From Peptococcaceae bacterium BICA1-7 (GTDB taxonomy: Bacteria; Bacillota; Desulfotomaculia; Desulfotomaculales; Desulfocucumaceae), in the NCBI GenBank assembly GCA_000802095.1, contig JUEB01000011.1, positions 1 through 64,000 of the forward strand: 64,000 bases of DNA. Direction: 5' to 3'. Below the pieces are notes generated by a model, which ran no database searches, was not told the DNA's origin, and worked only from the letters and a program-made list of their open reading frames with translations. How positions within the stretch are numbered: position 1 is the stretch's first letter; each line of letters begins with the position of its first letter. Positions 1 to 64,000 of the stretch are shown in pieces. The position numbers and the translations under genes are program-made.

Positions 1-14
1 TTTTACCAGCCCGG

Positions 15-1136
15 CTACGCTGTTATGCTTTCATTAAGTGGTGTGTATTCCAGTCCCAGTGCCTCGGCCACTCCTTTGCAGGTGACTTTGCCGTTTAGTA
101 CGTTTACTCCCCTGGCCAGGGCGGGGTCTTCCTGCACTGCGGCCTGGTAGCCCTTGCCGGCTATCTTTTGTATATATGGAAGGGTGGCGTTGGTCAGGCC
201 AAGGGTGGAGGTTCTGGCTACCGCTCCGGGCATGTTGGCCACGCTGTAGTGTACTACTCCGTGCTTTGTGAAGGTGGGGTTGTCGTGGGTGGTTATCCTG
301 TCGATGGTTTCTACGCAGCCTCCCTGGTCTATGGCCACGTCTACTATGACTGCTCCCTCGGTCATCTGTTTGACCATTTCTTCGCTTACCAGCTTGGGCG
401 CCTTGGCTCCGGGCAGCAATACCGCTCCTATGACCAGGTCGGATTCTTTGATGGCGGCGGCCAGGTTGTAGTGGTTGGACACTACTGTCTTGACTCTGAA
501 GCCGAACAGGTCATCCAGCACTCTCAAACGCTCGGGGCTTTTCTCCACTATGGTTACGTCTGCTCCCATGCCCATGGCTATTTTGGCCGCGTTGGCTCCC
601 ACCACGCCGCCTCCCACTATGGTTACCTTGGCGGGCAGCACTCCGGGCACGCCGGACAGGAGCACTCCTTTGCCTCCATACTGCTTGGACAGAAACTGCG
701 CCCCTATTTGTACTGACATCCTTCCGGCTATTTCGCTCATGGGGGCTAAAAGCGGCAGTGCTCCGCTGGCCAGCTGCACTGTTTCGTAGGCTATGCCCAC
801 TATGTTTTTCTTTAACAGCGCCTGGGTAAGCTCGGGCTCGGGGGCCAGGTGCAGGTAGGTGAACAGTAGCTGTCCTTCTTTAAACAGGTTGTATTCTGCG
901 GCCTGCGGCTCTTTGACCTTGACTATCATGTCGGATTTCTCAAATACTTCCCGGGCTCCGGCAAGTATTTCCGCCCCTGCGGCGGCGTAGCTTTCATCAC
1001 TGAAGCCGCTCCCTGCGCCGGCCATTTTCTCTACCAGCACTTTATGCCCTTCCTGTGTCAGCACTGCTGCTCCCGCCGGGGTTAACGCCACTCTGTTTTC
1101 GTTGTTCTTTATTTCTTTGGGTATTCCTATGATCAT
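15..1136 (-). CDS. ald: Alanine dehydrogenase
   Basis: NAD-dependent L-alanine dehydrogenase, which reversibly deaminates alanine to pyruvate and ammonia in the cytoplasm. The protein starts with [18 protein letters not shown], the signature of the AlaDH/PNT family, carries a Rossmann glycine motif ([14 protein letters not shown]) in the middle and ends with the usual family C-terminus, giving 373 residues, the normal length. I chose the ATG at 1136 because GGAGG lies 8 bases upstream; the open frame continues further upstream without family similarity. The gene lies 110 bases downstream of a GntR-family regulator on the same strand, so the two are probably cotranscribed. The stop falls 15 bases from the window edge, so its terminator is not visible. 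Confidence 0.95.
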
Positions 1137-1246
1137 TTCTTTATCCTCCATATTGTGAATGTTATAACTTTCCTGGATATTACCGCCCGTCATTTCCCCG
1201 CCGGCCTCCACCGACCACCTCCCTGATATTACTTATACACCAGGAA

Positions 1247-1972
1247 TCAGCCCTTTCTTCTGGCTAGCTTGATCCTGAACGAGTACATGTCCGAGCGAAA
1301 AACTCCCCTTAGAAATTCCACCGGTGTGCCCTCCGGGTCGCTGGTGATTCGCTCAAATACCATAACACTGGTATCTGCCGGTATCTCCAGTAGATTACAC
1401 TCTTCTCCGGTGGGCTGAGCGCTGCTTATAATCTGTTCGGCCTCCCAGAGCTTAATACCCAGAGACAGCTCCAAGAGGTCATATAAAACTGCTGTGTTAA
1501 GATCAAATTCAGCCAGCTTGAGACCGATTTGAACAGGGTAGTACTGCTTTTCAATGGCAATGGGAACATTATCCGCATACCGCAGTCTTTCTATAAGGTA
1601 AAAATGGTCATCTACTCCCAGTGTATTGGCTATTTCACGGGGCATTGTTTCCACACCGTGATGTAAAAGCCGGGTGCTGGGCTTCATACCCATCTCTTCA
1701 ATGATATTGTTGTAGGTGCTTAAATTGCCCAACCACTCCTCTACAGGCCGGTGGGAAATGAAAGTGCCCTTTCCGTGAATTTTTTCCAGTACACCCTCCC
1801 GAACCAAAGCTGATACAGCCTGTCTTATAGTAGATCTGCTTACGTTGAACCTGTCCATTAATTCCCTTTCACTGGGAATCCTCTCTTGTAGCTCCCCTAG
1901 TAATATCTCACTTCTTAGTAAATCCTTCAGTTGTACATGAAGTGGCAGAGGACTGTTAACATCTAATTCCAC
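1247..1972 (-). CDS. GntR family (HutC/UTRA subfamily) transcriptional regulator
   Basis: 241-residue regulator. Residues about 8-75 form the GntR winged helix (PLHVQLKDLLRSEI, then PSERELMDRFNVSRSTIRQA), and residues about 95-235 match the UTRA ligand-binding fold of the HutC subfamily. The start is a GTG with AAGGAG 8 bases upstream. A near-consensus sigma-A promoter (TTGACA, 18 bases, TATAAT) lies directly upstream, with a TGACGTCA palindrome between promoter and ribosome binding site that could be its own operator. It precedes alanine dehydrogenase on the same strand, so control of alanine catabolism is the natural guess. The effector cannot be read from the sequence. Confidence 0.9.
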   Translation of the reverse strand: MELDVNSPLPLHVQLKDLLRSEILLGELQERIPSERELMDRFNVSRSTIRQAVSALVREGVLEKIHGKGTFISHRPVEEWLGNLSTYNNIIEEMGMKPSTRLLHHGVETMPREIANTLGVDDHFYLIERLRYADNVPIAIEKQYYPVQIGLKLAEFDLNTAVLYDLLELSLGIKLWEAEQIISSAQPTGEECNLLEIPADTSVMVFERITSDPEGTPVEFLRGVFRSDMYSFRIKLARRKG

Positions 1973-2024
1973 AAAATAAACTCCTTATGACGTCATCATG
2001 TTCGTACCAGTTGATATTTTACTG

Positions 2025-2054
2025 ATTATATATTTATTGTCGGCTAGCTGTCAA
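2025..2054 (-). promoter_or_regulatory. Sigma-A promoter of the gntR-ald unit, with downstream palindrome
   Basis: On the minus strand TTGACA (2049-2054) and TATAAT (2025-2030) are separated by 18 bases; both hexamers are perfect consensus. The palindrome TGACGTCA at 1988-1995 lies between the start point and the GTG start codon and is a candidate autoregulatory GntR operator (inference). Confidence 0.75.
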
Positions 2055-2221
2055 TATTAAATATGCCGCAATTACCTTGACTTAGCTGCAATTTTTACCA
2101 TTCTCCCCCGGCCCCAGTCATACCGGGCAAGAGGCCTGTTCAGATACTACCCCGGGGGGCATCATGCATATTGACAGGCCGGTACCCAATTAGTAAAATG
2201 TTAAAACTATAAAGAAATGGG

Positions 2222-2905
2222 ATGTTAAAATACATGTTGAATGTTATATCGCTGCGGGAGCAGGTATATCAGTATCTGCGCAATAAAATACAGGCGGGAG
2301 AACTCAGGCCCGGATCCTCCATCAACCTCGACGGATTGAGTAAAGAGCTGGCCATTAGCAAGACTCCGCTCAAAGAGGCCTTTATTAAGCTTGAGGCTGA
2401 GGGCTTTGTGGAAATACTGTCCAGGCGGGGAATAGTGGTTAAAAAACTTACCCATCAGGAAATAAAGGATTATTATGAAATAATAGGATCACTGGAGTCT
2501 TCGGTTATTCTTTCGGTATTCGACCAGCTTACCAAGGATCACATCTCTGCAATGAAACGCTGCAATGACCAGCTGTTAAAGTCCCTGGAAGCCAGTGCCT
2601 TTGATGAATATTACCAGCTAAACCTTGATTTTCATGATATTTTCCTCAATTTATCACCCAACACCACTTTACGAAAATTCATAATGCCCTTTAAACAGCG
2701 ACTATATGATTTTCCCAGGCGGCAGTACTGGAAGGAATGGGAGCTGCTAAACCTTGAAGAGCACAGTAAATTTATAGATAATATAGAGAACGGCGACCGT
2801 GAAGGGGCCGCAGGGATTCTCAAAGAGGAACACTGGGGCTGGAAAACCCATGAGCCCTACTTTCTAAGATTTTACGAGCTAAACCACGCCAATCCGGAGA
2901 CCTAG
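2222..2905 (+). CDS. GntR family (FCD subfamily) transcriptional regulator
   Basis: 227-residue regulator with an N-terminal GntR winged helix (LREQVYQYLRNKIQAGEL, then LSKELAISKTPLKEAFIKLE) and a helical FCD-type effector domain from about residue 78 to 215, including the conserved LDFH and LEEH stretches that hold metal/ligand histidines in this family. The start is one of two ATGs (2222 or 2234); no strong ribosome binding site separates them. It is followed by a clear terminator and lies about 500 bases upstream of the dimethylglycine dehydrogenase-ETF operon in the same orientation, so regulation of that operon is plausible but unproven. Confidence 0.88.
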   Translation: MLKYMLNVISLREQVYQYLRNKIQAGELRPGSSINLDGLSKELAISKTPLKEAFIKLEAEGFVEILSRRGIVVKKLTHQEIKDYYEIIGSLESSVILSVFDQLTKDHISAMKRCNDQLLKSLEASAFDEYYQLNLDFHDIFLNLSPNTTLRKFIMPFKQRLYDFPRRQYWKEWELLNLEEHSKFIDNIENGDREGAAGILKEEHWGWKTHEPYFLRFYELNHANPET

Positions 2906-2928
2906 CCACTGCAATAACTGCCGGATTT

Positions 2929-2970
2929 AACGTTTTCAACAGAGACAGCCTCTGGTGAAAACGTTTTTTT
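2929..2970 (+). terminator. Rho-independent terminator of the FCD regulator
   Basis: A perfect 10-bp stem, AACGTTTTCA (2929-2938) with TGAAAACGTT (2956-2965), runs into a T tract ending at 2970, 24 bases after the stop codon. Confidence 0.85.
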
Positions 2971-3012
2971 ATTGAAATAATGCTTTGTGGATAACTTAAA
3001 AGCCAACTATTT

Positions 3013-3286
3013 GGCCGGCCTGGAATACCAACCCCATACCAACTGGTGCTCCGGCTGAACCGGCTTTAAGACTTGCAGGCAACGGACTGCCGACCACCTC
3101 GAATACCGCATCCGTGCGGCTCTCGGTTTCCGTCTGCATCCAGCAGACGGATCGGCACTCCGTAAGCCTTCTGCGTCAAAAGCCTGTAACAGCCTCCGCG
3201 ATGTTAGCAAGTGGCTGGTATTCCTTGCCTTTATGGATGTCACTTGCAAGAATATATAATGATCAAAGGGTTTGTCAGCAGTCTGG
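3013..3286 (-). ncRNA. HEARO-like structured RNA, copy 1
   Basis: This segment is a dispersed repeat, about 80% identical to 9138-9414, and it shares its core with a third, diverged copy at 8013-8219 in the opposite orientation. Read on the minus strand it folds: an outer stem pairs GGUAUUCC (from 3022-3029) with GGAAUACC (from 3217-3224); CCGUCUGC pairs with GCAGACGG; and ACGGA..GCCG pairs with CGGC..UCCGU. Base changes between copies keep the pairs. The conserved blocks GGAGGCUG, CGGAxUGCCG, GCAxGGAxGCGG and AAGCCGGUUCAG resemble, from memory, HEARO RNAs, which are the omega-RNAs of IscB. No IscB gene is in the window. A protein frame on the minus strand here is an artefact of the repeat. 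Confidence 0.6.
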
Positions 3287-3339
3287 TCGCCCGGAGGGCG
3301 ATTTTGTTCTGTTGTTTTCTCCACTACTTAATTATTTGT

Positions 3340-3369
3340 TTGACAAGCAAATAAGGGGTATGATATATT
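3340..3369 (+). promoter_or_regulatory. Candidate sigma-A promoter of the dimethylglycine dehydrogenase-ETF operon
   Basis: TTGACA at 3340-3345 and TATATT at 3364-3369 are separated by 18 bases, 49 bases before the start codon at 3418. It lies just outside the structured RNA repeat. The ribosome binding site GGGAGG is at about 3403-3408. Confidence 0.55.
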
Positions 3370-3417
3370 TCCCTAAAAGATTTCAGATTTCAGATTTCAG
3401 ATAACGGGAGGGTCAAC

Positions 3418-5862
3418 ATGAGTCAGCAATTGCCTTCACATGCGCAAATTGTTATCATCGGCGGAGGTATCGTGGGCTGCAGTACAGCATATCACCTGAC
3501 CAAAATGGGTTACAAGGATGTTCTGCTGCTGGAACGCAAAGAGCTGGGATCGGGAACCACCTGGGCCGCAGCCGGCCTGGTGGCACAGTTGCGCCAGAAC
3601 CAGGAAATGACCAACCTGGCCAAATACGCCACCGAGCTTTACCCCAAACTGGAGGAAGAAACCGGGGTGGCCACCGGCTATGTCACCACCGGGGCGCTGG
3701 GAGTGTGCCAGACAGAGGACCGCAGGAGGGAATGGCTCCGTGGCTCCGCCATGGCTGCCGCTTTCGGAGTCGAAATGTACGAGGTCAGCCTGAAAGAAGC
3801 CGAAGAAATGGTTCCCGGCATGAGCACAGAGGGACTGGTCAGCGCTTTTTACCTGCCTAACGACGGGCAGACCAACCCCCTGGAAACTGCCCAGGCCCTT
3901 ATTAAGGGCGCCAGAATGAGGGGCGCCAAGGTCTTCGAAAATACCAGGGTAACCGGCATCAAGCTTAACAACGGCACAGTCTGCGGTGTCAGCACCGAAT
4001 ACGGGGACATCTCCTGTGACTATGTGATTAACTGTGCAGGCATGTGGGGACGTGAAATAGGCAAAATGGCCGGTGTGAGCATTCCCCTTCACGCAGCGGT
4101 GCACATGCACGCCATTACCAAGCCTATTGAGGGCTTGAAAAAAATATTCCCCTGCGTTCGTGACTTTGACGGCAGGACCTATTTCAAAGCTGATAACAGC
4201 GCCATACTGTTCGGAGGGTTTGAGGAGATTGCCAAGCCCTGGGGAATGAAAGGCATTCCTGACAATTTTAAATTCACTGAGCTGCCGGAAGATATGGACC
4301 TATTTGAAGTATTCATGGAGTGTGGTCTGGAGAGATTCCCGGCGCTGGAAACCGCAGAGATCAGGCACATGTCCTACTGCGCGGAAAGCTTCACCCCCGA
4401 CAACGCCTTTCTGGTAGGGGAGGCTCCCGGTGTTAAAAACCTGCTGGTGGCCTGCGGAATGAACTCGGTGGGCATCGCCAGCGCAGCCGGGGCCGGCCGG
4501 GCCATAGCCCAGTGGATTAACCAGGGCTATCCGGAGGAGCAGCTGTGGCCTGTTGATGTCCGCCGCTACTTCTCCTGGCAGCAGAACAGTAAATATGTTC
4601 ATGACCGGGTCATTGAGTCAGTGGGAATACTTTATGAGCACCACTACCCCAATCGCCAGAGGACCACTGCAAGGCCGGTTATTTGCTCTCCTGTGCATGA
4701 CCGGCTGGCCCAAAACGGCGCCTGCTTCAGCATGGTGGCCGGCTGGGAGCGCGCTGACTGGTTTGCGCCGGAAGGTGTTGAGCCTGTTCATCAGTACAGC
4801 TGGGGCCGGGCCAACTGGTTTGATTCTCAGGGGGAGGAGCACAGGGCTATACGTGAAGGTGTCGGCATGTACGATTTAACCTCCATGCACAAGTACCTGT
4901 TGCAGGGCCCTGACGCCGAGGCAGCGCTTCAGAAATTATGTGCCGGTGATGTAGCCGTTCCGGTGGGGACAATAGTATATACACCAATACTCAATGACAG
5001 GGGCGGCTTTGAAACAGATTTTACCGTGACCCGCATTGCCGAGGACACCTTCTTTATCGTTACCGCAGTGGGAACCGGCGTCCGTGACTTTGATTATATA
5101 AAGCGCCGCATACCGTCAGACGCCAAAGCCTACATTACCGACGTGACACACGGGTATACCATGCTGGCATTAATGGGCCCAGACGCCAGAAAGGTCCTGT
5201 CCAAACTGACTGATGAGGATCTGTCCAACGAGGGCTTCCCCTTCAGGACTGCCAGGGAAATCGATCTGGGCTACGCCAGGGTGTGGGCCTTCAGGATTTC
5301 CTACGTCGGGGAGCTTGGGTGGGAGCTATACATTCCATCGTGCTTCGCCACAGGGGTTTTCGACGCCATTATGGAAGCGGGCAAAGAATATAACCTCCGC
5401 CTGGTGGGCATGCAGGCCGTCAACTCTCTTAGAATGGAATGCGGCTACCGCCACTGGGAATCGGACATCACGCCCGACGATACCCCGTACGAGGCAGGCC
5501 TTGGCTTCTGTGTCAAACTGGACAAGGGTGATTTTGACGGCCGTGCTGCGCTTATCAAACAAAAAGAGTGCGGCATTACCCGCAGACTTGTATTATTTAC
5601 ACTTGAAGATCCCGGGCCCATGCTTTACAAGAATGAGCCTATATTCAGAAACGGAGCGCCCATTTCCCAGACCACTTCAGGGGCATACGGCTACACTCTG
5701 GGATGTTCGGTGGCCATGGGCTACCTGAAAAACCCGGAAGGCATCACCAATGACTGGATACTGTCCGGCAAGTATGAAATATTGGTAGAAGGTAAGATGT
5801 ACCCTGCCAGGGTACACCTCCGGGCTCCTTATGATCCAAAGGGCGAGCGCACCAAAATGTAA
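3418..5862 (+). CDS. Dimethylglycine/sarcosine dehydrogenase-like flavoprotein
   Basis: 814-residue FAD enzyme predicted to oxidatively demethylate an N-methyl amine and pass electrons to ETF, encoded next door. Domains in order: DAO-type FAD-binding domain (residues about 10-370; dinucleotide motif IIGGGIVGCSTAYHL), an FAO_M linker (about 370-430), and a GcvT-like tetrahydrofolate aminomethyl domain with its C-terminal barrel (about 430-810). This is the layout of DMGDH and SARDH. The usual GTTWHAAGL motif, whose histidine carries covalent FAD, reads GTTWAAAGL here, so FAD is probably non-covalent. The start has GGGAGG 9 bases upstream. Substrate choice among dimethylglycine, sarcosine and similar amines cannot be settled from sequence. 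Confidence 0.88.
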   Translation: MSQQLPSHAQIVIIGGGIVGCSTAYHLTKMGYKDVLLLERKELGSGTTWAAAGLVAQLRQNQEMTNLAKYATELYPKLEEETGVATGYVTTGALGVCQTEDRRREWLRGSAMAAAFGVEMYEVSLKEAEEMVPGMSTEGLVSAFYLPNDGQTNPLETAQALIKGARMRGAKVFENTRVTGIKLNNGTVCGVSTEYGDISCDYVINCAGMWGREIGKMAGVSIPLHAAVHMHAITKPIEGLKKIFPCVRDFDGRTYFKADNSAILFGGFEEIAKPWGMKGIPDNFKFTELPEDMDLFEVFMECGLERFPALETAEIRHMSYCAESFTPDNAFLVGEAPGVKNLLVACGMNSVGIASAAGAGRAIAQWINQGYPEEQLWPVDVRRYFSWQQNSKYVHDRVIESVGILYEHHYPNRQRTTARPVICSPVHDRLAQNGACFSMVAGWERADWFAPEGVEPVHQYSWGRANWFDSQGEEHRAIREGVGMYDLTSMHKYLLQGPDAEAALQKLCAGDVAVPVGTIVYTPILNDRGGFETDFTVTRIAEDTFFIVTAVGTGVRDFDYIKRRIPSDAKAYITDVTHGYTMLALMGPDARKVLSKLTDEDLSNEGFPFRTAREIDLGYARVWAFRISYVGELGWELYIPSCFATGVFDAIMEAGKEYNLRLVGMQAVNSLRMECGYRHWESDITPDDTPYEAGLGFCVKLDKGDFDGRAALIKQKECGITRRLVLFTLEDPGPMLYKNEPIFRNGAPISQTTSGAYGYTLGCSVAMGYLKNPEGITNDWILSGKYEILVEGKMYPARVHLRAPYDPKGERTKM

Positions 5863-5889
5863 AAAGGGTAAACCAGGGAGGACATGGCT

Positions 5890-6675
5890 ATGGACATTGT
5901 AGTTTTAATGAAGCAAGTTCCGGACACGGCGGCTCTCATACAAATAAGCGAGGATAATGTAAGCATAAAGACTGAAGATGTTAAGTGGGTCATTAATCCC
6001 TACGATGAGCTGGCGGTGGAAGAGGCTATCCGTATCAGGGAAAAACAGGGCGGCGGCAAGGTTATTATCCTTACCGCCGGCGCAGGTTCAGCCTCAGCAA
6101 CCATACGCACCGCTCTGGCAATGGGAGCCGACGAGGGAATACTCATTAGCGACCCGGCTCTGGAGAATTCCGATCCGCAAATAACTGCCAAAGTTATTGC
6201 GGCTGTGCTTAATAACGTTAATTTTGATCTGATCATAGCAGGGCCCCGGGCAGTAGATGACGACAGCTCTTACGTTCCTGCAGCCATATCGGAATACCTT
6301 GGTGTTCCCCTGCTGTCTACAGTGATTCGGCAGGAAATAAGTAACGGCAAAATACAGTGCGAACAGACCGTCCAGGATGGATCGATTGTGCTGGAGGCAA
6401 ACCTCCCCGCTATTATTACCACCCAGAGAGGTCTCAATGAGCCGCGCTACCCTTCTCTTGCCAACATAATGAAAGCAAAGAAGAAATCCATAGTGACCAA
6501 AACGCTGGCGGATATAGGATTGTCTTCAGAACAAAAATTAATAAAGACTAAAATAGTATCCTTGGCGTATCCTCCCAGGAGAAATGCTGAGAAGGTCATC
6601 GTTGAAGGCGCCTCGGCTGAAGAAAAGGCAGCCCGGCTGTTGAATCTACTGCAGGACAAGGCTGGTATTTTATAG
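5890..6675 (+). CDS. etfB: Electron transfer flavoprotein beta subunit
   Basis: 261-residue EtfB/FixA protein that pairs with the next gene to accept electrons from the upstream dehydrogenase. The N-terminus (MDIVVLMKQVPDT) and the block NPYDELAVEEAIRI are diagnostic, as is the EtfB AMP/FAD region around GPRAVDDDSSYVPAAISEYLG and TTQRGLNEPRYPSL. I prefer the ATG at 5890 over 5884 because GGGAGG sits 8 bases before 5890 but only 2 before 5884. It follows the dehydrogenase by 27 bases and precedes etfA by 24, so all three form an operon. Confidence 0.93.
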   Translation: MDIVVLMKQVPDTAALIQISEDNVSIKTEDVKWVINPYDELAVEEAIRIREKQGGGKVIILTAGAGSASATIRTALAMGADEGILISDPALENSDPQITAKVIAAVLNNVNFDLIIAGPRAVDDDSSYVPAAISEYLGVPLLSTVIRQEISNGKIQCEQTVQDGSIVLEANLPAIITTQRGLNEPRYPSLANIMKAKKKSIVTKTLADIGLSSEQKLIKTKIVSLAYPPRRNAEKVIVEGASAEEKAARLLNLLQDKAGIL

Positions 6676-6699
6676 CCGGTTAGAAACAGGAGGTAAAAA

Positions 6700-7665
6700 A
6701 TGTCCAATAACGTAATGGTTTTTGCCGGGTATACCGGCGCCGGCTTCAAGAAATCAGCCTTTGAGGCAGTAAGTGAAGGAAGGCGTCTTGCAAACCGGCT
6801 GAATGGAGTGCTAACGGCAGTAGTAATCGGGTCCGGAACCAAGGAAACAGCCCTGGAGTTGGCCCGATACGGCGCAGACCGTATTCTTACCTGTGACCAT
6901 CCGGCCCTGGAAGATTTCGACCCTGACCGGTACACGGCTATTCTTACAGATATTGTTAAGCAATACCCTCCCGCTATTCTACTGCTGGGATCTTCCTATA
7001 ACGATAAAAATATAGCCGCCCGGCTGGCTGCACGGCTGGACACAGGTGCGGCCACCGAATGCCTGGAATTCGCACTGGACAGTGATCGTCTCGTTGCCAC
7101 CCGCCCACTTTATGGCGGCAAGCTAATGGCCCAGGTTACTCTGGAAGGGACCCCGCAAATAGCCTGTATCCGCTCAAACGTATTCCCCATTGCCGAGGAT
7201 ATGAAAGCCGCAGAACAGGTAATGATTGAACCTAATCTGGCAGAGCCCAAAACCAGGGTTGTAGAAAAAAAGCTTAAAAACAGCGACAAGGTAGAGCTTA
7301 CTGAAGCCGATGTGGTTATCTCAGGCGGCCGGGGCATGGGTAGCTCCGACTTCAGCCTGCTGGAAAAACTGGCAGAACTTCTGGGAGGCGCGGTAGGAGC
7401 GTCAAGGACGGCCGTGGACGAGGGCTGGCGGCCTTACCCGGACCAGGTGGGGCAAACGGGAAAGGTGGTCTCCCCCAAGCTGTATGTGGCCTGCGGCATC
7501 TCCGGAGCCATGCAGCACCTGGCCGGCATGAGCTCTTCAGAATGCATCGTGGGAATCAACAGGGACCCGGACGCACCCATCTTTAATTACGCCGACTATT
7601 GCGTGGTTGATGATCTATTCAAAGTGCTTCCGGCATTAATTGAGGAAATAAAAGGTCAACAATAG
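6700..7665 (+). CDS. etfA: Electron transfer flavoprotein alpha subunit
   Basis: 321-residue EtfA/FixB subunit carrying the FAD site. The N-terminal half has the adenine-nucleotide-hydrolase-like fold; the C-terminal half has the FAD signature ([47 protein letters not shown], broken here only by wording; [25 protein letters not shown]). GGAGG lies 8 bases before the ATG. It is the last gene of the operon. No clear terminator follows; about 20 bases downstream the sequence turns into short dispersed repeats. Confidence 0.93.
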
Positions 7666-7684
7666 CGGAAGAACTGGGGTCTTT

Positions 7685-7863
7685 TTAAGCCACAGAGAAC
7701 ACAGAGGTTAATAAGCCCTGCTTGAAGGTTTTAAGAATCTTTTATCTTTATAGTCTTTTATTTAATAGGTAAACAAGAAGTTGATAGTTCTCTACTTCGG
7801 CTTCAGACCTGAGAGTAATGCCTGAGAGCAAATTCTCTGTGATCTCTGTGACCTCTGCTTTAA
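7685..7863. repeat. Inverted repeat pair and short dispersed repeats after etfA
   Basis: The arm CCACAGAGAACACAGAGG (7690-7707) is matched in inverse orientation by CTCTGTGATCTCTGTGACC (7835-7853). Similar CACAGAG repeats occur widely in environmental bacterial genomes. At 7929-7960 a run of CCAGAAT/CAGAATTC words is a second simple repeat. I see no gene between 7666 and 8012. Confidence 0.55.
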
Positions 7864-8012
7864 AAAAAAGACAATCATTTTTCCAGGCTGGCCACATAGT
7901 TGGTAAAAAAACCGCCTTGCAGGCGGCGGAATCCAGAATTCAGAAGCCAGAATCCAGAATGATCATGCATTTCTTACAGCAATATAGACCTCTTAGCGGC
8001 ATGCATAGAGGG

Positions 8013-8219
8013 GGAGGGGGTTTAATCCAGGCGGACGTCCCGGAGGCTGCTACTGGCTCTTAGCGACAGAGCCATACGGAATGCCGGGCCGGCTGCAGGA
8101 CGCAGACGGCAGCCGGAATCGACGCATGGACGCGGCGTTGGAGGCGGCCGGCAGTCCGTAGGCGACGAGCTTAGAGCCAGTTCAGCCGGAGGTCCGGGAG
8201 ATCGGATTCAACCCCCTCC
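8013..8219 (+). ncRNA. HEARO-like structured RNA, copy 3 (diverged, intact fold)
   Basis: The outer stem pairs 8013-8028 with 8204-8219 (16 positions, one G-U). Inside, CTGGCTCTTAG (8053-8063) pairs with CTTAGAGCCAG (8170-8180); ACGGA..GCCG (8076-8086) pairs with CGGC..TCCGT (8149-8159); CCGGCTGC (8089-8096) pairs with GCAGCCGG (8109-8116). The same helices exist in the copies at 3.0 and 9.1 kb with different bases (for example CCGTCTGC/GCAGACGG), which is covariation. The 3' block GAGCTTAGAGCCAGTTCAG and the 5' block GGAGGCTG match what I recall of HEARO / IscB omega-RNA. A competing local hairpin, GGCTCT with AGAGCC (8055-8073), could be an alternative fold. The surrounding 7.9-8.3 kb has no credible gene. 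Confidence 0.65.
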
Positions 8220-8311
8220 ACCGGCCCTATAGCGACCAATGAATGACCCCCAAATACCCCAAAAACACTGCTTCAACTTTAGTGCTTTAAAGCGTCATAT
8301 AGTTTCCTGAT

Positions 8312-8350
8312 CAACAAAAAAACCGTGGAAGACATATTTTCCACGGTTTT
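8312..8350 (-). terminator. Terminator of the lipoprotein gene
   Basis: On the minus strand AAACCGTGGAAA and TTCCACGGTTT form an 11-bp stem (8320-8330 with 8339-8349), followed by a T tract, 35 bases downstream of the stop codon. Confidence 0.8.
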
Positions 8351-8383
8351 ACTACCGGTATCCGAGGCAGATTACCTGACTTT

Positions 8384-8959
8384 TTATTGCTGCGCAAAGG
8401 CCTTTTCCATATTTCCGGTCATGGCATTAAAGAACTCCTCATTGCTTGCCGATACCTTCCACCCATCCCCGGTCTTCACCAGGTTAATGGCCGTATCCGT
8501 GACAGTCATTGGGGCCTGGGGGTCTGATATACTGTTCATAAAGTACTGTTCCGCCATGGCCTCCATATCTTTTTGGTCACCATCCTCTGAAAAAGCGGCA
8601 GCAATAGCTATAGGCATCAATTCACTCATGGTCTTGGCAGCAACCCGCACCATGTCCACAGCGGTAACCTTAACACCAACCTTGGCCTGATTACCAGAAA
8701 CCTCGGCCTTACCAAGCTCAAAGGCTGCTTTTGACAGTATTTGCCTGGCGAACTTCTCTCCCTTTTCATCCTTAATATCCTTTTGAAAGGCTGATTTATC
8801 CTGATTTTCCATATAAGTGGCCGCCTTTTCCCAGTCCCCTGCCTTTAGCGCGGCAGTAAACTCACTGACCACAACCTCAGGTGACGGCCCACCGCAGCCG
8901 GCCAACACAAGACCAGCCGCCACAATCACAACCAGTAAGAGCATCCTGGATTTCTTCAT
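8384..8959 (-). CDS. Putative lipoprotein with NTF2-like (DUF4878-type) domain
   Basis: 191 residues. A type II signal peptide (MKKSRMLLLVVIVAAGLVL) ends in the lipobox LAGC, so the mature protein should be membrane-anchored outside the cell. The rest (VVSEFTAALKAGDWEKAATYM and a C-terminal DGWKVSAS strand) has the pattern of small DUF4878/NTF2-like lipoproteins, in which one helix-rich pocket is followed by a beta sheet. The molecular role is unknown. It is transcribed alone and has its own terminator. GGAGG precedes the ATG. Confidence 0.75.
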   Translation of the reverse strand: MKKSRMLLLVVIVAAGLVLAGCGGPSPEVVVSEFTAALKAGDWEKAATYMENQDKSAFQKDIKDEKGEKFARQILSKAAFELGKAEVSGNQAKVGVKVTAVDMVRVAAKTMSELMPIAIAAAFSEDGDQKDMEAMAEQYFMNSISDPQAPMTVTDTAINLVKTGDGWKVSASNEEFFNAMTGNMEKAFAQQ

Positions 8960-9051
8960 ATATTACCTCCCCTTTCTATTCTATTGGAGTATTTTACATA
9001 AACATGGAAATTCCTTCCGCTGCCGCCATACTTCGAGCTTAAAATTATAAA

Positions 9052-9073
9052 GGCCCTGCCAACTGGCAGGGCC
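9052..9073. terminator. GC-rich hairpin, first of a duplicated pair
   Basis: GCCCTGCC-AACT-GGCAGGGC forms a strong hairpin. On the minus strand it is followed by TTTATAATTTT and could terminate transcripts. The identical hairpin recurs at 9415-9434, where it touches the end of the structured RNA repeat, so the segment 9074-9414 is bracketed by copies of one hairpin. Confidence 0.55.
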
Positions 9074-9137
9074 CAGGTTGTTGACAAAGCCGAAGTTTTA
9101 ATTTTCATCCAAAGTGAACAGTATTAAGCAACTTAAG

Positions 9138-9414
9138 GGCCGGCTTGGAATACCAACCCCATGCAAGCTGGTGCTCCGGCTGAACCGGCTTTAAGACTCG
9201 CAGGCAACGGACTGCCGACCACCCTCGAATACCGCGTCCATGCGGCTCTCGGGTTTCCGTCTGCATCCGGCAGACGGATCGGCATTCCGTAAGCCTTCTC
9301 CGTCAAAACCCGGTAACAGCCTCCGCAATGCTAGCAAGTGGCTGGTCATTCCCTGCCTCTATGAACGTCATTTTGAAGCATATATAATGATCAATGGGTT
9401 TGTCATCAGTCTGG
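9138..9414 (-). ncRNA. HEARO-like structured RNA, copy 2
   Basis: Nearly the same sequence as 3013-3286 over its whole length. The outer stem joins 9147-9154 and 9344-9352. Minus-strand helices CCGUCUGC/GCAGACGG and ACGGA..GCCG/CGGC..UCCGU are kept, and the long-range pair is CCGGGUUUUGAC with GUCUUAAAGCCGG, which differs from copies 1 and 3 while still pairing. Similarity to copy 1 ends abruptly at GGCCGG on one side and CCAGACTG on the other, giving element ends. Stand-alone HEARO elements without a nuclease gene are known; the family name here rests on recalled consensus features, not on a search. Confidence 0.6.
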
Positions 9415-9506
9415 GCCCTGCCAACTGGCAGGGCTATAATCATTCTACGTTAAATTTTAATGCCGGATCTTATAATGAAGAATAATCCTAAAACAAACCT
9501 AAATCA

Positions 9507-9626
9507 TTAAATCTTTTTCTCACGCGCTTCATCAAGCTTCTCCAGAACATCTAAATGCTTCGCCTTGAATAGCTTGATGATAACATCCGCATCGCTTACG
9601 ACTACCTGGCTAGATAAGCTCTTCAT
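9507..9626 (-). pseudogene. Truncated PIN-domain-like protein
   Basis: A 39-residue frame whose start, VVVSDADVIIKLFKAKHLD, matches the first strand and catalytic aspartate of PIN ribonucleases (S/D-x-D-xxI). A normal PIN toxin has about 130 residues, so this is an N-terminal stump. Its ATG overlaps the end of the upstream frame (9610-9765), the arrangement usual for antitoxin-toxin pairs. Confidence 0.45.
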
Positions 9627-9765
9627 GTGTGAATCCCATCTCCTCGGGTCTTCTATCCCACAATGCCAGAATACTACTCAGTTTCTTGTAACTGATCCTG
9701 CCCTCTGTATAATTTGAAGCCCATTTTGACAGAAGGTATCCGATTACGATGACATAACAATCAAC
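9610..9765 (-). pseudogene. Remnant of a small antitoxin-like gene
   Basis: An open frame of 51 codons without a usable start codon (a stop precedes it) that reads ISYKKLSSILALWDRRPEEM and ends in GFTHEELI. The pattern resembles the C-terminal part of UPF0175-type antitoxins that precede PIN toxins. It overlaps the PIN stump by 17 bases in another frame. Together they look like the decayed remains of a type II toxin-antitoxin pair. Confidence 0.35.
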
Positions 9766-9772
9766 CTATCGT

Positions 9773-9979
9773 TTATACTATCCCATACCCCATTGCCTCC
9801 CGCAGCATTATCACGCAGCTTGCCACAGCTATTTTATTCACCGGCCTGTTATTCATTTCAGCCTCCAATATGACCAGAGCATCCTTCGCAGCCATCCGCA
9901 GAGCCTGATTCTCCCTTCTCATCCGGCCAATAAGGTTTTGAATGCCTTCAATGTCTTCGTGGGTCATTGTTATAGCCAT
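9773..9979 (-). CDS. Small helical protein of unknown function
   Basis: 68 residues (MAITMTHEDIEGIQNLIGRM...), predicted to be nearly all helix with a coiled-coil-like middle (RMRRENQALRMAAKDALVIL). I chose the ATG at 9979 because GAGGAGG lies 8 bases upstream, although the frame is open further. It follows the small XRE regulator by 25 bases on the same strand, so it may be controlled with it. I do not recognise the family; size and context suggest a phage-like or mobile-element accessory protein. Confidence 0.55.
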   Translation of the reverse strand: MAITMTHEDIEGIQNLIGRMRRENQALRMAAKDALVILEAEMNNRPVNKIAVASCVIMLREAMGYGIV

Positions 9980-10004
9980 TTGGGAGCCTCCTCTATAATA
10001 AGTA

Positions 10005-10259
10005 TTAATCCGGATCAGGTGCATTGGAATCACTAATAATTACGCTATTTACGTAATTTAACGACAATAAAAAAGCCGGGTTCACTTTCGAAGCCATAGC
10101 AATTCTTTCCATACTATCAATAGAAGGTTTACACCTGCCCTTTTCTATGTCACATATTGTGCTTGTTGCTAAATCAATCTTTTCACCAAGTATCAACTGG
10201 GTCATTCCTAATGCTTTTCTAATGTTTCTGATACATTGACCAATCTCCAAACGGTTCAA
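10005..10259 (-). CDS. Small XRE-family HTH regulator
   Basis: 84 residues with a Cro/CI-type helix-turn-helix filling most of the chain (IGQCIRNIRKALGMTQLILG, then ATSTICDIEKGRCKPSIDSM). The start is TTG, preceded by AGGGGTGAT. It is divergent from a CI-like repressor at 10475, and the space between holds two ATTACG-N7-CGTAAT type operators; a third perfect copy lies inside the 3' end of this gene (10039-10057). The layout is that of a Cro/CI switch. Confidence 0.8.
   Translation of the reverse strand: MNRLEIGQCIRNIRKALGMTQLILGEKIDLATSTICDIEKGRCKPSIDSMERIAMASKVNPAFLLSLNYVNSVIISDSNAPDPD
10039..10057. promoter_or_regulatory. Operator ATTACG-N7-CGTAAT, intragenic copy
   Basis: A perfect 6-bp inverted repeat with a 7-base spacer, identical in architecture to 10329-10347, but placed in the last codons of the small XRE gene and about 60 bases upstream of the 68-residue gene. 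Confidence 0.6.
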
Positions 10260-10296
10260 TCTTCATCACCCCTGCGTTCTACTTTATAAGAATATT

Positions 10297-10347
10297 ATAC
10301 GTAAATATCGTAAATACTCAATGTGACCATTACGTGATTCTCGTAAT
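10297..10347. promoter_or_regulatory. Tandem operators between the divergent regulators
   Basis: Two inverted repeats with 7-base spacers: TACG-N7-CGTA (10298-10312) and ATTACG-N7-CGTAAT (10329-10347). Their centres are 33 bp apart, about three helical turns. A degenerate fourth site (ATTACG-N7-CGAAGG, 10447-10465) overlaps the ribosome binding site of the CI-like gene, which fits autoregulation. Confidence 0.65.
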
Positions 10348-10474
10348 TTAAGCCCCTCATACTCCCTGTTTTTTCCTGTAACGAGTTTTTTCGCTATTTA
10401 CAGCAATTGCTTCCTTTACGCAAATGATATGCTGGAATATAATAGGATTACGGTATAACCGAAGGAGTAAGGCA

Positions 10475-11320
10475 ATGAAAATTGGACTGAAGATAAGAAA
10501 CCTGCGGGAACAACACAAACTGACACTAAAGGAACTGGCTGAAAGAGCCGGTATCTCTTTATCTTACCTGGGAGATATAGAAAAAGAACGCAGCAATCCA
10601 TCTGTTGAGACATTAATAAAAATAGCAAAAGCATTAGATAAGCCCGCCGGATATTTTATTGATAATTCATTTGATATACTTGATATTATCTGCGACAGCC
10701 AATCCCGTATTCTTGTTTCAGGCCAGCCAATAACCGAAGAACAGCGCTCAGGCGCAATCAGTGTGCTGGGAAACCCCAACATAATAAAAGAAAACCATAT
10801 CCCCATCCTCGGTACCATCCGCCCCGGGACTTCTTTTTATACTGAAGAAAACTTTACTGGGAAACTATATGCCCCACAGGATATAAAAGCAGATTTTGCT
10901 CTTCAAATACGCGATGACAGCATGATCGGAGCCGGGATTAATGATAAAGACATCGTGCTCTGCAAACTGCAGGAAACTGCCTCTAGCGGTCAAATTGTGG
11001 CGGCCTTTATTAACGAGTCCGAAACAACCCTTAGATACTTCATCCAGGAAGACGGAATAAGTGTATTGAAATCAGCCAACCCCGAATATAGGGACATTGA
11101 GCTTCAGCCCGGCGCACAGCTACTGGGTTATGCAGTGAAAATTTTGAAAGACCCTCCCCCGATCAGCGTGTACAGGGAGTATAGCTCCCTTAAGGAAGGA
11201 CACCTGCAGGAGTGGAATACCGTCATCGAAAAAGCCCTGTCTTTTGGGATAAAACCCTCTGCGGTTGGGGAGTTTGTAGGCACACAGGTTGATATCGCCA
11301 GGAAATTAAAAGGTAAATAG
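10475..11320 (+). CDS. CI-like repressor: XRE HTH plus S24/LexA-type domain
   Basis: 281 residues. The N-terminal HTH (IGLKIRNLREQHKLTLKELA, GISLSYLGDIEKERSNPSVE) is followed from about residue 110 by an S24-type fold with the nucleophile motif DDSMIGAGI. The lysine general base, normally in TVKR, is arginine (TTLRYF), so self-cleavage may be lost. A C-terminal extension of about 60 residues follows (SVYREYSSLKEGHLQEWNTV). The ATG at 10475 is set by GGAG 9 bases upstream. It is divergent from the small XRE gene with shared operators and lies 25 bases upstream of an unknown gene. Confidence 0.85.
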   Translation: MKIGLKIRNLREQHKLTLKELAERAGISLSYLGDIEKERSNPSVETLIKIAKALDKPAGYFIDNSFDILDIICDSQSRILVSGQPITEEQRSGAISVLGNPNIIKENHIPILGTIRPGTSFYTEENFTGKLYAPQDIKADFALQIRDDSMIGAGINDKDIVLCKLQETASSGQIVAAFINESETTLRYFIQEDGISVLKSANPEYRDIELQPGAQLLGYAVKILKDPPPISVYREYSSLKEGHLQEWNTVIEKALSFGIKPSAVGEFVGTQVDIARKLKGK

Positions 11321-11345
11321 AAATATCTGAGTAGGTGACTTATAA

Positions 11346-11831
11346 ATGAAGATTGTTAAACCCTTTAAAGAATACGAAGTCAAAAAAGTAAATAGCAAAT
11401 GTTATCAGCTGGTAAAAATTATTGAAGAGTTTCCCAGCCCCGAAGAAGCACAAGAAGCCCTTGCCAATCTTCTGGAAAGAAAGTCCCTGGAATCAAGAAT
11501 ACAAAATTTCAATTATGTATGGCAGGATATTCTAAGCAGCATAGAAGACTGCAATACTATAGAGACCCTAACCTCAAAAAAGCCCAATGTCATTGAAAAT
11601 GTTGCACCGGAGGGTCTGCTGGTTACCACCGACAGCAGCAGTTCTCAACTGGTAAAAAAAGAATGGATAAAAAATGCCTGGGAAGCCCTGGTAAAAAAGG
11701 GCAGCATCACAGCAGAGGACATCCCGGGACCAGCCAGAATCAGGTCTTCCTTTATTATGGCCTTGCTGGCCGGTCTGGAATATGTCGGAGCGGAGAATAA
11801 TCCTAATAAGATATATATTAGTATTAAATGA
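11346..11831 (+). CDS. Hypothetical protein in the repressor operon
   Basis: 161 residues, no family recognised. The N-terminus (MKIVKPFKEYEVKKVNSKCY) leads into a helical segment (SPEEAQEALANLLERKSLES), and the C-terminal 60 residues (KKEWIKNAWEALVKKGSITAEDIPG...) look like a winged-helix-type fold. There is no signal peptide or membrane segment. It is 25 bases after the CI-like repressor on the same strand, so cotranscription is likely. A structured RNA element with a T tract begins just after the stop codon and may end the transcript. Confidence 0.6.
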   Translation: MKIVKPFKEYEVKKVNSKCYQLVKIIEEFPSPEEAQEALANLLERKSLESRIQNFNYVWQDILSSIEDCNTIETLTSKKPNVIENVAPEGLLVTTDSSSSQLVKKEWIKNAWEALVKKGSITAEDIPGPARIRSSFIMALLAGLEYVGAENNPNKIYISIK

Positions 11832-11833
11832 CG

Positions 11834-11928
11834 GGGTGGTACAGGTTAACCCCCATTACCAGGCTTCGGAGCAGCTAAGCACTGGATGGGTGCCGAAATA
11901 AGTGGTACATTGTACGGGTGACTTTTTT
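11834..11928 (+). ncRNA. Unassigned structured RNA or 3' UTR element
   Basis: A compound hairpin pairs CCCAT(11852-11856)..CCAG..GCTT with AAGC..CTGG..ATGGG(11886-11890). A second hairpin (AAGT..GTAC-ATT-GTAC..ACTT, 11900-11924) ends in a T tract to 11928. The block AGCAGCTAAG..ATGGGTGCCG recalls the SRP RNA S domain, but the GGAA tetraloop is missing, so I do not call it SRP. It may simply be an elaborate terminator of the preceding gene. Confidence 0.4.
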
Positions 11929-11964
11929 GCGAAAGAGAATCGGCGTCGCACTGTTTCATTCTGA

Positions 11965-11982
11965 TGTCGGAGGCGGGACTTG
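11965..11982 (-). other. 18-bp tRNA-Leu 3'-end fragment
   Basis: TGTCGGAGGCGGGACTTG is identical to the last 18 tRNA bases (acceptor and T arm) of the tRNA-Leu(GAG) fragment at 52.25 kb, in the same orientation. It lies at the left edge of the AT-rich segment holding the 1642-residue protein. It may be a relic attachment site; 18 bp is short for certainty. Confidence 0.4.
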
Positions 11983-12200
11983 GTCTAAAAACCTCACAAC
12001 AGAAATGGAAGTTAATTTTTAAGAAATTATACAAAGTACCACTAATTCCATCAAACGAATTGATTGCATGTTTGGTGGTTTTTTTCTTTTTTTATTTCCA
12101 TATTTATATAATTTTCAGAAAATATCTTTATGCCCAAGAAGGTAATTGCTGTATATTGTCGTAAATAATGGTTATTAACTCATTTAAAAGGAGCTTCCTT

Positions 12201-15200
12201 ATGGGCAAAGATATTACTATATTCTGTTTAACTTTCCCTATTTTACCATCCGTGGAGATATTCAGGGATAATTTAGTTAATTCTTTACAAAATGAATTTT
12301 CGTCTGACAAACAAGTAATAGTTGTGGAAGGCACTCCCTCATCTGGTAAAACAATTTTATTATCACAATTTGCAAGGGCACAAAATGAACGAACTTTTTC
12401 TTTTTTTATCGGGGAAGATTACTGGAGTTCTGGTGTACCTTTATTTCTAAGTGATTTATGCGCACAGATGAGGCAAATAAAAACTATAAATATTTCTCAG
12501 GAGTTATTAGATCTTGATATTAATTCATTACAAGAACACCAATTAATCCATTTATTTAGTAAATTATATCAGAGTGTTATTTCACTTGCAAGAAAAGGAT
12601 TAGGCCCATATTACTTCGTTATAGACGGAATCAACAATGTATCATCTAATTATGGTGACAATAATATCTTAAAATACATACCTAACGGCAATAAATACGG
12701 AGTTTTTATTCTCTTAAGCAATAACAAAGGGGTAGAAAATCCCTTACCATTTAAACCAACTACATGGGCACTACCAATGTTTTCATTGCCAGAGACAGAA
12801 AAATATTTTAAAAATCTCCTCTTAGAAGATGAAATTAAAAAAATCCAGTCAATGTGTGAAGGAGTTCCTGGCTACCTTAGTGAAATAAAAACCCAATTAT
12901 CTAACGTATGCAATAAAAGGGAGGTTCTGGACGATTTACCTAAGGGGTTCGCAAACTTTCTTGAACGTGAGTGGTCTCACCTTGACATTAATGATGACAT
13001 TACTCTTAAAATACTAGCATTAATTACATACTCACTAGAACCACTAACCATAAATTCTGTTAGCGAAATTTTAGGTATCGGCATAGGAGCTGTCAAAGAA
13101 AGAATTAGCAGCCTAAGCTTCTGCAGGGAAAATGCCGAAAATCATTATTTAGATTTAGGACCTTATAAAATAATACTAACTAAGAAGTTAGACAAATATA
13201 AAACATTTTCAATTCAATCCCTTATTAATCACTATGAAAAACTTGGCAGTCAACAGTCAACATCAATCTATTTGCCGATTTTATATAAACAGAGCGAAAA
13301 CTTTGATGCCCTAGTTAATTTGATAAATGTGGAAAATATGATTCAGATATTGCAAGATACTAATCGAGTTTCGGTTATCAGGAGTAATTTAAATATTCTA
13401 GCAGAAATGGCCTTTTTAAAAAAAGATTGGCAGAAAATGTGCTGGGCAATCCTTGCGGAATCAGTTTTCTCTTATATTATTGAATCGGCGCCTGCAATGG
13501 AGAGCCAGATAAAAGCTTTATTAGCTCTTGGAAAAACTGAAGATGCGCAGAAAATTGCTTATGCGTGTAAACTACCTGAAGACCGTCTGCAACTCTTGAG
13601 TGATATATGTTCATTCAAATCAAGTAGGGGAGAAATTATACCTAATGATATTTTAATATCTTTGGAAGATTGTGTTAACACAATGGACATAACATTAAAC
13701 CTAACTGGGAAGGCACTAGATAAATTATTAGATATTTGTGTAAATATATTTTCTGTTAAAGCTGACGTAGCCTTTAGGCTGATTGAACGTATTGGTGAAG
13801 AAGTTGGGCTAACATCAATGAAAGATCATTTGATGGATGTGTTCTTGGCAAGATTAATGCTGAGACTAGGGCCAAATTCAGAGAATCTAGATAAGATAGG
13901 TTTAAAAATTAAAGATGAGAGAATTCATGATTTTGCTAAATTTGCTACTACACCTTTAGTTGTCAATGAAAGCACTATATTGGAGCAAATAGAAAATGTT
14001 TCAGACACATCAATAAAAATCTTCCTTTTACAACAGTGGTGCGATGCAAATAAAGATAACGATAAAACTTATATAGTTGTTGATAAAGCAATAGGAATTT
14101 TGGAAAATAGTGAGGATTATACACCGTCCCACTTTAGCATGAGAATATTTGCTAATTCTCTTTCAAACTGTGCAGATGAAAACGTTATAAAAGGGCACAT
14201 TAAGAGAATAGATTCCCTTAAAGCAACTCTTATTAAGAATCCTATAGACGAATTAACTAGATTGGAACTCACCCTTGCTACTATAGAAAATAAATTTAAT
14301 CACGACCATGCTGTAGAAAGGCTGTACAATGTTTACTTCAAATTGAGTGAGATTAATGACACTGATATTAAGTGCCTTATCTTAGTGAGGCTCATTCACC
14401 AAGCAAATATATTAATACCAGAAGACACATCTCTAATTAATGAGATGCGTATTGAACTTATTAAAGAATATGACATTCTCATGGCAAATTCAGCTAGCCA
14501 ATATAGAATCACAGAAAAAATCCTCTCAGCTCTGTCAGAAACTGATCCCACATTGGCAATAAAATTTGCCGAGAGAATAAATTTAGAATCTCGCCGCGAT
14601 AGTGCTTACCAACTCATTTTAAAAATTTATACAAAAGATAATTTAGATAAGGTGGACTTTGATTTTATAGATGTAGTTTTAGAAAGAATCAAAGATAATT
14701 ATCTAAGGATGCTTGTCGTCAGAGAAATTATCAAGCGCTTCTCAGAAGAGACAGATAATTGCAATATTAACCAAAAGAAAAAATTTATATCACAGATAAT
14801 ACATATGAAAAGCAGTATTATTAGGGCCTACACGTTTGCATATCTACTTGTTTGGATACATGATGACGACATAGACACATATACAAGCATATCCCCTAAA
14901 CTAATAGATTTCATTGAAAATATTGATCCGTATTGGAGGAGAGTTAGTTTAGGATTTGAGATCTCATCTATTATAGCAACAAAAGATAAAACTCTAGCCA
15001 ATAAAATATATGAGCAGTCAATAAAACAGCAAAATGACTCCCTATTCTCAGATGAAAGATTATCGCTAATATATATTGAGATTTGCCATTTAGCTATAAG
15101 AATGATACCTGATATAATTAAAGAAAACTTCAAAGAGTACTCGGATATAATCAAAAAAGCAATTATGTGCGTACCCTCTATTTATTACCAGTGTGTATTA

Positions 15201-17129
15201 ATTAGCAATATGTCATTAAAATGCCTATATTCCGGCAATAATGATGCCTTTATGGATATGGCAGCTTCATGCTTACAAATCATAGATACTTGTAACGATA
15301 GCGACATAATCGAAGAAACTCTAATCCATATTGCTCCTATGGTATATGAATACGAGAGATCTTTGCTTTACGATAAATTAAGATATTTAGATATTCAATA
15401 TAGGGACCACGCATATGAAAATGTTATACGCTATATCTATTCTAAAAGGCCCCCATCTGATCCATTTGACAATAAAAGCCTAAGTGACTTGACAATTAAC
15501 ATTGCTGATATTAATAAAATATGCGAAATTCTAGACAAAATAGAGACAGACAGTTTGATTTATAGCATAATATCAGACTTATCAACAGCAATTATAGATT
15601 ACAAGGGAAGGAGTATTCAAAGCAATTTAACAGAAAGACAATTACTTTTAGTCGTAGAAAAACTGTCCAATATAATAAAAAGAAAATTGCCTGAAAAAAG
15701 AAATATTTTGCATGACGGATATATAGTTTTATGTACTGCATGTCTTGCCAAATTAAGAACTGTTGCGTCAAAATCTACTAATTTTAGAGCAAAGGAAATT
15801 TGGAAAACTATTTGTCCAACATGGGAGCAAGTTTTGCAACATGGTTTAAGCATTACCAATATTGCTGATAGAGCATTTGTCATGGCTTATTCAGGAGAAG
15901 ATGCTCATGAAGTTAATTCTGATAAATTTCAATTATTCTTGGAAGAAGCCGAAAAATCTTTACGTTCAATAAACAACAGGATCGATAGGGTAGAACGATT
16001 TAGTGTAGTTTCGAAAGCTTATAATAATTCTAGGAATAAGGCAACTGCTCAAGCCATTCTTGATGAAGCAGTAACCACTGCTTCATCATTTGATATTAAT
16101 GAAGGAAAAGATAGTTTTTTCGGTGAACTTATTGAGATTGCGTACAACATTGACCCTAATTATGCTAATCTTTTAACCCAAAGAATTGACGACTTGCCGA
16201 GTAAAGCTTTTGTCACAGAAAAATTATGTGAACTTAACCTACATTCAGACCCCAAAAAAATTGAACAGTATAAGTCTGAGCAATCCAAAAGAATTTTAAA
16301 GAATGTATATGACAGATTACTTACCTCACTTTGTTCTGGGAGAGGTATTGTACAACATGATGAGACTGTAGGCAAATATTTATATCAAACATTGGGGAAT
16401 GATTTTGAAACCGTTATATTAGGATTATTTTGGTATATCGAGAATATAATCGCTCGTAAAGCTAAGTCATCTAATGTATCTAATTTACATATATTATTTT
16501 CTGGTTTAATACAATTATTAGAGTTAATCGCTAGACTTAGCGGTATTTTAACTGACATTTCAGCTACCAGTGAGAAGATAAGGGATTCATTTTTTAGTTG
16601 TGAAAGTTTTGCTCCAGATGTTGTTACTATTGGAGTTGGGCAAAAAGAACAAGCATTCAACATAATAAAAAATTGGTTGACTGAGAATGTTTATGACTAT
16701 GTAAAAATATATGACCCTTATTTTAATGAAGACGCAATTGAAATGTTAAAATATATTCCAAGTATGACGCGAGTGACAATAATTACTTCTTTTAAGCTTG
16801 CTGATTTAGATGTATCGAAAATAAAAGAAAAATATAGAGAAGCCTGGAGTAATATATGCGACCAGAATCCTCCTGAAGCTTTAATATATATACTTTCAAC
16901 ACCGTCAGGAAAAACGCCAATGCACGACAGATTCATTTTATCAGCTAATACGGGGCTACAACTAGGCACTTCCCTTAATGGGTACGGAAATAGAGATAGT
17001 ACAATCACTTTTTTGGATAGAGACAAGAAATATTCTTTTGAAAGAGATATAGTTGACTATATAATAGCGTCTCCACCTGTTATGTACAAGGATGAGAGGC
17101 TCACTATTAAAATCCTTTCATTCGAATGA
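12201..17129 (+). CDS. Giant P-loop NTPase with C-terminal PLD-like domain, putative defence protein
   Basis: 1642 residues. Residues 44-51 (GTPSSGKT) are a Walker A motif and YYFVIDG around 137-143 a Walker B, in a NACHT/STAND-like NTPase of about 330 residues. Residues about 340-1470 are a long, low-complexity helical array of TPR-like type with no recognised family. Residues about 1480-1642 form a PLD-like domain: IYDPYF, VTIITSF, then MHDRFIL near residue 1575 and LGTSLNGYG, a single HxR/K..G.S.N half-site as in MIT_C/PLD-type domains. The ATG at 12201 has AAAGGAG 7 bases upstream. The gene is clearly more AT-rich than its neighbours and ends beside an IS remnant, so transfer is likely. 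Sensor-array plus nuclease-like effector suggests an Avs-like antiviral protein; this is inference. Confidence 0.75.
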   Translation: MGKDITIFCLTFPILPSVEIFRDNLVNSLQNEFSSDKQVIVVEGTPSSGKTILLSQFARAQNERTFSFFIGEDYWSSGVPLFLSDLCAQMRQIKTINISQELLDLDINSLQEHQLIHLFSKLYQSVISLARKGLGPYYFVIDGINNVSSNYGDNNILKYIPNGNKYGVFILLSNNKGVENPLPFKPTTWALPMFSLPETEKYFKNLLLEDEIKKIQSMCEGVPGYLSEIKTQLSNVCNKREVLDDLPKGFANFLEREWSHLDINDDITLKILALITYSLEPLTINSVSEILGIGIGAVKERISSLSFCRENAENHYLDLGPYKIILTKKLDKYKTFSIQSLINHYEKLGSQQSTSIYLPILYKQSENFDALVNLINVENMIQILQDTNRVSVIRSNLNILAEMAFLKKDWQKMCWAILAESVFSYIIESAPAMESQIKALLALGKTEDAQKIAYACKLPEDRLQLLSDICSFKSSRGEIIPNDILISLEDCVNTMDITLNLTGKALDKLLDICVNIFSVKADVAFRLIERIGEEVGLTSMKDHLMDVFLARLMLRLGPNSENLDKIGLKIKDERIHDFAKFATTPLVVNESTILEQIENVSDTSIKIFLLQQWCDANKDNDKTYIVVDKAIGILENSEDYTPSHFSMRIFANSLSNCADENVIKGHIKRIDSLKATLIKNPIDELTRLELTLATIENKFNHDHAVERLYNVYFKLSEINDTDIKCLILVRLIHQANILIPEDTSLINEMRIELIKEYDILMANSASQYRITEKILSALSETDPTLAIKFAERINLESRRDSAYQLILKIYTKDNLDKVDFDFIDVVLERIKDNYLRMLVVREIIKRFSEETDNCNINQKKKFISQIIHMKSSIIRAYTFAYLLVWIHDDDIDTYTSISPKLIDFIENIDPYWRRVSLGFEISSIIATKDKTLANKIYEQSIKQQNDSLFSDERLSLIYIEICHLAIRMIPDIIKENFKEYSDIIKKAIMCVPSIYYQCVLISNMSLKCLYSGNNDAFMDMAASCLQIIDTCNDSDIIEETLIHIAPMVYEYERSLLYDKLRYLDIQYRDHAYENVIRYIYSKRPPSDPFDNKSLSDLTINIADINKICEILDKIETDSLIYSIISDLSTAIIDYKGRSIQSNLTERQLLLVVEKLSNIIKRKLPEKRNILHDGYIVLCTACLAKLRTVASKSTNFRAKEIWKTICPTWEQVLQHGLSITNIADRAFVMAYSGEDAHEVNSDKFQLFLEEAEKSLRSINNRIDRVERFSVVSKAYNNSRNKATAQAILDEAVTTASSFDINEGKDSFFGELIEIAYNIDPNYANLLTQRIDDLPSKAFVTEKLCELNLHSDPKKIEQYKSEQSKRILKNVYDRLLTSLCSGRGIVQHDETVGKYLYQTLGNDFETVILGLFWYIENIIARKAKSSNVSNLHILFSGLIQLLELIARLSGILTDISATSEKIRDSFFSCESFAPDVVTIGVGQKEQAFNIIKNWLTENVYDYVKIYDPYFNEDAIEMLKYIPSMTRVTIITSFKLADLDVSKIKEKYREAWSNICDQNPPEALIYILSTPSGKTPMHDRFILSANTGLQLGTSLNGYGNRDSTITFLDRDKKYSFERDIVDYIIASPPVMYKDERLTIKILSFE

Positions 17130-17186
17130 ATAAAATGCTCCCATGGAGTGAGACACATAATTTAAAAAGTAAGTTATACTGGAAAC

Positions 17187-17510
17187 ATGAAAAAGCGAAA
17201 CCAATATTCAGCCGAATTTAAAAGCAAGGTAGTCCTGGAGGTGCTGCAGGAAGCCTCCACTGTCAACGAAATCGCCGCTAAGTATGGCATAAGCCCGGTG
17301 GTGATCAGCCGCTGGAAAAGCGAGTTTTTGGAACGAGCTGCCGAGATATTTAAGAAAGGTCCCTCCTTAGCAGAAAAGGAACTGGAAGAAAAAAATGAAC
17401 GAGTGGCTCAGTTAGAGCGTAAAGTCGGTCAGCTCACCTATGAGGTGGACTGGCTCAAAAAAAAATCTGAAGAAATCCTCGGGCCAGATTGGAAGAAAAG
17501 ATCTCGTTGA
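17187..17510 (+). CDS. IS3-family transposase OrfA
   Basis: 107 residues: an HTH_Tnp_1 domain (YSAEFKSKVVLEVLQEASTV, AAKYGISPVVISRWKSEFLE) followed by a leucine-zipper-like coiled coil (LEEKNERVAQLERKVGQLTY). In IS3 elements OrfA makes OrfAB by a -1 frameshift; the run of nine A residues at 17458-17466 is the likely slip site. The downstream orfB is broken, so this copy cannot produce an active transposase. Confidence 0.9.
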   Translation: MKKRNQYSAEFKSKVVLEVLQEASTVNEIAAKYGISPVVISRWKSEFLERAAEIFKKGPSLAEKELEEKNERVAQLERKVGQLTYEVDWLKKKSEEILGPDWKKRSR

Positions 17511-17762
17511 CCGAAATAACCCCAAAATCAGCGTCAAGCGCCAGGCCGAATTGTTAAACATCAATCGCACCAGCGTATACCGCCAGCCCCCTGAACAGAA
17601 GCCCGTCACGCCCAGTATGTTCGGCCCTATCTGCTGAGGAACCTGACCATTGACCATCCAGACCAGGTCTGGGGTGTGGATATTACCTATATTCGAATGG
17701 AAAAAGGCTTCATGTATCTGTTTGTAATTATTGACTGGTGCAGCCGGTGTATCGTGGATTTT
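17440..17762 (+). pseudogene. Broken IS3-family transposase OrfB
   Basis: The frame after the slip site reads NNPKISVKRQAELLNINRTS and then jumps, through a deletion of about 280 bases relative to the copy at 51.2-51.7 kb, to the rve segment DHPDQVWGVDITYIRMEKGF. A stop follows the deletion joint (SMFGPIC). The catalytic core after CSRCIVDF is absent. Confidence 0.85.
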
Positions 17763-17775
17763 GAATCGGTCTTTT

Positions 17776-18708
17776 GGTACCGGTTAACTAAGTTATTAAG
17801 TTATTTCTTTTCAGCATATCAACTATTGCCACATCGGATATTTTTATGTTATTCCCTATTTCCTTTAAGGTATAGTTTGCTTCCAGTGCCTTCCTGGCAT
17901 AGGCAAGCTTAAACACCGACAGGCCTCTTTTCCTCGAGCCCTTTTTGATCAGTTCAAATTCCATTTCACTGACTCCGGAGGAAAGCAGGATTTCGTCCAG
18001 GCCTTTCCGCACTTCTTTTTGATAACTCGTATGGATTTCCGGATTATCTTCAGATTTACCGATGGTCCTTACATTTTCAAAATTCCCGGTTTCTTCCTGA
18101 GCCATGAATTCCTTATATTTTTCCAGGGCAGCTTTCCTGCTGCCGGACAGCATGTCCAGGACGAGGTCTATTTCCACACAGCCTTGAATGTTTTCCCTAT
18201 AATATCGGTCACTGCTCCAGATATACTCCTCCACACTTCTGCAAATTCCTGCCTTCACCGGGTTTTGATGTATATAGCGCAGCAGTGCTACCATATACTT
18301 CTCTTCCACCACAGGGATTGCCCTGTAGCGTCCTTCAAATACATGTCCTGTTCTCTGGTATTTACGGTTAAAGTATTTGCTGTACCTTAGGTTTATCCTG
18401 TGCATCACCGATCTCAGCGTCTCCGCCCGTATCTGCACAATCAGGTGATAGTGATTACCCATTATGGCATATCCGTATAACCAGTATCCCATATCCCGGC
18501 TTAGTATACTTAACTGCCCAATCAAATAGTTTTTGTCTGCGTCTTCTCCAAAGACAAATTCCCGATTGTTTCCACGCTGTATCACATGAGTTATCCCATT
18601 CTTATATTCCACTCTCATTCTTCTGCCCAAAAAAAAGACACCTCCTGTTCTATATTATCAGAAAGCATCCGGACTTCCAATAACTTAACAACTTAGTTAA
18701 CCGGTACT
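17776..18708. mobile_element. RAYT element flanked by REP-like inverted repeats
   Basis: The two ends are inverted copies of a 30-base word beginning GGTACCGGTTAACTAAGTT (17776-17805 and 18679-18708, 28 of 30 identical). The word is itself nearly palindromic at GGTACCGGTTAAC. Between them is a single HUH transposase gene. Fragments of this element occur at 20.6, 22.8, 23.1-23.8, 28.2, 36.2, 46.9, 48.1 and 48.35 kb, so it has been active in this lineage. Confidence 0.8.
17788..18630 (-). CDS. REP-associated tyrosine transposase (RAYT, Y1/HUH family)
   Basis: 280 residues. The HUH metal motif is HYHLIV at residues 60-65, preceded by GYAIMGNH; the catalytic tyrosine is expected in ALLRYIHQNPVKAG, the signature of TnpA_REP/Y1_Tnp (PF01797). 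A C-terminal 100-residue extension ends in a Fis/HTH-like segment (YTLKEIGNNIKISDVAIVDM). The start is TTG, 10 bases after GGAGG; an ATG four codons later is an alternative. The last codons overlap the left REP repeat. Such enzymes mobilise REP hairpins, which fits the many REP copies around it. The frame is intact, so it may still be functional. Confidence 0.9.
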   Translation of the reverse strand: MGRRMRVEYKNGITHVIQRGNNREFVFGEDADKNYLIGQLSILSRDMGYWLYGYAIMGNHYHLIVQIRAETLRSVMHRINLRYSKYFNRKYQRTGHVFEGRYRAIPVVEEKYMVALLRYIHQNPVKAGICRSVEEYIWSSDRYYRENIQGCVEIDLVLDMLSGSRKAALEKYKEFMAQEETGNFENVRTIGKSEDNPEIHTSYQKEVRKGLDEILLSSGVSEMEFELIKKGSRKRGLSVFKLAYARKALEANYTLKEIGNNIKISDVAIVDMLKRNNLIT

Positions 18709-18720
18709 GTTTGACCTCAA

Positions 18721-20025
18721 TCAAGTTGTCTTAAACTTAACATAGAAAGTTGTTCCCGATGACCCGGTATGAAAATGAATATGTGCATTATTTTGGCTGG
18801 CAATACTATAACAGGCCGCCAGGCCCAGCCCGGTTCCGCACTCCTTTGTTGTAATAAAAGGTGTACCTATTTTATTTATTATTTCCTCACTTATTCCACT
18901 GCCCTGATCTTGCACGGATAATACCACTTTTTCATCTTTCATATGCGTACTCAATGTCAATATTCCTCCTGCATTCATGGCTTCCAGACCATTACGCACA
19001 AGATTAAGAATTATTTGGCGTATATCGTTACCATCAATTGATATTTCAAAAATGTCGCCTAATTTCATGGAAATTTCGTTGTTATTCTTAATGGCATCTG
19101 CCTGAAGCAACGGAAACATTGCCCTCAAAACATCATTAATGTTTTCCTTTTTAATATTCTTTTCTTTATTTCTGGACAGTGAAAGAAATTCGCTAATGAT
19201 CACATTAGCCCTGTCTAATTCTTCAATCATAAGATTAAAATAATTTGTGAAGGAATTTGACGTATCTTTATTTTGAATTAGCTGAAGAAAACCCCTGACT
19301 GTAGTTAATGGATTTCTAATTTCATGGGCTATACTTGAAGCAATTTCTGAAACTATATGGATGCGATCAAATTTTGAAAGATTACCTGAGTCCCAGGTGT
19401 CTTTACATCTGATAAATGAAAATTGATGATTATTAACAATATCATAAACCTGCTGAATGTCACATTTGTCAAGTTGATATGTGCATAATGCAATCATCTT
19501 TAAATTAGCAATTTGTTCGTTGACCATTTTTTCATAATCTATAAAGGACTTCCAATACCTATTCTTTAACCACGTTGTATTTCCACATATCCTTATTCCT
19601 TCATAGCCTTTACTTGTGGCGTTTTTGATTTTTTCAATCCAAGAATCCAAAACTGCTAATCCATTAAAATCTCCATATTTTATATACCATTCCTTATGGG
19701 ATAAAAACTCTATTTGCCCTCTTTTTAGATATAAATCGAGCTTGGGTATAAAATATTCAAATACCTGCATGGCCTCATCATGGCAGATGGGTTCTGAGGT
19801 TACCCACATGCAAAACTCATTATTTTCCAAACCGGCTTTGAAATAGGGTATTATTATACTTAATAAATCTTCTTTTGTTTGATAAAATCCACATATGTGA
19901 GTGCCCCAAGGTATAGCATCTATATAATCTATACCACAATTTCTTTGTTTTACGAGTGCTTTGGCAAGTTCCATTTTTTTGTCCCCCCACAAAGATGTAA
20001 TGACATGACTAAAACTTTTTGACAT
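18721..20025 (-). CDS. MEDS-domain sensor histidine kinase
   Basis: 434 residues. Residues about 30-200 are a MEDS (DcmR-type sensory) domain (IPWGTHICGFYQTKEDLL, FCMWVTSEP), followed by HisKA with phospho-acceptor His234 in SSIAHEIRNPLTTVRG and an HATPase_c domain with N box (LVRNGLEAMNAGG), G1 (QDQGSGI) and G2 (GTGLGLAACY). There is no membrane segment, so it senses inside the cell. No response regulator is adjacent. Two starts are possible: ATG 20025, with AAGGA, or ATG 19974, after GGGGGGAC. The REP end at 18708 is only 12 bases beyond the stop codon. Confidence 0.88.
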   Translation of the reverse strand: MSKSFSHVITSLWGDKKMELAKALVKQRNCGIDYIDAIPWGTHICGFYQTKEDLLSIIIPYFKAGLENNEFCMWVTSEPICHDEAMQVFEYFIPKLDLYLKRGQIEFLSHKEWYIKYGDFNGLAVLDSWIEKIKNATSKGYEGIRICGNTTWLKNRYWKSFIDYEKMVNEQIANLKMIALCTYQLDKCDIQQVYDIVNNHQFSFIRCKDTWDSGNLSKFDRIHIVSEIASSIAHEIRNPLTTVRGFLQLIQNKDTSNSFTNYFNLMIEELDRANVIISEFLSLSRNKEKNIKKENINDVLRAMFPLLQADAIKNNNEISMKLGDIFEISIDGNDIRQIILNLVRNGLEAMNAGGILTLSTHMKDEKVVLSVQDQGSGISEEIINKIGTPFITTKECGTGLGLAACYSIASQNNAHIHFHTGSSGTTFYVKFKTT

Positions 20026-20087
20026 AGATTAAAAGATTCCTTCGTAAAACATTGTCGATATGGGGGAATAAAGGTACCGGTTAAACC

Positions 20088-20420
20088 TTAACTCTTATAT
20101 AAAGCTTTTCTGTCAACTCCTTGTGGTGGCTGCTCCAACCATCCTCGATTAATCAAAATTTTAAGCCCTTCTATGGGATAGTTCATAATTTCTGTTATAG
20201 CTAAAGAATATTGGGCACCCAAGTCCTTTCTTTCGCAAACAGACATAGAATATGCTGAAAGATAAATCCCTTTGGATGTTGTTATTGTGACCAAAAATAA
20301 AACCAGCCTGTCAGAAAATGGGGATACTATAGAGTCTGTAACCTCCATACTCAAAGGTATGGTTACAAGGTGCTCCTCTTCTCTTAAAATTTCCCACAAT
20401 TGTATGCTATTAACGAACAT
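20088..20420 (-). pseudogene. C-terminal part of a DUF3231 protein
   Basis: 110 residues that match only the last third of DUF3231 (spore-coat-related, normally about 330 residues): SFDR-like SPFSDRLVLFLV, RKDLGAQYSLAITEI and GWLEQPPQ are family hallmarks. It lacks the rest and overlaps a different frame at 20384-20420, so it is probably a decayed gene. Similar degraded material flanks it, with REP remnants on both sides. Confidence 0.6.
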
Positions 20421-20600
20421 GTGTCTTTTTCCTTTTCTGTTTCCAATTCACTCAGACATTTAATAAATTTAACCTTGTCTTTTAAATATATCTTTCTGGT
20501 AATGATGTCGGCATACTCCTCAGTAAATGCACCGTCAAGCCCGTTTGTAGCCCTTAAAATAACCAATATGTCCTTACTTTCCGCAATTTCTATACGGGGC
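20384..20600 (-). pseudogene. Gene fragment cut by a RAYT/REP remnant
   Basis: The frame reads RIEIAESKDILVILRATNGL, then GAFTEEYADIITRKIYLKDK and ends at 20384. Its upstream part is missing: at about 20604 the sequence changes directly into the RAYT remnant. I do not recognise the family. An internal TTG could start a 60-residue product, but without a ribosome binding site. Confidence 0.4.
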
Positions 20601-20603
20601 CTT

Positions 20604-20860
20604 TTGGTACCGGTTAACTAAGTTACTAAGTTATTCCTTTTCAGCATGTCCATATTCCCTATTTCCTTAAAGATATAGTCACTTCCAGTGCTTCTCTGGC
20701 ATAGGCAAGCTTAAACACCGACAGGCTTCTTTTCCTCGAGCCCTTTTTGATCAGTTCAAATTCCATTTCACTGACTCCGGTGCAAGCAGTATTTCATCCA
20801 GGCCCTTCCGTACTTCTCTTTGATAACTGGTGCGGATGCCGATGGTCCTTACACTTATGG
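20604..20860 (-). repeat. Remnant of the RAYT element 3' end
   Basis: Begins with the REP word GGTACCGGTTAACTAAGTTA and follows the RAYT gene end of 17.77-18.07 kb with several deletions and substitutions (for example the block GGCATAGGCAAGCTTAAACA is shared). The rest of 20860-20930 is AT-rich with nothing recognisable except the ribosome binding site of the next gene. Confidence 0.8.
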
Positions 20861-20930
20861 ATTGATTCTTTAATGTAAAATAATTACAATAAACTAACGA
20901 CAAGCAACATTTTTTAGGGAGGAAAAGATA

Positions 20931-21866
20931 ATGAATTATTATCTTCCCTCACTGGTAGCTCATGCAGACTGGAGCATATCTCCGAAAAAAAGGTGGATGG
21001 CCACAGCCCGGTTAAGAGAAGATGGAAAATATATTTTCCATTCCCTGGAACCAGTTGGAAAGCTGGACAACCTGCTGCAACGTTTGGCTGAGTTATCCGG
21101 TCATAATGGCTCCGTACTTATGGGCTTTGACTTCCCCATTGGCCTCCCTGAGGTCTACGCCAGGAGTGCCAGCATCACTAATTTTCCAGGTCTGCTGCCC
21201 AAACTGGGAGGGCCGGAGTGGCCAGAATTTTATAATACGGCTGTTTTTCCTGAGCAAATATCTATTAAACGCCCCTTTTATCCCCACAGGCCTGGAGGAA
21301 CAAAACAATCACACCTTATAAAGGCACTGGGTGTAAAATCTATTAATGCACTGCTCCGCCGCTGTGAAAAACCCCTTCACAATCTGCCCGCCGCAGCACC
21401 TCTTTTCTGGACAATGGGTGCAAAACAGGTAGGAAAGGCTGCTATCACCGGTTGGAGAGAAATACTCTCTCCCGCCCTTAATCAAAAAAAGGCTGAAATA
21501 TGGCCCTTCCATGGAACCCTCTCCACCTTGTTAAAGCCAGGATGCTTTGTAATTGCAGAAACGTATCCGGCACTGTATTACAGGCACTTACAATTTAATG
21601 TAACAAAAACCGACCCTTCAAGTAGAATTAATGTTGCTCTTAATTTGGTAGCCTGGGCAAGAATGCAAAATATCATTCTTGATAGCTGCTTAAAAGAAAA
21701 AATCAATAATGGTTTTGGCTCTGACCCTGATGGAGAAGATCCCTTTGACGCCACCGTGGGCCTTTTCGGAATGTTGAATGTGATACTGGGAAACCAGGAA
21801 GAAGGAGTACCTGATGACCCGACGATAAAGACAATAGAGGGGTGGATTCTGGGGAGGACAACGTGA
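20931..21866 (+). CDS. DUF429-type (predicted RNase H-fold) protein
   Basis: 311 residues. The N-terminal HADWSISPKKRWMATARL and the following VLMGFDFPIGLP give the acidic first-strand and FD-P motifs of DUF429 predicted RNase H-like nucleases; the C-terminus has DPFDATVGLFGML and ends EGWILGRT, as in the second DUF429 protein of this window at 61.2 kb. GGGAGG lies 8 bases before the ATG. It is not in an evident operon. A 165-base internal part (about 21390-21560) has been copied into the repeat field at 22.97 kb and from there into the tandem repeat. Confidence 0.75.
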   Translation: MNYYLPSLVAHADWSISPKKRWMATARLREDGKYIFHSLEPVGKLDNLLQRLAELSGHNGSVLMGFDFPIGLPEVYARSASITNFPGLLPKLGGPEWPEFYNTAVFPEQISIKRPFYPHRPGGTKQSHLIKALGVKSINALLRRCEKPLHNLPAAAPLFWTMGAKQVGKAAITGWREILSPALNQKKAEIWPFHGTLSTLLKPGCFVIAETYPALYYRHLQFNVTKTDPSSRINVALNLVAWARMQNIILDSCLKEKINNGFGSDPDGEDPFDATVGLFGMLNVILGNQEEGVPDDPTIKTIEGWILGRTT

Positions 21867-21879
21867 TAAAATAAATAAA

Positions 21880-21911
21880 GGTACTGATTATTAACTTAGT
21901 TAACCAGTACC
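21880..21911. repeat. REP-like palindrome
   Basis: GGTACTG (21880-21886) pairs with CAGTACC (21905-21911), with AACTTAGTTAAC between: the same word family as the RAYT ends, fused head to head. It follows the DUF429 gene by 13 bases and could act as its terminator hairpin. Confidence 0.65.
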
Positions 21912-22008
21912 ACTTGATCATTTAATTAATAGGTCAACTTTCGCAGAAACCACCAAATTAACAAAAGACAGCTTACACTGGAGAGTGATACGGCAAAATA
22001 CATGCCTA

Positions 22009-22329
22009 TCAAATACTTGTTTCACAGTTCCCTCTAGTTTCATTTTTCTTTTGCAAAACAAGTTCAAGACCAATACCGTCCAGAATTTTAATAAAATTAT
22101 CCAAGGTAGGAATATGCTTTTCTTGCTCAAATCGAGATATAACTTGCTGTTTCACTCCAATCTTTTTAGCCAGGTTTTCCTGAGTTAAACCCATTTCTTT
22201 TCTTGCCCTAACAACTTCTCTAATTATACAATATTCTTTTTTAACAGTAGCATAAGCTTCTTTAAAATTAGAATCATTTTTACATTTTTCCTCAATTATC
22301 ATTTGAGCATCAATTTTATGAAAAGGCAT
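22009..22329 (-). CDS. higA: HigA-type antitoxin (XRE HTH)
   Basis: 106 residues with a C-terminal HTH (VVRARKEMGLTQENLAKKIG, then VKQQVISRFEQEKHIPTLDN), the typical antitoxin half of HigBA. It should bind and inhibit the toxin and repress the operon. GGGAGG is 8 bases before the ATG. The toxin gene is upstream on the same strand, 27 bases away, the toxin-first order characteristic of this family. Confidence 0.88.
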   Translation of the reverse strand: MPFHKIDAQMIIEEKCKNDSNFKEAYATVKKEYCIIREVVRARKEMGLTQENLAKKIGVKQQVISRFEQEKHIPTLDNFIKILDGIGLELVLQKKNETRGNCETSI

Positions 22330-22356
22330 TTTGTATACCTCCCTTTCATGAATTAC

Positions 22357-22680
22357 TTATAGAATCTCTTTGGCTCTTTTTCTTGCAGTTTCAAGTTCAA
22401 ATTTCTCAGCTTTATCCTTTTGTTTTTTACAAGCATGTAAAAGATAAATATTGTCTTGATCTATTAACAAATACATAATCCTATTATGGCGATAAAATTT
22501 AATTTCCCAAATTTTTTGGTCAAGCTGTCTGGTATTTAAGGTATCCAACCCATCTATTCCATATCTTTCTAGCAATTCTATAATATGATACCCCTCAGCA
22601 CTTTCATTTTTAGGGAGATTATCTAAATAGTTCCTTATTAAATCTTTCCCGCCAGAAGTCATATAGGTGTATACATTCAT
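22357..22680 (-). CDS. higB: HigB-type toxin (RelE superfamily, Gp49-like)
   Basis: 107 residues. KIWEIKFYRHNRIMYLLID and LLHACKKQKDKAEKFELETA are diagnostic of the PF05973 phage-derived Gp49/HigB family of ribosome-dependent mRNA interferases. It is intact. The pair sits in a repeat-rich, transposon-scarred region, so it may stabilise it. The start is an ATG with GAAAGG upstream. Confidence 0.88.
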   Translation of the reverse strand: MNVYTYMTSGGKDLIRNYLDNLPKNESAEGYHIIELLERYGIDGLDTLNTRQLDQKIWEIKFYRHNRIMYLLIDQDNIYLLHACKKQKDKAEKFELETARKRAKEIL

Positions 22681-22765
22681 ATAATATGCCTTTCAGCCGG
22701 TTTTCTATACAACAATTTTGTTGTATTTATTATATTCTATCCTTTTCGTCTTTGCAAGAGGAATG

Positions 22766-22970
22766 CGGTACCGATTAACCGCATTCCTCTTTGAAAACTG
22801 GTGCGGATTTCCGGACTGTCCTTAAGATTTGCCGGATGGTCATTACAGTCTCGGCCTTTTGGTGCCGGTTAACTAAGTTACTAAGTTTTGCCTTTTCATT
22901 AGTCCAACTACTGCCGCATCGGATATTTTTATGTTATTCCCTATTTCCTTAGAGGTATAGTTCACTTCCG
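22766..22970. repeat. RAYT/REP fragments
   Basis: GGTACCGATTAACC at 22767, a RAYT-derived stretch (TGGTGCGGATTTCCGGA, 22800-22850), and a REP word with the following RAYT 3' end (GCCGGTTAACTAAGTTACTA, 22863 on; ATCGGATATTTTTATGTTAT, 22918 on). No gene is present. Confidence 0.75.
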
Positions 22971-23146
22971 CCGCACCTCTTTTCTGGACAATGGGTGCAA
23001 AACAGGTAGGAAAGGCTGCTATCACCGGTTGGAGAGAAATACTCTCTCCCGCCCTTAATCAAAAAAAGGCTGAGCTATGGCCCTTCCATAGCGCCCTCCC
23101 CACCTTGTTAAAGCCTGGATGCTTTGTAATGCAGAAACGAATCCGG
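22971..23146 (+). pseudogene. Duplicated internal fragment of the DUF429 gene
   Basis: About 95% identical to about 21393-21560 inside the DUF429 gene (for example GGACAATGGGTGCAAAACAG and the following 140 bases). It is joined on the left to a RAYT remnant and on the right to a REP word, which suggests REP-mediated movement of chromosomal DNA. Confidence 0.85.
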
Positions 23147-23149
23147 AAT

Positions 23150-23760
23150 CCCAATAACTTAACAACTTAGTTAACCGGTACCGTTTGACCCCTCCCCCGC
23201 TGAGACACCACTTTGTAATCCTCAAAATAACCGGGGCCGCCAAGCCGGCACTTCTAATTTGGCTAGGACTCATCGACTGTGCTTGCATTTTGTATCACCT
23301 CCATAAGCCATGAAACCGGATTTTCCACTCTTACCCTTAGTTTATTTTTATTCTTAAAAGGCTGAGATATGGCCCTTCCATAGAGCCTTCCCCACCTTGT
23401 TGTTAAAGCCTGGATGCTTTGTAATGCAGAAACGAATCCGGAATCCCAATAACTTAACAACTTAGTTAACCGGTACCGTTTGACCCCTCCCCCGCTGAGA
23501 CACCACTTTGTAATCCTCAAAATAACCGGGGCCGCCAAGCCGGCACTTCTAATTTGGCTAGGACTCATCGACTGTGCTTGCATTTTGTATCACCTCCATA
23601 AGCCATGAAACCGGATTTTCCACTCTTACCCTTAGTTTATTTTTATTCTTAAAAGGCTGAGATATGGCCCTTCCATAGAGCCTTCCCCACCTTGTTGTTA
23701 AAGCCTGGATGCTTTGTAATGCAGAAACGAATCCCAAAATCCCAATAACTTAACAACTTA
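23150..23760. repeat. Tandem duplication, unit about 295 bp
   Basis: Two complete units, starting CCCAATAACTTAACAACTTA at 23150 and 23445, and the start of a third at 23741, with periods of 295 and 296 bases. Each unit joins a REP word ending CCGGTACCG, a stretch with CCTCCCCCGCTGAGACACC, and a shortened 3' part of the DUF429 fragment. Protein frames through it (77 and 106 codons, minus strand) merely repeat the unit and are not genes. Confidence 0.9.
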
Positions 23761-23834
23761 GTTAACCGGTACCGTATGACCCTGGAACAATGCACAAGGC
23801 CATCGCGAAGCGATTTCGTTCTTCTGCCTGGAGG

Positions 23835-24059
23835 TTAAGGTTTTTCCAACCATTTCGCCAGGGGTTTATACACCGCCTCGATGGGAGCATTGGCATCAAA
23901 CGGTCGTACCCCATATAACAGCGGGATGGAGATGGCCAAAGCAAAGGCCATGTAAACCGAAAAAGCTATCAGTTCCCGCCACATTTTCTTTTTAACCAGG
24001 CCGGGAGCCTCAAGCCAGATAACCAAAGCAAATCCCAGCAGCGCCAACAGTATTAACAC
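23835..24059 (-). CDS. Small membrane protein downstream of gerC
   Basis: 74 residues with two predicted membrane segments (LILLALLGFALVIWLEA and ELIAFSVYMAFALAISIPLL) and a short C-terminus VYKPLAKWLEKP. The start is GTG. It lies 39 bases after gerC on the same strand and is therefore probably the fourth gene of the germination operon. Short two-span proteins in this place are known in several clostridial ger operons; I infer a germinosome-associated role. Confidence 0.65.
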   Translation of the reverse strand: MLILLALLGFALVIWLEAPGLVKKKMWRELIAFSVYMAFALAISIPLLYGVRPFDANAPIEAVYKPLAKWLEKP

Positions 24060-24098
24060 CTTACCCGCCCCCTTATTATAGTCGTGGCTTTTACGACC

Positions 24099-25289
24099 CT
24101 ATTCAGGCACACTGGTTCTTCTGCCCTGTAAGCCGCTGCGCCTTATATGAGAATCCACCGCAAATTCAACCCCGGCGCCGGAGAATACCTCGTTCCACCT
24201 GTCCTTCAACTTCTCCCACTCCCTGGGATATTTCCGCCGGAAAGCTTCCCCGAAATCAAAGATATCCAACCCGTATTCCCCCTGTGCCTTATCGAGGGCA
24301 AGTCTGGCTTTGCCTTCTATTTCCCTGGCCATTTCCTTTTCCATACCATTCCTTTCATGTTCTTCCAATACACTTTCGTGAACGGACTGCTGCTCAATTA
24401 AATCCCCCTCCACTTCTATATTCACATAAAACCGCACCGACTCTCCGTCGTACTGCGGCTCTACTTCCGTCTGGCCGCGGATTATATTCACAGATAATTC
24501 GCGGCCAGGTTCAGTCAGGGATGGGAAGGTAATAACCCCCTTCAGCACCTCGCCCTTCAGCCAGAGCAGCCCCCGGGTTTCCGTCATATTCAGCCAGCCC
24601 ACCAGCTTATCATCATCAAACACAGCCGTTCCGGTAAGCGCCACTCCCTTGCGCTTGGTAGGTTTATCCTTAGCTATATCTCCCGAGATGACTCCTCGAT
24701 CGACAATCTCAACCATGGTAGCGATGGGGTTTCCTCCCTTGCTGGCCAGCATTATAATAAAATCCTTAAAAATAACGGAAAAGCCCGTTCTGGCCCTGGC
24801 CAGAAAACCTATGTCCTGGGCTGAGGTTCTTTCCAGTTCCGATCCGGTTTCCAATATATCTTTGGCCTCTCCCCTGGCCACCATGACCCACATGGTTTCC
24901 CGGGGCTGCAGTTCCCGGGAAAAAAAATTGGTATACTTGCGTATTCCGCCGCGGGCGGCCTCCTCCCCGAAGACCAGTATTACATCGTGGGCCCAGTATA
25001 TATGGCGGGAGATCTTGGCAGATAACTTCCTCTGAACGTCAGCTATGGTCTCCCCCGTATCGGAAATCACCCAGGTGGACGGCTCCTTTCCCCCGCCTCC
25101 ATCTCCGCCGGCCATAAAAGCACTGGTCCTGGCCAATTGTAAAGTCAGACGCACCTGGCCGCCGGGGGCGCTATCCACTCCCGCCCCCAGGACGATGGCC
25201 AGCTCGCTCATTTCTTTACGGCTCCAGCAGCCGCCCAATACACCGGCTATCATAACCAGCAGTGCCAAGCAGGCCAGTTTATTCCTCAT
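24099..25289 (-). CDS. gerC: Spore germination protein GerC (Ger(x)C family lipoprotein)
   Basis: 396 residues. The signal peptide ends in the lipobox GVLGGC, so the protein is a lipoprotein of the spore inner membrane. SELAIVLGAGVDSAPGGQVR, ISRHIYWAHDVILVFGEEAA and a C-terminal ARLALDKAQGEYGLDIFDFG are Ger(x)C features (domains 1-3). GerC is the C subunit of nutrient germinant receptors. The ATG overlaps the stop of gerB (ATGA type, 25286-25289), so the two are translationally coupled. Confidence 0.93.
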   Translation of the reverse strand: MRNKLACLALLVMIAGVLGGCWSRKEMSELAIVLGAGVDSAPGGQVRLTLQLARTSAFMAGGDGGGGKEPSTWVISDTGETIADVQRKLSAKISRHIYWAHDVILVFGEEAARGGIRKYTNFFSRELQPRETMWVMVARGEAKDILETGSELERTSAQDIGFLARARTGFSVIFKDFIIMLASKGGNPIATMVEIVDRGVISGDIAKDKPTKRKGVALTGTAVFDDDKLVGWLNMTETRGLLWLKGEVLKGVITFPSLTEPGRELSVNIIRGQTEVEPQYDGESVRFYVNIEVEGDLIEQQSVHESVLEEHERNGMEKEMAREIEGKARLALDKAQGEYGLDIFDFGEAFRRKYPREWEKLKDRWNEVFSGAGVEFAVDSHIRRSGLQGRRTSVPE

Positions 25290-26389
25290 TTCCGCTTCCC
25301 CACCTTTCCCCTGATTATGGCGGCAGCCAGCAAGAGGAGGAGGAAGCCCCCCTGAAATGTGGTCAGTGCAAAAGGAGGCCAGGCGGTGCCCAGGAAAACA
25401 AATAAATCCAAAATACTGTCATGCAGCATAATGGATGTGGCAAAAAGGATGATCCCCACCGGCAGGACCAGGGGCCTGTAGTCCTTAAGTTCCAGCCACT
25501 GGGCGCTGCCCAGTACCGCCGCCCAGTAAAAAACACTTATTTTAACCAGTGCCCCGGCAACCCAGACCACCATGACAGTAACCTCCAGCCGCTCCAGGAA
25601 ATTGGCCAGATGGATTACCCTGACGCTGTTCAGGGCAGGGAAAAGCCAGCCGCCAATGACCTCCGGGCCAAAGGTGGCAATGCCTCCCACGAATGAAATG
25701 ATCAAAAAGGTCCCGGTAATCAAAGTGGAGGTTGCAGCTATTTTGTAACCATCCTTTATTTGAGTCAGGTAGGGAGAGAGCACAGCCAGCATGACGATTT
25801 CCGACATCCAGGCGGCGGGCATAAAGGCTGCTTTTAAAATAGGTACGGGCCCGTTTTCAACAAAAACAGGCTGCAGTCTTTTGAGATCCATTTCCGGTGT
25901 TGCCAGAGCACTGGTGACGATAACCGTCACCAGGATGAGGGGAAAGATAATCTCATTTACCCGGGTGAATACCTCCAGTCCATTTCGCACGGCATAGGCG
26001 GATATAGCCAAGATCAGCAGCATAAAAACACTTATGGGGGTCTCAGGCATGAAGGCGGCCACCAGAAAAGACCCGTACTCCCGGATGATTAATGCATTTA
26101 TATGGATATACCACAGTACGTACAGGAAGGCCACAAATTTCCCCAGCCACCGGCCCAGTATTAACTCCACGTACTGGAACAGTGTTTTGCCCGGAAAGCG
26201 AAGGCTTAAGTTTACTGCCACCCAGCCGATAAGCAGTGCTGTAAAAATGGACAGCAGCAGTGAGATCCAGCCATCCTGTTTGGCCAGGTGGCCGGTTACC
26301 GAGGTCACGAAAAGAAAGGCCGTGGGAAGGACCATGGTAACCATTAATGCAATGGCCTGTCTTGTATTGATTTTGCCTCCTTCAAGCAT
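25286..26389 (-). CDS. gerB: Spore germination permease GerB
   Basis: 367 residues, about ten membrane spans, GerAB family (APC superfamily). The start region KINTRQAIALMVTMVLPTAF, a GWISLLLSIFTALLIGWVAV span and FPGKTLFQYVELILGRWLGK are typical. It is the germinant-binding subunit. It lies 15 bases after gerA and overlaps gerC by four bases. Ligand preference cannot be read from sequence. Confidence 0.93.
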   Translation of the reverse strand: MLEGGKINTRQAIALMVTMVLPTAFLFVTSVTGHLAKQDGWISLLLSIFTALLIGWVAVNLSLRFPGKTLFQYVELILGRWLGKFVAFLYVLWYIHINALIIREYGSFLVAAFMPETPISVFMLLILAISAYAVRNGLEVFTRVNEIIFPLILVTVIVTSALATPEMDLKRLQPVFVENGPVPILKAAFMPAAWMSEIVMLAVLSPYLTQIKDGYKIAATSTLITGTFLIISFVGGIATFGPEVIGGWLFPALNSVRVIHLANFLERLEVTVMVVWVAGALVKISVFYWAAVLGSAQWLELKDYRPLVLPVGIILFATSIMLHDSILDLFVFLGTAWPPFALTTFQGGFLLLLLAAAIIRGKVGKRK

Positions 26390-26404
26390 TGCCGATCACC
26401 TCCC

Positions 26405-28045
26405 TCACTGCTTCCCCCTGGTTGGGGGTGGTTTTGGTTTCAGCCCCGCTGCCTCCCGCCGGAGGTTGTTCATGCCAACCAGCCTGGGGCGGCGTGACAT
26501 GGCCCACCAGGGCGCCCGTATGGCCACGTCTTTCTGCCCGCCGGGGCTCAAAGGCGCCACCGGGAACAGGTAGGGTGTCCCGAAGGAACGCAGGGTGGAA
26601 AGATGCACCAGAATGGTCAGCACCCCGCAGATAACACCGTACAGCCCCAGGGTGGCCGCCAGCGCCATTATGGGAAACCTTAACAGACGTATGGAAAGGC
26701 TGGAGCTATAACTATAAGTGAAGGAGGCAATACCCGTAAGAGCCACCAGTATCACCGTTCCGGGGGCTACCAGCCCGGCCCGCACGGCGGCCTCCCCGAT
26801 AATCAGCGCCCCCACTATGCTGACGGCCTGGCCCACCTGCCTAGGCAGGCGGATACCGGCTTCCCTCAGTATTTCAAAGGCAATTTCCATGGCATATACC
26901 TCGACTATGGCCGGGAGGGGCACCGCTTCCCGCTGGGCCGCCAGGCTTAAAAGCAAAGATGTGGGCAGCATCTCCTGATGAAAGGTGATTATGGCGACAT
27001 ATACAGAAGGCGCCAAAAGGGAAATAAGTAAAGCAAACAAACGGACCAGTCTGGCTGCAGAGCTGACCAGCGATCGCTCGTAATAGTCCTCGGGAAATTG
27101 CAGGGACTCTATGAAAAGGAATGGTACGGTCATTACGTAAGGGGTTCCGTCCACCAATATGGCCGCCCGCCCCTCCAGCAACTGGGCCGCCACCTTGTCC
27201 GGCCGCTCGGTGTGGAAGACGGTGGGAAAAGGGCTCCGGGGGTTGTCCTCTATGAGCTCTTCTATGTAACCGGTCTCCAGAATGGAGTCAACATTTATTC
27301 TCTCTAATCTCTCTTTAACCTCGGCAATAAGCTTATCGTTAACTATGCCCTTGATATAAGCCAAAGCCACTTCGGTTCTTGTTACCTGCCCCAGTTTCAT
27401 CATTTCAATTTTCAGGTTGGGATTGTGTATCTTGCGGCGGATCAGGGATGTATTAACCCGCAAGGTTTCGACAAAGGCCTCCCGGGGGCCCCGAACCACT
27501 ATTTCGGTTTGGGATTCTTCTACCTTACGGCCTTCCCAGCCCCTGGTGCCGTTAATCAGGGCGAATGTATGCCCGTCCACCAGTAAAACGGTATCCCCCG
27601 ACAGCACGGCGTCAATGACCCCGCCCAGGCTGTTTGTTTCGTCAAGCTGGTGAACGGTCAGAAGCTTCTTTTTGATCAGAGTAAATGCCCTCTCCCTGGT
27701 AAATTCAACTCTCTCTTCCACCAGCGGGGCGTCAAGCATCAGTGCGCGCATGATCTGGTCGCTGTTCTGGGATTTGCTGGCCAGGCCGTCCACATAGATA
27801 ATAGCCAGTTTGATTCGGTCGTCCTGGGCAAAATCAAACTCCCTATAAATCACATCACTGCATTCACTCAAAATGGCTTTTATCTGGCCAAGGTTGGTTT
27901 GCAGATCTGCGCTTAAATCCAAGCTCTGAAGATCCTGGCTTGAATAATCATTTTCTTTTGGCTGCTCCTCGACACCGCTGTGTCCGGCATTTGACTGTCC
28001 ACGTCCGAATTGCCTGGCCCGAAGTGGTTTTACAAACCTTGCCAA
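26405..28045 (-). CDS. gerA: Spore germination protein GerA
   Basis: 546 residues, GerAA/SpoVAF family, the ion-channel-forming subunit. A soluble N-terminal part of about 280 residues (SECSDVIYREFDFAQDDRIK, DTVLLVDGHTFALINGTRGW, GPREAFVETLRVNTSLIRRK, the most conserved stretch) is followed by five or six membrane spans and a cytoplasmic tail. It heads the operon gerA-gerB-gerC plus a small membrane gene. A sigma-G-like AATACTA at 28079-28085 is present but its -35 partner is badly spaced, so I do not call the promoter. Confidence 0.93.
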   Translation of the reverse strand: MARFVKPLRARQFGRGQSNAGHSGVEEQPKENDYSSQDLQSLDLSADLQTNLGQIKAILSECSDVIYREFDFAQDDRIKLAIIYVDGLASKSQNSDQIMRALMLDAPLVEERVEFTRERAFTLIKKKLLTVHQLDETNSLGGVIDAVLSGDTVLLVDGHTFALINGTRGWEGRKVEESQTEIVVRGPREAFVETLRVNTSLIRRKIHNPNLKIEMMKLGQVTRTEVALAYIKGIVNDKLIAEVKERLERINVDSILETGYIEELIEDNPRSPFPTVFHTERPDKVAAQLLEGRAAILVDGTPYVMTVPFLFIESLQFPEDYYERSLVSSAARLVRLFALLISLLAPSVYVAIITFHQEMLPTSLLLSLAAQREAVPLPAIVEVYAMEIAFEILREAGIRLPRQVGQAVSIVGALIIGEAAVRAGLVAPGTVILVALTGIASFTYSYSSSLSIRLLRFPIMALAATLGLYGVICGVLTILVHLSTLRSFGTPYLFPVAPLSPGGQKDVAIRAPWWAMSRRPRLVGMNNLRREAAGLKPKPPPTRGKQ

Positions 28046-28173
28046 GGTAATTACCTCACATAATGGTATTTATTGCCTTAGTATTATCCCCCTATATTGT
28101 CATGGTATTCCTGCAGAGCGGAACCCCCGGCAAGGCAAAAATTCTAGCATCGGTGATCGTTGAGCTTAGGTTC

Positions 28174-28252
28174 TTTTGGTACCGGTCAACTAAGTTACAC
28201 TCTCCCTACACACCAATAGGTGATTAGTCTAAAGAAAGACTAATCACCTATT
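28174..28252. repeat. REP word followed by a perfect hairpin
   Basis: GGTACCGGTCAACTAAGTTA at 28178 is a REP relic. AATAGGTGATTAGTCT (28215-28230) pairs perfectly with 28237-28252 around a 6-base loop and runs into TTTT; it could terminate transcription in either direction. From 28253 to 28508 I see nothing that can be assigned. Confidence 0.6.
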
Positions 28253-28508
28253 TTGATGAAGTGGTTAAAGGTAGCTTTGTGGATAAGCTGAGTATCATCA
28301 AATTCATACTGTTTTTTACGATCACATATTTGCTGTAATAGCCTGAAGGGAATCTGCCGGAGATGGCAGGGATTACCCGCTGGGTGTTTTGGGCAGTTCA
28401 TCCATGAAAACAACCCCTTTGGGGTCTATCCCCTTTGAGTCTTGCTAATTATAGCAACAGGTTTTATAATCAGCATAAAAACAACCGTTTGATTGATGAG
28501 GCATAGGT

Positions 28509-28652
28509 ATGAACAGCTACCAGGAAATAGTAAAGGCTGCAGCAATGGTTTTCAAAGAAAAGAGATATCATGCGGCCACCGTGCAGGATATGCCAGCCAT
28601 TCCCCGTCGGAGATGGGAGAAATTTTTTGCAAAATATCCCTGGATGGAATAA
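28509..28652 (+). pseudogene. Truncated TetR-family regulator
   Basis: 47 codons reading SYQEIVKAAAMVFKEKRYHA and ATVQDM, the first helices of a TetR DNA-binding domain, then unrelated residues and a stop. A TetR regulator has about 190 residues. It precedes the sigma-54 activator and fatty-acid-type operon, where TetR regulators are common, so it may be the relic of a former regulator. Confidence 0.5.
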
Positions 28653-28766
28653 AAAAGAGGGAATAATTCTTTTTGCCATAAACCAAACAAACGGTAGGTA
28701 TAAACATGGCCGCCTCTGCGGAGATGCCCACAGCCTATCAGAGGCTGACAGACATGGAGGATGCCT

Positions 28767-30497
28767 ATGAAAGTAGTAAGTTTTGCCAGTCCAAACCCGG
28801 TTTCCTTAAATGAGAAGGAAAGTCTCAAAGCAGCTGCTAATATCTTCCTGGAACACGGTATTGACGGGGCGCCGGTAATCAACGAAAAAGGCAGTATTGT
28901 TGGCATTCTAACCAAAACTCACCTGTACCGCGCCATCGTAAACGGCATTTCTTTTGATGCTCAAGTTGAGCTTCTGATGAAAAGGGGCATTAAGACCATC
29001 AAAGCCGATCAGCCTGTGGAGAAAGCCTGGCAGATGGCCTGGGATTACAATATAGGCAGGCTCCCCGTGGTGGATGAGGCCGGGAAACTGGTGGCCATGA
29101 TGACCCGTACGGACCTTGTCCAGGCGTTTGAAATGCTTTACCATGATCTTGATGCCATTATCAACTCTTCTTACGACAGCATAGTGGTGGTGGACGAGCA
29201 CGGCGAACCGGTCAAATACAACGACGCCTTAAAAAAACTTGTTCTGGCTATGGATGACCAAAATTTAGGCCCTGAATTTTCAATTTATAAATTAATTAGC
29301 CAAAATGGGCTGAAAGCAGCCATAAAGGATGTAAGTCTGCAGGCTTTGGATAAAAAGAGGCCGATCAGTTTTATTAAAAAATTCGGGTCCTTTAAAGAAA
29401 TACTACTCACTGCAAACCCCATTCTCTCAAAGAAAAACTCCAGAGTTTTCCGGGTTATGGTTAACTGCCGGGATATTACCGACCTTACCAATCTAAAAAA
29501 AGAGCTGCAGACAACTAAAGAACTAACTGAAGTTTATCAGCTGGAACTGGAAAAATTGCGCTCCCAGTGGCTAGGTCACAATATTGTCTGCCACAGCCAG
29601 CCAATGCGCAAGGTTATTGACCTGACCCTCAGGGTTGCCAGGGTGGATTCAACGGTGCTTATTTTAGGCGATTCCGGAGTGGGCAAGGAAGTGGTGGCCG
29701 GGCTGCTACACAAGGCCGGCCACCGGTCGAACCTTCCTTTTATACGCTTAAACTGCGGGGCCATACCTGAGAATCTACTGGAGTCGGAGCTGTTCGGGTA
29801 TGAGGGAGGGGCCTTTACCGGCGCCAGGCGGGAAGGAAAGCCCGGCCTGCTGGAGCTGGCTCACAAAGGCACGCTCTTTTTGGATGAAATCGCTGAACTT
29901 CCCCCGGCCCTGCAGGTAAAGCTATTGACGGCAATCCAGGAAAGGGTTGTAACAAGATTGGGAGGCACAAAACCAATTCAAGTAGATTTGAGAATACTTG
30001 CCGCCACAAACAAGAATATATATTCAATGGTTGAGAAGGGGCTTTTTAGAGCGGATCTATACTACCGCCTTAATGTAATTCCTATTGTCATACCTTCTTT
30101 AAAGGAGAGAAAGGAAGACATACCTTTTTTAATTTCACACTTTCTTCAAAAATTTAACGAAAAGCACGTCCAGATAAAGAGTATCGATTCCGCCGCCATG
30201 GATATACTTTATCATTACCCCTGGCCCGGCAACGTGCGGGAATTGGAAAACCTGGTTGAGAGGCTGGTTGTCATAACACCGGGGGATATCATTGTAGCCA
30301 GAGACCTGCCCATAAACGTTCTTAACAGAGGTTCCACTTATAGCATTAATGGATTATTACCCTCATCTGAGAGGGAGATTATCACAGAGCTCTATCATCG
30401 TCTGCAAAGTACCAGAAAAGTTGCCGAAGCCCTTGGGATTAGCCAGCCAACTGTAGTTCGTAAAATGAAGAAGTTAAATATCTCCAAAAAAAGCTGA
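28767..30497 (+). CDS. Sigma-54-dependent activator with CBS and PAS domains
   Basis: 576 residues. Two CBS repeats (about 1-120; DGAPVINEKGSIVGILTKT and IGRLPVVDEAGKLVAMMTRT), a PAS-like domain (about 125-240; DSIVVVDEHGEPVKYNDA), a short coiled coil, the AAA+ domain with Walker A GDSGVGKE, sigma-54 loop GAFTGA and Walker B GTLFLDEIAELP, and a C-terminal Fis HTH (RKVAEALGISQPTVVRKMKK). I chose the ATG at 28767 because GGAGG is 6 bases upstream; an ATG at 28761 directly touches it. CBS domains suggest control by adenine nucleotides or CoA esters. A -24/-12 promoter lies 139 bases downstream, before the thiolase operon, the obvious target. Confidence 0.92.
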   Translation: MKVVSFASPNPVSLNEKESLKAAANIFLEHGIDGAPVINEKGSIVGILTKTHLYRAIVNGISFDAQVELLMKRGIKTIKADQPVEKAWQMAWDYNIGRLPVVDEAGKLVAMMTRTDLVQAFEMLYHDLDAIINSSYDSIVVVDEHGEPVKYNDALKKLVLAMDDQNLGPEFSIYKLISQNGLKAAIKDVSLQALDKKRPISFIKKFGSFKEILLTANPILSKKNSRVFRVMVNCRDITDLTNLKKELQTTKELTEVYQLELEKLRSQWLGHNIVCHSQPMRKVIDLTLRVARVDSTVLILGDSGVGKEVVAGLLHKAGHRSNLPFIRLNCGAIPENLLESELFGYEGGAFTGARREGKPGLLELAHKGTLFLDEIAELPPALQVKLLTAIQERVVTRLGGTKPIQVDLRILAATNKNIYSMVEKGLFRADLYYRLNVIPIVIPSLKERKEDIPFLISHFLQKFNEKHVQIKSIDSAAMDILYHYPWPGNVRELENLVERLVVITPGDIIVARDLPINVLNRGSTYSINGLLPSSEREIITELYHRLQSTRKVAEALGISQPTVVRKMKKLNISKKS

Positions 30498-30558
30498 TTT
30501 ACTAACATCAAGGTGATGGTGGGCTTTTGTCCGGGTGGTGGAATGATGCGATGCATTA

Positions 30559-30576
30559 TGAATCACTAGCGATTCA
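30559..30576. promoter_or_regulatory. Possible upstream activator site
   Basis: TGAATC-N6-GATTCA, an inverted repeat 60 bases upstream of the -24 box, at a distance usual for enhancer sites of sigma-54 activators. No second copy is obvious, so this is only a candidate. Confidence 0.35.
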
Positions 30577-30635
30577 AGGGCAGCTTTACCCGACGCATAA
30601 TGGCTGTTTTATTGATAAAAACACCGTCCTGGTGC

Positions 30636-30651
30636 TGGCAGGTATTTTGCT
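30636..30651 (+). promoter_or_regulatory. Sigma-54 (-24/-12) promoter
   Basis: TGGCAGGTATTTTGCT matches the TGGCAC-G-N4-TTGCW consensus at all positions but one, with the invariant GG (30637-30638) and GC (30649-30650) 10 bases apart. It is 139 bases upstream of the thiolase start and downstream of a sigma-54 activator gene. Confidence 0.75.
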
Positions 30652-30789
30652 ATTATTTTTAATATAGTATCAATTCTAAATAATTATCCAATTATCACCT
30701 GAGCAGCAGGCCAGCCAGGGGTAGAAGGTGTGGTCTATACAGGCCGGTCTGATGCGGGTGATGCACAGGATCAGGAAAGGGGTAGTCAG

Positions 30790-31977
30790 TTGTTTAAGGA
30801 TGTGGTCATAGTCAGCGGGGTAAGAACCCCTATAGGAGATTTTGGAGGAGAATTTAAAAACCTGCTCCCTCATCAGTTAGCTGTTCCGGTAATACAGGAG
30901 GCGTTGAAGCGAGTTTCTGTTGATGGATGTATGGTGGATGATGTCATTCTCGGTAACTGCGCCCAGCGCACGGACGAGCCCAATGTAGGTCGGACAGCCG
31001 CTTTGGTGGCAGGTTTGCCCCATGAAGTTACCGGCATGACCATTCAGCGCCAGTGCTCATCCGGAATGCAGGCCATTGTATGTGGATACCAGCAAATAGT
31101 CACCGGGGAATCAGAAATAGTCCTGGCCGGGGGAACCGAAGGCATGAGCGGGGTACCGTATATTTTAAAAGGAGCCCGCTGGGGGCAGCGCCTGCAGCAC
31201 GGCCAGATGACAGACGCCCTGTGGGAGATGCTGACCGACCCCATTCACCATATTTTAATGGGCGAGACGGCTGAGCGGCTGGCGGATAAATATTCCATAT
31301 CCAGGGAGGAGCAGGATGAAATCTCCCTGCGGAGCCACATGAATGCGGTCAGAGCAACCCGGGAAGGAACTTTTAAGGAAGAGATCCTGCCAGTGGCGGT
31401 GCCGCAGCGTAGGGGCCAGGATAAAATTGTTGATCAGGATGAACACCCCCGATCTGACTTAACCCTGGAAAAACTGGCCAAATTACCGGCAACTTTCAGG
31501 AAAAACGGCACTGTTACAGCCGGCAACTCTTCCGGGTTAAATGACGGCGCAGCGGTGGTACTGCTCATGTCTATGGACAAAGCCAGGGAGCTGGGACTAA
31601 AGCCCCTGGCGCGGATCGCTGGCTTCGCCAGGGCTGGAGTTGAGCCGGACCTGATGGGCTACGGACCGGTGCCGGCCATCAGAAAGGCCTTGAAAATAGC
31701 CGGGCTCACCCTGGCAGATATGGAACTGATCGAGTTAAACGAAGCCTTCGCCGCCCAATACCTGGCCTGCGAAAAATTACTGGAACTAAACAGGGAAATC
31801 ACCAATGTCAACGGCAGCGGAGTGGGTATGGGTCATCCGGTGGGCTGCACCGGGGCCAGGCTGGTTGTATCCCTGATGCATGAAATGAAGAAGCGAAACT
31901 TGCAAAAGGGTCTGGCTTCAATGTGTGTAGGCGGCGGGATGGGTATGGCCATGATTCTGGAAAGAGAAAGGAACTGA
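30790..31977 (+). CDS. Acetyl-CoA acetyltransferase (thiolase)
   Basis: 395-residue thiolase that condenses two acetyl-CoA or cleaves 3-ketoacyl-CoA. The nucleophile cysteine is in QRQCSSGMQAI, the second active-site set in NEAFAAQ and GMGHPVGCTGAR, and GGGMGMAMILE closes the chain. I place the start at the TTG (30790), since AGGAAAGGGG precedes it and the family N-terminus (FKDVVIVSGVRTPIGDFGG) begins there; the frame is open 20 codons further without similarity. First gene of a four-gene fatty-acid-type operon. Confidence 0.93.
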   Translation: MFKDVVIVSGVRTPIGDFGGEFKNLLPHQLAVPVIQEALKRVSVDGCMVDDVILGNCAQRTDEPNVGRTAALVAGLPHEVTGMTIQRQCSSGMQAIVCGYQQIVTGESEIVLAGGTEGMSGVPYILKGARWGQRLQHGQMTDALWEMLTDPIHHILMGETAERLADKYSISREEQDEISLRSHMNAVRATREGTFKEEILPVAVPQRRGQDKIVDQDEHPRSDLTLEKLAKLPATFRKNGTVTAGNSSGLNDGAAVVLLMSMDKARELGLKPLARIAGFARAGVEPDLMGYGPVPAIRKALKIAGLTLADMELIELNEAFAAQYLACEKLLELNREITNVNGSGVGMGHPVGCTGARLVVSLMHEMKKRNLQKGLASMCVGGGMGMAMILERERN

Positions 31978-31978
31978 A

Positions 31979-32830
31979 ATGATGAAAGTTCAGGCTGTTG
32001 GTGTTATAGGGGCGGGCCTGATGGGCTCCGGCATTGCCCAGGTTGCCGCCGAGAGCGGCTACAAGGTGGTTTTGAGGGACATTGACCTCCAGTACGTTGA
32101 CAGAGGTCTGAAATCAATATCCAAAAATCTGAACAGGGATGTGGAAAAAGGACGCCGGACCAGGGAAGAGGCAGAGGCTGTTTTAAAACGTCTGACGGGT
32201 ACCACGGAGATGGAGGCCCTGTCCGGCTGTGATTTTGTCATTGAGGCTGCCGTTGAAAAAATTGATTTAAAGAAAGCAATTTTCAGGGAACTGGGGGCTA
32301 TCTGCAAGCCCGGGGTTATGTTGGCCAGTAACACATCCGGCCTGAGCATCACCGAGATAGCGGCAAGCAGCAATCGCCCCGCAAAAGTGATCGGAATGCA
32401 CTTTTTCAACCCGGTGCCGGTGATGAAGCTGGTGGAGTTGATCAAAGGAGCCGAGACCGACCAGGAAACGGTGGATACAGCCGCCGTTCTGGTGGAGTCC
32501 TTCGGGAAGGAAGCAATCTTCGTGCAGGAGGCCCCCCTTTTTGCAGTAAACAGAATACTGGTCCCCATGTTAAACGAGGCTATGTTTGTTTTGATGGAAG
32601 GAATAGCTTCTGCGGAGGATATTGACAAGGGCATGCGGCTGGGCGCCAATCACCCCATTGGCCCTCTGGCCCTCTCCGATCTGGTGGGCCTGGATACCCT
32701 TTTATTTGTTTCGGAAACGTTATATCAGGAAACCGGTGATTCCAAATACCGGCCATGTCCCCTGCTTCGTAAATTGGTCAGGGCCGGCCACCTCGGACGA
32801 AAAAGCGGGCGGGGCTTTTATATATACTAA
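31979..32830 (+). CDS. hbd: 3-Hydroxyacyl-CoA (3-hydroxybutyryl-CoA) dehydrogenase
   Basis: 283 residues. The NAD motif is GVIGAGLMGSGIAQVAAESG; catalytic residues lie in GMHFFNPVPVMKLVELIKG and the C-terminal helical domain has GANHPIGPLALSDLVGLDT. It interconverts acetoacetyl-CoA and 3-hydroxybutyryl-CoA. The start follows the thiolase stop by one base, implying translational coupling; ATG at 31979 or 31982 are both possible. Length is normal for Hbd. Confidence 0.95.
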   Translation: MMKVQAVGVIGAGLMGSGIAQVAAESGYKVVLRDIDLQYVDRGLKSISKNLNRDVEKGRRTREEAEAVLKRLTGTTEMEALSGCDFVIEAAVEKIDLKKAIFRELGAICKPGVMLASNTSGLSITEIAASSNRPAKVIGMHFFNPVPVMKLVELIKGAETDQETVDTAAVLVESFGKEAIFVQEAPLFAVNRILVPMLNEAMFVLMEGIASAEDIDKGMRLGANHPIGPLALSDLVGLDTLLFVSETLYQETGDSKYRPCPLLRKLVRAGHLGRKSGRGFYIY

Positions 32831-32901
32831 ATTTGCAACTCTATGCCTATCTTTGAAGTAGGTATCCCGGCTGCCCAAAAAAATAATAAGGAGGAGTGCT
32901 G

Positions 32902-34062
32902 TTGTTATACCAGTTGACGGAAGAACAGGAAATGCTGCAGCAGACGGTACGCAGGCTGGCGGAGGAAAAGGTGGCCCCCAGGGCTGCGGAGATTGATGAA
33001 AAAGACGAATACCCATGGGATTTAAAAGAATTATTTGGCCAGCAGGAGCTTTTGGGCCTGGGCGTGCCGGAAGTATACGGCGGCACAGGGTTCGGCCTTC
33101 CCTCGGTATGTCTGGCTGTGGAGGAAGTGGCCAGGTATTCCGGCTCAGCGGCACTGATCATCGCCACCCAGGAACTGGGCCTGATGCCCATACTTGTGGC
33201 TGCCAGTGAGGAGCAAAAGAAAAGGTATTTACCCAGGGTGGCCAGCGGTGAGCACCTGATCGCCTTTGCCCTGACCGAGCCCGACGCCGGGTCCGATGCC
33301 GGCAGTATGAAAAGCACCGCCCGGCGGGATAAAGACAAATATATTCTAAACGGCAGCAAGTGCTTTATAACCAATGGCGGACTGGCGGATGTATACACGG
33401 TTTTTGCCAAAACCGATCCCGCCAAAGGTCTAAAAGGTATTAGCGCTTTTATAATGGAAAAAGACACCCCGGGCTTTACCGTCGGGAAAAAGGAAAAGAA
33501 GATGGGTATCCGGGGGTCCATGACCTGCGAGCTGAGCTTTGAGAACTGCCCCATTCCTGCCGAAAACTTGCTCGGCAAAGAGGGCGAGGGCTTTAAATAC
33601 GCTATGATGACTCTGGACCGGACACGCCCGGTAATAGGGGCGCAAGCTTTGGGCCTGGCCCAGGGGGCCCTGGATTACGCGGTCAGGTATGCCAAGGAAA
33701 GGGTGCAGTTCGGCAAGCCCATTGCCGCCTTCCAGGGGCTGCAGTTCATGATGGCCGATATGGTTACCAGAGTTGAGGCTGCCCGTCAGCTTGTTTACAA
33801 AGCGGCCAATCTAATAGAAGGCGCGGCTGAAAACAATACTTCCATGAACGAGATAAGCATCTTTTCCTCCATGTCCAAGCTATTCGCCTCTGACACGGCC
33901 ATGCAGGTTACCGTCGACGCGCTGCAAATTCTGGGGGGCTACGGGTATATGAAGGATTACCCCCTGGAACGCATGGTGCGGGATGCCAAGATAACCCAGA
34001 TTTACGAGGGCACCAATCAAATTCAGCGGGTAGTTATAGCAAAATGCCTGCTGGACAGGTAA
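32902..34062 (+). CDS. Acyl-CoA dehydrogenase (short-chain type)
   Basis: 386 residues with the FAD/substrate motifs FALTEPDAGSDAGS and KCFITNGG, the C-terminal GGYGYMKDYPLERMVRDAKI and catalytic glutamate in IYEGTNQIQR. It oxidises butyryl-CoA-like substrates, passing electrons to ETF. The start is TTG at 32902, 7 bases after AAGGAGG; a GTG at 32896 is too close to that site. An etfBA pair is 25 kb away but none is in this operon. Confidence 0.92.
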   Translation: MLYQLTEEQEMLQQTVRRLAEEKVAPRAAEIDEKDEYPWDLKELFGQQELLGLGVPEVYGGTGFGLPSVCLAVEEVARYSGSAALIIATQELGLMPILVAASEEQKKRYLPRVASGEHLIAFALTEPDAGSDAGSMKSTARRDKDKYILNGSKCFITNGGLADVYTVFAKTDPAKGLKGISAFIMEKDTPGFTVGKKEKKMGIRGSMTCELSFENCPIPAENLLGKEGEGFKYAMMTLDRTRPVIGAQALGLAQGALDYAVRYAKERVQFGKPIAAFQGLQFMMADMVTRVEAARQLVYKAANLIEGAAENNTSMNEISIFSSMSKLFASDTAMQVTVDALQILGGYGYMKDYPLERMVRDAKITQIYEGTNQIQRVVIAKCLLDR

Positions 34063-34109
34063 ACAGGTGCGGCGGCCCGGAAAGATGAATCATGAGGAGG
34101 TTAATAATA

Positions 34110-35762
34110 ATGTTTAAAAATTCCCCTCTGACCGAAGAAGATAAGCAAAAGTACAGCTTAATCAATGAGGAGAATGTAAAGTTTCTCCGCAGCCGCTACA
34201 ACAAGGCAAACCGCTGGGTGATTGCCGACATTGTCAGGCGCAGCGCCTACCGTTACCCTAACAAGCCGGCAATAATTTTTAACGACACCACCCTGACTTT
34301 CAGCCAGCTGGAGGAAGAGTGCAACCGTTTCGCCAATGCCCTGCTGGATATGGGCATTCAGAAATATGACCGTGTCGCCATTCTGGCCCACAATACCATT
34401 CACCACGTGATTACCTGGCTGGGAACGGCCAAGGCGGGCGGTGTCTACCTGGCGGTAAACTACCTCCTGCGGGGCAAGGACATCAGCTTTTGTATCAATC
34501 ACTCCGAAAGCAAGGTTTTTATTGTGGAGGATACCCTCTATGATCTTGTTAAAGATGTACTGGAAGAAATGCCTACAGTAAAAACACTGATCTGGTCCAA
34601 CCAGGGCAAAGGTGAGGACCCGCCTGGCAGCTTTATTAATTTTGACAGCTGGTATAAAAAATACCCGGCCACAGAGCCGGATGTGGAACTCCATATCGAA
34701 GACCCGGTGCAGATGACTTACACCAGCGGCACTGAAACCCTTCCCAAAGGAGTTATCCTGTCCAACCAGTCCCTGCTGGCGGAATATACCTCCTGCATCA
34801 TTGACGGCCAATACACCCCGCAGGATGTTAACATCAACGCGCTGCCCCTTTTCCACTGCGCCCAGAGGGATGTATTCCTAACCCCCTGCCTGATGGCGGG
34901 AGCCACCAATGTGCTGCTTTTCCAGGCGGACCCTGTGCAGATCATGAAGACCGTTGCACAACATAAGGTAACCATGCTTTTCGCCCCGCCCACCGTCTGG
35001 ATCGGACTGCTCCGCCACCCGCAACTGGATGATTATGATCTCAGCTCGGTGGTCAAGGGATATTATGGCGCTTCCATCATGCCTGTAGAGGTGTTAAAAG
35101 AACTGCAAAACCGCTTTTCAAACTGCCAAAATTTTTACAACTACTACGGGCAGACCGAACTGAGTCCCTATCACACCATGCTGAGGCCTGAAGACCAGCT
35201 TAACAAGCCCGGTTCAGCCGGACAGGCCGGACTGAACATGGAAACCCGCCTGGAGGACGACGGCCATAACCCGATAGCAGGCCCTGGTGAGCCGGGGGAA
35301 ATCTGCGGCCGCGGCCCCCATGCCCTGCTGATGTACTTTAAAGAGCCCGAGAAGACCGAGGCCACTCTGGCCCACGGCTGGTTCCACAGCGGTGATATCG
35401 GCATTTATGATGAGGATTGCTATATCACTGTGGCGGACCGGAAAAAGGACATGGTCAAAACCGGTGGTGAAAATGTGGCCAGCCGGGAAGTTGAGGAAGT
35501 TATATATAAGGATAAGCGTGTTTCAGAAGTGGCTGTGGTGGGCCTGCCTCATGAAAAATGGGTGGAATGTGTGACCGCCATCGTAGTCCCTAAAAAAGGC
35601 GAGACTATAAAAGAAGAAGAGATAATCAGCCTATGCAAGGAAAACCTGGCTAATTTCAAGGTTCCCAAAGGAGTGGTCTTCATGGATGAACTGCCCAAAA
35701 CACCCAGCGGGAAAATACTTAAGAGGGATTTGAGACAGAAATATAATGATTTTTTTATGTAG
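34110..35762 (+). CDS. AMP-dependent acyl-CoA synthetase
   Basis: 550 residues of the ANL family; activates a carboxylic acid to its CoA thioester. P-loop-like motif A5 reads YTSGTETLPKGVILS (usually TSGTTGxPKG), then YYGQTELSP, HSGDIGIYDED and the C-terminal lysine motif PKTPSGKILKRDLR. The ATG at 34110 is chosen by GAGGAGG about 10 bases upstream. Last gene of the sigma-54 operon, so the pathway likely starts or ends with a free short- or branched-chain acid. Direction of the pathway is not settled by sequence. Confidence 0.92.
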   Translation: MFKNSPLTEEDKQKYSLINEENVKFLRSRYNKANRWVIADIVRRSAYRYPNKPAIIFNDTTLTFSQLEEECNRFANALLDMGIQKYDRVAILAHNTIHHVITWLGTAKAGGVYLAVNYLLRGKDISFCINHSESKVFIVEDTLYDLVKDVLEEMPTVKTLIWSNQGKGEDPPGSFINFDSWYKKYPATEPDVELHIEDPVQMTYTSGTETLPKGVILSNQSLLAEYTSCIIDGQYTPQDVNINALPLFHCAQRDVFLTPCLMAGATNVLLFQADPVQIMKTVAQHKVTMLFAPPTVWIGLLRHPQLDDYDLSSVVKGYYGASIMPVEVLKELQNRFSNCQNFYNYYGQTELSPYHTMLRPEDQLNKPGSAGQAGLNMETRLEDDGHNPIAGPGEPGEICGRGPHALLMYFKEPEKTEATLAHGWFHSGDIGIYDEDCYITVADRKKDMVKTGGENVASREVEEVIYKDKRVSEVAVVGLPHEKWVECVTAIVVPKKGETIKEEEIISLCKENLANFKVPKGVVFMDELPKTPSGKILKRDLRQKYNDFFM

Positions 35763-35980
35763 CATTTAGATTTTTAGCTTAACGGTAAACCGGGTCATCT
35801 CGGCAGTTCCCTATCAGCTATTACAAAATATGTGCTATAAAAAACAGAATAAATTTGATGATAATTAATCTACTTTTTAACCACTTTATTTCTAGCAAAT
35901 TAGGTGTTTAGTAGCACCAAAAAGGACGTGATCATGGTTTTCGGCCATAGCCCGGGAGCTTTTGGCCGGAATCTCTATTC

Positions 35981-36008
35981 TGCCGGAATTATTCCGGCAT
36001 TTTTTTTA
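35981..36008 (+). terminator. Rho-independent terminator
   Basis: TGCCGGAAT-T-ATTCCGGCA followed by eight T residues. It is 219 bases after the ligase stop, and nothing codes between them on the plus strand. Confidence 0.8.
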
Positions 36009-36047
36009 GCTAACCAGAGGAATATGAGAGGTGTTATACTCCTATGC

Positions 36048-36203
36048 TTAGTTAATCTTTACCACAACCCGGTGGATATAATCCACAACATCTGAACGAG
36101 AGATTTCATAAATTACTGGTTGACACCCCAGCCTTTCCAATTCATGGGCGCACGAAAGACCGGCAGCGCCGGCGCCGATGATTGCCACTCTCGGATTAGC
36201 CAT
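36048..36203 (-). pseudogene. N-terminal fragment of an FAD/NAD-dependent oxidoreductase
   Basis: 51 residues starting MANPRVAIIGAGAAGLSCAH, a textbook dinucleotide-binding beta-alpha-beta unit, with GGAGATATTGATA before the ATG. Such enzymes have 350 or more residues, so only the first fold element is left. It stops 40 bases before the terminator at 36.0 kb. The following stretch 36240-36330 holds a worn RAYT relic (GCTTAAACCCCGTCAG); the remainder to 36533 has nothing I recognise. Confidence 0.6.
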
Positions 36204-36551
36204 TATCAATATCTCCAAATCATCAATATCAGTTACCTTATTATTGAGGGTCTTTTACAACGGTTAGCTATGTTATTCTTCTCTGGCACAGGCATGCTTA
36301 AACCCCGTCAGCTATGCCGGGTGAATTCCTTCAAACATCTCTATAATCAAATTGGAACACTGCCCCTCCCAGCACCGGTGCACGGCGGCGGTGCGCTCCT
36401 CACCCCGCGAAGCGACACCACCTCTGCAGATTCTCAAGGCCAAAAATTGCCGCCAGGCAAAAACTTCCTGATATTACCAGCTAGCGCTGAATACAGTAAT
36501 CCTATATAAGCGGTTCCCTTAACCAAGCCACGTATGAAAGAGGTGAATACA

Positions 36552-37181
36552 GTGCCCTCAGTAAACCCTGCAGGAACATTTCCCCATAGTGTAAAAAATG
36601 GGGACACCTTGTTTAACCTGGCCAAACAGTACAATACATCAGTGGAGGGAATACTGTCAGCCAATCAGGGATTGGACCCCGACAATCTGGCAGTCGGACA
36701 GACTATTAACATTCCTGCCAGACAGCCGCTGGCATTGGCAAATGTGAGAGGCGGCCCCCTAAGGCCCCAAATAACAGGCGTGGTGAGCTTTTATGAAGTA
36801 CCCGGCGGCACCTGGGTATGCGTGGAGGTCAACGGGCTCCCTCCCTACCAGCCTGCAGACGGGGCTAACCCCATTGGCCCCCACGGCTTCCATATCCATC
36901 TTTTTGGCGCCTGTGAGGTTGACGACCCACAAGACCCATTCCAGGCTGCCGGCGGACACTGGAACCCCACCAACCAGCCCCATGGAAACCACGCCGGTGA
37001 TTTTCCCGTTTTGTTTTCAAACGGGGGCTACGCCAATGCCTGCTTCTTCACCAACCGCTTTACACCTGAGCAGGTAATAGGCAAATCCGTTATTATTCAT
37101 CAAAGCCCCGATGACTACCGTACCCAGCCGGCGGGGAATTCAGGGAAAAGATTGGCCTGCGGGGTTATTCAAAGAGCCTGA
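36552..37181 (+). CDS. LysM-Cu/Zn superoxide dismutase fusion
   Basis: 209 residues. Residues about 10-58 are a LysM domain (HSVKNGDTLFNLAKQYNTSV, GQTINIPA), and the remainder is a complete Cu/Zn SOD: copper/zinc ligands in GFHIHLFG, GGHWNP, HGNHAGDFP and IIHQSPDD, and the guide arginine region GNSGKRLACG. There is no signal peptide. LysM should tether it to peptidoglycan, cortex or spore coat; YojM-like SODs are known in sporeformers, but the LysM fusion is unusual. I prefer GTG 36552, which has AGAGGTG 7 bases upstream, over ATG 36534, which has none. Confidence 0.85.
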   Translation: MPSVNPAGTFPHSVKNGDTLFNLAKQYNTSVEGILSANQGLDPDNLAVGQTINIPARQPLALANVRGGPLRPQITGVVSFYEVPGGTWVCVEVNGLPPYQPADGANPIGPHGFHIHLFGACEVDDPQDPFQAAGGHWNPTNQPHGNHAGDFPVLFSNGGYANACFFTNRFTPEQVIGKSVIIHQSPDDYRTQPAGNSGKRLACGVIQRA

Positions 37182-37254
37182 TCCGCAGTTTACCTCCACC
37201 GTACTGCAGCACCGGGTTTGTAATGCTAAATTTTTGCAAAAGTTCCGATGCAAA

Positions 37255-37288
37255 AAAAAACGTGGGATTTTGATTCCCACGTTTTTTT
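37255..37288 (+). terminator. Bidirectional terminator after the SOD gene
   Basis: A-tract, CGTGGGA (37261-37267), loop, TCCCACG (37275-37281), T-tract. From 37289 to 37600 there is no gene; an ArsR-type half-site ATAAGC lies at 37403-37408 within ATACAT..ATGTAT. Confidence 0.8.
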
Positions 37289-37603
37289 GGTTAATTAAAG
37301 GTTTCTGATCGTTTACGATACTGGGAAAAAGCACCGGCTGACCTCCTTTAAAAATTCCTAAAAACACTTGTTATCAGAATGTCATGGTGCTAATATTTAT
37401 ACATAAGCATATAATAATGTATGTATGCCATTCTATTAAGTTCCGGGCAATGGCCGAAACCGGAACAGGTCTATGCCACAGTACACAATTTCATGAAGGC
37501 TATTGGTGTCAGTTCCTGGCGTGGCGGCTTGCGCTTGAGGCTATGTAGACTGTCGCTGCGCCTTGCCTGCAAGGTGCCGAAAATATATAGGGAGTGATTT
37601 GGT

Positions 37604-37843
37604 ATGGATATTAAAGTGCTTGGCCCGGGATGCAAAAAATGCAAAGAGCTGGAGAGTGAAGTAAAAAAGACACTGTCGGAAATCGGTGTCGAGGCCGATG
37701 TGGAGAAGGTTGAGGAGATGAATAAGATTATGCAGTACAGCATACTTATGACCCCCGGCCTTGTAATCAACGGAAAGGTGAAGGTATCCGGGCGGGTACC
37801 CTCCCGTAAGGACATTGCCAAATGGATACAAGAAGAAATGTAA
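37604..37843 (+). CDS. Small thioredoxin-like redox protein
   Basis: 79 residues of the minimal thioredoxin family (MTH895/TM0996-like): redox motif GPGCKKCKEL near the start, TPGLVINGKVKVSGRVPS with the cis-proline. In anaerobes such proteins are often encoded beside ArsP-type permeases, as here. It has its own terminator and an upstream ATAAGC half-site shared with the rest of the arsenic genes. Confidence 0.88.
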   Translation: MDIKVLGPGCKKCKELESEVKKTLSEIGVEADVEKVEEMNKIMQYSILMTPGLVINGKVKVSGRVPSRKDIAKWIQEEM

Positions 37844-37869
37844 AAAAGGGTATCAGTTAAATTGAACAA

Positions 37870-37902
37870 CCGCCGGATGGACTGGTCCGGCGGAAATTTT
37901 TT
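37870..37902 (+). terminator. Terminator of the thioredoxin-like gene
   Basis: CCGCCGGA (37870-37877) pairs with TCCGGCGG (37886-37893) and is followed by AAATTTTTT. Confidence 0.85.
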
Positions 37903-37981
37903 AAAACCGTTGCTATTTACATATAAGCGTATTATTATATAATAAATTGATTATTTAACTAATTATTGAGGGGGAGGCCAT

Positions 37982-39025
37982 GTGCTTATAACAAATATTC
38001 TCATGAGCGGCGTGAACGAGCTGCTGGAGTATCTGTCCGCCCACGTGCTGACTTGCCTGGTGCCGGCATTTTTTATAGCCGGCGGCATAGCGGTAGTGGT
38101 TTCAAACGGGGCGGTGCTGAAATATTTCGGCCCCAGGGCAAAGAAGACGATGGCCTATGGGGTGGCTTCAGTTTCAGGGGCTATACTGGCGGTGTGCTCC
38201 TGCACGGTTTTGCCTCTATTTGCAGGTATTCATAAAAAAGGAGCAGGATTGGGGCCCGCAGTCACTTTTCTTTTTTCCGGCCCGGCTATAAACATACTGG
38301 CAATAGTGCTTACCGCCCGTAAAATGGGCTGGGAACTTGGTCTGGCCCGCGCTGTGGCTGCCATAAGCTTTTCCATTATAATTGGTCTCTTAATGGCCCT
38401 GATATTCAGGAAAGAGGAGAAGTTAAGAGAGGAAGACGAAAGCATGTTTGCCGGAGAGGAAGGTAGGCCGGCAGCTCATATTCTGGCCTTTTTCGGAGTG
38501 CTGGTGGCTATTCTGCTAGTTGGCACCTCAGCTATACCGCTCTGGCCTAAAGTTGCCATAATTATAACTTTGTTTAATTCCATGGCCATTGTATTGGGGT
38601 TCTGGTACACCAGTGACGAGGTTATGGACTGGCTGCGTGAAACCTGGAGATTTGTCAAAATGATTTTCCCCGTACTCCTGATCGGTGTTTTCATCGCCGG
38701 AATGCTTAAGGTCATAATACCTCAGCACTGGGTTGAGGTTGCGGTGGGGGGAAACAGCCTGCGGTCCAATCTAGTAGCCTCGGTATTCGGCTCTCTGATG
38801 TATTTTTCCACCCTTACCGAAGTGCCTATTGTTAAGGCCTTTCTGGATATGGGAATGGGCAAGGGCCCGGCTCTGGCCTTGCTTCTGGCCGGGCCCTCCC
38901 TAAGCCTGCCCAATATGATAGTAATAGGCAGGGTAATGGGCGTTAAAAAGACCTCTGTATACGTTTTGCTGGTGGTTGCCCTGTCAACAGTTACCGGGAT
39001 GCTGTTCGGCTATATAATGGGCTGA
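37982..39025 (+). CDS. arsP: ArsP-type permease (DUF318/ArsP_1 family)
   Basis: 347 residues with about eight to ten membrane spans and the hallmark CSCTVLPLFAGIHKKGAGLG, followed by FLFSGPAINILAIVLTARKM. ArsP exports trivalent organoarsenicals. The start is GTG with GGGGGAGG just upstream. ATAAGC at 37923-37928 lies in its promoter region. It stands between the thioredoxin-like gene and arsR. Confidence 0.85.
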   Translation: MLITNILMSGVNELLEYLSAHVLTCLVPAFFIAGGIAVVVSNGAVLKYFGPRAKKTMAYGVASVSGAILAVCSCTVLPLFAGIHKKGAGLGPAVTFLFSGPAINILAIVLTARKMGWELGLARAVAAISFSIIIGLLMALIFRKEEKLREEDESMFAGEEGRPAAHILAFFGVLVAILLVGTSAIPLWPKVAIIITLFNSMAIVLGFWYTSDEVMDWLRETWRFVKMIFPVLLIGVFIAGMLKVIIPQHWVEVAVGGNSLRSNLVASVFGSLMYFSTLTEVPIVKAFLDMGMGKGPALALLLAGPSLSLPNMIVIGRVMGVKKTSVYVLLVVALSTVTGMLFGYIMG

Positions 39026-39066
39026 GGGTCTTCAAAGCCGTAGGCTTAAAGCAACGGTTATGTAGA

Positions 39067-39113
39067 TTGACACGCCTGCCTTTTGAATATTATTATATAA
39101 GCAAAAGCTTATA
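39067..39113 (+). promoter_or_regulatory. arsR promoter with ArsR operator
   Basis: TTGACA (39067-39072) and TATTAT (39091-39096) with 18 bases between form a sigma-A promoter. The perfect inverted repeat TATAAGC-AAAA-GCTTATA (39096-39113) overlaps the -10 box, as expected for repression by an ArsR/SmtB protein. Confidence 0.75.
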
Positions 39114-39128
39114 AGGAAGGGGTGCCGA

Positions 39129-39503
39129 ATGGATACCTTCGTAAAAATTTTTAAAGCTTTGGGCGAGCCAACCCGCCTTCGCATATTGAGGATTCTGTCA
39201 GTCAGGCCCATGTATGTGTGTGAGCTTGAATCTGTGCTGGGCATAAGCCAGCCCAGAATATCCCAGCACCTTAAAATACTAAAGGAAGCGTCCATTCTCC
39301 GTGAAAGTAAGGAGGCGCAAAAAACCTTTTACATGCTGCACGGGGACATAATGGAAAAAACAATGCAGGGCTTTCAGGATTTCCTGAGGTCGGATATAGC
39401 GGATCTGCCGGAATTTAATGAGGAGAGTAAAAGGATTGCACAGCTGGATAAAGACTGCGGAGTCCTCAGCTGTAAGTCAGGCGGCAAGAAGAACTGCAGC
39501 TAG
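39129..39503 (+). CDS. arsR: ArsR-family metalloregulator
   Basis: 124 residues. Winged helix FKALGEPTRLRILRILSVRP and VLGISQPRISQHLKILKEAS. Candidate arsenite ligands are a cysteine in YVCELE and three near the C-terminus (KDCGVLSCKS, KKNCS); the usual paired CVC of helix 3 is reduced to one cysteine. It should repress itself, arsP and acr3 through the ATAAGC palindromes. GGAAGGGG precedes the ATG. Confidence 0.9.
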   Translation: MDTFVKIFKALGEPTRLRILRILSVRPMYVCELESVLGISQPRISQHLKILKEASILRESKEAQKTFYMLHGDIMEKTMQGFQDFLRSDIADLPEFNEESKRIAQLDKDCGVLSCKSGGKKNCS

Positions 39504-39535
39504 GAAAAAAGAAATAATTAATATTTTTTTAACTA

Positions 39536-39561
39536 AACGCATAAGCGATTGTTTATGCGTT
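39536..39561. promoter_or_regulatory. ArsR operator before acr3
   Basis: AACGCATAA-N8-TTATGCGTT, a perfect 9-bp inverted repeat containing the ATAAGC core of the other ArsR sites, 82 bases upstream of acr3. Confidence 0.7.
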
Positions 39562-39642
39562 CTGGGAATGGGAATTTAGGCCGTGATTCATACTGAATGA
39601 TCACGGTATAAAGAATAAAACAAAAGGAGGCTGTGCTCAGTA

Positions 39643-40707
39643 ATGACTGAAATGGCAGCAAAGAGACTTTCCTTTCTGGACCGGTACCTTACCCTGTGGA
39701 TATTTCTGGCCATGTTTCTTGGTGTAGGGGCCGGTTACATTTATCCACAAATATCCAGTTTCTGGGGTAGGTTTCAGGTGGGCGCCACCAATATTCCCAT
39801 TGCCATAGGACTTATACTGATGATGTATCCGCCCCTGGCCAGGGTGAAGTATGAGGAAATAGGCAAGGTGTTTATAAACGTCAAGGTCATGGGCCTCAGT
39901 CTGGTGCAGAACTGGATAATAGGACCGCTATTGATGTTTTTTTTGGCCATAATTTTCTTGAAGGACTACCCGGAGTATATGGTGGGCCTTATACTAATCG
40001 GTTTGGCCCGCTGTATAGCAATGGTTATTGTGTGGAACGGGCTGGCCAGGGGTGATTCGGAATACGCCGCCGCCCTTGTAGCATTAAACTCTATTTTCCA
40101 GGTACTGTTCTTCTCGGTTTACGCTTATATCTTCATAACCCTCATGCCCCGGTGGTTCGGCCTGGAGTTCCTGGAAATCCACATATCAATGGCGGAAGTG
40201 GCCAAGAGTGTGTTCATTTATCTGGGGATCCCCTTCCTGGCTGGCATTATCACACGGTTTACCCTTATCCCTTTGAAAGGCCGGGAGTGGTATGACAAGC
40301 AATTTATGCCCAGGATCGGTCCGCTGACCCTCATGGCTCTGCTGTTTACCATTATAGTAATGTTTTCCTTGAAAGGCAGTTACATTGTAGCCCTGCCACT
40401 GGATGTGGTCAGGATAGCTATACCCTTATGCCTGTACTTTTTGATCATGTTCCTTTTGTCATTCTTTATGAGCAAAAAAGCAGGGGTAAACTACGAGCAA
40501 GCCACTACCCTTTCTTTCACCGCTGCAAGCAATAACTTTGAGCTGGCTATCGCGGTGGCTGTGGCGGTGTTCGGCATCAACTCCGGCCAGGCCTTTGCCG
40601 CGGTAATCGGCCCCCTTATTGAGGTGCCGGTTATGATTGCGCTGGTTAACGTAGCTCAGCGCTTTAAAAGAAAGTACTTTAGCCATGACTTGCAGTTAAA
40701 TAAATGA
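39643..40707 (+). CDS. acr3: Arsenite efflux permease Acr3
   Basis: 354 residues, about ten membrane spans, ACR3/BASS family. LGLARC-type motif appears as [15 protein letters not shown], with the essential cysteine; [20 protein letters not shown] and [17 protein letters not shown] are also conserved. It extrudes As(III) using the proton-motive force. AAAGGAGG precedes the ATG. No arsC reductase is present, which fits an anaerobe living with As(III). Confidence 0.92.
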
Positions 40708-40785
40708 GCCTGCAACAGGCCGGGTGGTTAATGTCTTTCAGCCGGTACCGGTTTATCAGTCAAGACAATTGAAAGGGTGACAGCA

Positions 40786-41505
40786 GTGAAAATAGCTGTT
40801 TTCGCAGATGTCCACAGCAACCTGTATTCCCTTGAAGCTGTATTAAAAGATATTGGGAATAGAGGAATTGAAAAGCTTTATTGCGCCGGTGACCTGGTGG
40901 GCTACGGGCCCCGTCCCAACGAAGTAATAGAATTAATCAGATCAAGAAAAATACCCACAGTGATGGGCAATTACGATGATGCCATTGGCAACATGCGCTT
41001 AATTTGCGGCTGTGACTATAAAGACGAGGAATCCCTAAGGCTTGGCGAGATGTCCATCGCCTGGACCAGGGATAATACCAGTGATGAAAGCAAAGCATGG
41101 TTGAGCGGCCTGCCGGCCGATATAAGAGAAACAATTTCAGGCTACAAATTACTATTTGTCCACGGCAGCCCAAAAGCGCTTAATGAATACCTCTATGAAA
41201 GCACTCCTGATGAATACCTGGATCAACTGTTAAAGGAAAACGGCGTGGATGTTCTTATTTGCGGACACACTCATCTCCCGTATGTTAAGAAATTAAAAAA
41301 CGGTCTGGTGGTGAACTGCGGGAGCGCCGGCAAGCCCAAACACGGCAATCCTAATGTTACCTATGTGGTTATTGATTTTATTGACGGGATACCTGTCCCT
41401 GCCGTTATAGAAGTAGCATATAATTATGAGGACACGGCAACTGAAATAGAGAAGTTTGGTCTTCCAAATGAGTTTGCCCGTATTGTGAGAACCGGAAAAA
41501 TATAG
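40786..41505 (+). CDS. Calcineurin-like metallophosphoesterase
   Basis: 239 residues. Metal-binding motifs in order: FADVHSN, AGDLVGYGPRP, MGNYDD, FVHGSPK and CGHTHLP, the full YfcE/MJ0936-type set. It is a cytoplasmic phosphodiesterase of unknown physiological substrate. The start is the GTG at 40786, 6 bases after AAAGGGTGA; an in-frame GTG at 40777 is within that site. Transcribed alone and followed by a terminator. Confidence 0.9.
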   Translation: MKIAVFADVHSNLYSLEAVLKDIGNRGIEKLYCAGDLVGYGPRPNEVIELIRSRKIPTVMGNYDDAIGNMRLICGCDYKDEESLRLGEMSIAWTRDNTSDESKAWLSGLPADIRETISGYKLLFVHGSPKALNEYLYESTPDEYLDQLLKENGVDVLICGHTHLPYVKKLKNGLVVNCGSAGKPKHGNPNVTYVVIDFIDGIPVPAVIEVAYNYEDTATEIEKFGLPNEFARIVRTGKI

Positions 41506-41554
41506 TCAATGAAATAAACTTCATCTGTAATCATACGTCAATTGGGGCCCGCCT

Positions 41555-41594
41555 AAAAAAAGCCGTGGGAATCATCTTCCCACGGCTTTTTCTT
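41555..41594. terminator. Bidirectional terminator
   Basis: AAAAAAAGCCGTGGGAA (to 41571) pairs with TTCCCACGGCTTTTTC (41578-41593). It serves the phosphoesterase (+) and possibly the convergent ligase gene (-). Confidence 0.85.
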
Positions 41595-41661
41595 GGTGTA
41601 TGAGGTTTAACATTAACACATCTCCGGCTCCCATTAAAGTCTATATGGCAGCCTCTCTGTA

Positions 41662-44193
41662 TCAGGCGGTAACAATTTGGCTATCGGCTTGCAGACCAAA
41701 CTTTTCTACCGCCTGCTCGCGCATTTTGTATTTCAGAACCTTTAAGGCTGCATTCATTGGAAATTCGGTTACGAAATCTACGTAACGGGGGGTTTTGTGT
41801 TTGGCCATGTGTGAACGGACAAAATCTTTCAGCTGGTCGGCGGTCATTTCTTCACCGTCTTTTAGAATAACACACGCCATAATCTCCTCGCCGTACTGCT
41901 TGTCAGGCACACCTATAACCTGAACGTCCCTGACCTTGGGATGGGTATAGATAAAATCCTCAATCTCCTTGGGATAAATATTCTCGCCTCCGCGGATGAT
42001 CATATCCTTAATACGCCCGGTGATTTTGAAATAACCATGAGCATCACGCCTGGCAAGGTCTCCGGTGTGCAGCCACCCGTTCTCATCAATGGCTGCCGCT
42101 GTAGCCTCGGGCATCTTGTAGTAGCCCTTCATTATATTATAGCCCCGGGCGACAAACTCGCCGTCCACATTGTCGGGCAAATCCTCCCCTGTATGCGGAT
42201 CAACAATCTTACACTCAACTCCCGGCAGTGCCCTGCCCACAGTGCTTACACGCAACTCGACAGAATCATCAACCCTGCTCTGGGTGCAGCCGGGGGAAGA
42301 TTCTGTCTGCCCAAAGACAATGGTAACCTGATTCATATTCATCTTGCCCACCACGTCCTGCATAACTTTGACAGGGCAAGGGCTGCCTGCCATAATGCCG
42401 GTTCTCATATAGGAAAAGTCTGTCTTGGGGAAATCCTCATGCTCTAACAATGCGATAAACATAGTGGGAACACCATGGAAGCAGGTAATTTTCTCCTTGT
42501 TAATACAGGCCAGCGACTCTTTCGGAGAGAAATACGGCAGCGGGGAAAGAGTAGCGCCATGGGTCATTGAGGCAGTCATCGCCAGCACCATTCCAAAGCA
42601 ATGGAACATAGGCACCTGAACCATCATGCGGTCAGCGGTGGAAAGGTCCATGCAGTCGCCGATGTTTTTGCCGTTGTTCACCACATTGTAGTGGGTAAGC
42701 ATAACCCCCTTGGGGAAGCCGGTTGTTCCGGATGTATACTGTATGTTGCAGACGTCATGTTTTTTGATGGTAGCCGCCAGGTGGTAAACCTTTTCAATGG
42801 GAGCCTTTTCAGCCATATCTATGGCCTCTTCCCATGTCAGGCAGCCATTTAGCTTCGAGTCAATGGTAACGATGTTGCGCAGAAAAGGCAACCGCTTAAT
42901 ATGTAGTGGCTTTCCTGCCTCGGCAGTTTCCAATTCGGGACAAAGTTTCTTGATAATGTCAACATAATCGGAATCCTTATACCCGTCAATCATTACCAGA
43001 GTGTGAGTGTCCGACTGGCGGAGCAAATACTCGGCTTCATAAATTTTGTAAGCTGTATTCACAGTTACGAGAACTGCACCTATTTTTGTGGTTGCCCAGA
43101 AGGTTATAAACCACTGAGGAACGTTAGTTGCCCAGATGGCCACATGGTCACCCGGCTTGACACCCATAGCAATAAGCGACCGGGCAAAGGTATCCACATC
43201 GTCCCGGAACTGGGAATAGGTTCTTGTATAATCAATTGTGGAATATCGAAAGGCATACTGGTTGGGAAACTCATCCACCATGCGGTCAAGCACCTGCGGG
43301 AAAGTAAGATCGATCAGAGCATCCTTTTCCCAGACATATTTCCCGGTCTTGGCCATGTTATCGAATAGATGGCTCTTCACTTTAGTTTTTTCAATGTAGT
43401 GCTTCATATAGTTTGCAAAGTGAGGAAAGACAACTCCCGCATCGCCAAGGTCAGCCGCCCAGCGTTTGACCCACTCGAGGGAAACATATCCATCGTAGTT
43501 AATGGAGCGCAGGGCAAATACCATATCGTCAATGGGCAAATCACCCTCACCCATCATGCGGTACTTAACCACCCCATTTTCCACTACCGAGTCTTTCACA
43601 TGTACATACTTAATATAGGCGCCGAGGTTCTGTACGGTCTTGCCTGGTGTTTCACCCGCAAACCGGTAAGGATGGTGAATATCCCACAGGGCGGCCACAG
43701 CATCACTGGCCACACTGTCCAGCAGTTCCCGTAAGCGTGCTGTGTCAGAATAGACGCCGTTAGTTTCCACCAGCAGGGTCACGCCTTTTTCTTCAGCAAC
43801 CGGGACCAGGCGCTGCAGTGCGGCCAGAACTGTATTATCGTCCACCTCGGCGGTGGGATGCGGCTCAAGGTCAGCCAGGATACGTATGTAGGGTGTGCCC
43901 AGTTTGGAGGCCAGCATAATGTATTGTACAATCTCTTGATAGTTTTCCTCCGCCCTTTCGGCAAACCTCAAGCAACAGCCGGAAGAAAGGCAAGGAATTT
44001 CCAGACGCAGATCTGAGAGCTTTTTTGAGGTTTCAGGCAACTGGCTTTCAGTGAAAGGCTGGGCATGGACAGCAAAGATTTCTGTGCCCAGCCCGCGAAT
44101 TTCAATACCGTCAAAACCAATATCTTTGGCCATGGAATAAATGTCAGTCCAACTGAAATCAGGACAGCCAAGGGTCGAGAACGCAATTTTCAT
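41662..44193 (-). CDS. Fusion of a sugar-isomerase-like TIM barrel and an acyl-CoA synthetase
   Basis: 843 residues. Residues 1 to about 270 are an AP-endonuclease-2/xylose-isomerase-like TIM barrel (KIAFSTLGCPDFSWTDIY, LLVETNGVYSDTARLRELLD, ALWDIHHPYRFAGETPG, YVHVKDS, metal ligands E, D, H, E). Residues about 290-840 are a full ANL acyl-CoA ligase: YTSGTTGFPKGVMLTHYN, FGQTESSPG, HTGDLARRDAHGYFKITGR, and the C-terminal lysine in ALKVLKYKMRE. AGGAGG lies 9 bases before the ATG. A T-box leader with its own promoter lies upstream, so expression responds to an uncharged tRNA. The combination suggests one polypeptide handling an isomerase/aldolase-like step and CoA activation; the substrate is unknown. 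Confidence 0.88.
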   Translation of the reverse strand: MKIAFSTLGCPDFSWTDIYSMAKDIGFDGIEIRGLGTEIFAVHAQPFTESQLPETSKKLSDLRLEIPCLSSGCCLRFAERAEENYQEIVQYIMLASKLGTPYIRILADLEPHPTAEVDDNTVLAALQRLVPVAEEKGVTLLVETNGVYSDTARLRELLDSVASDAVAALWDIHHPYRFAGETPGKTVQNLGAYIKYVHVKDSVVENGVVKYRMMGEGDLPIDDMVFALRSINYDGYVSLEWVKRWAADLGDAGVVFPHFANYMKHYIEKTKVKSHLFDNMAKTGKYVWEKDALIDLTFPQVLDRMVDEFPNQYAFRYSTIDYTRTYSQFRDDVDTFARSLIAMGVKPGDHVAIWATNVPQWFITFWATTKIGAVLVTVNTAYKIYEAEYLLRQSDTHTLVMIDGYKDSDYVDIIKKLCPELETAEAGKPLHIKRLPFLRNIVTIDSKLNGCLTWEEAIDMAEKAPIEKVYHLAATIKKHDVCNIQYTSGTTGFPKGVMLTHYNVVNNGKNIGDCMDLSTADRMMVQVPMFHCFGMVLAMTASMTHGATLSPLPYFSPKESLACINKEKITCFHGVPTMFIALLEHEDFPKTDFSYMRTGIMAGSPCPVKVMQDVVGKMNMNQVTIVFGQTESSPGCTQSRVDDSVELRVSTVGRALPGVECKIVDPHTGEDLPDNVDGEFVARGYNIMKGYYKMPEATAAAIDENGWLHTGDLARRDAHGYFKITGRIKDMIIRGGENIYPKEIEDFIYTHPKVRDVQVIGVPDKQYGEEIMACVILKDGEEMTADQLKDFVRSHMAKHKTPRYVDFVTEFPMNAALKVLKYKMREQAVEKFGLQADSQIVTA

Positions 44194-44261
44194 AGTAATC
44201 TCCTCCTAAGTTGCTTAGGGCCTTTAATTGGTCCGGCCCGCTTTTTACTTTTGTCCAGGGG

Positions 44262-44570
44262 CAAAAAAAAACCCTCGTCTCATAACATTCCTGCAAGAGA
44301 CGAAAGCGTTAACTCCCGTGGTACCACTCTAATTGGTATGAACCATACCCACTTTGCGGCATCAATCAAAAAGATCAATACCCTCTCGTTATAACGGTGA
44401 GAAACCGGTTCGCACCTACTTGCTTCAAGCCGGTCAATGGCTATAGCAGCTTTCAGAGGACTGCTCAAGGGGGAGTTCATAACTGCTTTCGCGCACTGTT
44501 TTTCAGCAACCAACAGCTCTCTGGGGCACAATACCGCAGCATGTTTTCCTATCATCGCATTTACTGATTT
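44262..44570 (-). promoter_or_regulatory. T-box riboswitch
   Basis: On the minus strand the T-box sequence AGAGTGGTACCACGGGAGTT lies at 44311-44330, followed by the terminator stem CGTCTC (44297-44302) with GAGACG (44276-44281) and nine T residues. Stem I upstream has the AGAGAG and GNUG-type motifs (44495-44525), and CAUGCUGC pairs with GCAGUUAUG above the specifier loop. The specifier lies in AACUCCC; CUC (Leu) is my tentative reading. It controls the fusion gene 69 bases downstream. Confidence 0.88.
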
Positions 44571-44577
44571 GTGGACT

Positions 44578-44606
44578 ATATTATTGGTTCTCGCTGTTTT
44601 TGTCAA
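44578..44606 (-). promoter_or_regulatory. Promoter of the T-box transcript
   Basis: TTGACA (44601-44606), 17 bases, TAATAT (44578-44583) on the minus strand, placing the RNA start at about 44571. Confidence 0.65.
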
Positions 44607-44688
44607 GATATGATTTTTTCTAGTATATTTTTCCTTTTATCCCATTTATATGCTATATAACAAATTTTATACACATAAGAGGTAAAAA

Positions 44689-45117
44689 CTACATTCCCAA
44701 TTGTTCACTGTCATAGTTGAGCTGCCATCCGATTCCAAACTTATCTGTTACAAAGCCGTAGTACTTGCTCCAGAATGTTTCTTGAAGCTCCATGCCTACT
44801 GTGCCGTCAACTTTCAATTTGTTAAAGACTGATTTGATTTCATCCATATCCTTACTGCTTACTACAAGGCTGATGTTGTTTCCAACAACCAAATTCATAC
44901 CCGGAGGAACATCAGAAAACATCACCATGCTCCCTTTTATGTTAAGAAAAGTATGCATTACCAGATTTTTTGTTTCTTCAGTAAGTGGAAATCCCGGGTC
45001 TGGCGGAGTGTCTCCATATAACATAATTTTAGGTTTTTCTGTTCCAAAAACCTCACTGTAATACTCTACAGCTTCACGGCAGTTTCCATTAAAATTGATA
45101 TATGCCTGTACAGCCAT
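44689..45117 (-). CDS. PhnB-like VOC (glyoxalase-fold) protein
   Basis: 142 residues: AVQAYINFNGNCREAVEYYS, SMVMFSDVPPG and FWSKYYGFVTDKFGIGWQLN are typical of the PhnB/DUF1338-like VOC family found as single-domain proteins. The fold binds metals or small molecules; the function of this subgroup is generally unknown. I chose ATG 45117, with GAGGAG 8 bases upstream. Transcribed alone. Confidence 0.88.
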   Translation of the reverse strand: MAVQAYINFNGNCREAVEYYSEVFGTEKPKIMLYGDTPPDPGFPLTEETKNLVMHTFLNIKGSMVMFSDVPPGMNLVVGNNISLVVSSKDMDEIKSVFNKLKVDGTVGMELQETFWSKYYGFVTDKFGIGWQLNYDSEQLGM

Positions 45118-45271
45118 TTCTTTCACTCCTCAGTTTAAAGTTGATATATTATTAATCTCATTTTGCCCTAAATATTATTTTCATAATACAACTTAGCAAA
45201 AAATGGTCTTTTGAGTGACCTCATATTCCACATGAGAACCCTACCACCGTCTGTCTGTTAAACTCCTTTAA

Positions 45272-46426
45272 TTAGCCAGGAGCTTCAGGCGCCATTACTT
45301 CTTTTCGGTCTTTTGCGGCCACCATCAACCCGGCCACCCCCAGGGCGGCGGCGAATACCATTACCCACTGGTAGCCCCAGATGTTGGCGATAAGGCCCCC
45401 CAGAAAGGGTCCGATAACACCGCACAGATTAAGGGTGGATTGGAATATGCCGCTTGCCGTACCCTTGCTTTCGCCTGTCTGCAACACAAGTACCAGGGCA
45501 CCGACGTATAGGCAGGACCAGGCCACGCCCAGCATCATCTGGGCGATTACAGCCAGCCACAGGTGACTGGCGAATATGTAGGTGATGAAAACGAAGATGG
45601 ACAACACCTGCCCCAGGGCGAAAACCCGGACAGGATTGTAGTGTTCCAGGCGGCGCATGACAAGAAACTGCACGGCGAAGTTAAGACCGTAGAGCAGCCC
45701 GATCCAGGAATGGCTGATACCTATGCTGGTAAAGTATAGGGGAAGGATTATCCATACCGACGCCGCGCCCAGGTGGCGAAGGAAGATGGCTATGTAGATG
45801 CGCGACCCCCTACTGAATACCCTGGCTATACCGGGAAACCCTTTTTCCCCTGGCCTGGTCTTCTCCCGGGAAGGTATGGTCAGGGAGAGACAGAAGGCTA
45901 CAAGGCAGCACAATGCGCTTACCGCAAAGAGTTGGCTGAAGGCTGTAATCATAGCCCCGGCCAGTGACCCCACGATCCAACCCAGGGATCCCATGGAGCT
46001 GTACCGGCCCAGGTCGGCCCCGGAATCCGAGGCGAAGGCCACCATGGAGCTGATGGTGATGCCCAGAGCTATGCCAACGGCGGCCCGTACAATAATAAGG
46101 GTGTACAGGTTGTAGGCAAAGATTTGAGCGGCAAAGGCAATGGCGCAAAGAAACAGGCCCGCCCTGATAAAAACCATTCTCCCCTTGCGGTCCGACTGGC
46201 GGCCTGAGTATAGCGAAAAGAGCAGGTAGGTCCCACCGTAGGCCGCTCCGATTAGCCCAACCTGAAAATCCGAGGCGCCCAGCTGCGCTCCTAATAGAGG
46301 TATAAAAATCAAAGAACCCTGTATAGCCGAATTCACCAGAAGATTTATCCAGCTAACCGATGAAATTGGGTTGTTCAACAAGGTTAAAGCCTTCTTTCTA
46401 AAAGCCAATACCAAAATAACATACAC
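45272..46426 (-). CDS. Major facilitator superfamily transporter
   Basis: 384 residues with 12 predicted spans. The MFS loop 2-3 motif appears as GRQSDRKGRMVFIRAG, and the second half has a matching region (MRRLEHYNPVRVFALGQVLS). Multidrug or small-metabolite export is the common role, but no substrate signature is visible. The start is a GTG without a strong ribosome binding site, so the N-terminus may be shorter. No regulator is adjacent. Confidence 0.88.
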   Translation of the reverse strand: MYVILVLAFRKKALTLLNNPISSVSWINLLVNSAIQGSLIFIPLLGAQLGASDFQVGLIGAAYGGTYLLFSLYSGRQSDRKGRMVFIRAGLFLCAIAFAAQIFAYNLYTLIIVRAAVGIALGITISSMVAFASDSGADLGRYSSMGSLGWIVGSLAGAMITAFSQLFAVSALCCLVAFCLSLTIPSREKTRPGEKGFPGIARVFSRGSRIYIAIFLRHLGAASVWIILPLYFTSIGISHSWIGLLYGLNFAVQFLVMRRLEHYNPVRVFALGQVLSIFVFITYIFASHLWLAVIAQMMLGVAWSCLYVGALVLVLQTGESKGTASGIFQSTLNLCGVIGPFLGGLIANIWGYQWVMVFAAALGVAGLMVAAKDRKEVMAPEAPG

Positions 46427-46480
46427 TTTTACCAGCGGATTTCAATCCGTGCTTCCCGCTTAGAGTAGACTGCCGCAATA

Positions 46481-46876
46481 CTATTTGGCCTTTAATACAT
46501 ATCTTTTGATGAGATAAACCATTATTCTCAGTCCTAAATATATAGAGAATATTTCAATAAAGCCCCAAAGTCCATAGACGATGTCTTTGAACTCCATATT
46601 TCCCCTGCCTGTTATCTTCTGCTCAATTTCCAGTCCGAAAACCAGGACTATTAATACCGTAAATGTATAAATAAAGGAAAGCACAGAAATATTCCACCTG
46701 GCAATTCTTTTAAAAACCGCATTCGTAAATAAAAACAACAGTATTCCTATTCCCCCGACTACCCAGAAATGAAGATCCTTGTCATTTACATCCAGTTTGA
46801 AAAACTTTACCAGTTGAGAAATGTAGTCGTGCAGCCCGTTTATAACAAAAGCTATAACTCCTAATATTTCAGCCAT
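46481..46876 (-). CDS. Four-span membrane protein of unknown function
   Basis: 131 residues with about four hydrophobic spans (FWVVGGIGILLFLFTNAVF, ISVLSFIYTFTVLIVLVFGL, YGLWGFIEIFSIYLGLRIMV). GGGGAGGG lies 8 bases before the ATG. I do not recognise the family. It is upstream of the MFS gene on the same strand, 54 bases apart, so cotranscription is possible. Confidence 0.65.
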   Translation of the reverse strand: MAEILGVIAFVINGLHDYISQLVKFFKLDVNDKDLHFWVVGGIGILLFLFTNAVFKRIARWNISVLSFIYTFTVLIVLVFGLEIEQKITGRGNMEFKDIVYGLWGFIEIFSIYLGLRIMVYLIKRYVLKAK

Positions 46877-46918
46877 TATGCATCCCTCCCCAAAGGTCCT
46901 ATGGCAGGTTAATACCTT

Positions 46919-46963
46919 CCGCTCTATATTAGCAGAAAGGCATCCGGACTTCCAATAACTTAT
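46919..46963. repeat. RAYT element end remnant
   Basis: AGCATCCGGACTTCCAATAA-like sequence follows the right end of the RAYT element (18650-18690), including the preceding CTATATTA..CAGAAAG. The REP word itself is lost after CTTA. The rest of 46964-47085 has nothing recognisable. Confidence 0.7.
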
Positions 46964-47085
46964 CCGATACCACAGCCTTCTTGACAGGATGAATAGTTAG
47001 TGCTACGCTCGAACTATCCTGCAGTAATATTTTCCATTATAGACATATAACGGTTGTAGGCTACCAGAAAAAATGGGGTGATTGT

Positions 47086-47901
47086 GTGTGCGAATTCTGT
47101 ACCAGGCATGGTGAGGGCAAAAAGTGGTACGAGGTGATGAGGAATTATTCCACAGAGCTCTATGCGCAAAGTAACAGGGAACACTATGTAAAAGACTTTC
47201 TTGATACTATCAGCCAACGCTTTAAAGATTTTGACAAACTCAGCAGGATGAAGAAGAAAATGCCCCTGGCCTACCGCTTTGTCAGTAAACTGGCCACCAG
47301 AAGAATGAAACAGGAGCACTTTGGCCAGGTAGTTCCTCTTGAGGATGCGGAAATGATCATAGACATGGTCCACTCAGTAACAAGGGTTCCCTGTGTCTGT
47401 CGGGGATTATCCCGGGGCACATCAAACGCCCGCTATTGTTTTCTCCTGGGCATAGATCCCACCCACTACCTGGGATGCTTTTCCGACCTGGAGGACAGCC
47501 TGGAGACTCTTAAAGCACGGGAGGCAAAGGAATTTATCAGTAAATTTGACCGGGAGGGACTGGTTCACTCTATATGGACATTTAAAACCCCCTTCATTGG
47601 CGCGCTGTGCAATTGCGACCACGACTGTATGGCCTACAGGGCGCAGGTTACGGCAGACTTTTTTCAGCTTATGTTTAAAGCTGAATATGTGGCAAGCATT
47701 GATATCTACCAGTGCACAGGGTGCCGTAGCTGTCAGAAGCTCTGCCAGTTCGGAGCCATAGAATACTCTTCCTTCAACAAGAAGTGTATCATTAACTCAA
47801 TAAAATGTTACGGCTGCGGTGTCTGCCGGAACGCATGCCCGCAAAATGCCCTTTCCCTTCTGGACCGCAATAAACTTCCGGAACTGGCGGGGGTCTGGTA
47901 A
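47086..47901 (+). CDS. 4Fe-4S dicluster-type iron-sulfur protein
   Basis: 271 residues. The C-terminal part has two ferredoxin clusters (CTGCRSCQKLC and CYGCGVCRNACPQ). The N-terminal 180 residues hold more cysteines (MCEFCTRHG, VPCVCRG, CNCDHDC), suggesting a further metal site, as in hypothetical Fe-S proteins of anaerobic Firmicutes. No transmembrane segment. The GTG start has GGGGTGATT directly before it. It is followed after 2 bases by a second ferredoxin gene, so both form an operon. The redox partner is unknown. Confidence 0.8.
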   Translation: MCEFCTRHGEGKKWYEVMRNYSTELYAQSNREHYVKDFLDTISQRFKDFDKLSRMKKKMPLAYRFVSKLATRRMKQEHFGQVVPLEDAEMIIDMVHSVTRVPCVCRGLSRGTSNARYCFLLGIDPTHYLGCFSDLEDSLETLKAREAKEFISKFDREGLVHSIWTFKTPFIGALCNCDHDCMAYRAQVTADFFQLMFKAEYVASIDIYQCTGCRSCQKLCQFGAIEYSSFNKKCIINSIKCYGCGVCRNACPQNALSLLDRNKLPELAGVW

Positions 47902-47903
47902 TT

Positions 47904-48128
47904 ATGATTAAGATTGAGATCAACAGCTCAAAATGCCCTTATGCCCTTGGGTGCCTGAAATGCCTGGAGATATGCCCTTCCGGGGTATTACTTGTTTTAA
48001 CCACAGGCAATCCTTTTGCAAAAAAAGCTAAGGGGAGAATAAAGCCTGCGTTCATGAACCTTTGCTCGGGCTGCGGCAAATGTTCAGCCATCTGCTCAAA
48101 AGGAGCCATTACAATAGTACAGGTTTAA
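47904..48128 (+). CDS. Small 4Fe-4S ferredoxin-like protein
   Basis: 74 residues with two CxxC-type clusters, modified at the first: CPYALGCLKCLEICPSG and CSGCGKCSAICSKGAI. It is coupled to the preceding Fe-S protein (2-base gap). Immediately after its stop the sequence turns into a RAYT fragment, which separates it from a third cysteine-rich gene. Confidence 0.85.
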   Translation: MIKIEINSSKCPYALGCLKCLEICPSGVLLVLTTGNPFAKKAKGRIKPAFMNLCSGCGKCSAICSKGAITIVQV

Positions 48129-48186
48129 CCTTATAATCAAATAGTTTTTATCGGCATCTTCTCCAAGACAAATTCCCGGTTGTTAA
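48129..48186. repeat. RAYT gene fragment
   Basis: AATCAAATAGTTTTTATCGG and the following bases to AAATTCCCGGTTGTT match 18517-18575 inside the RAYT gene with few differences. It has replaced the upstream region of the next small gene. Confidence 0.75.
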
Positions 48187-48342
48187 ATGACGCAATGCCC
48201 CCTGGCCTATACTGACCCCTGTTCAAAATGCGCCCAGTATGGAAACTGCAGCCCAAGCCAGGCAGTCCAGAAAATAGCCGTCGTTGAAGACCTTTTACAA
48301 GAAATAAAGAAGATGATGCAGTCCCTGGCTGAAAAAAAGTAA
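48187..48342 (+). CDS. Small cysteine-rich protein
   Basis: 51 residues: TQCPLAYTDPCSKCAQYGNC followed by a coiled-coil helix (VVEDLLQEIKKMMQSLAEKK). The four cysteines (Cx7CxxCx5C) suggest a zinc or Fe-S site. It follows the two Fe-S genes on the same strand. It has no ribosome binding site, because a RAYT fragment directly precedes the ATG, so it may now be poorly expressed. Confidence 0.5.
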   Translation: MTQCPLAYTDPCSKCAQYGNCSPSQAVQKIAVVEDLLQEIKKMMQSLAEKK

Positions 48343-48348
48343 AAATTC

Positions 48349-48375
48349 TCTTGGCACCGGTAACCGGTACCATTT
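48349..48375. repeat. REP-like word
   Basis: GGCACCGGTAACCGGTACC, an inverted repeat of the RAYT end family, lies between the cysteine-rich gene and the convergent PurF-like gene. Confidence 0.6.
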
Positions 48376-48380
48376 GACCC

Positions 48381-49781
48381 TTATTCTTTTCCATTCCAGC
48401 AATATGTACAAATTTTGTCCGCGCCTATACCGATTGCGTCAACCATACTATGAATGTTTTGGTATTTCAGCGTTGAAAAGTTGAGTCGCTTGCTGATGCA
48501 CTCCACCATACAATTGTACTGTTCAGTTGCCGGGTCACAATATGCGTCAAGAGACTCCGGTTCTTTTCCTTCAAGTTCGATAATGGCTTGTCTTGCTGCA
48601 AGATCCATGACGGACCGGGACGTTGAGAAGTTTAGGTATTTACAGCCGCATACCAGAGGTGGGCAGGCTGAGCGAATATGAATTTCACGGGCATTGCATT
48701 TATATAACAGTTCGACAGTCTCTCTCATCTGTGTGCCGCGAACAATGGAATCATCGCAAAAGAGCAGGCGTTTACCAGAAACCAGTTCAGGAATAGGCAT
48801 CAATTTCATTCTTGCAACAAGATTTCTTATCCCCTGATCCTGAGGCATAAAACTTCTTGCCCAGGTTGGAGTATATTTTACGAAAGGGCGGCCGAAGGGC
48901 ACCTTGGATTGGTTTGAGTAACCGATAGCATGTCCGACACCGGAGTCAGGTATGCCGGCAACCATATCGATTTCTACATTGTCATTTTTAGCCATGGTTT
49001 CACCATTTCTATAACGCATCACCTCAACGTTCATTCCTTCATAGGTTGAGGATGGATAACCGTAATAGACCCATAAAAAAGCACAAATCTGCATTTTTTC
49101 CCTAGGCGGCGCAACTTTTTCAATATCTTCGGGAGTAATAAGGATGATTTCTCCGGGGCCAAGTTCATAGTTGAACATGTAACCGAGGTTTGTAAGAGTA
49201 CAGGATTCAAAGGAAACGCAGTAAGCATCTTCTTTCTTGCCCACTATCAAAGGAGTTCTGCCCAGTTTATCTCTTGAAGCATAAATCCCTTGCGGTGTTA
49301 AAAGCAGAATCGAACAGGATCCCTGAATCAACTCCTGGGCTTTTAACAAACCCTCCTTAAAAGATTCTTCCTGGTCGATAATTACAGAAACAAGCTCTGT
49401 AGGGCTAATGGCGCCCCTATTCGTTTCTAGAAAATGAATACTTGGATTGGCGAATGCTTTGTCGACAATTTCATCCAAATTATTGATTTTCCCTACTGTA
49501 CTGATCGCATAGTTACCCAGGTGTGACCGCACAGTCAAAGGCTGAGGTTCTGTATCGCTTATGCACCCAATACCCATATTGCCTTTTATTTTTGGCAGCT
49601 CAGATTCAAATTTTGCTCTAAACTGAGTATTTTCAATATTATGGATTGACCTGTTAAATTTATTTCCGCTCCAGATTGCCATTCCCCCCCGGCTAGTTCC
49701 CAGGTGAGAATGGTAATCTGTACCAAAATACACATCCATTACACAATCATTCTTTGAAACAACACCAAAAAATCCACCCAC
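48381..49781 (-). CDS. PurF-like protein lacking the glutaminase cysteine
   Basis: 466 residues homologous to glutamine PRPP amidotransferase along its whole length: an Ntn-hydrolase half (HSHLGTSRGGMAI, GSCSILLLTPQGIYASRDKL) and a phosphoribosyltransferase half with PRPP loop LLFCDDSIVRGTQMRETV. The canonical start MCGxFG, whose cysteine is the nucleophile, is replaced by MGGFFG, so glutaminase activity should be lost. A cysteine pair at the end (KICTYCWNGKE) could bind iron-sulfur or zinc. I prefer GTG 49781, 10 bases after AAGGAG; GTG 49802 is an alternative. No other pur genes are near, which argues for a specialised role. Confidence 0.8.
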   Translation of the reverse strand: MGGFFGVVSKNDCVMDVYFGTDYHSHLGTSRGGMAIWSGNKFNRSIHNIENTQFRAKFESELPKIKGNMGIGCISDTEPQPLTVRSHLGNYAISTVGKINNLDEIVDKAFANPSIHFLETNRGAISPTELVSVIIDQEESFKEGLLKAQELIQGSCSILLLTPQGIYASRDKLGRTPLIVGKKEDAYCVSFESCTLTNLGYMFNYELGPGEIILITPEDIEKVAPPREKMQICAFLWVYYGYPSSTYEGMNVEVMRYRNGETMAKNDNVEIDMVAGIPDSGVGHAIGYSNQSKVPFGRPFVKYTPTWARSFMPQDQGIRNLVARMKLMPIPELVSGKRLLFCDDSIVRGTQMRETVELLYKCNAREIHIRSACPPLVCGCKYLNFSTSRSVMDLAARQAIIELEGKEPESLDAYCDPATEQYNCMVECISKRLNFSTLKYQNIHSMVDAIGIGADKICTYCWNGKE

Positions 49782-50012
49782 AGCCTCAACACTCCTTACC
49801 ACGTATTAAATTAATATATTTTATCGACATATGTAGAATTGAATTATGAGATCGTCCTAAATATAATAACATTACTAGAATTACATTTTTAAAATGATAT
49901 TGCAACAATATTTTATAACTATTTATCAAAAATACTATAAATAGCAATACTTTTAGCTCCCCTGGAAGTGTTGTCCTACCCATAACAAAAAGATCGCAGG
50001 ATAATATACGTC

Positions 50013-50053
50013 CAAAAGCAAAAGCCGAACGTCTCAATAATGGACGTTCGGCC
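50013..50053 (-). terminator. Terminator of the AraC-GyrI gene
   Basis: GCCGAACGTC (50024-50033) pairs perfectly with GACGTTCGGC (50043-50052); on the minus strand TTTTGCTTTTGG follows. From 49803 to 50012 the sequence is AT-rich with no gene I can support. Confidence 0.75.
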
Positions 50054-50206
50054 CAAACCCTTGCCATTACGGCACTTTTGGTACTGAGGGCTAACGCTAG
50101 CTTATCCGCACATCTCCCACTAACATCGAATCACAGTACAAATATATAGAATAACTGCGCGCATAAGAGAGCCGTCCCTCCGTTCCCCTTCCGGGATATC
50201 AGTCAT

Positions 50207-51205
50207 TTATACTGGCTTTACCGGAATGCAGATATCCACTATGGCCTTACCTTCGCAATGGGTATTGGGGTCGTTATGGTACATCTCAAAACTGGGCCGA
50301 TCATCCGGCAAATAACCGCTCTCCGGCAACCAGGCGCCAAAAACCCAATCCCAGGCTTCCTGGTATTCTTTTTCTCCCAACTCAAACCTGGCCAGTGCGT
50401 ATCTGCCGGCTGGGATGAGCAATTTTCCGACCTCCCCTTCCACAGCTGTGTCCGAGGGCACCGTGATGCAAACACTGACCCGGAGCTTTTCATCCTCAGT
50501 CACCTCAGGGTTGTCGTGGTACACTATAATAGATTTGGTTGCCGGAAAGTTGATCAGGTTTCGGGGGCCTGCCCACTGGAACAATTGCTTGTACAAGCGC
50601 TCAAACAGTTGGCCGTCACCCTTGTAGGGTCCCACATAACGCACATATGCCAGGGTCATCTCCGCCAATTCCTTTACTTCAACTATCCTAGTCTGGTTTT
50701 CCATGACGCACCTCCACAATTGAGTGTTATTGATATACTCAATATAAACCAGGGAGGCGGGAGGTTCTTCTCCTGTGTTGCTTTTCATTTTTCCCAGATT
50801 GCTATAGTCGCAGTCTTTGCGGTTGCGCCAGTCGGTTGCGGAAACTCCAAAGTTCTTTTTAAAGCTTTTGGCGAAGGAGGATGAATTGGCAAAACCGCAT
50901 TCCAGGGCAATGTCGGTCACCGGCTTGTCAGGTTCATTCAACAATAACGTCGCGCTTTTTTCCAGGCGCAGCCGCTGGATAAACTGAAACAGTGTCTCCC
51001 CGGAATAGGTATAGAATATGCGGTGGAAATGAAATTTGGAAAAGCCGGCTTTGTAGGCCAGCTCATCCAGAGTAAAATTGCGATCAATGTTTTTTTCTAT
51101 ATAATCCACTACTTCATTAATCCCTGACAGGTACTGCTCCCGCAATTGTTTTCTCCATACATAGCCTGCTTTTTGCATGGTAGGCATTTCCTCCAAATCT
51201 CCCAT
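50207..51205 (-). CDS. AraC-type regulator with GyrI-like effector domain
   Basis: 332 residues: AraC double HTH (YIEKNIDRNFTLDELAYKAG, SKFHFHRIFYTYSGETLFQF, DIALECGFANSSSFAKSFKK) followed from about residue 170 by a GyrI/SOUL-like ligand-binding domain (VKELAEMTLAYVRYVGPYKG, ending VDICIPVKPV), as in Rob/BmrR-like drug-responsive regulators. The frame is open upstream into a truncated IS3 transposase, giving a 511-codon in-frame fusion (to 51742). The ATG at 51205 follows AGAGGG by 10 bases; ATG 51178, after GGAGG, is also possible. Confidence 0.82.
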   Translation of the reverse strand: MGDLEEMPTMQKAGYVWRKQLREQYLSGINEVVDYIEKNIDRNFTLDELAYKAGFSKFHFHRIFYTYSGETLFQFIQRLRLEKSATLLLNEPDKPVTDIALECGFANSSSFAKSFKKNFGVSATDWRNRKDCDYSNLGKMKSNTGEEPPASLVYIEYINNTQLWRCVMENQTRIVEVKELAEMTLAYVRYVGPYKGDGQLFERLYKQLFQWAGPRNLINFPATKSIIVYHDNPEVTEDEKLRVSVCITVPSDTAVEGEVGKLLIPAGRYALARFELGEKEYQEAWDWVFGAWLPESGYLPDDRPSFEMYHNDPNTHCEGKAIVDICIPVKPV

Positions 51206-51224
51206 TGGAACACTTCCCTCTTGA

Positions 51225-51742
51225 AAATCCACGATACACCGGCTGCACCAGTCAATAATTACAAACAGATACATGAAGCCTTTTTCCATTCGAATATATG
51301 TAATATCTACGCCCCAGACCTGGTCTGGATGGTCAATGGTCAGGTTCCTCAGTAGATAAGGCCGAACATACTGGGCGTGAAACCGCTTACTTAGATTGGG
51401 TTTAGGATAAATGGTGTAAATCCCCATCTCTCGCATCATTCGGCGTACTTTTTTCCTGTTAATCAGTAGATAATCATCCCGTCTCAGAATCCGTGTGATG
51501 GTTCGATAACCCCAGGTGGGGTGAGCCGTGTGGATTTCATCGATCCGGCGCATCACAAATAAATCCTCATCAGAGATGGGCTTCTGTTCAGGGGGCTGGC
51601 GGTATACGCTGGTGCGATTGATGTTTAATAATTCAGCCTGACGCTTGACGCTGATGTGGGGATTATTTCGCTCAACGAAATCTTTTCTTCCAGTCTGGTC
51701 CGACAATTTCTTCAGATTTTTTTTTGAGCCAGTCCACCTCAT
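51225..51742 (-). pseudogene. Truncated IS3-family transposase OrfB
   Basis: About 172 codons: HTH_21 region (ISVKRQAELLNINRTSVYRQ, HPTWGYRTITRILRRDDYLL) and the first strand of the rve integrase core (QVWGVDITYIRMEKGFMYLF) with the first catalytic aspartate. The second aspartate and the glutamate are absent, so it cannot transpose. Confidence 0.85.
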
Positions 51743-51995
51743 AGGTGAGCTGACCGACTTTACGCTCTAACTGAGCCACTCTTTCATTCTTTTCGTCCAG
51801 TTCCCTTTCTGCTAAGGAGGGACCTTTCTTAAATATCTCGGCAGCTCGTTCCAAAAACTCGCTTTTCCAGCGGCTGATCACCACCGGGCTTATGCCATAC
51901 TTAGCGGCGATTTCGTTGACTGTGGAGGCTTCCTGCAGCACCTCCAGGACTACCTTGCTTTTAAATTCGGCTGAATATTGGTCTCGTTTTTTCAT
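51672..51995 (-). CDS. IS3-family transposase OrfA
   Basis: 107 residues, nearly identical to the OrfA at 17187-17510 (a few substitutions, such as MKKRDQYSAEF for MKKRNQYSAEF). HTH plus coiled coil. The start is the ATG at 51995, equivalent to the other copy; the frame extends 13 codons into the IS end. Confidence 0.9.
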   Translation of the reverse strand: MKKRDQYSAEFKSKVVLEVLQEASTVNEIAAKYGISPVVISRWKSEFLERAAEIFKKGPSLAERELDEKNERVAQLERKVGQLTYEVDWLKKKSEEIVGPDWKKRFR

Positions 51996-52206
51996 GATTC
52001 CAGTATAACTTACTTTTTTAATTTTGTGTCTCACTCTATGGGAGCATTATAGTTCACTGGGGAAAACAATAGAATTTTACCATTTTAACTCCTTCTTGAT
52101 TTTCAAATATTTTTACTCATTATAATCATGTAAACCGGTATTATCAATGAGAACTGATTTTCAAAAGGTATACCCAGAAAACTAGGAGATGAAAAGGCCA
52201 GCCCAA

Positions 52207-52240
52207 TATAAAAAGACCGCAGGATAATTCCTACGGCTTT
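52207..52240 (-). terminator. Terminator of the tRNA-Leu unit
   Basis: CCGCAGGA (52217-52224) pairs with TCCTACGG (52229-52236, one G-U); on the minus strand CTTTTTATA follows. Confidence 0.75.
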
Positions 52241-52245
52241 TATTG

Positions 52246-52302
52246 TGGTGTCGGAGGCGGGACTTGAACCCGCACCCTCTCGGATACGCCCCTCAAGTGT
52301 AT
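52246..52302 (-). other. 3' half of tRNA-Leu(GAG), candidate attachment site
   Basis: On the minus strand the sequence has the anticodon arm ATACAC-TTGAGGG-GCGTAT (anticodon GAG), a variable arm CC-GAGA-GG, T arm GCGGG-TTCAAGT-CCCGC, acceptor strand CTCCGAC, discriminator A and encoded CCA. The partner strand GTCGGAG and the D arm are absent upstream. This is what remains when an element integrates into the anticodon region of a tRNA: the displaced 3' half plus the original terminator. The intact tRNA should lie at the other end of the island, right of the window. Confidence 0.75.
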
Positions 52303-52346
52303 GAGTTGAAAAATGGATCCGTTCCGATCGCTATAACCTTTATCCC

Positions 52347-52526
52347 TCAAGGAATTTCACGATTTTGACACCGCGTATTTCCTGCGCTCATTGCGTACAT
52401 CACCATGATTTTTTCCACAAAGTTTTCTCCAAAGAATGTATGCGGTAAAGGTTGTACGCTAATCACTAATTCTCCATCATAAGTTAAAATCCTTTTTAGA
52501 TGTACCTCCCCAACCTTTTCATTGAA
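52347..52526 (-). pseudogene. C-terminal gene remnant next to the tRNA fragment
   Basis: A 59-codon frame without start codon: FNEKVGEVHLKRILTYDGEL and then FGENFVEKIMVMYAMSAG. The first part has some likeness to the C-terminal strand region of large serine recombinases, but I cannot assign it. Being next to the candidate attachment site it may be part of a lost integrase gene. Confidence 0.3.
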
Positions 52527-52624
52527 TCAAACAATGGTAATTATGTGAAAATATCTATTGGGCTTTGAAAAGGTTAAAGAGTAGTCTGGAAAAGCTCATA
52601 AAACAAATAAAGACCTATGTCATC

Positions 52625-52921
52625 CTATATCTGATATGGTAATCCAAATTTTTTAATTTTGTACATAAGTCTACGTTTTTGAATTACCGCAAACAAATCT
52701 TTAAATTTTTTTATCTGTTCCCTTAAATCGGAAAGCGAGAAAGCATTTAGACCATTTTCTTTACATGCAAATATATGCCGTTCGTTCCCTCTAATGCTTA
52801 GAGGTAATTGCTCGTATAGCTTTGAACCTATCATATAATCTAATATCTTAATGTTGACTTGATCAAATGGTACAGATAGGATAAATTCAAACGTGTCATC
52901 AATAGTTTTTTGGTTTTCCAT
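52625..52921 (-). CDS. Hypothetical protein at the island edge
   Basis: 98 residues from ATG 52921 (TTG 52942 would add 7). Start ENQKTIDDTFEFILSVPFDQ, end RRLMYKIKKFGLPYQI; helical, no membrane segment, no recognised family. No strong ribosome binding site. It is divergent from, and close to, the membrane protein gene of the peptide operon, so it could be a regulator or partner of it. Confidence 0.45.
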   Translation of the reverse strand: MENQKTIDDTFEFILSVPFDQVNIKILDYMIGSKLYEQLPLSIRGNERHIFACKENGLNAFSLSDLREQIKKFKDLFAVIQKRRLMYKIKKFGLPYQI

Positions 52922-52967
52922 ACTAGGGGTATTGATTGCCAATTCTCAGCATCTACCACCAGATATT

Positions 52968-53777
52968 ATGGCCAAACTTTGTCTATATCTAATATTCGTA
53001 TTTTCATTTCTACTAATCCTATTCTATGGATATATTATTGTACTACAATTAAAAAAGTATATGAATGAAAGAAAACAAAAGGACGGGGAACTAGAACTAT
53101 TTAAAGCCATCCCAAGTTTTATCCACTTTAGAAGGAGGATAGATCATTTTATTGTTTTGAAAAATGGCGATGGACGTCTAAACTGGACATTTGACATAGA
53201 AAAGAATACTGAAAACCCTATAAGCTATATGAATATACCCATATTATGCGAACATCTTCGCGGAGAAATGAACCCTAGTGTAAAGTCGATTATAATCGAG
53301 AAGCTAATGGTGAATAATGATGTATATGATGTTACATATTTACCTCAATTCATAAGATATCCCTTTAATGAAAATATATCTTCTTGCAGACCAACCGAAA
53401 TTGGATGCATTAGAACCCCTGTTAATTTACCAAAAGGAAAATCTAAAGCAAGTATTAAATTTACGTTATTATTGAAAAACGTATTTTCTGAGGCCGAAAT
53501 CAAAGAATTTGTTGTGGTTGATATTCCATATATCACTGAAAAACTTACTGTAGTTGTGACTCACGAGTCTGATTCGTGCAAAATAATACCCGTATATAAC
53601 AACGGTCACCTCATTGATGCATACAGCGATCATAATCTTAATATTGATATGGATGAAGTTGCTGAACAAAATAAGAATATTAAATCCAGCAACGGCACTA
53701 TTGTTTGGAAAACTGGCTTACCAAAACTAGGCTACAGCTATCAAATTAATTTTCAGGTAAAGTCAGGAGGTGAATAG
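52968..53777 (+). CDS. Single-TM membrane protein of the peptide operon
   Basis: 269 residues from the first ATG. One N-terminal membrane helix (LYLIFVFSFLLILFYGYIIV) is followed by a basic stretch (LKKYMNERKQKDG) and a 230-residue soluble domain, rich in beta strands (LKNGDGRLNWTFDIEKNTEN, IKFTLLLKNVFSEAEIKEFV, VVVTHESDSCKIIPVYNNGH), ending in YQINFQVKSGGE. I recognise no family. The start is uncertain: TTG 52932 after AGGGG, and GTG 52893, also stay in frame. Its stop overlaps the start region of the first glycine-tail peptide, whose ribosome binding site lies within this gene, so the two are translationally coupled. Confidence 0.65.
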   Translation: MAKLCLYLIFVFSFLLILFYGYIIVLQLKKYMNERKQKDGELELFKAIPSFIHFRRRIDHFIVLKNGDGRLNWTFDIEKNTENPISYMNIPILCEHLRGEMNPSVKSIIIEKLMVNNDVYDVTYLPQFIRYPFNENISSCRPTEIGCIRTPVNLPKGKSKASIKFTLLLKNVFSEAEIKEFVVVDIPYITEKLTVVVTHESDSCKIIPVYNNGHLIDAYSDHNLNIDMDEVAEQNKNIKSSNGTIVWKTGLPKLGYSYQINFQVKSGGE

Positions 53778-53779
53778 TG

Positions 53780-53878
53780 ATGAGGATTTTCCAAAAGATT
53801 ATATTAATATTAGTTTCAAGAAGAAAACCCAAAAGTAATATATTAGAATTGCTTTTGGGTGGCACTGGAGGAACATAA
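53780..53878 (+). CDS. Glycine-tail peptide 1 (32 residues)
   Basis: 32 residues: hydrophobic N-terminal part (MRIFQKIILILVS), a basic hinge (RRKPKSN) and an acidic-leucine stretch running into the tail ILELLLGGTGGT. AGGAGG is 9 bases before the ATG (6 before a GTG at 53777). It aligns without gaps with the next peptide: 14 of 32 residues are identical, including K6, SR13-14, KP16-17, N20, LL24-25, GG27-28 and GGT30-32. The shared length, spacing and ribosome binding sites argue strongly that both are real genes. They may be membrane-associated signals, toxins or conjugation substrates; no function is assigned. Confidence 0.75.
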   Translation: MRIFQKIILILVSRRKPKSNILELLLGGTGGT

Positions 53879-53909
53879 TGCCAAATATTTTTTTAAGGGG
53901 TGCATAGCT

Positions 53910-54008
53910 GTGAAATTCTTATGTAAATTGATTGTCGTTTTTTTATCGAGAATAAAGCCGCCTACTAACGTAATAGATCTTCTTTATGGTGGTGGTGGCG
54001 GTACTTAA
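53910..54008 (+). CDS. Glycine-tail peptide 2 (32 residues)
   Basis: 32 residues: KFLCKLIVVFLSR, hinge IKPPTN, and VIDLLYGGGGGT. The start is GTG with AAGGGGTG about 6 bases upstream. It is a paralogue of the preceding peptide, 31 bases downstream of it, with the same length and the same order of hydrophobic helix, basic-proline hinge, acidic-Leu-Leu and glycine tail ending in threonine. A terminator follows 41 bases later, closing an operon of membrane protein plus two peptides. Confidence 0.75.
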   Translation: MKFLCKLIVVFLSRIKPPTNVIDLLYGGGGGT

Positions 54009-54049
54009 AATTAATAATTTTAAAGTGAAAGGTTTTAGTCAAGATTAAA

Positions 54050-54083
54050 GGAGCCGACTCCAAACAATAGTCGGCTCCATTTG
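54050..54083 (+). terminator. Terminator of the peptide operon
   Basis: GGAGCCGACT (54050-54059) pairs perfectly with AGTCGGCTCC (54069-54078), followed by ATTTG. The T tract is short. Confidence 0.7.
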
Positions 54084-54112
54084 CTAGCACCGCTTTCCAA
54101 GGTAGTATTTGG

Positions 54113-54481
54113 GTGCGGACTAACATTCAATGGTATAATACAAGCCATCCAAGTATTCTCCACTCAACTATAAAATCATTAAATCCTGTTAATAAAGATT
54201 TGCAGGAGGAATTAAAACTGATAGCACCAGCTATAATTCAAGTTCGCCCAGCTCCGACGGGTGAATATAGTATAATTTGTTATTTTGCTGACGAAAAAGT
54301 GACAAGGTACTGTATGAAAGATAATTTGTATGGAGTCTTTGAGCCACTGCGAAATAAGGATGTATTTGCGAAAGCCCTTACAATACTTGACGGAACTGCC
54401 GCTTGGGATTTGTCAGGGAGACGAGATGAAGGAGATTGCCTAACAATAGATCCCTGGACCTGTATATCTCAGAGGATGTAA
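54113..54481 (+). CDS. DUF2442-like protein
   Basis: 122 residues. The C-terminal 90 residues (EYSIICYFADEKVTRYCMKD, GVFEPLRNKDVFAKALTILD, AAWDLSGRRDEGDCLTIDPW) match the DUF2442 pattern, small proteins often found in toxin-antitoxin-like pairs. The GTG at the start has no visible ribosome binding site, so the N-terminal part may be extended or lost. No partner toxin is adjacent. Confidence 0.6.
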   Translation: MRTNIQWYNTSHPSILHSTIKSLNPVNKDLQEELKLIAPAIIQVRPAPTGEYSIICYFADEKVTRYCMKDNLYGVFEPLRNKDVFAKALTILDGTAAWDLSGRRDEGDCLTIDPWTCISQRM

Positions 54482-54522
54482 CAGGCCGTTTGGATCTATG
54501 ATGGTTTTTAGGCAAGGGTTCA

Positions 54523-55326
54523 TTACTCAGAATCTGCAAAATCCTGTACTCTCTCAAAATACAGATATAGGGGTTGCCTATTTACTCCCAACCCTTTCTG
54601 AATCATAATGTCAATAATACTTTCACCATTCATAAGGATTATAGGTACAGCTCCCTTTTTTATTGAGGCGTCCTTTGCTTGTTGAGTAAAATCGGAAGTG
54701 GTAAAGAAAATACCCTGTTCGTACTCACCCTGGATAGCTCCTCTAAACTTATCTATTTCCGGTCTACCAACAACACCCTGCCAGCGTTTGCATTGGAAAG
54801 CCACATTCATGGTTGCAAGACCCACTTTGAGTTTCCCATATCCATCTATTCCACCGTCACTTGATACCTTCGTATTTTGAAGGCTCACAAAACCATACGC
54901 TTGTAAAAATTTTTTTGAGAAAGATTCAAATTGACTAGGAGAAAGCTCTAATAATCGCTCAAGTAATTGTGTTCTAATTCCTTGCTCATATTCTTCGTAT
55001 AGCTCGACAAGATTCTTGGGCTGTAATGCTGGTTCATTTTCTACATAACCCTTTACACGGTCAATCCCTTTTTCTGTTATTGCCCAAACCCCATATTCAG
55101 GTGAAATCATTTGTCCTTGTGCAATGAGCTTTTGCCTAACCCACTGAATTCTGTTGTGCCATTTATTTGCACCTGAAGCCATAGTTATTTGAAGATCATC
55201 TTGTGTTAACTGAGGAAATTTTTTCGTGACGAGAGGATAAATATCTGATGGCTTTCCCTTACCACCTAATTCTAGTAAAACTTGTAATAAAGGTAGTTCT
55301 ATTTCCGTCTGTTTTGGCATTGTCAT
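54523..55326 (-). CDS. mrr: Mrr-type restriction endonuclease
   Basis: 267 residues: Mrr_N winged helix (residues 5-90, PLLQVLLELGGKGKPSDIYP) and Mrr_cat PD-(D/E)XK nuclease (ELSPSQFESFSKKFLQAYGF, SSDGGIDGYGKLK, VAFQCKRW with the QxK motif). Mrr enzymes cut modified DNA (type IV restriction). GGGAGG is 8 bases before the ATG. It is 26 bases downstream of the GNAT gene and belongs to the same leftward gene string as the OLD and type I RM genes. Confidence 0.9.
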   Translation of the reverse strand: MTMPKQTEIELPLLQVLLELGGKGKPSDIYPLVTKKFPQLTQDDLQITMASGANKWHNRIQWVRQKLIAQGQMISPEYGVWAITEKGIDRVKGYVENEPALQPKNLVELYEEYEQGIRTQLLERLLELSPSQFESFSKKFLQAYGFVSLQNTKVSSDGGIDGYGKLKVGLATMNVAFQCKRWQGVVGRPEIDKFRGAIQGEYEQGIFFTTSDFTQQAKDASIKKGAVPIILMNGESIIDIMIQKGLGVNRQPLYLYFERVQDFADSE

Positions 55327-55352
55327 TTAAAGCACCTCCCGCCTAATCTATA

Positions 55353-55772
55353 TTAAATAATTTTTTCCATTAAAATATCATCTTCTTCTGCATATTTATA
55401 TCCATTTTCTAGATACCATTTTACTAATTTTTCTTTTTGTGTTACCCCATCTAAGGGATGTACATTTAATAAAATTTTTTCCCGTCCCGATAGCTTGCAC
55501 AATTCTTCTGTCCTTTGTAGAAGAATTTTACCTATGCCTATATTACGGTACTCTGGTAGAACAAAAATTTTATACAGACATATTGAATTTCTATATTTTT
55601 CGGTTTCTAAATAATCAATATACAAGAAACCTACCTCTTTGTCATCAATTAAGGCTAAATATCTCCTTCCTACTGAAACAGATGATGTACCTACGATAGG
55701 AGAAAGAATTTTGTTCAAAGATGTTTCACCATCTCTTAATTCTTTGATGAACGCTTGTTTTACTTTTCCCAT
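55353..55772 (-). CDS. GNAT-family N-acetyltransferase
   Basis: 139 residues with the acetyl-CoA motif VLPEYRNIGIGKILLQRTEE. The family transfers acetyl groups to amines; the substrate cannot be deduced. It sits between the OLD gene (26 bases upstream) and mrr, inside a defence gene string, where it may be an accessory or a toxin-like gene. TAAGGTG precedes the ATG. Confidence 0.85.
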   Translation of the reverse strand: MGKVKQAFIKELRDGETSLNKILSPIVGTSSVSVGRRYLALIDDKEVGFLYIDYLETEKYRNSICLYKIFVLPEYRNIGIGKILLQRTEELCKLSGREKILLNVHPLDGVTQKEKLVKWYLENGYKYAEEDDILMEKII

Positions 55773-55798
55773 ATTACACCTTATATAGAAAATTATTT

Positions 55799-57514
55799 TT
55801 AATTAACAAGAAAATTTCTTATCAAATCAGCAATCTCCTTGAGGCAATCAATGTCTATATAACTTGCAAGATATTTTCCATGGGCAACTTTATCATATAT
55901 TAGATTGTAATCATGAAAAATCAATTCCAGAACCATACTACCTTTAACATCTTCAATAGGAACATTGCAACCATTTAAATACAAAGTCTTGTCGTCAACC
56001 ATATCTAAAAGTGATTTAATCTTTAATTCTATATCTTTAGCTGAAGCTTTTATATTATTGATTTTAAGCAATGAAGCTATAGCATTAGGCTCTAAAAAAT
56101 AGTTTTCTATTTCCCTACGCTTAAGAATGAGCACCTTTTCTTGATAAGCGTCTCTTATTATATTAATTCTCTCTTCAGATCGCTCATCTCTGTCAACTAG
56201 AAACACATATGGAATAGGTGCTAATGAAATACTATTAAATATTTTGCTATGAATAGAGGCATTCCTATTCATAGCGGATTTCTTGATAAATTGATTGCCT
56301 GTTCCCTCAAGGTTTATTATGTGATAGCTATATCCAACTTTTCCCATATAATACCTATTTAATATTATTGGCAAAACAGTTTCTTCAGTTTTACCTTCAA
56401 CAATAATGATTTTCTCACAAAGAGCAAAATCACCGTTAGTAAGGCCTATTTCTGCAAATATTCTGTGTATTTCATTTAATAGAGCGTATTCCGAATAACC
56501 ATTGCTATTTGTCACAAGATATAAATTTTTTAATGAAGGATAATTGATTAGAATTGGTGAATGAGTAGTAAAAATAAACTGATGACTAGAATGTAATGTC
56601 AAATCATAAATAGCTTTCTCTGCAGATTGATGAAGGAAAGAATGAGGTTCATCAAATAATATAAGTCTTTTCTTGTCTGAAATAATTAGACAAAGTATTA
56701 TTAAAACCTGAACCATACCGCTTCCACACTCATTGAGAGGAATGGCTTTTTCAAAATTTTTAAAAACTAGATTTATATTTGTGGTATTACCGTCAACTGT
56801 AGTCCTTATTTGCTTAACATCTGGGAAAATCTTAATAAAGTAACCTTGTATATATTCAAAAAATTCCTCTTTGTTATTATGTAAGGTATGGAAAACGTTA
56901 TGCAGATTGCTACCATAAGTATCTAATTTTTCATTAGCAACTATAGGTTGATTTGGCATGATCGATGTTCTGTTACTACTTAAAAAGACGATTGAATTCT
57001 TTATTAAGAAATACAACTTATCTATGAAATCATAGGAAGCATCTGTTGCATACTCAATATTACCAGTTAATTTATCAAATACAGCTACCTCGTGGATATT
57101 TCTATCATTTAGATAATTCCATTTGAATAGTGAAAAAGGTTTTGCTGAAGTTGGATGGCACTTGATTTCGGTTAAGAATGTTCTACCTTCGAACGCTTCA
57201 AGGCATAATTCGATAGAGCCATACCAGAGTTCCTCTGTTAACCCCTCATAGATACTAAACATATCACTATCATCAAGGGATACTACAATATTTAATGTTG
57301 CCTTTTCTCTTTGTGTAATTCCTGATGACCCGCCTCCGCCCACTTTATTTGGTGTGTTGTAGCTACCTTCAAAAAACTTTTGTATTGCTTCAATAAAAGC
57401 GGTTTTTCCTACGTTATTCTTCCCTGCAAAAACAGTTAGCTTATTGTGTATTTCTATGTATCCAGAATCTGTAATACTTTTATAATTTGTTACCCTTATA
57501 CTGTTAATTATCAT
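55799..57514 (-). CDS. OLD-family ATP-dependent endonuclease (AAA ATPase + TOPRIM)
   Basis: 571 residues. ABC-type ATPase half: Walker A GKNNVGKT (31-38), signature-like NECGSGMVQVLIIL, Walker B KRLILFDEPHS, switch TTHSP. TOPRIM half from about residue 380: KIIIVEGKTEETVLPIIL (catalytic Glu) and FLVDRDERSEE (acidic pair). OLD nucleases act in phage defence, alone or with partners. There is no UvrD-like helicase next to it, so it is not a Gabija pair. GGAGGG precedes the ATG. Neighbours are a RecB-like nuclease (58 bases upstream) and a GNAT gene. Confidence 0.9.
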   Translation of the reverse strand: MIINSIRVTNYKSITDSGYIEIHNKLTVFAGKNNVGKTAFIEAIQKFFEGSYNTPNKVGGGGSSGITQREKATLNIVVSLDDSDMFSIYEGLTEELWYGSIELCLEAFEGRTFLTEIKCHPTSAKPFSLFKWNYLNDRNIHEVAVFDKLTGNIEYATDASYDFIDKLYFLIKNSIVFLSSNRTSIMPNQPIVANEKLDTYGSNLHNVFHTLHNNKEEFFEYIQGYFIKIFPDVKQIRTTVDGNTTNINLVFKNFEKAIPLNECGSGMVQVLIILCLIISDKKRLILFDEPHSFLHQSAEKAIYDLTLHSSHQFIFTTHSPILINYPSLKNLYLVTNSNGYSEYALLNEIHRIFAEIGLTNGDFALCEKIIIVEGKTEETVLPIILNRYYMGKVGYSYHIINLEGTGNQFIKKSAMNRNASIHSKIFNSISLAPIPYVFLVDRDERSEERINIIRDAYQEKVLILKRREIENYFLEPNAIASLLKINNIKASAKDIELKIKSLLDMVDDKTLYLNGCNVPIEDVKGSMVLELIFHDYNLIYDKVAHGKYLASYIDIDCLKEIADLIRNFLVN

Positions 57515-57571
57515 ATTTAAAGCCCTCCAAATATTTATTCTAATTCTAGGTTTTCCATGTTATTCCTTCAT

Positions 57572-59080
57572 TTATATAGGACAATTGTTCATTATAGCAA
57601 TGTGCTTTTTCTCAAGCCATGTGTAAATTTCCCAGGTTGCTAGTAAATCCTCTGAATTATATGTTAATATCTTAGTCAACACCCCCTGGGCTTCTTCATT
57701 TGTCTTTGCATTGATATAAGCATCATAACAGACTATAGACCAGAGACCCCCATACTCCTCCTGAGACCTCTTAAATCCGATACATTTCTCAATATTCTTA
57801 AGACCATAAGAATGAACAGGAAGAAAAAAGCTATTAGATATGCAGGCATACATATCCCAAAGATTATCCAATATTTTTTGTCCTACCCCGGCCAAATCCC
57901 CATGACGTTCTATATATTTCCCTATCCATGTACGCTCATGATTTGAATAATGGATAAATGGAACTTCACCCAAGGTGTTAAACAGATAACTTGCATGTCC
58001 TAAAAAATCAAACCATCCCTGTCTGTCTCCTTCGACACCAGAATTGGCGATTATTGATTTCGGTTCTTGCAACCCCTCATATGAAACGGACAACATACCC
58101 CACAGGTATACTTTTACCCCAAGCTCCAAATCAAAAACATCATTTTCAATGTCCAGTATCACAATAGGTCTTTGCCCAGGAATATAACTATGAGGCAGTT
58201 TCGGAACATTTTTTATAATCATTTCACCGGACACAAGGCTAGCAACCTGCCTTTTTATTTTTCTAGCAGTCGTTGAACCAATTTTTTGTTTCCTGCCCCC
58301 CCAAGGACGCTTCAATTCCGCAAGCAGTTCTTCGCTGAATTCATTAAGGTAATCATAATTTAGAACACCTTTCTCTGTCAGCTCTCTCCAAGCCCCTTGG
58401 TCAAGGTATGGCACTGTTGCTATGTCATTTATTTTTTTTGCCTTTTCCCAGCAAAATGAGAAAAAAACGCATTGAGAACACTTTGACCAACCTACAGGTT
58501 CACTTGGCTCCTCCTTCAATTCTCTAATAGACAGTATTAAATCTTTTATTTGAGTTACAGCTTCCGCTGTAGCAGGTTCAAAATCAACTATTTGCCCATC
58601 ACCTTTTAGAACCTCTATGGGCGGAACATATCCTACAAGGTTATAAAATAACATACGGTACAATCCTAATTGTAAAGATATTTCGGGGTGATTTTGTAAA
58701 TCAACTGCCAACTTGGCATCTCTTATTTTGTACCGCTCTTTATATTGGTCAAAAATGAGAAAGTCAGGAATAGCAAGAAACCCATTCTCTGCATCCCAGA
58801 GAACGGGCTGATAGATAACTTCGACTTTATTGTTTGTCAACTTTATTGTCTCTGAAAAGCCTTTAGCGAAATCACCACTTAAAAATTCTGGTTTTTGGTA
58901 ACGACCTAGGTCTTTTAGATGTTTTTCCTCTAAAGCTTTTCCTCTTCTATATAACAACTCTTTAAAGGCACTGTCGTCTTCAGCGATATGTTGATAGTTT
59001 ACATTCATCCATACTCGCTTTTTGCAATAGCTTGGTTGGTATAGTAAATAAAAATGAGTACTAGAAAAATTTTTTCTCAT
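57572..59080 (-). CDS. TM0106-family RecB-like nuclease with RNase H-like C-terminus
   Basis: 502 residues. N-terminal PD-(D/E)XK nuclease (AIPDFLIFDQYKERYKIRDA with the D..xxK pair; LQLGLYRMLFYNLVGY) with cysteines arranged as for a Fe-S cluster (YCKK early, then CSQCVFFSFC). The C-terminal half is an RNase H-like exonuclease domain (PIVILDIENDVFDLELGVKV, YNSEDLLATWEIYTWLEKKH). This two-domain form is the TM0106/Cas4-like family. It acts on DNA ends; its place in a defence island suggests a role in phage DNA degradation or in repair. Confidence 0.82.
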   Translation of the reverse strand: MRKNFSSTHFYLLYQPSYCKKRVWMNVNYQHIAEDDSAFKELLYRRGKALEEKHLKDLGRYQKPEFLSGDFAKGFSETIKLTNNKVEVIYQPVLWDAENGFLAIPDFLIFDQYKERYKIRDAKLAVDLQNHPEISLQLGLYRMLFYNLVGYVPPIEVLKGDGQIVDFEPATAEAVTQIKDLILSIRELKEEPSEPVGWSKCSQCVFFSFCWEKAKKINDIATVPYLDQGAWRELTEKGVLNYDYLNEFSEELLAELKRPWGGRKQKIGSTTARKIKRQVASLVSGEMIIKNVPKLPHSYIPGQRPIVILDIENDVFDLELGVKVYLWGMLSVSYEGLQEPKSIIANSGVEGDRQGWFDFLGHASYLFNTLGEVPFIHYSNHERTWIGKYIERHGDLAGVGQKILDNLWDMYACISNSFFLPVHSYGLKNIEKCIGFKRSQEEYGGLWSIVCYDAYINAKTNEEAQGVLTKILTYNSEDLLATWEIYTWLEKKHIAIMNNCPI

Positions 59081-59290
59081 AATCGCTCCAGTTTCTATTT
59101 GGTATAATGCTCAAATTATCATTACTCTAAACCACACTAATATTAAAAATCACTTATGGCAGAGAATAATGTTCATTTGCATTAATACCTCAAGGCTAGA
59201 TCGAATATGAAGAAAATAATTAAATAACTTTGAAGGCCAAAGGCTTGCCATAATCCGTATTAAAACCTTACAACCATTTTCGAGCCAAAT

Positions 59291-59653
59291 TCAGTCAACT
59301 TGCTTTGCATGCAATTTATATACCTTAGTTACTAACTCATTAACCCTTGTATTGTAGTATCCTACCCCCTCTAGGTCATCATCAATTTCTGCCTGTCTTA
59401 GTAAACTATCCAATGTTATGAATTCACTTGAAATTGAAACTATATCTGGTAGACTTAAAAGTTTTTCCTCTACAACTTTTTTAAACAACGGAATTAGTTT
59501 GGGATAATTACTACCTAAACTATGACTACCAGAACCCCAACACCAGAAGCAGATACCTTCTTGTATATGCTTATATTCTGGAATGTACCCCTTACCACCA
59601 CACTTTTTGCAAACAATATCTTTCAAATAAGCTACCCCCTCAACGTTAACCAC
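59291..59653 (-). CDS. Small zinc-finger protein in the RM operon
   Basis: 120 residues. Two CxxC pairs, CKKCGGKGY and CFWCWGSGS, form a DnaJ-like zinc finger in the first 45 residues; the rest is helical (LDSLLRQAEIDDDLEGVGYY). It lies 20 bases downstream of hsdM on the same strand. No family recognised; a DNA- or RNA-binding accessory is likely. The 210 bases downstream, to 59081, hold nothing recognisable. Confidence 0.6.
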   Translation of the reverse strand: MVNVEGVAYLKDIVCKKCGGKGYIPEYKHIQEGICFWCWGSGSHSLGSNYPKLIPLFKKVVEEKLLSLPDIVSISSEFITLDSLLRQAEIDDDLEGVGYYNTRVNELVTKVYKLHAKQVD

Positions 59654-59673
59654 TTCAGAATACTTTACTATAC

Positions 59674-61161
59674 CTAGTCCACCAACTCATCTGCAATTAT
59701 TGAAAATTGCTCCAAAGCTGTCTGTAAATCATCTGCTATCTGGCGTGCCAAAACTTCAGGAGCTGGTAAATCATCGCTGTCCTCAAGACTCTTATCCTTT
59801 AGCCAGAAGATATCTAAGTTTACCTTGTCCCGTTTAACTATTTCTTCATAATAGAAACAACGCCAACGTCCTTCAGGATTATCCTCGCTCCACAGCTCCT
59901 CACGTTCATAACGATTATCCGGTTTATAACACTCAACGAATTGATCGAGATCTGCTCTTTTAAGAGGATTCGTTTTCAAAGTAAAATGCATATTCGTCCG
60001 AAGGTCATATACCCACAGCTTTTTGGTCCATGCCGCTTCCTGGGCTGGTTTGGCATCGAAGAACAACACATTAGCCTTAACTCCTTGGGCGTAGAAGATT
60101 CCAGTCGGTAGACGTAGTAATGTATGGACATCAAACTGCTTCAGTAAATTACGGCGAACTGTTTCCCCTGCTCCGCCTTCGAACAAAACATTATCCGGCA
60201 CAACAATGGCACAACGACCGTTAATTTTTAAGAGTGTCTTGACGTGCTGTAAAAAATTCAACTGTTTGTTTTTTGTAGTTGTCCAGAAGTCCTGTCGCTC
60301 ATAGGCGTGGTCTTCCTTTTCAAGATCGCCTTCCTCATTAACAATAGCGATACTGCTTTTTTTCCCAAAGGGTGGATTTGTCAGCACCATACTGAAGCGT
60401 TCGCCAGGATCACCTGCAAGCGAGTCTAAGCCTGAAGTAATTGGGCAAGGGTCTGCGTTGATGCCATGTAAATACAAATTCATTATACAAAGACGGGCTG
60501 TAGCAGGAACAAGCTCCCATCCCTTGACAAATGTCCTTCGCAGGTGCTTCTTCCGGTCAGGGTCCAAACGGTTACCATAATTGCGAGTAACGTAATCATG
60601 TGCCGACAGTAAAAAACCACCTGTTCCGCAAGCAGGGTCACACACTGTATCATCAGGGCGGGGCTTCATAACGTCTACTATAGCTTTTATCAATTCACGA
60701 GGGGTAAAATACTGCCCTGCTCCCTTTGGCGATTCGGCGGCACTTTTAGAAAGCAGTCCCTCGTAAATATCACCCTTGACATCTACCTCCATTGTCATCC
60801 AACTCTCGGGATCAATAAGGTCAACTATAAGGCGTTTTAAAGTGGCAGGGTTCTGTATGTCCTGACGGGCTTTCTTGAATATTTCCCCCAGCATTCCAGG
60901 CTTCTTGCCCAATTCCTCAAGTATATTACGGTAGTGAGCCTCCAACTCTGTACCGTCCTTTTCAAGTAGGCTCGACCATCCAAGTTCTAGCGGTACTATC
61001 GGGGGGCGATTATATGGAGGCTTAGTTTGTTCATCAGCCATCTTTAGGAATAACAGAAAAGTAATCTGTTCTGTGTAAGCCATATAAGACAGTCCGTCGT
61101 CACGTAAAACATGAGCAAAATTCCATGCTTTATTTACAATTTGCTGTGAACCATTGATCAT
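59674..61161 (-). CDS. hsdM: Type I restriction-modification methyltransferase subunit
   Basis: 495 residues. HsdM_N helical domain at the start, then N6-adenine methyltransferase with SAM motif DPACGTGGFLLSA and catalytic NPPF (VLTNPPFGKKS). It modifies the adenine of the HsdS target and is a structural part of the HsdR complex. 15 bases separate it from the DUF429 gene upstream; a GGAG sequence precedes its ATG. Confidence 0.95.
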   Translation of the reverse strand: MINGSQQIVNKAWNFAHVLRDDGLSYMAYTEQITFLLFLKMADEQTKPPYNRPPIVPLELGWSSLLEKDGTELEAHYRNILEELGKKPGMLGEIFKKARQDIQNPATLKRLIVDLIDPESWMTMEVDVKGDIYEGLLSKSAAESPKGAGQYFTPRELIKAIVDVMKPRPDDTVCDPACGTGGFLLSAHDYVTRNYGNRLDPDRKKHLRRTFVKGWELVPATARLCIMNLYLHGINADPCPITSGLDSLAGDPGERFSMVLTNPPFGKKSSIAIVNEEGDLEKEDHAYERQDFWTTTKNKQLNFLQHVKTLLKINGRCAIVVPDNVLFEGGAGETVRRNLLKQFDVHTLLRLPTGIFYAQGVKANVLFFDAKPAQEAAWTKKLWVYDLRTNMHFTLKTNPLKRADLDQFVECYKPDNRYEREELWSEDNPEGRWRCFYYEEIVKRDKVNLDIFWLKDKSLEDSDDLPAPEVLARQIADDLQTALEQFSIIADELVD

Positions 61162-61176
61162 CGTTTATGCTCTCCT

Positions 61177-61944
61177 TTAACTAATGCCTAGAATCCACCC
61201 TTCCAGAAATGCAATTTGCTTTTCCTCTAATGTCAACGGTGGATGAAAATAGTGTTGTAGAATATTCCGCTCATCGGATTCCTTTAACCATCGTGCGATT
61301 GAGTAGGCATCCTGTTTGTCTGCGGTTCGCTTTTCCCGTGGATATCTATTTCTGAATACTGAAGGGTATACTTCTGAAATAACGCACTTGCCTTTGGGGA
61401 CATCAAAACCGTCAAACGGCCAGAAGTGTACTTTTTCCCCAACTTCTTGTCTAATGTGGTACAACCACGGTATTCCTGCATGGGTTGACTTGGCTACCTG
61501 ACCCTGAACATCAAATTGGAATACGCTTTTTGCAGAAGATGTCCATCTTTCCGTCAATCTAAACTCATCTCTATGTCCTGTGCGAAAATTACCCTCACGA
61601 AATTTTTCAACGTAAACGTAATCCTCGTGCGTAGGCCAGTATTTTTGAAAATCATCAATAAAGGCATCCCAATCATTCAGACCGTAACGTTTATAGTATG
61701 ACAGCGGAAATGAAAAGCCGTGGTCGATACAAGCGATAAATAATTTATTCGCTTTTACTTGTTTAATCAACCATTCAGCGACTTCCCTGCGTGACCAGTT
61801 CCAGTGGTGACCTTTAGGAGCGACTGGTGTTTTAACCCGTTCTGGGTCATTTCTAGAGGCTACATATACTTGTAATCCTTTTAAACGACTTTCCGGTGAT
61901 TCCGCTCCTGAATAATCGATGCCAATATAATAATCGAATTTCAT
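61177..61944 (-). CDS. DUF429-like RNase H-fold protein within the type I RM operon
   Basis: 255 residues. First strand YYIGIDYSGAESPESRLKGL gives the acidic RNase H-like start; ACIDHGFSFPLSYYKRYG the second acidic motif; DKQDAYSIARWL the third, and it ends AFLEGWILGIS, as the protein at 20.9 kb does. The ATG overlaps the stop of hsdS (61941-61944), so its production is coupled to the specificity subunit. Such a protein between hsdS and hsdM is not part of ordinary type I systems. A nuclease or nuclease-regulating role is inferred; activity is untested. Confidence 0.75.
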   Translation of the reverse strand: MKFDYYIGIDYSGAESPESRLKGLQVYVASRNDPERVKTPVAPKGHHWNWSRREVAEWLIKQVKANKLFIACIDHGFSFPLSYYKRYGLNDWDAFIDDFQKYWPTHEDYVYVEKFREGNFRTGHRDEFRLTERWTSSAKSVFQFDVQGQVAKSTHAGIPWLYHIRQEVGEKVHFWPFDGFDVPKGKCVISEVYPSVFRNRYPREKRTADKQDAYSIARWLKESDERNILQHYFHPPLTLEEKQIAFLEGWILGIS

Positions 61945-63446
61945 GCAGTACCCGCCTTTTTCCGTGGTGGTTTTTTTGATTTTTTATCCACGTTTGATTT
62001 ACGTTCCGCTCTTATTTTTTCGAGATGAACACTGGCGGGTTCATCGTTTGGGTCTTGGGGTATTAATTTACCCTCGAAAGCACGTTTTAGAATGGCTTGG
62101 CGAAGCCGGGAGGAGCGTTGTATGCTTTTATCAATTAATTCTTCAATATTACTCACGAGTGATAACCTTTCTGTTATAATTTCCAAGATTTGTTTTTGTT
62201 CATTTAAAGGACAAAATGGTATTGGCATTTCTCGGATATCTGTTCCCGAAATACCCGTCTGTCCAGCCGTTGTTCTTGCACGACTTACCATATGTTTACG
62301 AGAGAAACCATTATTACTAGCAAATTCTACATAGGAAGAAATTGGATATCCCAAAAGGACTTTTATACGAATCAGCTTATCAGGATGAAGTGTTGGATGT
62401 ATGCAATTACGCACCATTCCGCAAACCCCTAACAACTCAATGCTTCCGTTATATCGAGTAAATAAAAGGTCTCCGTCCTCAATAAAAAAACTCTTTATAT
62501 CATCATTTGGATAATCATAATACCTAACCTCATTTAGATTAACGTACATAGGTCGAACGGCATTGATTCTAAGTATTCGATAACCAGGAGGTACTTGATT
62601 TGGTTTCTTTGATAAACCATTATGCAGATAAAAAGCTATTTGGTCTATTGTTGCCCAACACCAATCTTCCGGCAATGTCGGTAGATTTGTTGTATCAGGC
62701 TTAACTGGTTCCTTATATTTATCTCTCCAGCCCTTCGGAGGAGTCTGCCCTTTATCAGCAAACTTTTTTAGTTGTTCTTCTTCCCACTTTCTGCGACGCT
62801 CAGTAAGAGTACGCTCCAATAATTTTGGAGCCGGTTCTCTCGGAGGATTCTTTGCACGCCACTCTTCCGTTAATTTACCCTCGACAGCGGCTTTTAATAT
62901 AGATGCACGGTAACGTTTAAGATTGGCTTTCGCACGTTCCAAGGCATTAATGCCTGCATTTAGAAGAGAAAACAATTCCTCAATCTTAGAAACAATACGA
63001 TGTTGTTCTTGCATTGGAGCAATTGGAACGAAAGATTCTTTTAAAAACCTAAAATGTCTACTATACCCTTTATCAGGTAGTCTAATTGCATTAAGTGCCC
63101 AATAAACAAACTTTGAATTAAAGTGTGGTACAACAAGAACCTTCACTCCATCTGCACCTTGTATAAAATGGAAATCAACATATTTCAGACATTTTGTATG
63201 GTCCCCAAAAATTATAAAAGGTGGTGTCATTTGATGTAACAAACCATCATCATTTGAGTAACCAGAGATAAATTCTGCCCCCTGGTCAATAACTGGATAT
63301 AATCCTGTTCTCTCGTAATCCTTTTGTTGTAGTTTCCTTTTATTGTCGGTAACATTAATACAAACATCTACGAATTTACACCATGACCAGGAATTTGGTA
63401 AATTTTTAAACGACCAAGAACCTCTTTCAATAATTTTCTCCTTCAC
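61941..63446 (-). CDS. hsdS: Type I RM specificity subunit
   Basis: 501 residues with two target-recognition domains (about 10-150 and 260-430), each followed by a conserved helical spacer (RIVSKIEELFSLLNAGINAL, then KQILEIITERLSLVSNIEEL), the normal HsdS pseudo-symmetry. The two LRQAILKRAFEGKL/YRASILKAAVEGKL repeats mark the spacer ends. The C-terminus is basic (KKSKKPPRKKAG). It overlaps hsdR and the DUF429 gene by four bases each. Confidence 0.95.
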   Translation of the reverse strand: MKEKIIERGSWSFKNLPNSWSWCKFVDVCINVTDNKRKLQQKDYERTGLYPVIDQGAEFISGYSNDDGLLHQMTPPFIIFGDHTKCLKYVDFHFIQGADGVKVLVVPHFNSKFVYWALNAIRLPDKGYSRHFRFLKESFVPIAPMQEQHRIVSKIEELFSLLNAGINALERAKANLKRYRASILKAAVEGKLTEEWRAKNPPREPAPKLLERTLTERRRKWEEEQLKKFADKGQTPPKGWRDKYKEPVKPDTTNLPTLPEDWCWATIDQIAFYLHNGLSKKPNQVPPGYRILRINAVRPMYVNLNEVRYYDYPNDDIKSFFIEDGDLLFTRYNGSIELLGVCGMVRNCIHPTLHPDKLIRIKVLLGYPISSYVEFASNNGFSRKHMVSRARTTAGQTGISGTDIREMPIPFCPLNEQKQILEIITERLSLVSNIEELIDKSIQRSSRLRQAILKRAFEGKLIPQDPNDEPASVHLEKIRAERKSNVDKKSKKPPRKKAGTA

Positions 63447-64000
63447 GCTACTAACCTCTCATTAAGCTCGTAAATAATTGTCATCAATTTTTCTCCAAAC
63501 ACCTGATACACCTTTCCTAGACCACCCATCTGATTAAACGGAACTTCTTCAAAATCATCCTGGTCAATACTAAGACTATTTGCAATATGGTCTTTAATAG
63601 CATCGAGCCACTTACGCTGTTCAGGTGTAAAAACGTTACCCAACATCTCTTGCTCTGTCAACCACTGCTGATACTGCCCCTCAATGGTCATCGCAACCGG
63701 AACCAATGGTTGTACAGGGTCAATAGCATGACGAACAATGGCAATAAGGTCCACCAGTGACTTACCGCCCCTGCCTTTAACCTTGTCAGGCTCTATTGCC
63801 TCATATAGTCTCCAAAGATGCTGTTCAGGTTGTCTTATAGAAAGGTTCCGCTCAATTGCATTAGCCAGTTCCTTCACGTGTCGGTAACGAAGTCCTGCCC
63901 TGTATGGTCGGCTGTATAAAATCTTAATAGCCTCAATCTCGTCTTTGTTTTCTTCAATAAATTTACGAAAATCAGCCAATACAGAATGTGCCTTTTCCTT
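63443..64000 (-). CDS. hsdR: Type I restriction endonuclease subunit, C-terminal part (cut by window edge)
   Basis: 185 codons visible, matching the EcoEI_R_C domain (DFRKFIEENKDEIEAIKILY, KGRGGKSLVDLIAIVRHAID, NQMGGLGKVYQVFGEKLMTI). The frame stays open to the right edge, so the helicase and nuclease domains lie outside. An internal TTG (63979) is not the start. It overlaps hsdS by four bases; order on this strand is hsdR-hsdS-DUF429-hsdM. Confidence 0.92.
   Translation of the reverse strand, partial: KEKAHSVLADFRKFIEENKDEIEAIKILYSRPYRAGLRYRHVKELANAIERNLSIRQPEQHLWRLYEAIEPDKVKGRGGKSLVDLIAIVRHAIDPVQPLVPVAMTIEGQYQQWLTEQEMLGNVFTPEQRKWLDAIKDHIANSLSIDQDDFEEVPFNQMGGLGKVYQVFGEKLMTIIYELNERLVA

Follow-up and report, generated by a model that had tools for sequence, protein, structure and literature searches.

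A leucine-specific T-box leader upstream of a TIM-barrel/acyl-CoA ligase fusion gene, with a probable link to leucine synthesis from isovalerate

The 64,000-nucleotide stretch of DNA analysed here (the window) carries, on its minus strand, a complete T-box leader with a leucine specifier. It precedes a gene whose product consists of a xylose-isomerase-like TIM barrel followed by an AMP-forming acyl-CoA ligase. The riboswitch itself is, by its sequence, an ordinary Leu-specific transcription-termination T-box. Its novelty, judging from the searchable literature, lies in what it controls: an acid-activating enzyme that carries a TIM barrel and whose relatives' gene contexts lead toward a branched-chain-acid route to leucine. 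On balance, we favor a model in which leucine starvation turns on isovalerate activation, feeding leucine synthesis through reductive carboxylation. The elements of the locus are as follows.

44578..44606, minus strand: predicted sigma-70 promoter TTGACA-17-TAATAT, identical to the consensus at 10 of 12 positions (a consensus match only)
44293..44564, minus strand: T-box leader, full length (RF00230)
44461..44561, minus strand: stem I with specifier loop and apical motif AGAGAGCUG (stem I model R1, covariation)
44473..44475, minus strand: specifier codon CUC (leucine; CTC in the DNA), register from eight T-boxes of the same genome
44297..44330, minus strand: T-box core and antiterminator (RF00230 alignment; antiterminator pairing read by eye)
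44323..44326, minus strand: UGGU bulge, complementary to the tRNA 3' end ACCA (sequence)
44263..44307, minus strand: intrinsic terminator, 11-bp stem plus U9 (folding)
44200..44207, minus strand: ribosome-binding site AGGAGGAG (sequence)
41662..44193, minus strand: fusion gene, 843 amino acids (open reading frame and Pfam)
43366..44193, minus strand: N-terminal xylose-isomerase-like TIM barrel, residues 1-276 (PF01261; E143, D171, H198, and E240 invariant)
41665..43326, minus strand: C-terminal AMP-forming acyl-CoA ligase, about residues 290-843 (PF00501 and PF13193)

A first-pass annotation of this DNA claimed a complete T-box comprising promoter, stem I, T-box sequence, and terminator. All four parts were found, and its coordinates were right. 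The RF00230 covariance model matches over its full length at 44564-44293 on the minus strand (98.2 bits against a gathering score of 93; E 2.2e-20), and 100 nt separate the end of the leader from the start of the fusion gene. The terminator hairpin and its U9 tract, ending near 44263, fold with a free energy of -18.8 kcal/mol (z -1.9). The model-aligned antiterminator and the folded terminator are predicted to be mutually exclusive.

Stem I was described further with a model, R1, built from 26 orthologous leaders. The window stem I scores 82.2 bits, the window itself being among the training sequences. Across the 26 stem I sequences the consensus contains 19 pairs, and in 16 of them both sides vary; standard pairs occupy 93% of the pair cells compared with 76% in shuffles, and none of 500 shuffles reaches the observed values. 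Because the structure was derived from the same alignment, the slid controls are biased toward it and the comparison is not fully independent. RF00230 agrees with R1 on six other leaders, and the orthologous leaders score 93.5-123.5 bits. The window stem I alone folds no better than its shuffles (z -0.5); support for stem I comes from the covariance model and conservation, not from single-sequence folding. (A second stem I match in the window, at 14181-14283, is weak, with E 0.41, and was taken as chance.)

The specifier register was calibrated against eight T-boxes from elsewhere in this genome, each in front of a known gene (names read from the protein sequences): leuS, CUC; ileS, AUC; valS, GUC; pheS, UUC; thrS, ACC; metG, AUG; glyQ, GGA; and ilvD, AUC. 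In this frame the window specifier is CUC, which bears out the leucine codon that had been proposed from the sequence. Neither of the outcomes named in advance as refuting, a failed RF00230 match or a non-leucine specifier, occurred. The genome also encodes tRNA-Leu(GAG), with discriminator A and the 3' end A-CCA (L225), matching the UGGU bulge.

Orthologous loci give a consistent reading. A stem I match lies upstream in 44 of the 78 fusion loci searched (the truncated L081, and L091, were left out), and none was found in the other 34. All 42 readable orthologous leaders carry a leucine codon (35 CUC, 7 CUG), as do eight further fusion leaders from the phylum sample, all CUC. The amino acid is thus conserved though the codon differs, since CUC and CUG both specify leucine. 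Some leaders look decayed: that of L047, roughly 100-250 nt upstream of the fusion start at 3432, has apparently lost stem I and retains the downstream T-box part and terminator, and the fusion leaders of L049 and L051 likewise give a decayed impression.

The gene downstream is also what the annotation had described, a fusion of a TIM barrel to a CoA ligase. Pfam scores for the 843-residue protein all exceed their cut-offs: PF01261, 106.6 bits (cut-off 31.1); PF00501, 305.5; and PF13193, 67.4. The ligase domain has the conserved P-loop YTSGTTGFPKG, and its best NCBIfam match is PRK12583 / NF009233, at 696.2 bits, below the curated cut-off of 832. A structure model of the full-length protein (pTM 0.58) is informative for the ligase fold only.

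Modelled separately, the TIM barrel reaches a pLDDT of 92.6. Its nearest solved folds by Foldseek are AsbF (3dx5), Art22 (9koj), and the D-psicose/D-tagatose 3-epimerases (E about 5e-13, TM about 0.75, 16-22% identity). Residues Glu143, Asp171, His198, and Glu240 are invariant in 25 of 25 TIM-barrel sequences and occupy the expected position, consistent with a metal site. TIM-only homologues were absent from 60 close relatives at E 1e-12, and turned up only in a wider search of the phylum. (Remoter TIM-barrel relatives, 38-39% identical, adjoin a glutaminyl-tRNA-synthetase-like gene, read by eye, in L304 and L306.)

Orthologues of the fusion are 70-86% identical and almost all full length; 80 loci were fetched, nearly all from Clostridia (at least 78 Clostridia loci full length), many of them of rumen, gut, or anaerobic-digester origin. 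Of 299 genomes sampled evenly across the phylum, about 15 carry the fusion. One copy, G349:C1:1145766-1148294, is split over several frames, through decay or sequencing error.

Gene neighborhoods of the fusion itself offer little guidance. No pathway gene adjoins it in the window, and no conserved neighbor emerged, the commonest families occurring in 3-5 of about 79 loci. In L177 and L179 (G029, G071), a gene for an XRE-cupin-like regulator and a second AMP-ligase gene follow the fusion on the same strand; this ligase family is also present in L049, L058, L085, L106, and L124.

The link to leucine extends to related ligases encoded separately. In order-level relatives, ligases about 50% identical have a Leu T-box in 22 of 23 loci, all with CUC. 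Directly after the ligase comes leuS, in all 20 loci that were enlarged and in seven more cases (27 in total), making the ligase the first gene of a leuS operon. In the source genome, leuS (L173) sits behind a CUC T-box of its own and is not accompanied by a ligase; genome G029 holds a ligase of the leuS-operon type as well as a fusion.

A second arrangement is that of the closest separate ligases, at 55-60% identity. Here a separate TIM gene comes next, its product 40-46% identical to the fused barrel (nine pairs). Gene order in these operons is ligase then TIM, whereas the TIM barrel is N-terminal in the fusion. No T-box was detected near these ligases. In seven of eight testable cases (L256, L259, L260, L261, L295, L297, and L301), the pair is followed by genes for a four-subunit 2-oxoacid:ferredoxin oxidoreductase, with gamma, alpha, and beta subunits present, though not all called everywhere. 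Of the remaining pairs, L257 stops at a contig end and L258 lacks other pathway genes. Two operons, L256 and L261, were tested. The gamma subunits of both, and the delta subunit of L261, score above the cut-offs for the pyruvate/2-ketoisovalerate family (TIGR02175, TIGR02179); the alpha and beta subunits stay under equivalog cut-offs, and beta matches 3-methyl-2-oxobutanoate dehydrogenase best. In L261, ilvD and ilvN, both above cut-off, lie upstream of the ligase gene on the same strand. An acyl-CoA ligase beside such an oxidoreductase, once together with ilvD-ilvN, fits reductive carboxylation of a branched acyl-CoA to a 2-oxo acid.

A third setting involves the paralogues L158 and L161 (48-49% identical, without a T-box), which lie with genes for an acyl-CoA dehydrogenase, a carboxyltransferase, and an enoyl-CoA hydratase; the L158 cluster also has an HMG-CoA-lyase-like gene. 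These clusters resemble ones for leucine/isovalerate breakdown, an argument weakened because the enzyme matches fall below curated cut-offs.

The ligase-domain tree places the fusions in a single clade on their own branch. Fusion ligases and TIM-operon ligases group together in one clade that excludes the leuS-operon ligases (support 100/99). An origin of the fusion in a leuS operon was considered; it is unsupported because the leuS-operon ligases are not the closest kin of the fusion.

Regulation can be proposed by homology. T-boxes of this type increase transcription when their tRNA is uncharged (PMC7778990), so the fusion product should help the cell to regain leucine. During leucine shortage, uncharged tRNA-Leu(GAG) would pair with the leader at two sites, the CUC of stem I and the UGGU bulge, allowing the antiterminator to form and the fusion gene to be transcribed. 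The ligase domain at the C terminus would convert a branched-chain carboxylic acid, most probably isovalerate, into the corresponding CoA thioester. Isovaleryl-CoA would then be reductively carboxylated by a 2-oxoacid:ferredoxin oxidoreductase to 2-oxoisocaproate, and transamination would yield leucine. The N-terminal TIM barrel would serve the same pathway as a metal-dependent, isomerase-like enzyme.

A branched-chain substrate had been suggested from the specifier. The leuS operons, the ligase-TIM-oxidoreductase operons (once with ilvD-ilvN), and the degradation-like cluster all back that suggestion, and isovalerate is the probable acid. The implication that the target departs from the rule of T-boxes controlling synthetases and amino-acid genes fares less well: the rule is not really broken, because the fusion is probably an amino-acid biosynthesis gene. 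A more specific assignment is offered tentatively, as possible but doubtful: the fusion supplies the acid-activating enzyme of the clostridial isovalerate-to-leucine pathway, and its TIM barrel catalyzes a further, undescribed step.

The TIM barrel could instead be the leucine-relevant part, isomerizing or dehydrating an intermediate of an alternative route whose product the ligase then activates. The metal ligands retained in all 25 sequences would suit such a role. The barrel occurs fused to the ligase, adjoining the ligase, or adjoining the oxidoreductase, and in L303 it is tied to the oxidoreductase with no ligase adjacent. However, the Leu-T-box ligases of the leuS operons lack a TIM barrel, and to our knowledge no known leucine step uses a TIM-barrel fold of the xylose-isomerase-like type. 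We regard this arrangement as very improbable.

Another possibility is that the ligase acts on some other acid (2-oxo- or 2-hydroxyisocaproate, for instance, or an aromatic one), the Leu T-box having been recombined from a leuS leader without metabolic meaning. Neighboring ligase paralogues are found in other fatty-acid clusters, and the 34 fusion loci without a stem I match might be read in the same way; T-boxes are known to duplicate and move (PMC2494555, PMC3766115). Yet leucine specificity is kept through the CUC/CUG change in many genomes, which argues for selection on leucine sensing. Moreover, three unrelated contexts (leuS, degradation cluster, and oxidoreductase operon) point to branched-chain metabolism. 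We regard this reading, another acid with a borrowed T-box, as decidedly unlikely.

The source genome has leuA. Among 50 fusion genomes, leuA exceeds its cut-off in 25. In 22 of the remaining 25, a yeast-type leuA scores more than 600 bits; both types are missing only from the genomes of L055 and L085, and that of L110 has a partial gene. Loss of leuA as proof of an alternative route was rejected, as there is no general replacement among these genomes. With a bacterial- or yeast-type leuA present, the isovalerate route would be at most supplementary in most of the sampled fusion genomes; in the source genome it would be a salvage or energy-saving supplement. That genome contains one PFOR-like and three other oxidoreductase alpha-subunit genes, and no close copy of the operon-type oxidoreductase (best 28%), its alpha subunits being distant (27-29%).

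These observations bear on a further alternative, in which isovaleryl-CoA serves as primer for iso-branched membrane fatty acids and exogenous isovalerate replaces failing leucine breakdown when leucine is scarce. Substrate and regulatory logic would be the same; as a rule no carboxylating enzyme lies beside the window gene or the other fusions; and the source genome can make leucine via leuA. But the relatives' operons are linked to the 2-oxoacid:ferredoxin oxidoreductase and ilvD-ilvN, not to fatty-acid genes, and the linkage to leuS points to leucine for translation. We consider a lipid role unlikely, and retain the proposal that activated isovalerate would feed leucine synthesis.

Several features were noted apart from this argument. 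The leuS Leu T-box leader of the source genome contains a complete tRNA-Ala(GGC) gene nested at stem III (L173:5070-5366, C29). The same nesting occurs in leuS or ligase-leuS leaders of relatives from several families (L133, L134, L138, L140, L157, L160, L163, and L169). A short helix flanks the nested gene; by eye, its sequence varies between genomes and its pairing is kept. The nested copy is the only tRNA-Ala(GGC) among 49 tRNA matches in the source genome, an assembly that may lack some rRNA-linked tRNAs. Elsewhere in the window, positions 8038-8194 (plus strand) match the TwoAYGGAY RNA at 48.5 bits (gathering score 43). An open frame at 50207-51742 (minus strand) has, by eye, an IS3-type transposase-like start followed by an AraC/GyrI-like regulator, as if what is left of a transposase had become linked to a regulator gene.

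For rumen ruminococci, branched-chain volatile fatty acids act as growth factors. Together, the Leu-T-box ligase and the putative carboxylating-enzyme operons of its relatives supply named candidate genes for an isovalerate-to-leucine pathway. More generally, the case illustrates how the specifier of a riboswitch can predict which class of substrate an enzyme uses when similarity of sequence alone does not place that enzyme.

The window leader shares with the Leu T-box leaders of leuS, ilv-leu, and leuA (RF00230) the CUC of stem I, the UGGU of the T-box core, and the antiterminator/terminator switch; the leuS T-box of the same genome has the identical specifier. It differs in its target, which activates a carboxylic acid, whereas the usual targets are synthetases, enzymes of amino-acid biosynthesis, or transporters. 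Such a target goes unmentioned in the main texts of the T-box surveys PMC2494555 and PMC3766115, and a Leu-T-box acyl-CoA ligase is unreported in the searchable papers.

The ligase domain finds its best family match among the PRK12583 / NF009233 ligases, yet remains below their cut-off, with the fusions on a branch of their own. The TIM barrel shares its fold and conserved E/D/H/E residues with AsbF, Art22, and the ketose 3-epimerases at only 16-22% identity, and unlike them it is linked to an acyl-CoA ligase, either by fusion or within an operon.

It is well established that isovalerate is carboxylated to leucine in ruminococci and in the rumen (Allison 1962, 1966, as cited in PMC7356843). 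No paper in the searchable literature assigns the ligase, TIM, or oxidoreductase genes to this pathway or names its activating gene. The rumen pathway was defined by isotope incorporation. It would use an acyl-CoA ligase and a 2-oxoacid:ferredoxin oxidoreductase, the two activities whose putative genes lie side by side in L256, L260, and L261.
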